A stretch of DNA of 35,851 nt, taken from the NCBI GenBank assembly GCA_020721645.1, contig DYMH01000022.1, positions 1 through 35,851 on the forward strand. The letters run 5' to 3'. Origin of the DNA: Draconibacterium orientale. GTDB taxonomy: Bacteria > Bacteroidota > Bacteroidia > Bacteroidales > JAADGE01. Of the stretch, positions 1 to 35,851 are shown piece after piece. The notes under the pieces were generated by a model, which was given only the letters and a program-made list of their open reading frames with translations, made no database searches and was not told the DNA's origin. Every line of letters starts with the position of its first letter. Position 1 is the first letter of the stretch. The translations under genes were made by a program, and so were the position numbers.

Positions 1-1400
1 AACTTTTGAACAGCCTCATGGTTTGTATGATATTGTTTATGTATGTAAGTCTATATAATTATTAAAACAATGAAAATAATTCGTGATTGTCCATTTCATT
101 ACTAATTTTATCAGTAATGCTGTATTTTTGAGGTTTTTAATGATTTTACAAAACTGTATTCCGTTCACGTCTTCGAAAAAAACTAAACATGGAATCTTCC
201 GATACTTGACTGATTTTTTGAATAAATTGTAAATGCAAATCAATAACAAAAATGTTCAAACAAAGTTTTTTCTAATCAAACCGCCCCATTTCCCAATTTC
301 TCAAAAAGCACTTTGCCCGAAAACGACCGAGCAAAACACTTTTTTCGTCAAAGGTAAAAGCGGCTTACTTTACAGCTATTTGCAATTTCGTTTCCATAAT
401 ATCCGGCACTTTAAAATTATTTTTTAAATTCCGTACCTCCATAATAAAAATTAATTTTAAAGAGCCGAAGAAGCCGGCAAGTTCCCTGTTTCAAATCAAC
501 ATCCGTAAGTATATTTACTCCCGAGCAGGTTATAAGGTGTGCTGCACAAAAAAGCTCCCTGTTCAAAAATGTGCAGTCAAGCCCAAGCCTTCCGGGTTTT
601 GCTATTTTTTTTCTGTTTTTTCCAATAAAGAATTTTGCAAAAAAAATAGTCAAAAGGCTTGTCTTGCACCGGCTGTTTTTGTGCTAACGCACACACAGCC
701 TCATTTTTTCACGTGGCTTTTTTGTTTGCACCCGGCACTCCGGCATCCACCCTGAACCCATTTTCAAGGCGTGCTGCGCACTTTTTTTTCAGGGTGTCTG
801 TCGTGCCTCAGTATAAGCGAGCCTGCGGGTCGCTGCGGCACCGGTTTGTCATGCTTTTTGCGGTTTCTGTTTTTAATTGAAAATTAAGGTTTGCAAAAAA
901 TCACGCCAAACCGGCTGGCAGGGAACCCGTGCTTTCGTTCCTCAGCACTCTCGTTCCCTGTGCCTTGCTCCGCTCGCAGCGGCTCGCAGCATGCGCTTTG
1001 CGCCTTATTGACCCACCCGCCCACCCGAAAACTTATTTTGCAATTCTTTAATTTTTTAAAAAACACAGGATATATTCCGGAAGAAATACTAAAATTTTCC
1101 GGTTCCCGAAAAATTGAATGAAAAATGAAAGAAGAAGAAGAAACAAGCATTATTCAAAAAAATAAAAAGGAAGCAAAGATAGGTCGTCGCTCACAAGGCA
1201 GTAAAGGTCAAGCCCTTCGGGTTTTGCATAAAAAATCTCCACCCTCCGGGTAGTATTTTTTCCGCAAAAACCTTGACAGCCTTGCAGCGCCGCCCTTTGA
1301 AAAGGCTTTCTTTTTCTTTTTTTTTTCGGTTTTTTTTCTGTTTTCTTTTGAAAAATGTGTGTCGCGAAGCGAAGCAAATAAAAAATTTAACACTCGCATT
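1..1400. other. Element interior with no supportable gene
   Basis: I find no convincing gene here. The first 430 bases are AT-rich. From about 550 to 1040 there are GC-richer patches with repeated Ser/Arg/Cys-type codons in every frame, which looks like non-coding mobile-element DNA. Two related stretches, near 577-603 and 1208-1230, share TCAAGCCC followed by TTCGGGTTTTGC or TTCCGGGTTTTGC. An open frame from base 2 to 58 on the plus strand (ending in residues VCKSI) could be the last codons of a gene that starts outside the window, but it is too short to call. Confidence 0.5.
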
Positions 1401-1826
1401 ATGACCACATTAAACATCAAATCGCACAAAATCGGAAGAGAATATTTTCAACCGCATTTTTTCATCCAAAACAAAGGAAACAACAGCGGAAGACCTTTAA
1501 AAACAGCAATTCCGAATTGCTTCGTTTTCCTTTTGAAATCCGAAGAAGAAAAAGATTTCTTTTACAGTTTGCTTTTCGGACTTTGGTCTGCAAAATCTTT
1601 TCATGTTTTTTTGCGCGGTTCTGTTATTCCGTTCATTATCTTGGCTGAATTGAAAAACTGCATCAAGGAAAGTCAAATTAAAGCAAATCAAAATCCGGTT
1701 GATTTTCAAAAATCAGTTTCCACTCTCAAATCTCTCGAAGAAATGGAAATAAAATACAAACAAAATCTACTTTTAATACAAGATGCAAAGCGAATGATAT
1801 TTTACAAGTACATTTTAAAAAGGTGA
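1401..1826 (+). CDS. DUF6943-like conserved hypothetical protein
   Basis: The protein is about 141 residues, starting at the ATG that gives MTTLNIKSHKIG. An upstream ATG at 1359 would add 14 residues of unlikely composition. The N-terminal part carries PHFFIQNKGNNSGRPL and IPNCFVF, followed by an acidic EEEKDFFY, a LRGSVIPFI segment and a charged helical C-terminus. This pattern fits the small Bacteroidota family I know as DUF6943, which has no assigned function and is often carried on integrative elements. I assign the family from memory of its conserved blocks, not from a search. It has no signal peptide or membrane segment, so it is probably cytoplasmic. It sits alone on the plus strand inside the integrated element, with the GC-patchy DNA upstream and a terminator of the opposite strand downstream. 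Confidence 0.65.
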   Translation: MTTLNIKSHKIGREYFQPHFFIQNKGNNSGRPLKTAIPNCFVFLLKSEEEKDFFYSLLFGLWSAKSFHVFLRGSVIPFIILAELKNCIKESQIKANQNPVDFQKSVSTLKSLEEMEIKYKQNLLLIQDAKRMIFYKYILKR

Positions 1827-1915
1827 GCGATGCTCACCATATTCGTACTTAAGTGATACATAACCCCACCATAAAGGCAACATATATCATAATTTATAAA
1901 AAAAGGTAAAAGAAA

Positions 1916-1937
1916 AGCCCCGCCTTTCGGCGGAGCT
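1916..1937 (-). terminator. Rho-independent terminator
   Basis: A 9-pair stem (8 Watson-Crick pairs plus one G-U on the minus strand) closes a 4-base loop, and on the minus strand it is followed by TTTTCTTTTACC. It lies 31 bases past the stop of the 268-residue protein and is placed to end that transcript. Confidence 0.8.
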
Positions 1938-1967
1938 CTCATTTTCAATAACCCTGTAAAGTTATTT

Positions 1968-2774
1968 TTAGAAAATGTTCTGAATTTTTAAGGCATTACC
2001 CGAATTAAACAAATAGTAATTTGCGCCGACTTGTTGATAAAATTCAATTCCGATGCAATTCAAAACGCTCACATCTGCCGACACTGTGGGAGAACCCGGA
2101 AGCGTACTTGTAATTGTGGTTGTGGATGCAATCGGTGCGGATAAATCAATATATCCTGAGTAAGCGACATTTGAACTTTCGTTCAATTTTGAATCTATCG
2201 CTTCATACATGCCGGATGTTGAATTAAACGCAAAATCTGAAATTACCGAGATTGCATTTATCAATCTGAAATGTGTTGCTCCTGCAGGCGCATTGATGAA
2301 ATTCATCGGATTGAATGCAGGCAGCGAAAAGGATGAACTATCGCGAGCAGGCGAACTTGTAAGTGTGTACGGAGCATAAAAAATGCCGTCAAGACTTACA
2401 TTTTTATTGAAATTCAACCCTGTCAAATATTGTCTTTGAGTTGATACCAAAATTGCTCGATACCCTCTCGATTCGGACATATCCTCCAAATTGATTTTTT
2501 TCATAATTGCCGTAAGACGGCCGGTAAGTTGGGAATCGCTCATTTGTTTCATCAACTGAGATAAACCGACTCGAACCGATTTTCCGGCTGTTGCACAGCC
2601 TCCGAACTCGTTCATGTTTTCACGGGTTCTTTCAAATTCCGCTCCCGTTTTTACTTGTTCGCCCGAAGGTCCGCCAATCATTCCGGCAAAGTGTCCGGTC
2701 AATCCTTTGATTTTAAAATGGCGAATATCGCCTAATGTTCCTTTGTACTTTAATGGTCCCGTTTGACGTGCCAT
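1968..2774 (-). CDS. Conserved hypothetical protein, 268 residues
   Basis: The protein starts MARQTGPLKYKGTLGDIRHF. That opening, followed by a GGPSGEQVKTG segment and a RENMNEFGGCA segment, matches a family of unknown function that I recall as common in Bacteroidota. The N-terminal third is basic and Gly-rich. The middle (SESRGYRAILVS, LTGLNFN) and the C-terminal 140 residues are Ser/Thr-rich and look like beta-structure. There is no signal peptide or membrane segment. A good terminator follows directly, and the gene has its own 214-base upstream gap, so it is probably a single-gene transcript. It lies inside the integrated element next to the integrase, but the family is not limited to mobile DNA as far as I know, so no function can be inferred from place alone. 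Confidence 0.75.
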   Translation of the reverse strand: MARQTGPLKYKGTLGDIRHFKIKGLTGHFAGMIGGPSGEQVKTGAEFERTRENMNEFGGCATAGKSVRVGLSQLMKQMSDSQLTGRLTAIMKKINLEDMSESRGYRAILVSTQRQYLTGLNFNKNVSLDGIFYAPYTLTSSPARDSSSFSLPAFNPMNFINAPAGATHFRLINAISVISDFAFNSTSGMYEAIDSKLNESSNVAYSGYIDLSAPIASTTTITSTLPGSPTVSADVSVLNCIGIEFYQQVGANYYLFNSGNALKIQNIF

Positions 2775-2988
2775 GATAATTAAGTATTAGATTAATAATA
2801 AAATTTATTGTGTGAATTTACATCACATAATTAAGATTATCAACACGATAAACAAGGCAAGTCGATGCAATTTAAAGCTAAAGAACAGTAGATTTATAGA
2901 AACACGTCAAATTGTGAAAATATGAAGATTTTGATTGTATATTTTTCAATTAATTGTGAGCTATTAAAATTTAAGAATTTCGAGATAA

Positions 2989-4215
2989 TTATAAATTTTC
3001 CATTGCTTTGTCGATTTCATCATTTCCGAAGCTGTCGAGATAAATTTGTGTCGTTTCCGGATTATCATGTCCCATCGCTTCGCTGATGACGTTGGTTGCA
3101 ACACCGCTTTTCTTCAACACGTTCGCAAAAGTATGACGCGCAACATACGTTGTTATCGGAATTTGAATTCCGGCAATATTCCCGATTTCTTTTAAGTCCG
3201 CATTCACTTTCGTAATCACTTTATGAATCCGGTTATCAATTTGAACCGGAGTTTTATGTACGTTTATGTTGAGAATCGGGAAAATATAATTGTTGTAATC
3301 GTGAGCAGTAACTTTGCCGAAATAATCAATTATTTCCTGTGCAGCAGGCACCAATTTAAAGTTGATTATTTGTCCGGTTTTGGTTCGTTTGTATTCAATT
3401 CGGTAATCTTTCATGTCTACATATCTCAACTTCGCAATATCATTAAAATTGATTCCCTGTCCGTAATAGCTGAAAATGAAATACAATCGCGATTCGTATA
3501 AATTCGTACCTGGTTTCAAATCCAAACTTTCAATTTTCTTTATTTCTGCCTTGGTCAATGCCCTTTTTCGTGTTTCTGTGCTGAACTCTGAAATTTTGAA
3601 AGTATCAAATGGATAATTGTCCTTTCTCACAATTCCTTCTTTAATTGCTTTGTTATAAATAGCTCTCAGAGTTCTGAAAAAGAGCGACATTGATGTTTCC
3701 ATGAAATCAATTTGTCGAAGATAACCGGCTAATTGATTTAAAAGTCGAAAGTCGATATCCGTAAAAGATAGGTCTTTGTTCTTCCGGAATCTTTTTAAAA
3801 CACTCAAATTGTGAGTGTAAATTTTTGAATTTCCAATTTTTTTACTTTCAATGAGATTCTTGATTATTTCACGGTAATAGTCAAAAACAGTAATTTTTCT
3901 TTGATTTTTTTCAACTTTTTCAATCAGAGAATCCGAAGTATGTTCTTTGCCCTCTTCTTTCAATTTTGCTATTTCAGAAGTATATTCTGCAATTTTTTTA
4001 CTGACGATTGATTCAATAAAAACTTTGTCCGGATGTTTATCAGTCGGTTTACTTTTTGCGAAGTTCCATCGCTTTTCATCACAAGAAATTCCCAATGATA
4101 AGTATTTTCTTTTACCGTTTTTTGTAATACGCAGCATCAAGGGATGCTCACCATTGGCGAGGGTTTTCGATTTGTAGAGTATAACATTTACGGAGGTTGA
4201 TTTTCTTATTTGCAT
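2989..4215 (-). CDS. Tyrosine recombinase / integrase of the integrated element
   Basis: This 408-residue protein has the usual layout of Bacteroidota integrases. An N-terminal arm-binding domain with LRITKNGKRKYLSLG lies at about 28-43, a SAM-like core-binding domain at about 105-205, and a catalytic domain after about 215. Visible catalytic residues are Arg360 in YVARHTF, His383 in MGHDN and Tyr392 in TQIYLDS, the nucleophile. The usual HxxR is YxxR, which is common in this group. The first catalytic Arg is not at its normal place: the aligned segment is YGQGINFNDIAKL. The CTnDOT integrase also lacks this Arg, and Arg243 in ESRLY is a possible stand-in here. The gene ends the mobile segment and points away from the tRNA-Gly fragment at 4386. 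It should catalyse insertion and excision at that tRNA. Confidence 0.92.
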   Translation of the reverse strand: MQIRKSTSVNVILYKSKTLANGEHPLMLRITKNGKRKYLSLGISCDEKRWNFAKSKPTDKHPDKVFIESIVSKKIAEYTSEIAKLKEEGKEHTSDSLIEKVEKNQRKITVFDYYREIIKNLIESKKIGNSKIYTHNLSVLKRFRKNKDLSFTDIDFRLLNQLAGYLRQIDFMETSMSLFFRTLRAIYNKAIKEGIVRKDNYPFDTFKISEFSTETRKRALTKAEIKKIESLDLKPGTNLYESRLYFIFSYYGQGINFNDIAKLRYVDMKDYRIEYKRTKTGQIINFKLVPAAQEIIDYFGKVTAHDYNNYIFPILNINVHKTPVQIDNRIHKVITKVNADLKEIGNIAGIQIPITTYVARHTFANVLKKSGVATNVISEAMGHDNPETTQIYLDSFGNDEIDKAMENL

Positions 4216-4255
4216 ATCCTTTGTTTTTGAATTCCCGGTTTACATTACGGTTTAC

Positions 4256-4287
4256 CAAAGGTAACAAAAAGAAACGTAACAAACAAA
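4256..4287 (-). promoter_or_regulatory. Bacteroidota-type promoter for the integrase
   Basis: On the minus strand, TTTG (4287-4284) is followed after 20 bases by TACCTTTG (4263-4256), matching the -33 TTTG / -7 TAnnTTTG pattern. The integrase ATG is 41 bases downstream. Confidence 0.6.
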
Positions 4288-4385
4288 TATTATAACAAAA
4301 TGAATATACTTTAAATAACTAATATAAAGCATATTAAAGTAAAATAACGTAGTCGAACAAACTATACAAAACACCCTAAACAAGG

Positions 4386-4428
4386 CTTCCCAAGCTGAGG
4401 GTCGCGGGTTCGAATCCCGTTTCTCGCT
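4386..4428 (+). other. 3' fragment of tRNA-Gly (CCC), attachment site scar
   Basis: The sequence holds the anticodon loop TTCCCAA (4387-4393), the 3' arm of the anticodon stem, the variable loop GGGTC, a complete T-arm (GCGGG, TTCGAAT, CCCGT) and the 3' acceptor strand TTCTCGC. The upstream bases do not pair with it: the anticodon stem 5' arm would need TCAGC but reads AAGGC, and there is no D-arm or 5' acceptor strand. It is therefore the 3' part of a tRNA-Gly gene, not a working tRNA. Integrases that use tRNA genes recreate the full tRNA at one end of the element and leave such a fragment at the other. This places the element to the left, with the complete tRNA-Gly expected beyond base 1. 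Confidence 0.85.
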
Positions 4429-4563
4429 CTTATTCGTTCGGTGAGCAGAAAGTGAATCGAAGTAACAAAAAATAAAAAAAATTTGTCTGGTTCGGTTTGT
4501 CCATAAACTTTGAAAAAAAATTCTTCCCTCTCCTGCAATATTGAACAAATAATGTTATACTCC

Positions 4564-4655
4564 GATTGGTTGATTATTTGATGTGCTGATTTTCTTTAAA
4601 TATCAAATAATTATACAATTTATAAAACGCAATTTACGAATGTGCATAGTATAAA
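4564..4655 (+). repeat. Dispersed ~95-bp repeat, copy 1
   Basis: This stretch matches the inverted copy at 32740-32845. Shared blocks are GATTGGTTGATT, TTTGATGTGCTGATTT, TCAAATA, ACAATTT, TAAAACGCAATTTA, GTGC and TAGTATAA, in the same order. The middle differs in length. It starts with the word family TGATGTGCTGATTTG seen in other gaps. It lies between the attachment scar and the terminator of the receiver gene. Confidence 0.75.
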
Positions 4656-4750
4656 TTCGATTTTACCTTTTTTCGAAAAATTTCAGCTTCGGAGTTTGAA
4701 TACAATTTTTTTTGAACTCAAAATCATATTTTGTGGAAATAATTGTATAA

Positions 4751-4776
4751 AAAAGCTGCCTTTCAAGGCAGCTTTT
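4751..4776 (-). terminator. Rho-independent terminator of the receiver gene
   Basis: AAAAGCTGCC pairs perfectly with GGCAGCTTTT around a 6-base loop. On the minus strand it is followed by further T residues. It lies 10 bases past the stop at 4786 and could also work from the plus side. Confidence 0.85.
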
Positions 4777-4785
4777 ATCCGAATA

Positions 4786-5199
4786 CTAATGCGGCTTGGC
4801 ATCTTCAATCTTTTTGAACGACCTTTCGATATACTTTTTAATGGTTTCATCGAGTTTTTCCATCGAAAAAGGTTTTTCGATAATGCCGTCAAAATTTTCT
4901 TCCTTGTACGTTTGATTGAGATCCGAGGCGTGTTCCCAGCCGGTCATAGCAACTATCGGAATAATGTTTTTTGGATATTTCAGGTTTCGTCGTATGTGTT
5001 CAGTGGTTTCAAAGCCGTTGAGTAAGGGCATTTGAATATCCATCAAAACTAAATCGAAATCTTGGCTTTTGAGTATCAAGACAGCTTCGTATCCATTATC
5101 TGCTGTTTTATATGCGTAACCAAGTGCTTCGAGAATTTCTGAGATAACTTCTCGACTTGGTTCAAAATCCTCAACGACCAATATTTTATATTTCTTCAT
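4786..5199 (-). CDS. Single-domain response regulator (CheY-like)
   Basis: The protein is 137 residues and is almost entirely a receiver domain. The acidic pair Glu10-Asp11, the phosphorylation site Asp54 in VLMDIQMP, Thr86 in VAMTGW and Lys109 in IEKPF are all present, so it should be phosphorylated and act through protein contacts. There is no DNA-binding or enzymatic output domain; residues after about 122 are a basic tail. No histidine kinase is adjacent. The next gene on the same strand is the TPR/SpoIIE phosphatase, but a strong terminator-like hairpin and 477 bases separate them, so they are probably separate transcripts. A functional link to that phosphatase is possible but not shown. 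Confidence 0.93.
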   Translation of the reverse strand: MKKYKILVVEDFEPSREVISEILEALGYAYKTADNGYEAVLILKSQDFDLVLMDIQMPLLNGFETTEHIRRNLKYPKNIIPIVAMTGWEHASDLNQTYKEENFDGIIEKPFSMEKLDETIKKYIERSFKKIEDAKPH

Positions 5200-5468
5200 T
5201 TTTGGCTGCCCGGGTATGGTAATCTTTTTGTATTATTTTCTGATTTTATAATTGCATAATCTATGCCGGGTCTTGATTAGTAAACAATCTGCGACTATAC
5301 AATATGTTCGGCGAAAAATACTTTTATTAAAAAAAAATTTACCGAAAAAAAGTAAAAAACATCTCATTGGAATTTTATTTTATTGTTTTCCAAGCAATTA
5401 CACAATTGTTAATATCTATCTAAAAAAAAACAAAAAAATTAGATTTCCGGAATTTCCGGCTGTTAATA

Positions 5469-5506
5469 AAAACAAACAATTTCCGGGTATGGAAATTGTT
5501 TGTTTT
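5469..5506. terminator. Bidirectional terminator hairpin
   Basis: AAAACAAACAATTTCC (5469-5484) pairs perfectly with 5491-5506 around GGGTAT. T-runs follow on the plus strand (TTTTTTT) and on the minus strand. The stem is long but GC-poor. It probably ends the phosphatase transcript 170 bases past its stop. Confidence 0.65.
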
Positions 5507-5563
5507 TTTGAAGGGGATTTTTGCAGATATTAAATCAATATCGTTAAGTTAAAAACCTTTAGA

Positions 5564-5604
5564 GTGGTTGAAAACCCTCGAAACGGGTTGTGAGTTATAA
5601 CCAC
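5564..5604. repeat. Nested hairpin downstream of the phosphatase gene
   Basis: GTGGTT (5564-5569) pairs with AACCAC (5599-5604), and inside it AACCC (5573-5577) pairs with GGGTT (5585-5589). Just beyond are two near-identical direct words, CTTCAAGGGT and CTTGAAAGGGT. There is no T-run, so it is not a standard terminator. Confidence 0.5.
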
Positions 5605-5676
5605 TTCAAGGGTCTTCGACTACTTGAAAGGGTATAAAACTTTTATTTCAAACGTTTAACTGAACGACATTGGATA

Positions 5677-7437
5677 TTAAATTCTAAACCCCATTAACAA
5701 AACATCATCAACTTGTTCGTATTTGCCTTGCCACTGTTTAAAGGCATTTTCGATGATTTCTTTTTGGTCTTCCATGGGTTTATGATATATTTTTTGAAGT
5801 ACTTCCTGCAATCGTTTAAAAAGAAACTTTTTACCGTGTAAACCTCCAAACTGGTCTAAATATCCATCGGAAAAAAGATAGACAACATCATCTTTTTGAA
5901 CATCGATTTCGGTTTTCGTAAATGGGTTGGTATATTTATCGTGGAAACCAACCGGCATCCTATCGGCTTTAAAAATAAGAACTTCGCCTTGTCGAATGAT
6001 TAAAAGCGGATTGTAGGCTCCGGTGTATTGCAATTTCATCGTTTTTTTCTCTAAAACTATCAAACTTAAATCCATTCCGTCTTTTGCCTGAACGGTTTGA
6101 TCGGACACATGAAAGCCCTTTATAATGCTGTTTCTCAACAGATTTACAATCGTATCGGTTTGTAAAATTTTCGATTTATTGACAATTTCATCGAAATACG
6201 TAATTCCCAGAACACTCATAAAAGCACCGGGAATGCCGTGTCCGGTACAATCTGCTGCAACAACAATTATTTTATCGTCCAACTCGCCAAACCAATAAAA
6301 ATCGCCGCTTACGATATCGCGTGGCTTAAAAATGATAAAACTTTCCGGGAATATCCGATTAAAATCCGTTATCGGCATGAACAGTGCTTTCTGTATGCGT
6401 TCGGCATAGCGTATGCTTGCTGTCATGTCTTCGTTTTTTAGGTTGATAATCTTCTTTTGCTCGGCAAGAAGTTTGTTTTGTTTGCGTTGGATAAAATATC
6501 CCCGCAAGGTAAGTATCGCCAAAAGTGTAATTATTGAGATTATTGCAATGGCGGCTGTAAGTGCAAAATTACGCTGTTGAAGGTAGGTTTCAACTTTTGT
6601 TAATTGTTCGGATTTGTCGGATAGATTTTTTTGAACAAGTGATAATGCCCGTTGTTGTGAATTTAAGGTATCGCTGAGCGAACGTGTCTGATTTTGAAGT
6701 TGTTCGATGTCATTTATCTGAGATAAAAGGCTGTCTTTCAGTCCCTTATTTTCATCGCCGATTTTCGAGATGACGAATCTTAAATTCGATAATTCAGCCC
6801 TGTTTTCAGGATTTGATTGCTTTCCAAAGATTTCCTGATTTATTTTTTCGAGAGTTTCGTCCATCAAACCACTGCATTTTGATGCACTTTGATTTTCGCC
6901 ATTCTGTAAATAACAATTCGAGATGTGGCGTAAAATATCAGAAGCTGTCTTTTTGTTTTTATATTTTATGCAGATTTTAAGTCCTTCCAAATAATAACTA
7001 ATTGCCGTTCGGTATTGTTTTGCTTTTTGAAACATATCCCCAATCGATTTGTATGTATTGAGTACATATTTTTCTTCATTTTCGGTTTCTTTTGCGTAAA
7101 CTAAGGCTTCCTGGTATAGTTTAGCCGCTTCGGCATAATGTTTTTTGTTTTCGTACAAGCTGCCAATAAGATTTTTAAGGCTCATCTTTTCGTAAGACGT
7201 TTTGCTTAGTCGAAACGCCTCGTTATAATACTCTTCGGCTTTCGACAGCGAAACATTCGAATAAATTGTTGCAATTTCGGTATATTTATCAGCAGCTTTC
7301 GTTGTATTTTTGTCAGACTCGGCTTCTTGGGCATCTTGCATCAGCTCGGATATTTGAGCTTTTTGTGATGAACTTAATTCTTGTGTCGATGCAATCTTTA
7401 CTGTAAAAATAAAAATCAATAATAGAAAATATCTCAT
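5677..7437 (-). CDS. TPR membrane protein with SpoIIE-type PP2C phosphatase domain
   Basis: The protein is 586 residues. A signal peptide (about 1-18) leads to TPR-like helices at about 45-180, a coiled coil at about 230-288, a membrane segment at about 290-313, a short linker coiled coil, and a SpoIIE-like phosphatase at about 335-586. Metal-binding and family motifs are seen: SGDF at 377-380, AADCTGHG at 394-401, GMD at 454-456, SDG at 523-525 and DD at 577-578. The TPR region should face the periplasm and the phosphatase the cytoplasm. This is a common Bacteroidota architecture, thought to turn an external signal into Ser/Thr dephosphorylation of an anti-sigma-factor antagonist or another partner. 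No STAS or anti-sigma gene is in the window. Its substrate is unknown. Confidence 0.93.
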   Translation of the reverse strand: MRYFLLLIFIFTVKIASTQELSSSQKAQISELMQDAQEAESDKNTTKAADKYTEIATIYSNVSLSKAEEYYNEAFRLSKTSYEKMSLKNLIGSLYENKKHYAEAAKLYQEALVYAKETENEEKYVLNTYKSIGDMFQKAKQYRTAISYYLEGLKICIKYKNKKTASDILRHISNCYLQNGENQSASKCSGLMDETLEKINQEIFGKQSNPENRAELSNLRFVISKIGDENKGLKDSLLSQINDIEQLQNQTRSLSDTLNSQQRALSLVQKNLSDKSEQLTKVETYLQQRNFALTAAIAIISIITLLAILTLRGYFIQRKQNKLLAEQKKIINLKNEDMTASIRYAERIQKALFMPITDFNRIFPESFIIFKPRDIVSGDFYWFGELDDKIIVVAADCTGHGIPGAFMSVLGITYFDEIVNKSKILQTDTIVNLLRNSIIKGFHVSDQTVQAKDGMDLSLIVLEKKTMKLQYTGAYNPLLIIRQGEVLIFKADRMPVGFHDKYTNPFTKTEIDVQKDDVVYLFSDGYLDQFGGLHGKKFLFKRLQEVLQKIYHKPMEDQKEIIENAFKQWQGKYEQVDDVLLMGFRI

Positions 7438-7633
7438 GATAAATCAAAGAGTGATTAAATGAAAACTTTTTCATATTTTCTGCAAAAAACAAGCCATTTA
7501 ATGGTGCCATTTGGATAACGACAAGTTAATTTACCGAAAGAATTTTCGACTCAAATTTAAAATAAGGAAGGAATCTATCTAAATTCTTCAACACAATACG
7601 GAATACATCGTCAAAAGCGAGAATAACAAGAGC

Positions 7634-8080
7634 TTATATAAATCTGACCATAATGAAAATTCCGGTTGAAATAAGTATCAATAATGTTGAAAAGCCGTAA
7701 TAAATTCCGGCATATCGAAATTTATCGCGATCGCGGGGCAATTTTGTTGTAAATATTTTACCAATTTGTATCAGAAGCAAAGCAAACAGCATGACCGAAA
7801 AATGTTCAATTGCCCAAAATCGCATCGAAGAAAAACGATATGCGTCGTCGATTGTAACAATTCTCGGATTATTTTCGGGTCGAAGGAAAAAATAGAGAAT
7901 CACGCCCAGTGTGAGTTGCAGATACATCGAAACTAAAAAAATAATTTCTGTCTTGCGATAAAATACCGTGTAAACTTTTTCTTTTAATATGCCTATAAAC
8001 GAATTTCGACACACAAAAAGAGCTGCCAACAACGAAATGATGCTGGTGGAAACGTGAACGATGATGATGGTTTTGTACAT
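7634..8080 (-). CDS. Cytochrome b-like four-TM membrane protein
   Basis: I start it at the ATG giving MYKTIIIVHVS (148 residues). The in-frame extension upstream is translated word-repeat DNA. Four hydrophobic segments are visible at about 4-22, 43-63, 85-105 and 125-146. His9 in the first segment and the His in RFWAIEHFSVM in the third are good candidates for heme ligands. LQLTLGVILYFF, RFWAIEH and LLLIQIGK match a Bacteroidota family often annotated as cytochrome B; I recognise this from pattern, not from a search. It is the last gene of the heme-biosynthesis block, in keeping with a heme-binding inner-membrane protein, but its electron donor and acceptor are unknown. Confidence 0.7.
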   Translation of the reverse strand: MYKTIIIVHVSTSIISLLAALFVCRNSFIGILKEKVYTVFYRKTEIIFLVSMYLQLTLGVILYFFLRPENNPRIVTIDDAYRFSSMRFWAIEHFSVMLFALLLIQIGKIFTTKLPRDRDKFRYAGIYYGFSTLLILISTGIFIMVRFI

Positions 8081-8086
8081 GTTTTT

Positions 8087-8175
8087 CAATTGACAATGGA
8101 CAATTGAAAATGGATAATGTTTGAGCAAAAACAGGTTTTCCTGAATTGTCAATTTTCCATTGTCAATTGTCAATT
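8087..8175. repeat. Inverted word-repeat pair (TTGACAATGG family)
   Basis: Between the four-helix gene stop and the cytochrome b-like start there are two arrays of the same word. On the plus strand the left arm (8089-8117) reads AATTGACAATGGACAATTG and similar, and the right arm (8146-8175) is its near-complement. They can fold back on each other. The right arm contains the stop codon of the four-helix gene. Confidence 0.8.
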
Positions 8176-8519
8176 TTTTTAGACGTTTTTATAATTGAAG
8201 TTAATAATTTTAGTAATTCTTTTAAATCCGATAAAATTGAATTATAACTTTTTTCATCAATAAATTCGGAATGAAAAAGGAGTTCGATCCAATATTCGGA
8301 TTCGTTCACCTCTTTTAACGAAATTGCTAATTTATGAATAAAATCTGCTTTACTTTCAGCCTGTTCACTTTCACGAATTAATGCTCCGACTGAAGTCCCG
8401 GAACGAAGTAATTGTTTCGACAAAACATATTCTTTCTTTTCTTCACTCAAATATTTGTATAACTTTACAATACGCAAAGCAAAATCAAACGACTTTTCTT
8501 TTACATCATTTTCTTTCAT
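8163..8519 (-). CDS. Four-helix-bundle protein (23S intervening-sequence-protein family)
   Basis: I choose the ATG giving MKENDVKEKSFDFA (118 residues). A TTG eight codons upstream lies in repeat DNA. The order SFDFALRIVKLYKYL, KQLLRSGTSVGALIRESE, ADFIHKLAISLKE and EYWIELL is typical of the small four-helix-bundle family first seen in 23S rRNA intervening sequences and related to Avd accessory proteins. It probably forms an oligomeric, nucleic-acid-binding bundle; its role as a stand-alone gene is not known. The last residues KKIDN and the stop come from the word repeat. Repeats of the same family lie on both sides, and the gene interrupts the heme block, so it looks like a small cassette inserted there. 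Confidence 0.9.
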   Translation of the reverse strand: MKENDVKEKSFDFALRIVKLYKYLSEEKKEYVLSKQLLRSGTSVGALIRESEQAESKADFIHKLAISLKEVNESEYWIELLFHSEFIDEKSYNSILSDLKELLKLLTSIIKTSKKIDN

Positions 8520-8540
8520 CTCAAATTCATTGTTATTTTT

Positions 8541-8572
8541 CAATTGTCAATTATCCATTGTCAATTGAAAAC
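8541..8572. repeat. Word repeat at hemG 3' end
   Basis: CAATTGTCAATTATCCATTG and the following TCAATTG form an internally complementary array. On the minus strand it gives the last residues SIDNG and the stop of HemG and continues to just before the four-helix gene. Confidence 0.8.
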
Positions 8573-9927
8573 TGTGCCAACTCAAATGCTTGTTTTATGC
8601 GGTCTGCCATTCCGATTCCGTCTCTGAGATTTCCTCCTATTTGTAAGCCGTGATTTTCTTTTTGCAAGCGTTCAACCATTTCAAATCGCTCGCCCGAATC
8701 TTTCAAATATTGAGGTATTGCACGTTCGTGCTTCCAAACAACAAAAAGCGATGGTTTGAAATTCGTAATCTGCATCAAATCTTTCACTTCTTTTTCGACC
8801 AAAGATTTTATTTCAGCTTCCGACAAATCGACCAAATGACCTTTGCGAACGCCGCCCACGAAAACCGTAATCAATGCACCGCCTTTCGGAGCACGATTTG
8901 CAAAAAGCGATGAAAGAAACATCACTCCCAAAATATCGCGGTTTTCTTTGAATGGTATCAAGCCGCCGAAACCGTCAATCGAAATGCCTTCCCAGGTGTC
9001 GAAACCAAGAATGACTTCTGCTGTTTTTGCATAAAATAGTGTTGAAATGGGTTTGATTTCAGCTTCCGAAATAAAATCGAAAATTCCCGGCAATTCGTAA
9101 GCGGGAATTGTGGTGATGATATTTTTTGTTCGATATTGATATTCTGTTTCTCCGGAATTTCCGCAAACAAGATATTCCGTCCCGTTTTTCGTAATTTTCA
9201 ATCCAGAACAATTTAGTATGATATTTTCTTTTCCTACGGATTTTTCCAAAGCAAAAATCAAAGACGATAATCCGCCTTCTGCTGAAAATACTTCGCGTGT
9301 AGCTTTTTTTTCGCGTTCCGATTTTTTCTCTTTTGCTTTTTTTATCGTTCCGCCGATAAAACTTCCGTAATTTTGTTCGAGATTGTATAATTTGGGTAAA
9401 GCGTATTTTGTTACCAAAATATTTGGGTCGCCGGCATATACGCCGAGAATAAACGGATCGACGGCATATTCGAGAAAACTCAATCCCATACGACGTTTCA
9501 CCATTTCAGCCAAAGTTTCGTGCGGATCGGTTCCAGGTTTTCGGAACGGTTCGCCCAAAATGCGGAGTTTGTCGCTAAAGCGAAAAAGTGGCGTTCGTAC
9601 TCCGCCGATGAGTCCACCGGGCAAGAGTTCCCATTTTCCGTTTTTCAGAATAAATCGTTTGTTTACGTTTTTGTCGGCGGGAACTAATTTGCATTTTCCG
9701 TCCAATTCCTCGAATAATTCAACGACTTCCGGAGTTCCCAAAACGCCGGTGTTCGGTCCTTCTTCGTAAACAAATTCACCTTTTACGGCAGTATGTATAA
9801 CGCCTCCGACTCTGTCGGATTTTTCGATGACTACGAAATCTTTGTTCTTAATTTTTAAACGAAGGGCTGTCGTCAAACCGGTGAGTCCGGCTCCGATTAC
9901 TACGACTTCTTTATATGTTGGTTGCAT
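8551..9927 (-). CDS. hemG: Protoporphyrinogen oxidase (HemY type, FAD-dependent)
   Basis: The protein has 458 residues from the ATG giving MQPTYKEVVVIGAG. An in-frame extension to 10050 is rejected because it translates a word repeat (HFLIFTFPHFLIF). The FAD-binding VVIGAGLTGLTTALRL starts at about residue 9, and the acidic end of the second strand with DRVGG follows at about 35-42. The C-terminal FAD motif GNLRDGIGMADRI is present. It should oxidise protoporphyrinogen IX to protoporphyrin IX, the last step before iron or magnesium insertion, as a membrane-associated enzyme. Also known as hemY. It follows hemN. Oxygen is the usual acceptor for this type, which contrasts with the oxygen-independent HemN upstream. 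The last residues are repeat-encoded. Confidence 0.93.
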   Translation of the reverse strand: MQPTYKEVVVIGAGLTGLTTALRLKIKNKDFVVIEKSDRVGGVIHTAVKGEFVYEEGPNTGVLGTPEVVELFEELDGKCKLVPADKNVNKRFILKNGKWELLPGGLIGGVRTPLFRFSDKLRILGEPFRKPGTDPHETLAEMVKRRMGLSFLEYAVDPFILGVYAGDPNILVTKYALPKLYNLEQNYGSFIGGTIKKAKEKKSEREKKATREVFSAEGGLSSLIFALEKSVGKENIILNCSGLKITKNGTEYLVCGNSGETEYQYRTKNIITTIPAYELPGIFDFISEAEIKPISTLFYAKTAEVILGFDTWEGISIDGFGGLIPFKENRDILGVMFLSSLFANRAPKGGALITVFVGGVRKGHLVDLSEAEIKSLVEKEVKDLMQITNFKPSLFVVWKHERAIPQYLKDSGERFEMVERLQKENHGLQIGGNLRDGIGMADRIKQAFELAQFSIDNG

Positions 9928-9934
9928 GGGGAAT

Positions 9935-10096
9935 TTGAAAATTAGAAAATGTGGGAATGTGAAAATTAGGAAATGTGAGACTGAAAGAGAGTGAAAATTA
10001 GAAAAATTTAAAATTATTTTTAAAAGAGAAATAAAAAAATAATACATCACTTTTGTTAATTTTTACATTCTCAAATTTCCACATTTCCTAATTTTC
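9935..10096. repeat. Inverted word-repeat pair (GAAAATTAGGAAATGTG family)
   Basis: The gap between hemN and hemG holds GAAAATTAGGAAATGTG at 9961-9977 and its perfect 17-base complement at 10080-10096, plus degenerate copies around 9936-9960 and 9990-10000. The right arm overlaps the hemN stop codon; the left arm runs up to 7 bases from the hemG ATG. Confidence 0.85.
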
Positions 10097-11492
10097 AAAG
10101 TGTTTTAGAATATTGGCTTTCGTTTTCTTTCATCAGCGGGTCAAAAATCATGGCAATGTTTCGCACCACCATAAAACCGTTTTCTTCTATTTGCAAAGCG
10201 TTTCCGTTGAAAGTCAGAAGTTTGTCTTCGATAAACGGATTAAGTTTTTCGGCTTTAAAGCCGGTGATTTTTATCAATTCATCGACAGAAATTGAAAAAT
10301 GTTCCGACATATCCTTGAAATTCAAATATCCGTTGCACATAATTTCGTTAATCACATTGCGACGAACGATGTCTTCTTTCGTCATTTCATATCCGCGTTC
10401 TATTGGGAAACATCCGCTTTCTATGGTTTCGATATATTTTTTTGTGTTTTTGATATTTTGTGCGTAAGCATTTGTAAGTTGATGAATCGATGTAGCACCG
10501 AAACCGTAAACTTGTCCGGTTGTTTCGCGAGTGCAATATCCTTGGAAGTTTCTATGCAATTTTTTGTTTTTCAGGGCGATTGTTAATTCATCATCTGATT
10601 TTGCATAATGATCCATGCCGATAGCTTCGTAGCCGTTTTCGGTAAGAATATCCAATCCTGCCAAAAACATTGCCAATTTTTCTTCCGGCGTGGGCAATCC
10701 GACTTTTTCCAAAATATGTTGAGCACTTTTCACCCAAGGTACGTGAGCATAAGAAAACGTAACAATTCTGTCGGGATTAATTTCAACGGCTCGTTTCATG
10801 TTTTCTTTGAAACTTTCGACGGTTTGTCCGGGTAATCCGTAAATGAAATCGAGATTTACGCCGGCAAATTCGTTTTCTTTCATTCGTTCCACCAAATCCT
10901 CAACAGGATATTTTGAAGGTGCCCGATTAACTGTTTTTAAAACTCCCGAATCGAAATCCTGTATTCCCAAACTCAAACGGTTGAATCCAAATTCTGCCAA
11001 TAAATCAATGTGTTCAAATTCCAATTCGGCAGGATTGCATTCCATGGCAATTTCGGCATTTTCAGAAATTTGAAATTTACTGAAAATAACGCGCATCACA
11101 CGTTCGATGTGTTTAAAATCAATGGCATTTGGAGTTCCGCCGCCCCAATGTATTTGTGTTACAATGCGATGGTCGAAAAGCAAAGCCGATGTTTTTTCGA
11201 TTTCGAGAATCAACGCATCAATATATTGAGCGATTAAGGTTTCATCGGTCGAATGCTCAGTATTGCAACCGCAAAAATGGCACAATCTCGGACAAAAAGG
11301 AACGTGAATGTAGAGCGAAATATTTTCGGGTTTCGTATAGTTTGATTCTTTCAGATTCCGGACGTAATCGGCTTCCGAATATTTTTCGGTGAAAAAAGTC
11401 GCCGGCGGATAACTTGTGTAGCGAGGTCCGGGTTTGTTGTATTTCAACAGGATGTCTTTGGAGGATTGTGGGGTTTGATTTTGCGGGTTCAT
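10095..11492 (-). CDS. hemN: Oxygen-independent coproporphyrinogen III dehydrogenase
   Basis: The protein has 465 residues from the ATG giving MNPQNQTPQSSKD; a longer start would overlap hemE. PGPRYTSYPPA near the N-terminus is characteristic of HemN. The radical-SAM cluster motif CPRLCHFC places the iron-sulfur ligands at Cys67, Cys71 and Cys74, followed by CGCN. GGGTP and the later YGLPGQT are also typical. It converts coproporphyrinogen III to protoporphyrinogen IX using SAM and no oxygen, in the cytoplasm. The length, and the TSYPPA and CHFCGCN motifs, favour a true HemN over the heme chaperone HemW. It lies 34 bases downstream of hemE in the same direction, probably in one operon. Its stop codon lies in the word repeat. 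Confidence 0.96.
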   Translation of the reverse strand: MNPQNQTPQSSKDILLKYNKPGPRYTSYPPATFFTEKYSEADYVRNLKESNYTKPENISLYIHVPFCPRLCHFCGCNTEHSTDETLIAQYIDALILEIEKTSALLFDHRIVTQIHWGGGTPNAIDFKHIERVMRVIFSKFQISENAEIAMECNPAELEFEHIDLLAEFGFNRLSLGIQDFDSGVLKTVNRAPSKYPVEDLVERMKENEFAGVNLDFIYGLPGQTVESFKENMKRAVEINPDRIVTFSYAHVPWVKSAQHILEKVGLPTPEEKLAMFLAGLDILTENGYEAIGMDHYAKSDDELTIALKNKKLHRNFQGYCTRETTGQVYGFGATSIHQLTNAYAQNIKNTKKYIETIESGCFPIERGYEMTKEDIVRRNVINEIMCNGYLNFKDMSEHFSISVDELIKITGFKAEKLNPFIEDKLLTFNGNALQIEENGFMVVRNIAMIFDPLMKENESQYSKTL

Positions 11493-11526
11493 ATTTATCT
11501 TTTTATACCTTGACGTTTTCTGTATT

Positions 11527-12558
11527 CTATCGTTTCCAATCAACATTTTTCACCCAATCGCAAATAAATTTGGCATTTTCGAACGGTGTTTCGGGCATAA
11601 AACCGTGTCCGAAATTGAAAATCCATTTGAAATTTTCTTTTCCGAAAGGAAGATATTTTTCCAAAGTTTTTTCGATAGTTTTTTTATCGGCAAAAAGCAA
11701 TCTTGGGTCGATATTTCCTTGTAAACCAACGTTTTTCGGAACCATTTTTCGAGCTTCTGCGAGCGGCATTTGCCAGTCGATACTTACGAAATCGCAGAGT
11801 TCTTTGTCGATTGATGCCAATCCGGTACTGATTCCTTTTGGAAAAAAGATGAACGGCGTTTTTAATTCGCGCATCGCCGCCGCAATTCTTTTGATTGACG
11901 GAAAAAACAATTCTTTGTACAAATCCGTGGGAATCAATCCTGCATGAGTTTCGAACAATTGAAATGCCGAGATTCCATGTTTCACTTGATTTTGTGCGTA
12001 AACAATTGATAAATCGGTGATTCTGTCAATCAATTCAATGGTTTCGGTTTTTCGAGCGTAGATGAATTTTACGGCATCGTCGAAGGTATGATTTTTCGTC
12101 GGACCTTGAATCATATAGCTGAGAACCGTGAGCGGTGCTCCGCAAAAGCCGATGAGAGGAACGTCGTTCGGTCGGGTTTTGATAATTTCATCAATCGCAT
12201 CATAGATGTAGCCAAGTTTTTCGGGTTCCGGATTGAGTTGTTTGACGGGATTTTCGAGCTTCATCAGCGGAGTTTCAAAAACCGGACCTTTATCGGTAAA
12301 ATCCAATCCCATACCCATGGCATAGGGAATTACCAAAATATCGGAAAATAAAATCGCTGCATCAACTCCTAAATCGTAAACGGGCAACAAAGTAACTTCT
12401 GCCGCCAATTTCGGATCTTTCATCAATTGCCAAAAGGTATAATTTTCTTTCAGTTTGTTGTACGACGGCAAAACCCGCCCGGCTTGACGCATGAACCACA
12501 TGGGCGGACGTGATGTTTTTTTGCCGTTTAAAGTATCTATAAATATTGAAGTTTCCAT
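11527..12558 (-). CDS. hemE: Uroporphyrinogen decarboxylase
   Basis: The protein has 343 residues from the ATG giving METSIFIDTLNGKK. The upstream in-frame codons read a repeat (CACAAAGGGTTTCGCAAAGG on the plus strand) and are left out. PPMWFMRQAGRVLP near residues 19-31 is the substrate-binding signature, and Asp73 in LFSDILVIP is the conserved active-site acid. GFCGAPLTV and FNFGHGFMPETP are also diagnostic. It decarboxylates uroporphyrinogen III to coproporphyrinogen III in the cytoplasm. It is located between hemL and hemN, matching the reaction order for the hemE-hemN-hemG run. Confidence 0.97.
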   Translation of the reverse strand: METSIFIDTLNGKKTSRPPMWFMRQAGRVLPSYNKLKENYTFWQLMKDPKLAAEVTLLPVYDLGVDAAILFSDILVIPYAMGMGLDFTDKGPVFETPLMKLENPVKQLNPEPEKLGYIYDAIDEIIKTRPNDVPLIGFCGAPLTVLSYMIQGPTKNHTFDDAVKFIYARKTETIELIDRITDLSIVYAQNQVKHGISAFQLFETHAGLIPTDLYKELFFPSIKRIAAAMRELKTPFIFFPKGISTGLASIDKELCDFVSIDWQMPLAEARKMVPKNVGLQGNIDPRLLFADKKTIEKTLEKYLPFGKENFKWIFNFGHGFMPETPFENAKFICDWVKNVDWKR

Positions 12559-12571
12559 TTTTAAATAAGAT

Positions 12572-12645
12572 ATAGTACCACAAAGGGTTTCGCAAAGGAA
12601 CACGAAGTCCGATTGTCAATTATCCATTATCAATTGTCAATTGTT
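12572..12645. repeat. Word repeats between hemL and hemE
   Basis: Two word families meet here. Next to the hemE start is CACAAAGGGTTTCGCAAAGG followed by AACACGAAG. At the hemL end is the TTGACAATTGATAATGG family, internally complementary, which encodes the last hemL residues LTIDNG and its stop. Confidence 0.75.
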
Positions 12646-13924
12646 TCAACGCTTCCAAATTTTTCGCCAAAACGGTTTTCAAGATTTCGTCGGTGTGTGC
12701 TGCTGAAACAAAAGCTGCTTCGTATTGCGAGGGTGCCAAATAAATTCCGTTTTCCAAACACAAACCGAAATATTCGGCATATCTGCCGGCATTGGATTTC
12801 ATTGCATCTTCGTAGGAATTAATTTCTTTGAGATCGGTGAAAAACAGTGTCATTATTGAGCCTGCACGATTTATTACGGCGTTGATTCCGGCGGTTTTCA
12901 AGTTTTCTTTGATACCTTTTTCCAAAAATGCGGATTTTCGTTCGAGTTCGGAATAGAAATCCGGAGTTTCGTCCAATATTTTCAACATTGCCAATCCGGC
13001 AGCCATTGCAAGCGGATTTCCGGAAAGTGTTCCGGCTTGATAAACAGGACCGGCGGGAGCCAGCTTTTCCATAATTTCTTTTCGTCCGCCGTAAGCTCCG
13101 ACGGGCAATCCGCCGCCGATAATTTTTCCGAGTGTTGTTAAATCGGGCATAATCCCGTAATATTCTTGTGCTCCGCCTTTTGCCAAACGGAAACCGGTGA
13201 TGACTTCGTCAAAAATCAAGAGTGCTCCATGTTTTTTGGTCAAATCACGCAAACCTTGTAAAAATCCTTTTTGAGGAAGCACAACTCCCATATTTCCGGC
13301 AACGGGTTCCACAATGACGGCTGCAATTTGATCTTTGTGTTCTGCAAACAATTTTTCTACGGAAGCCAAATCGTTGTAACCTGCAATGAGCGTGTCTTTA
13401 GCTGTTCCGGAAGTAACGCCCGGGCTGTCGGGCAAGCCGAGCGTAATGGCACCCGAACCGGCTTTAATCAGAAAGCTGTCTGCGTGTCCGTGGTAGCAAC
13501 CTTCGAATTTAATAATCATTTCTCGCCCCGTGTATCCGCGTGCGAGGCGTAATGCACTCATTGTGGCTTCGGTTCCCGAATTTACCATTCTAACCATTTC
13601 TACGGACGGAACCATTTTGATGATTTGTTCGGCCATTCGGGTTTCGGCTACCGTGGGTGCTCCGTAGCTTGTACCGTTGTCGGCGGCTTTTTTTATGGCT
13701 TCGATTACGGCATCGGGTGCGTGCCCGAGAATCAGCGGTCCCCACGAACCGACGAAATCAATATATTGATTATCATCCTCATCAGTAATGTAAGCTCCTT
13801 TTCCGCTTTTAATAAAAATCGGATTGCGTTTGACGCTTTTAAATGCTCTTACCGGAGAATTGACACCGCCGGCTATGATTTCTTTTGCTTTTGAAAATTC
13901 TGAAATGCTTTTATCTAAATTCAT
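12620..13924 (-). CDS. hemL: Glutamate-1-semialdehyde 2,1-aminomutase
   Basis: The 434-residue PLP enzyme has the expected family length. [10 protein letters not shown] near the N-terminus, [15 protein letters not shown] at about 115-129, CYHGHAD at about 143-149, [10 protein letters not shown] at about 237-246 and the PLP lysine Lys267 in [11 protein letters not shown] are all present. It turns glutamate-1-semialdehyde into 5-aminolevulinate, the second step after HemA in the C5 pathway. This shows the organism makes its own tetrapyrrole precursor from glutamyl-tRNA. The C-terminal LTIDNG is not conserved family sequence but the translated end of a word repeat. Confidence 0.97.
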
Positions 13925-13929
13925 GTTTT

Positions 13930-14092
13930 TTTATTGATACTAGTGAGTAACAAGTCGTAAGTAGCAAGTATTGAGAATTAAACTGAAAACGGAAACAAAT
14001 TTTAGAATGTATACAAATTGCTAAAATGTTCTCGCTCACAATTCATTTTATTTTTCTTGAGACTTGATACTCAATACTTGATACTTTTTCAT
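13930..14092. repeat. Inverted word-repeat pair (GATACTTGATACT family)
   Basis: Near the hemL start the plus strand reads TTGATACTAGTGAGTAAC and AGCAAGTATTGAG; near the hemB end it reads CTTGATACTCAATACTTG. The 11-base blocks CAAGTATTGAG and CTCAATACTTG are perfect complements, so the two ends of the gap can pair. The middle is AT-rich and has no other feature. Confidence 0.75.
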
Positions 14093-15070
14093 TTATCTTT
14101 TATTCAACTCAATTGCCATATCCTTAGCGAAATATGTGAGAATAATATCTGCACCGGCTCGTTTGATTGATGTCAGAATTTCTTTCATAATCCGAGTTTC
14201 ATCAATCCAACCATTGGCAGCTGCGGCTTTGACCATCGAAAATTCGCCGCTCACATTGTAGGCTGCAATCGGAATATTAAATGTATCTTTTGCTCTGCGG
14301 ATAATATCCAAATAACTCATTGCAGGCTTTACCATAATAATGTCGGCACCTTCGGCAATATCGAAATCTATTTCTCGCATTGCCTCGTTGGAATTGTCGG
14401 GATTCATTTGGTATGTTTGTCGGTTGCCGAATTTGGGTGCACTTTCGGCGGCATCGCGGAACGGACCGTAAAATGCCGAAGCGTATTTTGCAGAATAAGC
14501 CATAATAGGCATGTTTGTAAATTTATTTTCGTCGAGAGCTTGGCGGATACGAGCCACGCGACCGTCCATCATGTCGCTCGGTGCAACCATGTCCACGCCT
14601 ACACGTGCGAACGAAACTGCCTGTGCGGCAAGAGTTTCCAAAGTTAAATCGTTATCAACATCGCCGTTGACGATTGTACCGCAATGTCCGTGCGATGTAT
14701 ATTCGCAGTTGCAAATATCGGCAATGACGTGCATTTCGGGAACTGCTTTTTTTATGGCGATTACGGCTCGTTGAACAATTGCGTCGTCGTGCGTGGCACA
14801 TGCACCGGTTTCGTCTTTATGTTCCGGAATTCCGAATAAAAGAATGGAGCGAACGCCCACATCACGCAGGCTTTTTACTTCTTCAACCAACATATCCACA
14901 GACAATTGGAAATTGCCTGGCATGGATTTTATGGGATTTTTAACTTTCGTGCCGTGAATTGCAAAAAGAGGCATCACCAAATCGTTGTGTGTTACACGGG
15001 TTTCGCTGACCATGTCGCGAAGTACGGGATTGTAACGGAGTCTGCGGAGTCTTGTTTCGGGAAAATACAT
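14093..15070 (-). CDS. hemB: Porphobilinogen synthase (delta-aminolevulinate dehydratase)
   Basis: The protein has 325 residues. RRLRYNPVLRDMVSET is a typical N-terminus. The zinc ligands Cys120, Cys122 and Cys130 lie in ICNCEYTSHGHC, so it is the zinc-dependent type. The two active-site lysines are Lys195 in AYSAKYAS and Lys248 in IMVKPAMSY, the latter forming the Schiff base. It condenses two 5-aminolevulinate molecules to porphobilinogen. It starts 5 bases downstream of the hemD stop, so the two are certainly co-transcribed, and hemL follows. Confidence 0.98.
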   Translation of the reverse strand: MYFPETRLRRLRYNPVLRDMVSETRVTHNDLVMPLFAIHGTKVKNPIKSMPGNFQLSVDMLVEEVKSLRDVGVRSILLFGIPEHKDETGACATHDDAIVQRAVIAIKKAVPEMHVIADICNCEYTSHGHCGTIVNGDVDNDLTLETLAAQAVSFARVGVDMVAPSDMMDGRVARIRQALDENKFTNMPIMAYSAKYASAFYGPFRDAAESAPKFGNRQTYQMNPDNSNEAMREIDFDIAEGADIIMVKPAMSYLDIIRRAKDTFNIPIAAYNVSGEFSMVKAAAANGWIDETRIMKEILTSIKRAGADIILTYFAKDMAIELNKR

Positions 15071-15142
15071 AATATTAATTGTTAATGTTTAATGGATAAT
15101 TATTATCGTAATTTTTAATTCGTAATTCGTAATTCTTAATTT
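15070..15142. repeat. Word repeat forming the hemD C-terminus
   Basis: The plus strand shows ATTGTTAATGTTTAATGG, then GTAATTTTTAATTCGTAATT and another CGTAATTCTTAATT. On the minus strand this array is the last 20 or so codons of hemD and runs to the hemB start. The GTAATTC-type word is not seen elsewhere in the window. Confidence 0.75.
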
Positions 15143-15884
15143 TGTTCAAGATTCCATCACCGCTTGCTTCTTCCGCAACGGCATCAACAGAAAAACCATT
15201 TTTTTGAATTGCTTTTTCGGTTGTTTGTCCGATGACTGCAATTTTATTGAATTGATTTTTATTATCAAATTTTGTGATTTTCAAAAGATTTTCAAAAGTC
15301 GAAGGGCTTGTAAAAATGAGCCAATCGTAATTTTTTGTTCGGATTCGGTTTAAAATTTCGGCATCGAATTTTTCGGGAATTTGGGTTGAATATACATCAA
15401 TTCTTTCTATTTCGGCAATTCCTTGCAAATTTTCTTTGATAGAATTTTTTGCTAAATTTCCTGTGATATAAAGTAATTTTTTATTTTTAATATCTTTCTC
15501 ATTTTTAAGTTGTTCTATTAATTCATCAGAAGTATTTCCTGAATTTTTTATATCAGCTTTAAAATTATAGTTGGATAATGCTTTTTCTGTTTTTTTGCCG
15601 ATAACGGCGAATTTCATTTTTGGGGGAATAGAAATTTTTAATTCAGAAATGATTGAAAAGAAATTTTCGACACCGTTTTTGCTTGTAAAAATCAGATAAT
15701 CAAAAATTTGAATCGATTTTAGAACGGAAATTAATGTGTCGTTAATTTCAATTTTTCGGATTTCGATGGTGGGCATACAAAAAAACACGGCTTTTTGTTC
15801 AAGAAATAGGGCTTCTGTTTCCAAAGGCTCCGCTTGAACGGAGATGATTATTTTATTTTGAAGTGGAAATATTGTTGAAGGCAT
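15075..15884 (-). CDS. hemD: Uroporphyrinogen-III synthase
   Basis: The 269-residue protein is one of the least conserved heme enzymes, so the call rests on fold-type motifs and position. Two alternating half-domains are seen, with FDYLIFTSKNGVENFF at about 55-70, FAVIGKKTEKAL at about 92-103, YDWLIFTSPSTFENL at about 195-209 and IAVIGQTTEKAIQKNG at about 219-234. It cyclises hydroxymethylbilane with D-ring inversion. hemB starts 5 bases after its stop. Residues from about 250, NYELRIKNYDNN and onward, are translated repeat DNA and probably disordered. A gene for an outer-membrane-like protein separates it from hemC, its usual partner. Confidence 0.9.
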   Translation of the reverse strand: MPSTIFPLQNKIIISVQAEPLETEALFLEQKAVFFCMPTIEIRKIEINDTLISVLKSIQIFDYLIFTSKNGVENFFSIISELKISIPPKMKFAVIGKKTEKALSNYNFKADIKNSGNTSDELIEQLKNEKDIKNKKLLYITGNLAKNSIKENLQGIAEIERIDVYSTQIPEKFDAEILNRIRTKNYDWLIFTSPSTFENLLKITKFDNKNQFNKIAVIGQTTEKAIQKNGFSVDAVAEEASGDGILNKIKNYELRIKNYDNNYPLNINN

Positions 15885-16033
15885 TATTTTTCGATGATAT
15901 ATGTATTTTCTTTTTCGAAATCAGAAATTTGGTTAGGTCAATATCAGTAAATCGTGTATCTCCGTTTTCAAAGTAGGCAGATGTTTTACAATTACAATAA
16001 TATATTTTTCTGTATCGGGAAAAATAACTTAGA

Positions 16034-16732
16034 TTATATTTTAAATTTTATACCAAGTCTCCAATAAATTGGATTAAAATTCACTGCCCAAGCGGAGTTT
16101 TCACTTTTTCCGTCGAGAATAGAATATTCGATGCCTCCCAAACCTAAACAAAGACTGAATTTTGATGATATGAAATAATTTAATTCAGGATTGATTTGTG
16201 AGCTAAAATAATCAAAATCAGTTTTTTGTGAGTCGGTTCGATGATATGAAGGAATTGTATCAGAAATTGAATATATAGACGTAGAAATAGTTGTTCCGGT
16301 GCAATTTGTCTGATAATCCGACTTTATTTTTCCAAAACTAAACTTTAAATTGGTATTGAAATACAGTTTATTGAAAATTGGGAAATAATATCCTAAATAA
16401 ATATTTGGCAAAAACGCTTTTGATGTCGTTTTCATTTCTTCTTTTTGATAAAAGTTGTTAAAATTCAAAGCACTCTGTCTTGTTTCTTTTTCCCAAACAC
16501 AGTCGAGTCCTGCACCGACAAGAAATCTATCAGTAAGAAAAAAACCTATCGAAGGTACAACATACAAATACTGTCCTTTTGTGATATCGTAATTTGTGGT
16601 TACTCCGTTTTCGACTTTTGATTTTATATAGTTTCCGTCGAGTGTAATGACAAGATTTCCTGCACTGATTTGTCCAAATAAATCAATCGTTGAGAGAACA
16701 ATCAGTAAAAACAATAGACTATTTTTTTTCAT
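16034..16732 (-). CDS. Probable outer-membrane beta-barrel protein
   Basis: The protein has 232 residues. A signal peptide, MKKNSLLFLLIVLSTIDLFG, is followed by ISAGNLVITLDGNY. The rest alternates aromatic and polar residues in strand-length stretches (FLTDRFLVGAGLD, FLPNIYLGYYFPI, LYFNTNLKFSFGK, ISSKFSLCLGLGGIEY) and ends in WRLGIKFKI, as in small outer-membrane barrels. I do not recognise a specific family. It lies between hemC and hemD in the same direction, 68 bases past hemC and 149 before hemD. That is an odd place, since barrel proteins are not part of heme synthesis. It may be a chance insertion, or a surface protein that needs co-regulation with heme. Confidence 0.75.
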   Translation of the reverse strand: MKKNSLLFLLIVLSTIDLFGQISAGNLVITLDGNYIKSKVENGVTTNYDITKGQYLYVVPSIGFFLTDRFLVGAGLDCVWEKETRQSALNFNNFYQKEEMKTTSKAFLPNIYLGYYFPIFNKLYFNTNLKFSFGKIKSDYQTNCTGTTISTSIYSISDTIPSYHRTDSQKTDFDYFSSQINPELNYFISSKFSLCLGLGGIEYSILDGKSENSAWAVNFNPIYWRLGIKFKI

Positions 16733-16799
16733 CGAATTCTAAATTTAATTATATAACTGTAATTTTTTCGGAATCTGAAAAAAATACAACCTGCTAAAT

Positions 16800-17729
16800 T
16801 CACTCCAACCTTCTAATCTCCTCCAAAATTTCTGCCGCACCTTCTAAAATTAGTTTTTCGGCTAATTCTTTTGCTGCTAATGAAGCGTTGGCAAGCGTTG
16901 CGGAAGAACTTCCGTTCAAAAATTTCTTGCCGTCGATGCCGGAAACAAAACCGGTGATGGTGTAATTTTTTCCGTCAACAACAGAATAACAGCCGACCGG
17001 AACTTGACAGCCGCCTTCCAAAAGTCGCAAAAAAACTCGTTCGGCATTTGTTGTAATCAATGTTATCGGGTCGTTGATTTCGGCTAAAAGATTTTCGATA
17101 AATTCATCGTTTTCACGCATTTCAATGGCAATTGCTCCTTGACTTACGGCAGGAATCATCGTTTCGGGTGAAATAATTTCTGTTATCACTTTGTCGTATC
17201 CCAAACGAATCAAACCGGCTGCTGCCATAATCATTGCCGTGCAGTATCCGTCGTTCATTTTTTGGAGCCGTGTATCAACGTTTCCGCGAATATCTACGAT
17301 TTTAAAATTCGGATTAATTTTCAAAAGTTGGGCTTTTCGCCGCAAACTTGATGTTGCAATAACATCATTTTCGTCTAAATCTTTCAGTTTTTTTCCGCTC
17401 ACCGAAACCAAAGCATCTCTGAAATCGGCTCGTGCCAATACTGCTCCCAATTTCAGATTTTCGGGAAGTTTCGTGGGCAAATCTTTCAGACTGTGAACTG
17501 CAATATCGGCTTCATTGTTCAGCAATGCAGTTTCCAATTCTTTGGTAAACAAACCCTTATCACCTATTTTTGATAAGGCTTGGTCGAGAATTTTATCGCC
17601 TTTCGTGGTTAATATTTCAATTTGGAATTGATGTTCGGGAAATTTCTTTTGCAACTCATCTTTTACTTTGTTTGCTTGATACAGTGCTAATTTACTACCT
17701 CGCGTGGCGATTTTTATTGTTCGATTCAT
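16800..17729 (-). CDS. hemC: Hydroxymethylbilane synthase (porphobilinogen deaminase)
   Basis: The protein has 309 residues. IATRGSKLALYQAN opens the protein, HSLKDLPT carries the catalytic Asp83, TSSLRRKAQL binds the acidic side chains of the substrate, and Cys241 in LEGGCQVPVG is the attachment site for the dipyrromethane cofactor. It polymerises four porphobilinogens to hydroxymethylbilane in the cytoplasm. Upstream are a 17731-17855 word-repeat array and then hemA, so it is probably read from hemA. Confidence 0.98.
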   Translation of the reverse strand: MNRTIKIATRGSKLALYQANKVKDELQKKFPEHQFQIEILTTKGDKILDQALSKIGDKGLFTKELETALLNNEADIAVHSLKDLPTKLPENLKLGAVLARADFRDALVSVSGKKLKDLDENDVIATSSLRRKAQLLKINPNFKIVDIRGNVDTRLQKMNDGYCTAMIMAAAGLIRLGYDKVITEIISPETMIPAVSQGAIAIEMRENDEFIENLLAEINDPITLITTNAERVFLRLLEGGCQVPVGCYSVVDGKNYTITGFVSGIDGKKFLNGSSSATLANASLAAKELAEKLILEGAAEILEEIRRLE

Positions 17730-17730
17730 T

Positions 17731-17855
17731 TATTTAATGGATAATGGACAATGGATAATGGACAAAGGATAATGGACAATGGATAATGGATAATGGATAA
17801 TGAAAAAAAATTGATAATAATTTATTTTTTTCTTGATACTTGATACTAATTCAAA
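17731..17855. repeat. Tandem word repeat between hemA and hemC
   Basis: From 17734 the plus strand repeats ATAATGGACAATGG units of 7 or 14 bases about eight times. After an A-rich stretch comes CTTGATACTTGATACTAATT, which on the minus strand contains the hemA stop codon. This is the most regular tandem array in the window. Confidence 0.85.
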
Positions 17856-19099
17856 TCAAAGAGTTCGTTTATCATTTCGATGTATTCGGTTTTTTTTCCG
17901 TTGTCGGTAACAGTTTTTAAATTCTTGATTAAGAGCCGAGTATATTTGTTAGTGATGTGTTTACCGTATTTTGAGACAGGATTTGAATCAATACCCGAAT
18001 TAACTTTCACAAAGCCCTGATATTCTGATTCATTTACATTATTGAAATTTTCTAAAATTCGTTGAATTGTTGCTGAAAGATTGAGGGTCGAAAGCCAGTC
18101 GGAATATTCAAGCGTTATTTCGTGAATGATTTTTTCGGCATCTTTAACGGCGAATTTCCGTTTTTCGGTAGTCGAATTTACGATTTGCTGTAAATCATCA
18201 ACTCCGTACAGATGAACATTTTCGATGTCGTTTACACTTTCTTCAATATTTCTCGGAACCGACAAATCGATATAAATTTGTTTTTTACCCAAGCGTTGCT
18301 CCATCACTTTTTCAATGGTATTTTTGTTTATCAAAATACATTTCGCTGCGGTTGCAATCACAATTATATCGGCTTGATGATAGAAATTGACACGTTCCGG
18401 AAATTCGACAACAACGCCTTCGTATTTTCTTGCCAAAACCTCAGCTTTTTCGCGTGTTCGATTTGTGAGAATCGGTTTCGGACTGCCTTTTTTAACGAGC
18501 CGTTGAACAGCCAATTCGCCCGTTTGTCCGGCTCCGATAAACATGACTTTCCGCCTGTCGATATCTGTAAAAATTTGACTGCACAAATCAATGGCAGCCG
18601 AACTTACTGATGCCGAACCTTCGTTGATTGTGGTTTCCGAACGCACACGTTTGCCGCATTCGGTGGCTTTTTGAAATAAGCGATCGAGTGCCGGGCTAAT
18701 GATTTGAGAATCTTTTGCAAAAGTCCAAGCATCTTTTACTTGCCCGATAATTTGGTCTTCGCCCAAAATCAGAGAATCCAAGCCGGAAGCAACTCTGAAA
18801 AGATTTTCGGCAGCTCCGGAATCGTGTTTGAAATAGAAATTTTCTTTGTGCTCTTCTTTAAAATTTTTGAAATATGATAAATTTTGAGTGATAAAATCGA
18901 AGGCTTGTGCAGGATTTATGTTTTCGATATGAAAATAAATCTCCGTGCGGTTGCAGGTAGAAATTATTGCCAAACCTTTCATTTTTTTATCAATCGACAA
19001 CAAGCGATGAAAACTCTCAATTTCCTCGTTTGTGAACGAGTAATTTTCTCGAACTTCGACAGTTGCCGATTTGTAGCTGATTCCAAAAAGTCCTATCAT
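17846..19099 (-). CDS. hemA: Glutamyl-tRNA reductase
   Basis: The protein has 417 residues from the ATG giving MIGLFGISYKSATVEVRE; 13 extra residues upstream are not family-like. Cys49 in STCNRTEIY is the catalytic nucleophile. GLDSLILGEDQIIGQVK, SVSSAAIDL, the NADPH-binding FIGAGQTGELA and DLSVPRNIE follow in order. It reduces glutamyl-tRNA to glutamate-1-semialdehyde, the committed and usually regulated step of the C5 pathway. A TACATTTG box sits on the minus strand at 19130-19123, 24 bases before the start, so it may have its own promoter in addition to reading from the two-component genes, although no good -33 box is seen. The stop lies in a GATACTTGATACT-type repeat. Confidence 0.98.
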   Translation of the reverse strand: MIGLFGISYKSATVEVRENYSFTNEEIESFHRLLSIDKKMKGLAIISTCNRTEIYFHIENINPAQAFDFITQNLSYFKNFKEEHKENFYFKHDSGAAENLFRVASGLDSLILGEDQIIGQVKDAWTFAKDSQIISPALDRLFQKATECGKRVRSETTINEGSASVSSAAIDLCSQIFTDIDRRKVMFIGAGQTGELAVQRLVKKGSPKPILTNRTREKAEVLARKYEGVVVEFPERVNFYHQADIIVIATAAKCILINKNTIEKVMEQRLGKKQIYIDLSVPRNIEESVNDIENVHLYGVDDLQQIVNSTTEKRKFAVKDAEKIIHEITLEYSDWLSTLNLSATIQRILENFNNVNESEYQGFVKVNSGIDSNPVSKYGKHITNKYTRLLIKNLKTVTDNGKKTEYIEMINELFDLN

Positions 19100-19286
19100 T
19101 TTCGATTTTATTTCAATCCTTGCAAATGTAAATTTCAAATCTGTTTAAAATCTGTTTTTGATGTGTTGATGAGATGATTTGATGAAAAGACAACGTTGCG
19201 ATTTTGCTGAATATCAAGTAATTTCTCAAATATTATATGCAAAAAAAAGTGTAAAAACCTTGTTTTTGATGTTGAATAACACGTTT

Positions 19287-20555
19287 TTAGTTGATTTTAT
19301 TAAACTCAATTTCAAATCGATGCATCGTGCCGTTGTGCAAATAAGATGCTTTGTATCCGTAGTAATCGCAAATTTTCCGGACTATCGCCAATCCCAAACC
19401 CAACGAACCTTTCACAGGTTCGGCGGTTACAAAACGTTCGAAAAGCGAAGCACCATCGATAGGCAAGGGACTTCCGGAATTTTCGACCGTAAATTTTCCT
19501 TCGCTCAAACGAACTTTGATTCGTCCGCCGGGTGAAGTGTGTGTGAATGCGTTTTTCAATAAATTTAGTACCAAAACATCAATGAGTTGCGGGTGAGCCG
19601 AAAGTTGAAATGAAACTGTTGTTTTTTCAATTTCGATGGATTTCATGCTCATCAACTCCGAAAAGTGTGATAAATGAGTGTCGATAATTCTGTCCACTTC
19701 CGTCATTTGACGCTCTTCAAATTGCCGATTTTCGATTTTCGTGAGCAATATCAGTGCTTTGTTGAGTTTGAAGAGTTTCGCGGCATTGGCATTGATTGCC
19801 TGCACGCCGTTCAGTAATTCGGAACTTAAATCGGGCGATTGAAGCATCATTTCGGCTTTGGAACGGATAACGGAAAGAGGGGTTTGGATTTCGTGTGTTA
19901 AATCTGCCGAAAATTCTTTCAATCCGACATAATCTTTTTCTATTCGACCTATCATTCCGGAAATGACACGGTTTAATTCCTGAAATTCGAGAACTGCCGA
20001 ACCCGTAAATTCGATGGGCGACAGATTGGCTAAATCGTAGTTTTTGATTTTTTCCAAAGAATCGAAAAAGCCGCTCCAAATCTTCCTAAAAAAATATCGG
20101 TTTAAAAAATAAACGCTCATCAAAAACAATAGAGCAGAAACCGTAAATGCCAATGTGATTTTTTCTATCATTTCGTTGTTCTCGTACATCGATTTGCTCA
20201 CCGTGATGCGATAGAAATTTGAACCTATGTGTGTATTCTCCGATAAAATTCGATACGGAAAATATGTTTTACCGGCAGAGTCGAAGAAAAAAGTATCGCG
20301 CATGATTTGTTCCAAGCCGCTGAATTTTGTTATCGGAACAATTTGAACATCGTTGTATAAATCGACCGAGGGATATTTCGAAACATCGTTTTGGGTCAAA
20401 TTTCGACGTAATCCTCTTATTTTATTTACCAATTCGGCATCGGCTTTTTCGTTGATAGTGGTGCGTATCATCTGAAAAAAAGCCACGCCGGCAGCAAAAA
20501 AAATAATGAGAAATGCTGTGATGAAATGAAGACTTGTTTTTGTTAATAATTTCAC
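19287..20555 (-). CDS. Sensor histidine kinase
   Basis: The protein has 422 residues with a GTG start; the next Met is inside the first membrane segment, so GTG is the likely start. Membrane segments at about 12-30 and 133-151 frame a periplasmic sensor of about 100 residues. The phospho-acceptor His221 is in LTHEIQTPLS, the N-box is NLLKNAFTH at 331-339, and the glycine-rich GSLGLGLAIV is at 383-392. It should autophosphorylate and pass the phosphate to the response regulator encoded 114 bases upstream. The pair leads into the heme block, so heme-precursor demand, redox state or an envelope signal could be sensed, but the sequence does not say which. Confidence 0.95.
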   Translation of the reverse strand: MKLLTKTSLHFITAFLIIFFAAGVAFFQMIRTTINEKADAELVNKIRGLRRNLTQNDVSKYPSVDLYNDVQIVPITKFSGLEQIMRDTFFFDSAGKTYFPYRILSENTHIGSNFYRITVSKSMYENNEMIEKITLAFTVSALLFLMSVYFLNRYFFRKIWSGFFDSLEKIKNYDLANLSPIEFTGSAVLEFQELNRVISGMIGRIEKDYVGLKEFSADLTHEIQTPLSVIRSKAEMMLQSPDLSSELLNGVQAINANAAKLFKLNKALILLTKIENRQFEERQMTEVDRIIDTHLSHFSELMSMKSIEIEKTTVSFQLSAHPQLIDVLVLNLLKNAFTHTSPGGRIKVRLSEGKFTVENSGSPLPIDGASLFERFVTAEPVKGSLGLGLAIVRKICDYYGYKASYLHNGTMHRFEIEFNKIN

Positions 20556-20557
20556 GA

Positions 20558-20672
20558 TTTACTGATGTGTTGATGCCTTGATTTGTTGATGTGCTGATTT
20601 GAAGGTTTGTGATGATGTGTTGAAAAATTCCACATTGTCAATTGTCAATTATCAATTGTCAATTATCAATTA
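20558..20672. repeat. Word repeats between response regulator and kinase
   Basis: Next to the kinase start the plus strand reads GATGTGTTGATGCCTTGATT and GATGTGCTGATTTG; next to the response-regulator stop it reads TTGTCAATTGTCAATTATC and onward. Two word families thus meet in one gap, and the latter contributes the TAA stop of the regulator. Confidence 0.8.
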
Positions 20673-21344
20673 TACGCTGAATTTATATCCGATTCCGTAA
20701 ACCGTTTTTATGTATTCGTCTTCAACATGTGTTTTTATCTTTCGACGCAGATTTTTTATGTGATTGTAAACAAAATCGAAAGAATCTGCCATATCGATAT
20801 AATCGCCCCAAATATGCTCGGCAATCGTTTCCTTAGCGATGACTCGGTTTTGATTCGATATCAAAAATAATAACAAATCGAATTCGGTTTTTGTTAAATC
20901 GAGCAATTCTTCTTTGGCAAAAACTTTCACTTCATCGGGAAAAATTCGTAATTCGCCGACAGTAATTGAATTGCTTCCGTCGAAATTAACACGTCGAATT
21001 ACGGATTTAATTCTCGCACTGAGTTCGGCTAAATGAAACGGTTTTACGATATAATCATCGGCACCGGTTTCAAGCCCTTTGACGCGGGTTTCCAAATCTG
21101 CCATTGCCGAAACAATAATCACTCCGGTTGATTTTTTCTTTTCCCTGATTTTTCTAATAATATCCAATCCGTTACCGTCGGGCAAATTCAAATCTACCAA
21201 AATGCAGTCGTAATCGTAAAATGATATTTTCAAAACGGCTTCGGCGAAAGTAAAAGCATGTTCGCACAAAAAACCTCCGGCTTTCAGATAAACATCCATC
21301 GTGCTCAATAAATCCGCCTCGTCTTCTATAATCAAAACTTTCAT
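20670..21344 (-). CDS. OmpR-family response regulator
   Basis: The protein has 224 residues from the ATG giving MKVLIIEDEADLL; 13 upstream in-frame residues overlap the promoter and are left out. The receiver domain has Asp8, the phosphorylation site Asp51 in LVDLNLPDG, Ser79 and Lys101 in VKPFHL. The C-terminal half is a winged helix with LLDLTKTEFDLL, RVIAKETIAEHIW, FVYNHIKNLRRKI and YIKTVYGIGYKF. It should bind DNA and control transcription when phosphorylated by the downstream kinase. It is the first gene of the minus-strand block and is divergent from the TlpA-like gene, so both could be targets. Confidence 0.96.
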   Translation of the reverse strand: MKVLIIEDEADLLSTMDVYLKAGGFLCEHAFTFAEAVLKISFYDYDCILVDLNLPDGNGLDIIRKIREKKKSTGVIIVSAMADLETRVKGLETGADDYIVKPFHLAELSARIKSVIRRVNFDGSNSITVGELRIFPDEVKVFAKEELLDLTKTEFDLLLFLISNQNRVIAKETIAEHIWGDYIDMADSFDFVYNHIKNLRRKIKTHVEDEYIKTVYGIGYKFSV

Positions 21345-21361
21345 TCTCCGAATTGTTTTCA

Positions 21362-21394
21362 CAAAGATAAACGAATGCCTCAAATTATTACAAA
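21362..21394 (-). promoter_or_regulatory. Promoter for the two-component/heme block
   Basis: On the minus strand TTTG (21394-21391) is followed after 21 bases by TATCTTTG (21369-21362), a full match to the Bacteroidota -33/-7 pattern. The regulator ATG is at 21344, so the leader would be very short. Confidence 0.6.
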
Positions 21395-21413
21395 ATATTT
21401 TTCACATATCCGG

Positions 21414-21444
21414 TTTCGTAAATAACTAAATATTTCTACTTTTG
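21414..21444 (+). promoter_or_regulatory. Promoter for the TlpA-like gene
   Basis: TTTC (21414-21417) and, after 19 bases, TACTTTTG (21437-21444) fit the -33/-7 pattern with one mismatch. The ATG at 21478 follows after a leader of about 28 bases. Confidence 0.65.
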
Positions 21445-21477
21445 CATCTCAAATTATTTTAATCAATTTTACAAACA

Positions 21478-22635
21478 ATGAAAAATTATTCAATTTTAGT
21501 TCTCTTGATTTTCAGTCTTTTTGCATGCAATTCCACTTTTAAGAAAGATGGTTTTACAGTTGAAGGCACTATTACAAACGGCAGTGGGAAAGAATTGGTT
21601 TTAAGCAAATTAACTACTCAAAAAGTTATTCCTGTTGACACTGTTAAATTAGACGAAAAAGGAAATTTCAAATTCACCGGACACGCAAGCTCCCCCGATT
21701 TTTATATCCTGAGCATTTCGCAAAACGAATACATCAATTTATTAATCGATTCCATGCAACAAATCACCGTAAATGCCAATGCTTCAAAATTTACAGATTC
21801 ATATACAGTGAAAGGCTCGCCCGATTCTCAATTGCTGAAAGAATTGTACGATCGCCTTGCAAAAACCGTTGGCGAAATCGACTCCTTAGGCATTGTTTTC
21901 AGAACAACACAAACCGAAAAGAACGCAGATTCTTTGCGTGCCGCTATCAATCCGAAATTAATCAACTCGGTAAGTCTTCTGAACAAAGACACAAAAAAAT
22001 TCATCGATGCTAACCCAAATTCCTTAGCCACGCTCATAGCTTTGTCGCTCAGCGTTGCCGAACGAACGCCGGTTTTAACACTTCCGGAAGATATGGCTTA
22101 TTACGAAAAAGTTGATAAAACATTAACCGCAAAATATCCGAACAACGAAGCCGTAAAATCATTACATTCTTATTTGGAACAAGTTAAAGGCGGACAATCG
22201 CAAGCCGGCGTTGTGAGCATCGGGCAGGAAGCTCCGGAAATTGAATTGCCGAATCCCGAAGGAAAAACATTGAAATTATCGTCGCTTCGCGGAAATTATG
22301 TATTACTCGATTTTTGGGCAGCATGGTGTCGTCCGTGTCGCGGCGAAAATCCGAATTTAGTTGCAAATTATGCCAAATATAAAGCAAAAGGATTTAAAAT
22401 TTTCCAAGTATCACTCGACCAAACAGCCGAAGCATGGAAACAAGCAATTGCTGCCGATAAATTAAATTGGAATCATGTAAGCGATTTGCAATATTGGAAT
22501 GCCGCACCGGCGAAAGTTTACGGTGTTCAAAGTATTCCGGCTAATTTCCTGCTCGACCCGGAAGGAAAAGTGATTGCCACCGATTTGCGCGGCGAACAAT
22601 TAGGTGCTGCACTTGCAAAAATCTACGGATTTTAA
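21478..22635 (+). CDS. TlpA/ResA-like thiol-disulfide oxidoreductase lipoprotein (DUF4369 N-terminus)
   Basis: The protein has 385 residues. A lipoprotein signal ends in LFSLFACN with Cys17 as the lipidated residue. Residues about 25-110 form a DUF4369-like beta-domain (FTVEGTITNGSGKELVLSK, FYILSISQNEYINL). A helical region follows, then a thioredoxin-fold domain from about 248 with the active site Cys284-Arg-Pro-Cys287 in AAWCRPCRGE and the cis-proline in SIPANFLLD. It is anchored in the periplasm or outer membrane and should reduce protein disulfides, for instance in cytochrome c maturation or stress defence. It has its own promoter and a strong terminator, so it is a single-gene unit. Next to the heme block a cytochrome role is tempting but not proven. 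Confidence 0.95.
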   Translation: MKNYSILVLLIFSLFACNSTFKKDGFTVEGTITNGSGKELVLSKLTTQKVIPVDTVKLDEKGNFKFTGHASSPDFYILSISQNEYINLLIDSMQQITVNANASKFTDSYTVKGSPDSQLLKELYDRLAKTVGEIDSLGIVFRTTQTEKNADSLRAAINPKLINSVSLLNKDTKKFIDANPNSLATLIALSLSVAERTPVLTLPEDMAYYEKVDKTLTAKYPNNEAVKSLHSYLEQVKGGQSQAGVVSIGQEAPEIELPNPEGKTLKLSSLRGNYVLLDFWAAWCRPCRGENPNLVANYAKYKAKGFKIFQVSLDQTAEAWKQAIAADKLNWNHVSDLQYWNAAPAKVYGVQSIPANFLLDPEGKVIATDLRGEQLGAALAKIYGF

Positions 22636-22656
22636 TTAAATATTAAGATATTGTGA

Positions 22657-22694
22657 AAACGGATTTTGACATCGGTCAGAATCCGTTTATTTTT
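22657..22694 (+). terminator. Rho-independent terminator after the TlpA-like gene
   Basis: AAACGGATT (22657-22665) pairs with AATCCGTTT (22680-22688), and an inner TGAC/GTCA extends the stem around ATCG. ATTTTTAT follows. It lies between this gene and anmK, so anmK probably depends on readthrough or on its own promoter. Confidence 0.8.
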
Positions 22695-22701
22695 ATACAA
22701 A

Positions 22702-23796
22702 ATGGATAACAAAAAAACATATACCGCACTCGGCACAATGTCCGGAACTTCATTGGACGGATTAGACCTTGCATTATGTCGATTTTATTACGAAAATTTG
22801 ACTTGGCGATTTGAAATCCTTAAAGCCCAAACTATCGGATATTCGGAAGAAATGAAAAATCGCATGGGGCAAGCCGGTTTACTTTCGGGTTTCGATTTGA
22901 TTCGATTTCATAAAGAATACGGAAAATATATCGGACACGAAATAAATATTTTCCTGAAAGATACAGAAAAACCGGATATTATTTCGTCGCACGGGCACAC
23001 AGTTTTTCATCGCCCCGAAATCAATCTCACGTTTCAAATCGGCGACGGGGCATTCATTGCTGCCGAAACCGGAATTACGACTGTTGCCGATTTTCGCAAT
23101 CAGGACACAGCACTCGGCGGACAAGGTGCTCCGCTGGTTCCTGCCGGCGACGAATTGCTGTTTTCCGAATATCATTTTTGTTTAAATTTAGGAGGTATCG
23201 CAAATTTTTCTTATAAAGACTCCGGAAACATAAGAAAGGCTTTTGATATTTGTCCGGTAAATATCATTGCAAACTATTTTGCCGAAAAGTTAGGTGCACA
23301 ATTCGACCGCGACGGAAATTTCGGTAAATCGGGCGAAATAGATTATTCACTTTTGAACGAATTGAACGAAATTGATTTTTATCGAAATCGTTCGCCAAAA
23401 TCATTGGGCAGGGAATATATTGATGAGAAAATTTTTCCGATTTTCGATAAATATCAACTTTCCTCCGAATCGAAATTGCGAACTTTTTACGAACACGCTG
23501 CCCACCAAATCGCCGAAACAGTGAATACTTGTAAAGCGACAACTCTCCCACCACATGCCGATGCACCAAAAATTTTGATTACAGGCGGCGGTGCTCACAA
23601 CAAATTTTTAACCGAACGACTTCAAGCCTGCTTTAACCCGGAAATCATAATTCCGGATAAAAAAATAGTTGACTATAAAGAAGCTCTGATCTTTGCTTTT
23701 TTGGGTGTTTTGAGGATTGAAAATATCAACAACTGCCTGTCTTCCGTTACAGGTGCATCAAAAGATAATTTGGGCGGATTAATTTATAAAGTGTAA
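22702..23796 (+). CDS. anmK: Anhydro-N-acetylmuramic acid kinase
   Basis: The protein has 364 residues from the ATG giving MDNKKTYTALGTMSG; the longer start would run into the terminator hairpin. GTMSGTSLDGLDLA at about 11-24 is the ATP-binding signature, and SSHGHTVFHRP, QIGDGAFIA, VADFRNQDTALGGQGAPL with the catalytic-Asp region, and LNLGGIANFS follow in order. ITGGGAHNKFL is the C-terminal ATP site. It phosphorylates and opens anhydro-MurNAc for cell-wall recycling to MurNAc-6-phosphate. No murQ is adjacent. Confidence 0.97.
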   Translation: MDNKKTYTALGTMSGTSLDGLDLALCRFYYENLTWRFEILKAQTIGYSEEMKNRMGQAGLLSGFDLIRFHKEYGKYIGHEINIFLKDTEKPDIISSHGHTVFHRPEINLTFQIGDGAFIAAETGITTVADFRNQDTALGGQGAPLVPAGDELLFSEYHFCLNLGGIANFSYKDSGNIRKAFDICPVNIIANYFAEKLGAQFDRDGNFGKSGEIDYSLLNELNEIDFYRNRSPKSLGREYIDEKIFPIFDKYQLSSESKLRTFYEHAAHQIAETVNTCKATTLPPHADAPKILITGGGAHNKFLTERLQACFNPEIIIPDKKIVDYKEALIFAFLGVLRIENINNCLSSVTGASKDNLGGLIYKV

Positions 23797-24052
23797 AATT
23801 TGCATTACACATAAATAAATTCAACTCAAACAGATTTTTATAAAACAATCTCCAATTTTTTTTTAAATATTAACTAATCACTCATAATGAGCTAATTACA
23901 ATTTAATAAATCAAACTGAATTTATTTTTATCAATTTTACCGATTATTGTTTTTGAAAAAATATTTTCATATTTTTTCTTAATATTCAATTAAAAAAAAT
24001 TAAATTTACAACTGTAAACTGACTTTATGTAAAGTTGATTTTACTTTTGTAA

Positions 24053-24616
24053 ATGACGATATTTTTCCTTCATCACAGCAAAACATTTAGTATTAAGACA
24101 TTTAAACAACCGGAAGATTTCAAAAAAGAATTTTTCAGAATATTCCGGGACAAGTTAAAAACGTCTTATGTAAGTGATATTGTGCAAACCGAAGACACAA
24201 TCCGATTTAAAGCACCTATCGCTCGTTTTGCATGGAACGGCTGGAACGTTTTCAACCCTGTTTCGCGAGGCTCGATTTATCTGAAAAGCTATAAAGGCAG
24301 CGTACAGGTGAAATATCAATTTTGTTTTTTAGAATTTCTGACTATCGCATTATTGATGTCCATTCCCGGAATTGTAGCACTGAGTTCCGGACTTCAAACG
24401 TGGGGCATCATAATTCTTATTGCCGACTGGCTTGGCTTTTACGCCATTTCGAGAGCAATTTCTGCTTTTCGACTCAACAGCTTAATCGCAGGAATAGTAC
24501 AATCGGTAAACGACCCGAAAGTACTGAGCAACGATTTCGACCGCTACCTGAAAGAAGAATGGCGTTTTATCGACAAAGTATTTTTTGAAAGACACTATAA
24601 AGATGCTGTCGGGTGA
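24053..24616 (+). CDS. Small two-TM membrane protein of unknown function
   Basis: The protein has 187 residues. The N-terminal half is soluble with FRIFRDKLKTSYVSDI and ARFAWNGWNVFNP. Two membrane segments lie at about 93-110 and 116-135, and a basic and acidic C-terminal helix ends with EEWRFIDKVFFERHYKD. I do not recognise the family. A TACTTTTG box at 24042-24049 ends only three bases before the ATG, so either the transcript is leaderless or the box is fortuitous. There is no good later start. The 256 bases before it are AT-rich and hold nothing else. The stop TGA opens a TGATGATGTGATTG word repeat. Confidence 0.75.
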   Translation: MTIFFLHHSKTFSIKTFKQPEDFKKEFFRIFRDKLKTSYVSDIVQTEDTIRFKAPIARFAWNGWNVFNPVSRGSIYLKSYKGSVQVKYQFCFLEFLTIALLMSIPGIVALSSGLQTWGIIILIADWLGFYAISRAISAFRLNSLIAGIVQSVNDPKVLSNDFDRYLKEEWRFIDKVFFERHYKDAVG

Positions 24617-24715
24617 TGATGTGATTGTGGGAATGCGATGATGAGTTTATTGCAAATAGTCTAAAACTAAATAACAACATTACTTAATTCTTCGTATCTT
24701 TATAAAAAAACCTAT

Positions 24716-24898
24716 ATGTTGACAAAATCTGCTGTAATAAAGACATTAACCACATTCCCGGATAATTTTTCAATTGATGATTTAGTTGAAGAAATGATTT
24801 TACTTGACAAAATTGAAAGGGGAATTCAAGATGCCGAAAATGGCAAAGTAATTTCAGATTCAGAACTGGATAAACGTATTGAAGAATGGTCAAAATAG
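24716..24898 (+). CDS. Orphan antitoxin of a RelE/ParE-type module
   Basis: The 60-residue acidic protein has MLTKSAVIKTLTTFPDNFS, then IDDLVEEMILLDKIERGIQD, and ends DSELDKRIEEWSK. This is the layout of small Bacteroidota antitoxins that pair with ParE/RelE toxins: a helical N-terminus followed by an EKGIxxxxxGKVIS-like segment and a charged tail. The toxin normally starts inside the antitoxin stop region; here only its first codons survive (24886-24924). It is thus probably an orphan. A TATCTTTA box at 24695-24702 could serve as a -7 element. It lies at the border between core genes and an accessory stretch with an IS remnant. Confidence 0.7.
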   Translation: MLTKSAVIKTLTTFPDNFSIDDLVEEMILLDKIERGIQDAENGKVISDSELDKRIEEWSK

Positions 24899-24924
24899 TT
24901 TGGAGATTGGTATTTTTAAACTAA
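24886..24924 (+). pseudogene. Vestige of a ParE-like toxin gene
   Basis: An ATG at 24886 overlaps the antitoxin by 13 bases in the +1-type arrangement usual for these modules. It reads MVKIVW, the typical opening of ParE/RelE toxins, then leaves the family pattern (RLVFLN) and stops at 24924. The rest of the toxin is absent downstream. The assignment rests on position and six residues. Confidence 0.5.
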
Positions 24925-24986
24925 TATAGTTAATATATCCTTGAGTAGATTAAATTCTAAGCGTTTTTAAACCTAAACAAAAAAAA

Positions 24987-27014
24987 ATGGAAAGCAAATT
25001 ATTACTCATCCTGTTCCAATCAATAAATTTAATCGGAAAAATGACTGCAAAAACAATCAGCAATTCAAAACGATTTGAAAAATTCTTAAAATGCATCATC
25101 ATATTAATCTTATCATTTTCAAATATAGAAACAAGTTCACAAGTATTAACATCCTCGCCAAAACTTGTTCGCATTTATAAAAACGAACATGTAGGCTTTG
25201 CTGATTCAATTACAAAAAAAACAGTGATTCCATGCAAGTTTGATCAAGCTCAGGAATTTATTAACAATATGGTAATTGTTAAAAAGGATAATTACTATGG
25301 TATTATTGATAATAAAGGGAAAGATGTATTAAAATGCGAGTACCAATATATCATAAATGTTAAAGAATTAGATAATTTATATATTGTTGGAAAATATACG
25401 AATATAAATAAGAGAACGGATACAAAATATGGGGCATTAGACAAATATGCGAAACAAATATTGCCTTTTGAATATTCAAATATAAAATATAAAGAAGGCA
25501 AAATTTTAATCATTTGCAAAAATAATTACTTTGGTTTAGCCAATTCTAAAGGAGAAATAATAGTTCCTACCGTAAATTCTCCCGAACCATATTTTCTGAA
25601 TGGAATAGCCTGTGTGAAAACAAATGTAAATTCAATTGAAAAATATGGTTTAGTTAAAAATACCGGAGAGATAATTGCACCTTTTGAATATAAAGCAGCA
25701 CTTCAAATGGTAAAGACCCTTGCATGGGTAAAGACATTTCAGGACAAATATTATTTTTATAATACAAAAGGTAAAATAGTTGGAGATTCGTACTTTGACG
25801 ATATGAAAGTTATTTTTAATGTAAGACAAGACATTTACAAAGCAAAAAAGAATGGAAAATGGGGATTTCTCAATCAATATGGTCTAAAAATACCTTGCGA
25901 ATATGATGAATCATCGAATTTTGAAAACGTAGTGAATGGAAAGGTAATTGTTTGTAAAGAAAAGAAGTATGGAATGGTTGATACAACAGGGAAAATAATT
26001 ATACCTTGCGAATATGGGAGCGTATCAGAAAAGTTGATATCAGGTAGGGCAATTGTATCAAAAAGCGGTAAATATGGAATGGTGGATACAACCAAAAAAC
26101 TGATTATTCCATTCGAATATAATTTGATTCTTGAAAATTGGACATTGGGACTTATCCTTGTTCAAAAAGAAAAAAATTATGGTTTGATAGATACAACAGG
26201 TAAAATAATTGTTCCAGCAAACTTTTCAAATTTTCCAATGGGAAGCGAAGGGATTATATGTTTAAATGATAATAAATCTATTTCGCTGGTTGATATGCAA
26301 GGAAAGAAAATAGCTACACTAGAAAATGTTCAGGACATCACTCCTTTTAGTAATGGATTGGCAATAATTAAAAGAAATGGCCTATTTGGATATATTAATT
26401 CAAAAGGAGAAGAAGTTATTCCATGTATATATTCCAAAGCAGATTCTTTTGATAAGGGAACTGCTGAAGTCACCCTGGGCAATGAATATACAGGGAAAAT
26501 TAATACGCTTGGAGCAAGAGTTTCTGCAAATTTATTAGATTCAAAGGAATATGTGAGGAATCAGAAGATTATTAGCATGTTTCCATATTTTTATAAGGCT
26601 GAATATCAATACTACATACGTCTCAATGCAGAACCCTTGCTTGATACCATTCTAAAAACCGAAACAATTAACCGAAGAATTGTGCGAACCTATACCGTTG
26701 AAACAAAGCTCTTTTGTTTTTTCGAACATGTGCATTACAGCGGAGAAAAAAATATAAGAGATAAGATTTTTGAAAATCACAGGGATATGGTACTAAAAAG
26801 CTATAGTGCAACTTTGGATAATATTAAAAGTTTTACCTTAAAAGAGCAGTATTTTGGGATGAAATATAAATTAACTTCAAAAGAAGGCCATAAATATATT
26901 GTTTTTCATTTTACAAAAGGGAATAATTCATATTTGGCAGGTTTGGGAAGTACTAATAAATATCCCGACGAAGATGTTTTTGATTATTTCATTAATTCCC
27001 TTCATGTTTATTAG
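24987..27014 (+). CDS. Secreted WG-repeat protein
   Basis: The protein has 675 residues. A start at the second Met (25041, MTAKTISNSKR) is equally possible and would place the hydrophobic CIIILILSFS as a normal signal peptide. About twelve WG-type repeats of 25-45 residues follow, with units such as KYGMVDTTGKIIIPCEYG, KWGFLNQYGLK, LFGYINSKGEEVIPC and NYGLIDTTGKIIVP. The last 170 residues have no repeats and contain a mixed alpha/beta segment (KYIVFHFTKGNNSYLAGLG). WG-repeat proteins are usually exported and bind ligands or partners, but no specific role is known. The gene is slightly more AT-rich than its neighbours and lies between the antitoxin remnant and a palindromic element, in accessory DNA. 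Confidence 0.93.
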   Translation: MESKLLLILFQSINLIGKMTAKTISNSKRFEKFLKCIIILILSFSNIETSSQVLTSSPKLVRIYKNEHVGFADSITKKTVIPCKFDQAQEFINNMVIVKKDNYYGIIDNKGKDVLKCEYQYIINVKELDNLYIVGKYTNINKRTDTKYGALDKYAKQILPFEYSNIKYKEGKILIICKNNYFGLANSKGEIIVPTVNSPEPYFLNGIACVKTNVNSIEKYGLVKNTGEIIAPFEYKAALQMVKTLAWVKTFQDKYYFYNTKGKIVGDSYFDDMKVIFNVRQDIYKAKKNGKWGFLNQYGLKIPCEYDESSNFENVVNGKVIVCKEKKYGMVDTTGKIIIPCEYGSVSEKLISGRAIVSKSGKYGMVDTTKKLIIPFEYNLILENWTLGLILVQKEKNYGLIDTTGKIIVPANFSNFPMGSEGIICLNDNKSISLVDMQGKKIATLENVQDITPFSNGLAIIKRNGLFGYINSKGEEVIPCIYSKADSFDKGTAEVTLGNEYTGKINTLGARVSANLLDSKEYVRNQKIISMFPYFYKAEYQYYIRLNAEPLLDTILKTETINRRIVRTYTVETKLFCFFEHVHYSGEKNIRDKIFENHRDMVLKSYSATLDNIKSFTLKEQYFGMKYKLTSKEGHKYIVFHFTKGNNSYLAGLGSTNKYPDEDVFDYFINSLHVY

Positions 27015-27109
27015 GGGATATAAAGAAAATAAATCCTATTCTTAATTTTGTCTATCTGCTTTTTTATTAATTGCCAAAATTCACTTATGACAATTCGAAA
27101 ATTTGGTAT

Positions 27110-27141
27110 AACCCTGCCAGCCTTCAAAGGCTGGCAGGGTT
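27110..27141. repeat. Perfect 15-bp palindrome (REP-like)
   Basis: AACCCTGCCAGCCTT (27110-27124) and its exact complement (27127-27141) are separated by two bases. There is no T-run on either side, so it is not a standard terminator. Such GC-rich palindromes with AACCCTG/CAGGGTT ends are familiar dispersed intergenic elements in Bacteroidota. Confidence 0.8.
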
Positions 27142-27216
27142 CATTCCTACTTTTAACCCAACTTGAAAATTCACTTCGCAAAATCATTCATTATGAGTAA
27201 GTTACGCATCGGGTTT

Positions 27217-28134
27217 TTACATTTGGGGGACTATTTTTGTTTTTCGAACAAAAGGTCTATGTTTGAAATTCAAACTATCAAAAATATCCTTTTGGTCTTT
27301 TGTTGGTCTTGTGCATAATTTAATGTAAAGTTTTTCATTTTTATCGTTATTTACGCTTACGATTGAAGATTGCATTGTGCACATTTTTTCCACAATTGTT
27401 GTCCAACCGTGTTTTATGTTGCTTTCTTTGAGCTGTATTCTGATATATTTAACTACCTGATAAGCAATTATTCCCAACCAAATATGAGGTTCTATAAAAG
27501 CGTCTTTCTGATGATAGATTGGTCTTATGTCGAGGTCTGTTTTCAGAGTTCGGAACACGGATTCAATGTCTCGTGTCATATTATATATTTCCCAAACATC
27601 TGCCTCTGATATTGCTTCATGGGTATATCTCAAAAAATATTCTCCTTTGGGACGTTCTTTTTCTTTTTTTCTTGTCCAATTAATATCTGTAACTACATCA
27701 TTTTCTTTGTCTTCGGTGTAGGATATTTCGTACAAATAGCCAACTTTGGACAATTTTTCTTTTATTCTGCCGATTTTTTCGTGTACTTTTCCAATTTTCT
27801 TTACCGAATTTTTATGTGATAATTTTTCTTTTATTTCCTGTAATTGAAGCTCTAAACGTTGGCTCAATTTGTCGTCTATCGACTGTTCTTTTTTCCGTTT
27901 TTCTTCGCTTTTTATGTGTAAAAAATGACCTTCTTTACCCGTTACCGACACTTTTGTAAGTTCTATTTTGTTGCCCCTGTTGTCTGTAACTGTCAGGTTA
28001 TCTGATAATTTAGTATATTCTTTTGGCGTTGTCCGACTTACGCAAACATAGTCGTAATTAAACTTGTTGCCCCGCTCACCGTAGAATGTTTCAAACTGAA
28101 CAGCTCGGCGAAGTTTTCCGCAGCGTAACTTCAT
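27217..28134 (-). pseudogene. IS1634-like (IS4-group) transposase, C-terminal remnant
   Basis: Only about the last 305 residues of a transposase normally of 500-600 residues are present. I count it from the Met giving MKLRCGKLRRAV; codons further upstream (to 28233) do not look like transposase. The C-terminal catalytic Glu lies in TRDIESVFRTLKTDL, followed by RPIYHQKDAFIEPHIWLGIIAYQVV, the typical IS1634 block. The two catalytic Asp residues of the N-terminal half are missing, so it cannot be active. No clear terminal inverted repeats are seen. Imperfect CTTCG/CGAAG hairpins between 28140 and 28360 lie on the truncated side. It marks the left border of the methyltransferase operon. Confidence 0.85.
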
Positions 28135-28445
28135 CGTTTTTGTATCCGAAGTTTTAAACTTCGTTGCACAGCAAAAGAGTAAAGACCGGTTGCTTTTCGA
28201 TACCGAAAATTTTTGATAATATTGTATCGGCAAAAATGAAAACGATATATCAACCTGTTATCAAATTTCGGAACAAAAATGCTTCGCATCGAAGTCAAAG
28301 ACTTCGGAAAGAAAATTCGACGGAGTTACGCATTCGCTAAACTTCGCCGAGGGGCTGTCGTTCAGTTTGCGGAAGAATCCTGTGTGTAAGGGTGTCTTTG
28401 TTTTAATAAGTTATTAACAGCGTTATTTTTTGCTAAATAATGCAG

Positions 28446-28453
28446 TACTTTTG
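28446..28453 (+). promoter_or_regulatory. -7 box ahead of the methyltransferase operon
   Basis: TACTTTTG followed by CATTATA fits the Bacteroidota -7 element. A TTTG at 28429-28432 is only 13 bases upstream, too close for a good -33 element, so promoter strength is uncertain. Confidence 0.4.
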
Positions 28454-28482
28454 CATTATATATAAAGGTAATCAATATAATT

Positions 28483-28665
28483 GTGAACACGATGCACGAA
28501 AGAATGAAATCATTCAACCGTTACAGAATCATAGAAGGGGAGTTACATAAGAGTGGTTTTGTTACAACGGGAGGGTTGATAAATTATAAAAGTCAAGACT
28601 ATACAACTTTAAAAATCAAAAGAATGAATTGTCAAAACGAAATCTTTATTAACTTTGCAATATAA
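28483..28665 (+). CDS. Possible small protein upstream of the methyltransferase
   Basis: A 60-codon frame starts at GTG 28483 (ATG at 28492 gives 57 residues, MHERMKSFNRYR). It contains RYRIIEGELHKSGFVTTGG and ends in IFINFAI, 19 bases before the methyltransferase ATG. It is not like the HTH controller proteins of restriction-modification systems, and I do not recognise it. It lies between a promoter-like box and the operon, so it could be a first gene, a leader peptide or simply untranslated leader. The composition is compatible with coding but the evidence is weak. Confidence 0.3.
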   Translation: MNTMHERMKSFNRYRIIEGELHKSGFVTTGGLINYKSQDYTTLKIKRMNCQNEIFINFAI

Positions 28666-28684
28666 CTATCTATTGGTTTTAATT

Positions 28685-29758
28685 ATGGACGAGCGAATCA
28701 AAATATCTGCTGTTGATTTATTCTGCGGAATAGGCGGGCTGTCGTACGGTTTGCAAAATGCCGGAATAAAAGTAAAAGTCGGTATTGATTTAGACAAAAC
28801 ATGCAAATATACCTATGAAGCAAATTGCAATGCAAAATTTATACCTGCAAACATAAAAGACATAAAAAGCTCCGATGTAAATATATATTTCGATGATAAT
28901 GATGTAAAACTGCTTGTTGGATGTGCTCCTTGCCAACCATTCTCTACATATACGTACAAGAAAGATAAGCAAAAGGATGAACGCTGGCAACTACTTTACG
29001 AATTTTCAAGACTCATTACCGAAGTGAAACCGGATATTGTATCTATGGAAAACGTTCCGAGTTTGTTGAATTTTAAAAAAGCTCCGGTTTTTTATGAGTT
29101 TGTAGATTCTCTCAAAAAAAACGGTTACAATGTCTTTTATAAAATTGTATATGCGCCGGACTACGGAATACCTCAAAAAAGAAAACGCTTAGTGCTTTTA
29201 GCGTCAAGACTTGGCGATATATCTTTGATTTCCCCCACTCACTCCGTTGAAAATTATAAAACCGTAAAAGACGCAATTGGACATTTGGAAATAATAAAGT
29301 CCGGAGAAACTTCAAAAACTGATATTGCACACAAAGCGTCATTGTTGTCGGAAATGAATATCAAACGTATTCGACAATCGAAACCGGGCGGCAGTTGGAA
29401 AAAGGATTGGGATAAAGATTTGATACTTGATTGCCATAAAGAAAAATCCGGAAAATCGTACGGCAGTATATACGGAAGAATGCGATGGGACGAACCTGCT
29501 CCTACGATGACAACTTTTTGTACCGGCATCGGCAACGGACGCTTCGGACATCCGGAACAAGACCGAGCTATTTCATTGCGCGAAGCTGCCATTCTGCAAA
29601 GTTTTCCGGAAACATACAAATTTGCCGAATCACCCGAATTGCTCAGCCTGACCAAAGCATCTAAACATGTGGGCAATGCCGTACCTCCGAGACTGGGCGA
29701 AGTCATAGGAATTAGTATTATTAAACATTTAACTGAAATTCGAAATGGCGAAAAGTAA
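28685..29758 (+). CDS. C5-type DNA cytosine methyltransferase
   Basis: The protein has 357 residues from the ATG giving MDERIKISAVDLF. Motif I is DLFCGIGGLSYG (11-22), motif IV GCAPCQPF (79-86) with catalytic Cys83, motif VI MENVP (121-125), motif VIII YGIPQKRKRLV (160-170), motif IX REAAILQSFP (299-308) and motif X GNAVPP (330-335). The target-recognition region is about residues 185-290. All catalytic motifs are intact, so it should transfer a methyl group from SAM to cytosine C5. The target sequence cannot be read from the protein. Its last 14 bases overlap the DUF262 gene. No ordinary restriction endonuclease is present; the two downstream genes take that place. Confidence 0.97.
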   Translation: MDERIKISAVDLFCGIGGLSYGLQNAGIKVKVGIDLDKTCKYTYEANCNAKFIPANIKDIKSSDVNIYFDDNDVKLLVGCAPCQPFSTYTYKKDKQKDERWQLLYEFSRLITEVKPDIVSMENVPSLLNFKKAPVFYEFVDSLKKNGYNVFYKIVYAPDYGIPQKRKRLVLLASRLGDISLISPTHSVENYKTVKDAIGHLEIIKSGETSKTDIAHKASLLSEMNIKRIRQSKPGGSWKKDWDKDLILDCHKEKSGKSYGSIYGRMRWDEPAPTMTTFCTGIGNGRFGHPEQDRAISLREAAILQSFPETYKFAESPELLSLTKASKHVGNAVPPRLGEVIGISIIKHLTEIRNGEK

Positions 29759-30836
29759 ATTCAGCATTGAGAAGTTAAAAATTATAGAGAAACAAATTGA
29801 TGAAAAATCAATTGTTTATGATTATAGAACAAAAGACTATCCATTTGAAGTTATTGTAAATAAGTTTGGTGATGAAAAAGATGAAAAAACATCAATGTAT
29901 GTACCTGATTACCAAAGAGAGTTCGTTTGGAACAAAAAAAGTCAATCACGATTTATAGAATCTGTTCTTTTGGGTGTTCCGCTAACTCCTTTCTTTCTTT
30001 CAGAAGATGAAAATAGCAGGCTGGAAATTATTGATGGCTCACAAAGAATTAGAACATTGATATTTTTCTACAATAATGTATTTTCGTTAACAGGATTAAA
30101 AATATTGACAGAAATAAATTCTGCAAAATTCAAAGATTTACCTGACTATTATCAAAGAAAGCTTAAACTGCGAGATTTTAGGGTAATTATAGTAAATGAC
30201 AAAGCTGACTTGCCAACAAGAAAAGATATTTTTAACAGAATAAACACAAGCAGTGAGCAACTTAAAGACAGCGAAATACGAAAAGGCATTCATTCCGGGT
30301 CTTTTTACGATTTAGTTATGGTTTTAGCAAAAGATGAAAAATTCATAAATATCTGTCCTGTTGGAAAGAATAAAGCGAAAAGGGGCGAATACGAAGAATT
30401 GATATTGAGATTTTTTGCCTATACCGATTCCTACAAAGAAGCGAAACATGAAGTAGCTGCATTTCTAAATACATATCTCGAAAAACAAAATTCGACAAAT
30501 TTCGATAAGGAGGCATATACAAAAAGATTTACAGACGTGGTTAAGTTTATTGAAACTTATTTTCCAATCGGATTGAGAAAAAGTGAGAAAAAGCGAGCAA
30601 CACCAAGAGTTCGTTTCGAAGCAATTACGGTCGGAGTATTTTTAGCTTTGCAAATAAAACCCGATTTAACCATTTCGAATACAGATTGGTTAAATTCCGG
30701 AGGTTTCAAATATCAAACAACCTCCGATGCAAGTAACAATCCAAACAGATTAGTTGAAAGAGTAGAATTTGTAAGAGATGCTTTATTGGGTACAATTGAC
30801 GATTATAGATTAGAACATGGAAAGAACGAAAAGTGA
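29745..30836 (+). CDS. DUF262 protein (ParB/GmrS-like) of the methyltransferase operon
   Basis: The protein has 363 residues. The DUF262 signature is seen as VPDYQREFVW at 53-62, an FIESVLLGVPLTPFF helix, and IDGSQR at 96-101 (usually DGQQR), then DIFNRINTSSEQLKDSEIR at 161-179. DUF262 is the ParB/Srx-related nucleotide-using domain found in GmrS of the GmrSD modification-dependent restriction system. The C-terminal 150 residues are helical with FEAITVGVFLALQ. There is no DUF1524 HNH nuclease, the part that cuts DNA in GmrSD. The gene overlaps the methyltransferase by 14 bases and the HEPN gene by 20 bases, a sign of translational coupling and shared function, likely sensing or nucleotide-driven regulation. 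Confidence 0.92.
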   Translation: MAKSKFSIEKLKIIEKQIDEKSIVYDYRTKDYPFEVIVNKFGDEKDEKTSMYVPDYQREFVWNKKSQSRFIESVLLGVPLTPFFLSEDENSRLEIIDGSQRIRTLIFFYNNVFSLTGLKILTEINSAKFKDLPDYYQRKLKLRDFRVIIVNDKADLPTRKDIFNRINTSSEQLKDSEIRKGIHSGSFYDLVMVLAKDEKFINICPVGKNKAKRGEYEELILRFFAYTDSYKEAKHEVAAFLNTYLEKQNSTNFDKEAYTKRFTDVVKFIETYFPIGLRKSEKKRATPRVRFEAITVGVFLALQIKPDLTISNTDWLNSGGFKYQTTSDASNNPNRLVERVEFVRDALLGTIDDYRLEHGKNEK

Positions 30837-31521
30837 TTTTGAAATACGAAAAGACGAAATAAATACTTATTTTGAATTTCTTTCTATAGCAAGCGATGAA
30901 GAGCATACATCAATAAAATATCTACAAGACAAGATTAATAAGGAGGAAAAATTTTCGGAAAAATTGCAAAAAATATTTATTGCAAATGGATTTCTAATTC
31001 TTTATAACTTAATTGAAGCAACAGTAAGAAATTCCATTTTTGAAATTTACATAGACATTAAAAATAATGATGTTGATTTTCAAAAGCTTGCTGTCAATAT
31101 AAAAAACTTGTGGATAAAAAAGACTATAACTAATTTCAAAGAAGGTAATTTTCGGCAAGACACCCTAAAACAAAGTATTTTTGATTTAACAAACCAAATA
31201 ATTGATAAAGAAATAATCTGTTTTTCAGAAGAAGATATTGATTTTTCGGGAAATCTTGATGCAAAGGAAATCAGAAAACTTGCAGATAAATTTGGTTTTG
31301 CATATCCGAAAAACGGACGTAATCTTGAAGATATTAAAAATAAAAGGAACAGACTCGCTCACGGCGAATATACTTTCTATGATGTAGGAAAGGATTACAC
31401 CTTAGACGATTTGCAAAAATTAAAAACAGAAGTCTTTGATTACCTTGAAGATGTTATTCGTAAAATAGAAATTTATATTAACAATAAAGAATATCTATTG
31501 AACGGTGTAAACACTATTTGA
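30817..31521 (+). CDS. MAE_28990/MAE_18760-type HEPN protein
   Basis: The protein has 234 residues. SDFEIRKDEINTYFEFL at the N-terminus, IANGFLILYNLIEATVRNSI at about 55-74 and the C-terminal KNKRNRLAHGEYTFYDVG are the marks of the MAE_28990/MAE_18760 HEPN group. Arg177 and His182 in RNRLAH form the R-x4-H motif of HEPN ribonucleases, so the active site looks intact. The fold is all-alpha and should dimerise to build the active site. As the last gene of the operon it is the likely effector: an RNase released or triggered on infection or loss of methylation. This role is inferred from HEPN toxins in general, not shown for this family. A strong terminator lies 70 bases past its stop. Confidence 0.88.
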   Translation: MERTKSDFEIRKDEINTYFEFLSIASDEEHTSIKYLQDKINKEEKFSEKLQKIFIANGFLILYNLIEATVRNSIFEIYIDIKNNDVDFQKLAVNIKNLWIKKTITNFKEGNFRQDTLKQSIFDLTNQIIDKEIICFSEEDIDFSGNLDAKEIRKLADKFGFAYPKNGRNLEDIKNKRNRLAHGEYTFYDVGKDYTLDDLQKLKTEVFDYLEDVIRKIEIYINNKEYLLNGVNTI

Positions 31522-31591
31522 TACTAATTTTGAATTTCCGGAGACCATAAATTAGTCTTGGCAGTTTCGTGAGCGTGTTTGGTAAAAGAAC

Positions 31592-31626
31592 AAAAACATC
31601 TCTAAAAAGGATTTAGAGATGTTTTT
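31592..31626. terminator. Bidirectional terminator between the HEPN gene and the minus-strand gene
   Basis: AAAAACATCTCTAAA (31592-31606) pairs perfectly with TTTAGAGATGTTTTT (31612-31626) around 5 bases. On the plus strand more T residues follow, and the A-rich left flank gives T residues on the minus strand. It serves both convergent units. Confidence 0.85.
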
Positions 31627-31651
31627 TTTACGACTGCCGGCGTGCTTTGTA

Positions 31652-32641
31652 TTAGGGCGTTTTCCCATCTCGAATATCGTTTCCCTTTTTTCGGCTTTCT
31701 TCGAGTTTTTTCGAATATTCGCCGTGTACTTCTTTCATTTCTTGGTGAAAATATTTTTTCCGTCCTTGTTCTTCTGTTTCAAATTGGGATTCTTCTTTCG
31801 GCAGTTCGGGCTGAACGGGCGGCGGGTCTTCGATAAATTCGCCGGTTCTTCGGTTTCGCAAAATTACACGAAGTGCCTGCACCAATTTATCGGGTGTAGT
31901 AATTGCCGTGGGCTCTACTTTCAACTTCGGAATTTCGGTTATCACTTCCAAATAATCGCTCGACATATTGGTAATTTTCAGATTTTTGAATCCTCCGACT
32001 GTCGATTCCGGATCGTCCGCCATTTTTTTATCCAAAACGCCGCCGTCGTTTCGCACCGACGAAATATCATCGAAAAAATATTCGTTGGTTTTTATGCCTA
32101 ACATTTTCATATTCAACCAATCGAATGTGCAGCCAAAATAACTGATAAAATGTTCGGTGAGCACCAAAACCTGTACATTCCAAACGGTGTAGAGATACGA
32201 CTCGTCGCCCCCCATACGTCGCAACATAAATTCGGGTTCAATGCCGGGCGTGTCCCAAAAAACGGGTACCGGAATCAAAATAATGTTTTCGGCTTTAATT
32301 TTGGAATCGTTGATTTTCAAAAATTCGAGGGCTTTCTTCTTCACGGCTCCGTGAATATCTTCTTTCAGCCATTCGTCCATATCTTCATCGAACGGTCGCA
32401 AATGATACAAACGCCGCGTTTTGAAATACGGATTCATCCATAATCGCAGAACTGCGAAACCCAATAATATCATTCCGGTAGCCGCAAAGATAATGTTTTG
32501 AAAATATAACAAAGTCTGCATTAAGAGCAGGAAAAATCCCAAACCAATAATTACAAAACCGGTTTTCGCAAGCCAATTGACTTTGGGAATTTTTGGAGGA
32601 AATATTCTGAAATAGATATCAATGAGTTGTTTTTTGTCCAT
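31652..32641 (-). CDS. Two-TM protein of unknown function
   Basis: The protein has 329 residues. After a short cytoplasmic start (MDKKQLIDIYFRIFPPKIPK) two membrane segments lie at about 25-43 and 46-66. A soluble domain follows with RRLYHLRPFDEDMDEWLKED, a beta-rich middle (ESYLYTVWNVQVLVLTEHF, DWLNMKMLGIKTNEYFFDDI) that resembles a membrane-bound pleckstrin-like sensor in layout only, and a highly charged, Pro- and Glu-rich C-terminus (about 265-329) that is probably disordered or coiled coil. I do not recognise the family. It is downstream of valS in the same direction, but 334 bases of repeats separate them. Confidence 0.75.
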   Translation of the reverse strand: MDKKQLIDIYFRIFPPKIPKVNWLAKTGFVIIGLGFFLLLMQTLLYFQNIIFAATGMILLGFAVLRLWMNPYFKTRRLYHLRPFDEDMDEWLKEDIHGAVKKKALEFLKINDSKIKAENIILIPVPVFWDTPGIEPEFMLRRMGGDESYLYTVWNVQVLVLTEHFISYFGCTFDWLNMKMLGIKTNEYFFDDISSVRNDGGVLDKKMADDPESTVGGFKNLKITNMSSDYLEVITEIPKLKVEPTAITTPDKLVQALRVILRNRRTGEFIEDPPPVQPELPKEESQFETEEQGRKKYFHQEMKEVHGEYSKKLEESRKKGNDIRDGKTP

Positions 32642-32644
32642 GAT

Positions 32645-32705
32645 TCGGTGATGTGATGATGTGGAAATATGAAAATGTGAGAATATGAAAATTAATGATT
32701 TTACG
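32645..32705. repeat. Word repeats before the two-TM gene
   Basis: The plus strand reads TCGGTGATGTGATGATGTGG, then AAATATGAAAATGTGAGAAT and ATGAAAATTAATGATTTTACG. These are members of two word families (TGATGTG and GAAAATGTGAG) also seen at 20558-20632 and 9935-10096. They run directly up to the start codon. Confidence 0.75.
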
Positions 32706-32739
32706 ATGAGATATTAAACAAATGGTTCTTATAATTAAG

Positions 32740-32845
32740 TTATACTAAGCACGGTCATAAATTGCGTTTTACAAATTGTTTAACTATTTGACATTATCAG
32801 CAATTAAAAAATCAACAAATCAGCACATCAAAAAATCAACCAATC
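32740..32845 (-). repeat. Dispersed ~95-bp repeat, copy 2 (inverted)
   Basis: Read on the minus strand this is the partner of 4564-4655: GATTGGTTGATT, TTTGATGTGCTGATTT, then TCAAATA, ACAATTT, GTAAAACGCAATTTA, GTGC and TAGTATAA. The conserved right half (about 50 bases) has only scattered mismatches. It lies in the gap between valS and the two-TM gene, with no open frame. Confidence 0.75.
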
Positions 32846-32945
32846 AAAGTATAGTTGTCATATATAAAATTATTAACCGAATCAATCAAAAAAAACAACA
32901 GAATCTTTTAATTCCCTAATAATAATATCATTGCATTAAAAAAAC

Positions 32946-32990
32946 CTTACATCTACTCATCAAAAAATCACCGCATCAACTTCTCAAAGA
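32946..32990. repeat. Word repeat at the valS 3' end
   Basis: The plus strand reads TCATCAAAAAATCACCGCATCAACTTCTC in two words; on the minus strand the array starts with the valS stop TGA (AGTTGATGCGGTGATTTTTTG). Confidence 0.7.
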
Positions 32991-35609
32991 ATTAATTTGC
33001 TCTTTCAAGGCTTTGATTTTCGATTCGGCATCGGCTTGTTTTGCTCGTTCTTTGGCAATTGTTTCGGGCGGAGCTCCGTTCACAAAACGTTCGTTCGAAA
33101 GTTTTTTAATTACCGATTCCAAAAATCCTTGTGCGTAGTCGAGTTCTTTTGTCAGTTTTTCGAGTTCTTTTTCAACATCAATCACATCGCCGAAAGGCAC
33201 AAAATATTCGGTTTGTTTTACAACGAATTGTACTGCATTTTGGGGTTTTTCGGTAATATTTGTAATTTCTTTTGCGTTACCGAGTTTCATAATCAAATCA
33301 TCGAAAACAGAATCGTATTTTCCGTCTTTTGAGCTGTAATATACAGAAAGACTTTCTTTGTTCGGCAGATTTTTTTCTTTGCGTATATTTCTCAGTTTGC
33401 TGATGATTTCTTGTGTCTGTTCAAACTTTTCTAATATTTCACTGTCGTATTTTTCGGCTTCCGGAATTTGGCAAATCATAATGCTTTCGCCGGATTTTCG
33501 TTCTTTATGGTTTTGCCAAATTTCTTCGGTGATGAACGGCATGAACGGATGCAGAATTTTCAACATCGTATCGAAAATTGTTTCAACAGCTTCATAGGTT
33601 TTTGCGTCCATCGGCTGTTGATAAGCCGGTTTTACGGCTTCGAGAAACCACGATGAGAAATCGTCGCGGAAGAGTTTGTAAACCGTCATCACGGCTTCCG
33701 AAATTCTAAATTCATCGAATTGTTTGTCGATTTGTTCCAGTGCTTGGTTTAATTTATTATTGAACCATAAAACAGCTTTTTCGGCAGAATCGGGTGTCTG
33801 AATTTTTGTGTCGATTTCCCAACTTTCGATTAATCGGGCTGTATTCCAAACTTTATTTGCGAAGTTGCGACCTTGTTCGGGCAAACTGTCATCGTAGAGC
33901 AAATCGCCTCCTGCCGGCGAACAGAGCATCATTCCGATACGCACGGCATCGGCTCCGTATTTTTCAATCAACATAAGCGGGTCGGGCGAATTGCCGAGTT
34001 GTTTCGACATTTTTCGTCCCTTATCATCGCGAACCATTCCCGTAAAATATACATCTTTGAACGGAAGTGTTCCTCGATATTCGTAGCCTGCAATAATCAT
34101 TCGGGCAACCCAGAAAAAGATGATGTCGTGTCCTGTAACCAACAAATTTGTAGGATAATAATAATTAATGTCTTTGTTTTCGGGATTTCGGATTCCGTCG
34201 AAAACCGAAATAGGCCAGAGCCACGATGAAAACCATGTGTCGAGAACATCTTCATCGCGGCGTAAATCATCGATTTTCAGATTTTGATTTCCGGTTTTCG
34301 TTTTAGCTTCTTCCAAGGCTTTTTCGGGCGAAGCGGCAACCACAAAATCGTTTCCGCCCGGAAGATAATACGCCGGAATGCGTTGTCCCCACCACAATTG
34401 ACGAGAAATATTCCAATCGCGGACGTTTTCCATCCAATGACTGTATGTGTTTTTGAATCTCTTTGGAGAAAACAGAATCGTATCATTTTCAACGTTTTCG
34501 ATTGCCGGTTTTACCAATTCTTTCATTTTCAAAAACCATTGCATCGATAGTTTTGGTTCTATCGGAACATTGGTTCGCTGCGAATAGCCGACACGATTTG
34601 TGTAATCATCGATTTTTACGATATGACCTTGTTTTTGAAGTTCTTCGGTGATTTCTTTTCTAACCACAAATCGGTCTTTTCCTACGTATAATTCGGCTTT
34701 TTCGCTGAGAGTTCCGTCATCGTTAAAAATATCAATGGAAGGCAAATTGTATTTTTGTCCTATCAAATAGTCGTTTTCATCGTGTGCGGGTGTTATTTTC
34801 AAGGCTCCGGTTCCGAACTCTTTATCGACATATTCATCAGCAATCAAAGGGATTTCTCGGTTCAATAGAGGAACGAGCAAAGTTTTTCCGTGCAAATGTG
34901 AGTAACGTTCATCGGTCGGATTTACGCACACTGCCGTATCGCCCAAAATAGTTTCGGGACGTGTGGTGGCGATTGTTACATATTCTTCGGAACCTTTAAT
35001 TCTATATCGGATGTAATAGAGTTTCGAGCGTTCGTCTTTGTATTCAACTTCTTCATCGGAAACGGCGGTTTTGGCAGTCGGATCCCAGTTTACCATTCGC
35101 ACACCCCTGTAAATCAATCCTTTTTTATATAAATCGACAAAAACAAGAATAACGCTTTCGTACAAATCATCATCAAGTGTAAATTTCGAGCGGTCCCAGT
35201 CGCACGAACAACCGATTTTTTTAAGTTGTTCGAGAATTATACCGCCGTGTTTGTGCGTCCATTCCCAAGCATGTTCGAGAAATTTTTCGCGTCCGATGTC
35301 GAATTTCGAAATGCCTTCGTCTTTCAATTTATTAACAACTTTTGCTTCGGTTGCAATTGAAGCGTGGTCGGTGCCCGGAACCCAGCAGGCATTCATGCCT
35401 TTCATGCGTGCACGGCGAATCATAATATCCTGAATTGTATTGTTCATGATATGCCCCATGTGCAACACGCCGGTAACGTTCGGCGGCGGAATTACAATTG
35501 TAAACGGCTTACGTTTGTCGGGTTCGGAATGAAAAAGTTTGTTTTCGTGCCAATATTTATACCATTTATCTTCGGTTTCGGCGGGATTGTACTTTGCGGA
35601 TTGACTCAT
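32976..35609 (-). CDS. valS: Valyl-tRNA synthetase
   Basis: The 877-residue class I synthetase has the usual length. The HIGH motif is HMGH at 50-53 in PPNVTGVLHMGH, and the KMSKS motif is KMSKQ at 533-537. The editing domain is recognised by ATTRPETILGDTAV at about 214-227, and NWDPTAKTAVSDEEVEY and VARMIIAGYE are typical. Residues about 810-877 form the C-terminal coiled coil that holds the tRNA. It charges tRNA-Val in the cytoplasm. Its stop codon lies in a word repeat and word-like DNA also precedes its ATG (35610-35632). A promoter-like pair lies upstream. It is a housekeeping gene and marks return to the core genome right of the defence operon. Confidence 0.98.
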   Translation of the reverse strand: MSQSAKYNPAETEDKWYKYWHENKLFHSEPDKRKPFTIVIPPPNVTGVLHMGHIMNNTIQDIMIRRARMKGMNACWVPGTDHASIATEAKVVNKLKDEGISKFDIGREKFLEHAWEWTHKHGGIILEQLKKIGCSCDWDRSKFTLDDDLYESVILVFVDLYKKGLIYRGVRMVNWDPTAKTAVSDEEVEYKDERSKLYYIRYRIKGSEEYVTIATTRPETILGDTAVCVNPTDERYSHLHGKTLLVPLLNREIPLIADEYVDKEFGTGALKITPAHDENDYLIGQKYNLPSIDIFNDDGTLSEKAELYVGKDRFVVRKEITEELQKQGHIVKIDDYTNRVGYSQRTNVPIEPKLSMQWFLKMKELVKPAIENVENDTILFSPKRFKNTYSHWMENVRDWNISRQLWWGQRIPAYYLPGGNDFVVAASPEKALEEAKTKTGNQNLKIDDLRRDEDVLDTWFSSWLWPISVFDGIRNPENKDINYYYPTNLLVTGHDIIFFWVARMIIAGYEYRGTLPFKDVYFTGMVRDDKGRKMSKQLGNSPDPLMLIEKYGADAVRIGMMLCSPAGGDLLYDDSLPEQGRNFANKVWNTARLIESWEIDTKIQTPDSAEKAVLWFNNKLNQALEQIDKQFDEFRISEAVMTVYKLFRDDFSSWFLEAVKPAYQQPMDAKTYEAVETIFDTMLKILHPFMPFITEEIWQNHKERKSGESIMICQIPEAEKYDSEILEKFEQTQEIISKLRNIRKEKNLPNKESLSVYYSSKDGKYDSVFDDLIMKLGNAKEITNITEKPQNAVQFVVKQTEYFVPFGDVIDVEKELEKLTKELDYAQGFLESVIKKLSNERFVNGAPPETIAKERAKQADAESKIKALKEQINSLRS

Positions 35610-35652
35610 TTTATAATTGATAATGGAAAATTGATATTTTTTTAGTAGATTG

Positions 35653-35684
35653 CAAAAATAAGATTTATCGGAAATATTTTGTTA
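35653..35684 (-). promoter_or_regulatory. Promoter for valS
   Basis: On the minus strand TTTC (35684-35681) and, after 20 bases, TATTTTTG (35660-35653) fit the Bacteroidota pattern with one mismatch. The valS ATG is 43 bases downstream. Confidence 0.55.
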
Positions 35685-35693
35685 CTTTTCCGG

Positions 35694-35851
35694 CTAAAAC
35701 AATAAAACAAATTTTGTTACAAATGAATAAAATAAATATTGAACGGTAGGCGGGGGCTCTGAATCGTAATCGGCGGAATATCCGATATCGAAAGCCGCTT
35801 TTTTTGTCATTTTCAATCGCAATGTTGTTTCCGATGAGAGGCGAAAATCAT
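35694..35851 (-). CDS. C-terminal end of a probable outer-membrane barrel protein (partial)
   Basis: A minus-strand frame open to the window edge ends at 35694, giving 51 residues. TTLRLKMTKKAAFDIGYSAD followed by YDSEPPP and a final strand FVTKFVLLF resembles the last two strands of DUF481-like or related outer-membrane barrels, which end in an aromatic residue. Only this tail is in the window, so family and start are unknown. It lies upstream of valS in the same direction, and its stop overlaps the region just before the valS promoter. Confidence 0.5.
   Translation of the reverse strand, partial: DFRLSSETTLRLKMTKKAAFDIGYSADYDSEPPPTVQYLFYSFVTKFVLLF

Follow-up and report, generated by a model that had tools for sequence, protein, structure and literature searches.

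A Probable TA-Targeting MITE Family with an Internal Octamer Array in a Draconibacterium orientale Genome

Introduction

What kind of sequence lies behind two similar, oppositely oriented segments of roughly 100 bp in a 35,851-nucleotide stretch of DNA (hereafter the window; contig DYMH01000022.1 of assembly GCA_020721645.1) from Draconibacterium orientale? A first-pass annotation, made from the letters alone, had proposed either a candidate non-autonomous mobile element or a conserved structured RNA. The window is contig C182 of its own genome, G000, a 285-contig draft of 3.83 Mb that is 97% complete. On the evidence below, the segments are very probably copies of a MITE that is moved in trans by a TA-specific transposase and works like the RUP, Correia, and ERIC repeats of other bacteria.

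Results

Two copies in the window

The two distant copies and their inverted arrangement were confirmed. An end-to-end alignment has 86 identities in 98 aligned bases, 12 mismatches, and 15 gap bases, with a score of 64.1. When one copy was shuffled 2000 times with its dinucleotides preserved, the scores averaged −0.9 (s.d. 4.0) and reached at most 12.1, so far below the real score that the likeness cannot be attributed to chance. The words TAAAACGCAATTTA and TAGTATAA, previously reported as common to the pair, are found in both copies. The limits first proposed, 4564-4655 and 32740-32845, were at most 10 bases off the true ends (Table 1); in copy 2, the right end (32741-32770) and the left end (32826-32853) each match the respective end pattern with 0 mismatches. 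The word TGATGTGCTGATTTG does occur with each copy as claimed, although it belongs to an internal array of octamers of the form YTGATNNN and does not adjoin the element. Since it is also present in a free-standing array, it is not exclusive to the MITE.

Table 1. Coordinates of the element copies and octamer arrays in the window
Feature	Position	Strand	Description
MITE copy 1	4556-4653	+	98 bp, TATACT to AGTATA; pattern and HMM matches, sharp ends
Octamer array inside copy 1	4562-4593	+	CCGATTGG TTGATTAT TTGATGTG CTGATTTT; direct reading of the sequence, regex match 4570-4593
MITE copy 2	32741-32853	-	113 bp, TATACT to AGTATA; subfamily A with extra octamer units
Octamer array inside copy 2	32808-32847	-	5 units
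Octamer array without element ends	20562-20601	+	5 units; no TATACT in the surroundings; repeat search of the window

Both copies are intergenic, as had been noted. Copy 1 is flanked by genes for a tyrosine recombinase (2989-4215) and a response regulator (4786-5199), and copy 2 by a gene for valyl-tRNA synthetase (32976-35609) and a 329-aa ORF (31652-32641) that has no Pfam match. Among ORFs of at least 80 aa, copy 1 is touched by a single mechanical one, at 4642-5025 (+), and copy 2 by none. Copy 1 is a member of subfamily A in which some letters of the left end resemble B. By the logic of an empty site at another locus, the outer TA at both of its ends is read as a target duplication and positions 4558-4651 as the mobile core.

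The tyrosine recombinase gene near copy 1 adjoins a sequence that resembles a tRNA 3′ end (4381-4429, GGGTTCGAATCCCGTTTCTCGCTC), which is possibly the attachment site of an integrated element. ARAGORN detects no whole tRNA at this position, and no second copy of the sequence is present in the window or in the other 231 loci.

Family size and subfamilies

The element is not confined to this pair. A BLAST search of G000 with copy 1 returned at least 43 matches when 40 of its 198 first-look candidates were scored. With up to 3 mismatches allowed, the left-end 28-mer is found at 104 places and the right-end 30-mer at 60, and the reversed control of each gave 0. Profile HMMs found 113 whole or partial matches over the fetched loci; 23 of these are partial or interrupted, some being halves of one interrupted copy, and were excluded from the full count. 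Of the remaining 90 full-length copies, 68 fall into subfamily A and 22 into B, and all occupy distinct sites since no flank is common to any two of them. The genome holds about 100 copies with common, sharp ends, contrary to the refuting case set out in the first-pass annotation, in which the pair would stand alone and lack shared boundaries.

Two classes of subfamily A, with 13 and 6 members, are letter-identical, and this degree of identity speaks for recent spread. It appears that a TA-specific MITE multiplied in a recent burst within a Bacteroidota lineage. The orientation of the ends relative to the contigs, which should be arbitrary, is uneven in G000 (18 forward and 42 reverse for right ends, 37 and 67 for left ends). 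GC skew does not explain this, as element-oriented flanks of the 90 copies have a mean skew of −0.0001 (s.e. 0.004) and reveal no replication-strand bias.

Ends and octamer array

Copies of both subfamilies start with TATACT and end with AGTATA, a perfect inverted repeat of 6 bp that continues imperfectly inward, such that 11 positions (A) or 14 (B) out of the first 22 agree between the two ends. Terminal inverted repeats (TIRs) are therefore present, though short and imperfect. The left end is TATACTYTGATTGGTTGATT; read on the opposite strand, the right end is TATACTAAGCACGGTCA in subfamily A and TATACTAAAAACGGTT in B. In condensed form, the left and right ends are TATACTnnnnnnGGTTnATT and TATACTAAnnACGGTYA, respectively. 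A perfect repeat of 6 bp is short for a classic MITE and counts against the preferred reading.

The YTGATNNN units begin directly after the left end and vary in number, with gains and losses of whole octamers visible in the alignments. These cover 46 of the 49 distinct A sequences (L037, L042, and L128 excluded) and 21 of the 22 B sequences (L172 excluded) together with one copy from genome G086. Full copies span 84-113 bp, and 81 of the 90 fall into the length classes of 105 bp (70 copies), 97 bp (9), and 113 bp (2), the other 9 being 84, 98, 104, 106, or 112 bp long. Subfamilies A and B have common ends and a common layout but differ in their right half. Octamer arrays without element ends also occur in a relative (L064, G019).

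An octamer array inside a MITE accounts for some of the dispersed word repeats that the first-pass annotation had recorded. The window also contains ATTGTCAATTATCCATTG-like dispersed words, at 8081-8573, 12612-12650, 17735-17821, and 20626-20664, which are apparently unrelated to the MITE.

Filled and empty sites

In a collection of genome contigs from which G000 itself was possibly excluded, the right-end pattern has a sole match, DYSM01000318.1 (L086), a contig of a metagenome-assembled genome labelled Draconibacterium orientale isolate SulCav that contains locus L061 (G006:C211). On one flank of the element, this contig aligns to G000:C243 with 99.57% identity over 3002 bp, and on the opposite flank with 96.7% over 183 bp. 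The element is present in DYSM01000318.1 and absent at the matching G000 site, which is the sole large difference in the stretch compared. The filled allele is 103 bp longer than the empty one, including one TA duplication: the junction of the empty allele reads GGGCATC-TA-AATAAAATCAGATGCCC, whereas the filled allele has TA on both sides of TACT...AGTA. Insertion therefore goes with duplication of TA. Mobility is shown by this presence/absence polymorphism between near-identical strains, and a strain-level pair recovered from metagenome assemblies fixes both the limits of the element and its target. The earlier proposal of a non-autonomous mobile element is well founded, given the multi-copy dispersal, the sharp common ends, and an exact empty site that reveals the duplicated TA.

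On direct reading of the sequence, the TA of the empty allele sits in the loop of a terminator-like hairpin. Because the hairpin is intact there, the sequence suggests that the empty allele is ancestral. At a second site, G006 contig L066 compared with G000:C75, the filled allele again has one more TA. The right flanks are 98.6% identical, but the left flanks are only 82% identical and lie in a broken gene piece, so this site is weaker evidence.

DYSM01000318.1 looks like DNA of the window's species, or of a strain nearly identical to it, that was binned into another assembly. The SulCav bin (G006) is listed with 7% contamination; its contigs L061, L086, L066, and L068 carry the repeats of G000, with flanks 98.6-99.6% identical to those of G000 in two cases. 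Judged by these matches, the bin seems to be contaminated with the window's lineage.

Target preference and genomic context

The preference for TA extends across the family. Among the 88 of 90 full copies used for target statistics, TA is found at the left end of 84 and at the right end of 80, and its absence from the other 4 and 8, respectively, is read as later mutation. Outside the TA, 64 of 88 copies have A at −3 and 46 have T at +3, a weak palindromic preference, and no duplication longer than TA was seen by eye in the printed flanks. Targeting of hairpin loops was rejected as a rule, with a mean flank complementarity of 4.67 in the 88 copies compared to 4.55 ± 0.14 in 200 re-pairings. 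A complementarity of 9 or more is reached by 4 copies (null mean 0.9, maximum 4), and a few copies may sit in palindromes.

Gene context was assessed for the 74 copies with flanks of at least 700 bp. Nearly all (70) lie between crude ORFs, while 2 overlap an ORF and another 2 lack one on one side. The neighboring genes are arranged in tandem on the same strand (27) or in tandem on the opposite strand (21), convergently (13), or divergently (9).

Distribution beyond the genome

Among 393 genomes of the order, a set that does not include G006, only G000 is rich in the element: the left-end pattern occurs 96 times in G000 and once each in G086 and G315. When the best 2 candidates per genome were considered across the same 393 genomes, the B consensus detected one full copy outside G000, in G086 (another family, 84% identical), and octamer-part matches in G147, G155, and G235. 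The A consensus, with at most 22 candidates scored in each of 40 genomes, detected full copies in G000 and G006 and only interior or octamer fragments in G011, G019, and G032. The TIR pattern was matched 75 times in G000, twice in G006, and once each in G005 and G008 among 21 genomes of the family. Since its reversed control also gave 4 matches (in G002, G003, and G009), the single matches are chance-like. Plasmids and phages yielded weak partial matches only (E at least 0.07, none covering 80% of the query), and viral contigs gave 0 matches for two patterns.

The transposase and a proposed mechanism

At its length, the element would encode no enzyme. Instead, a DDE transposase that recognizes its ends and targets TA would cut and paste it in trans. 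The enzyme may have been lost, may be unassembled, as the genome is a draft, or may have ends too diverged for recognition. The array of octamers that adjoins the left end may consist of iterated transposase-binding sites or represent a passenger minisatellite, and the array would shift in length in 8-bp steps via slippage or unequal exchange.

Of the features that mark MITEs mobilized by IS630/Tc1-mariner transposases, the TA target duplication was found, but a resident IS630-type transposase with matching ends was not. The DDE_3 family (PF13358, IS630/mariner) has 0 matches in G000, and the control search was positive in 3 of 14 genomes. DDE_Tnp_1 (PF01609) has 4 matches in G000. These four loci (2.2-3.6 kb) were rejected as the autonomous partner because TATACT is on one strand only or absent; on direct reading, one of them (C264) has other TIR-like ends, ACTGTCCACTT...AGTGGACACT. 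No large element with the ends of the MITE was recognized by eye when the listed left ends were compared with A-type right ends and the 360 bp from the left ends were read in 20 regions. The left ends in these 20 regions lead into full copies and into copies of about 254, 324, and 333 bp that contain other small repeats. Copies without a right end are found in L119 (minus strand), L131, and L134, and those in L103 and L121 are cut by the contig end. The left-end sequence TATACTnnnnnnGGTTnATT can serve as bait for the missing transposase, and the ends expected on an autonomous partner are TATACTnnnnnnGGTT.

A different TA-targeting system is conceivable, with the array as the iterated binding site of an enzyme outside both IS630/mariner (DDE_3) and the DDE_Tnp_1 proteins seen here. 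The probability of this arrangement is low. If it were true, the free-standing octamer arrays in G000 and its relatives would be remnants or decoys of that system.

The window also contains a 338-aa ORF at 27217-28233 (-) with a sub-threshold DDE_Tnp_1 match of 18.4 bits and no Pfam match at E 0.001, which is perhaps a worn insertion sequence.

Alternative explanations

The other possibility raised at the outset, a conserved structured RNA or cis-regulatory element such as a leader or small RNA located at the many loci it regulates, is unlikely and retains a very small probability. The mostly intergenic location would suit it, as would a plausible internal hairpin in subfamily A, compensatory change in 3 of 11 B pairs, and a B consensus that folds as RNA better than shuffles (z −2.8), although this last value can arise from the inverted ends alone. 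Set against these are a consensus fold of A with 7 pairs and 0 compensatory changes across 46 copies, a folding strength of A that does not exceed that of shuffles (z −0.5 to −1.2), and a z of only −1.25 for B as DNA. The B pairs themselves are weak, with a consensus energy near zero over 22 rows (21 from G000 and 1 from G086). No Rfam match is present in the window, the neighboring genes are in mixed orientation, and the polymorphic insertion with its TA duplication contradicts this reading.

Two kinds of repeat could also be invoked. Palindromic repeats of the REP/BIME type, spread by a RAYT (a Y1 tyrosine transposase), are likewise short, mostly intergenic, and present in about 100 copies. 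REPs are palindromic hairpins that are not known to carry a TA-type duplication, however, and the TIR-like ends and TA duplication seen here make this assignment scarcely probable. The second kind is a non-mobile tandem or minisatellite word family, in which the octamer array would be the real repeat and the remainder hitch-hiking. Octamer arrays do occur alone in the window and in a relative (L064, G019), and the B consensus matches G155, G235, and G147, from three other families of the order, only at its octamer part (positions 8-45). Yet the conserved unit runs about 60 bp past the array to a fixed right end in 60 copies, and the empty site lacks both ends as well as the array, which leaves this explanation scarcely probable as well. 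A TA-specific MITE remains the preferred reading.

Other repeats of the genome

The TATACT element is not the only abundant dispersed repeat of G000. Another, about 155-160 bp long and bounded by sequences such as ATGAGTTCAGTTTAAAAAGT...CTTGGCTCAT, is present at L066:32-183 and in at least 29 places in G000 (e.g., C175:465-635 and C111:40884-41045), representing 29 of the 46 matches listed, with 40 of 272 candidates scored. It was not found in the window. In L102, L144, and L179, no more than about a dozen bases separate an end of this repeat from a TATACT element. Copies of the TATACT element in L116, L117, and L118 are split by further small repeats, of which one has GGGCATC...GATGCCC ends and an apparent TTAT duplication and another starts with AAGTAAYCGGACAGATTT. 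G000 therefore seems to contain several MITE-like families nested in one another.

Comparison with known systems

The literature search found no paper that unites octamer repeats with Bacteroidetes, and the papers on TATACT/AGTATA inverted repeats of insertion sequences include none on Bacteroidota by title. The comparisons that follow rest on descriptions in the consulted portions of the cited papers.

Among TA-flanked repeats, the pneumococcal RUP is, like the present element, non-autonomous, with a length of about 107 bp, 108-110 copies, a short TIR, TA termini, and a target duplication (PMC2229807, PMC3049150). The ends of RUP resemble those of the resident IS630-Spn1, whereas no such partner was found here. 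Correia/NEMIS elements (about 105-107 bp or 155 bp) likewise have TA termini and pairs of filled and empty sites, but their TIR measures 24 bp compared to a perfect 6 bp and a longer imperfect repeat in the present element (PMC2229807).

ERIC/RU-1 is described with TA at both termini, a target duplication, and a 7-bp TIR (PMC2229807). A Salmonella RU-1 copy starts with tatact and ends with agtata, the same six outer letters as the present element (PMC2759123), a coincidence that can be due to chance. ERIC/RU-1 differs in being 127 bp long and enterobacterial, in its interior, and in the lack of an octamer array in the printed copies (PMC2759123). The consulted portions of PMC2229807 and PMC2759123 name no mobilizing enzyme for it.

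Within the Bacteroidota, BrickBuilt and MITE464/PgRS of Porphyromonas gingivalis are MITEs that, as here, contain internal tandem repeats. Their units are 23 or 41 nt long, their TIR is IS5-like (GAGAC...), and their duplications vary in length, in contrast to the 8-bp units, TATACT ends, and TA of the present element (PMC4596501). The IS982-derived MITE of Cardinium offers a parallel for lineage-specific spread within one genome, with the difference that its parental IS is known (PMC9769881). The element of the window is best placed as a new family within a known kind of mobile DNA, the MITEs.
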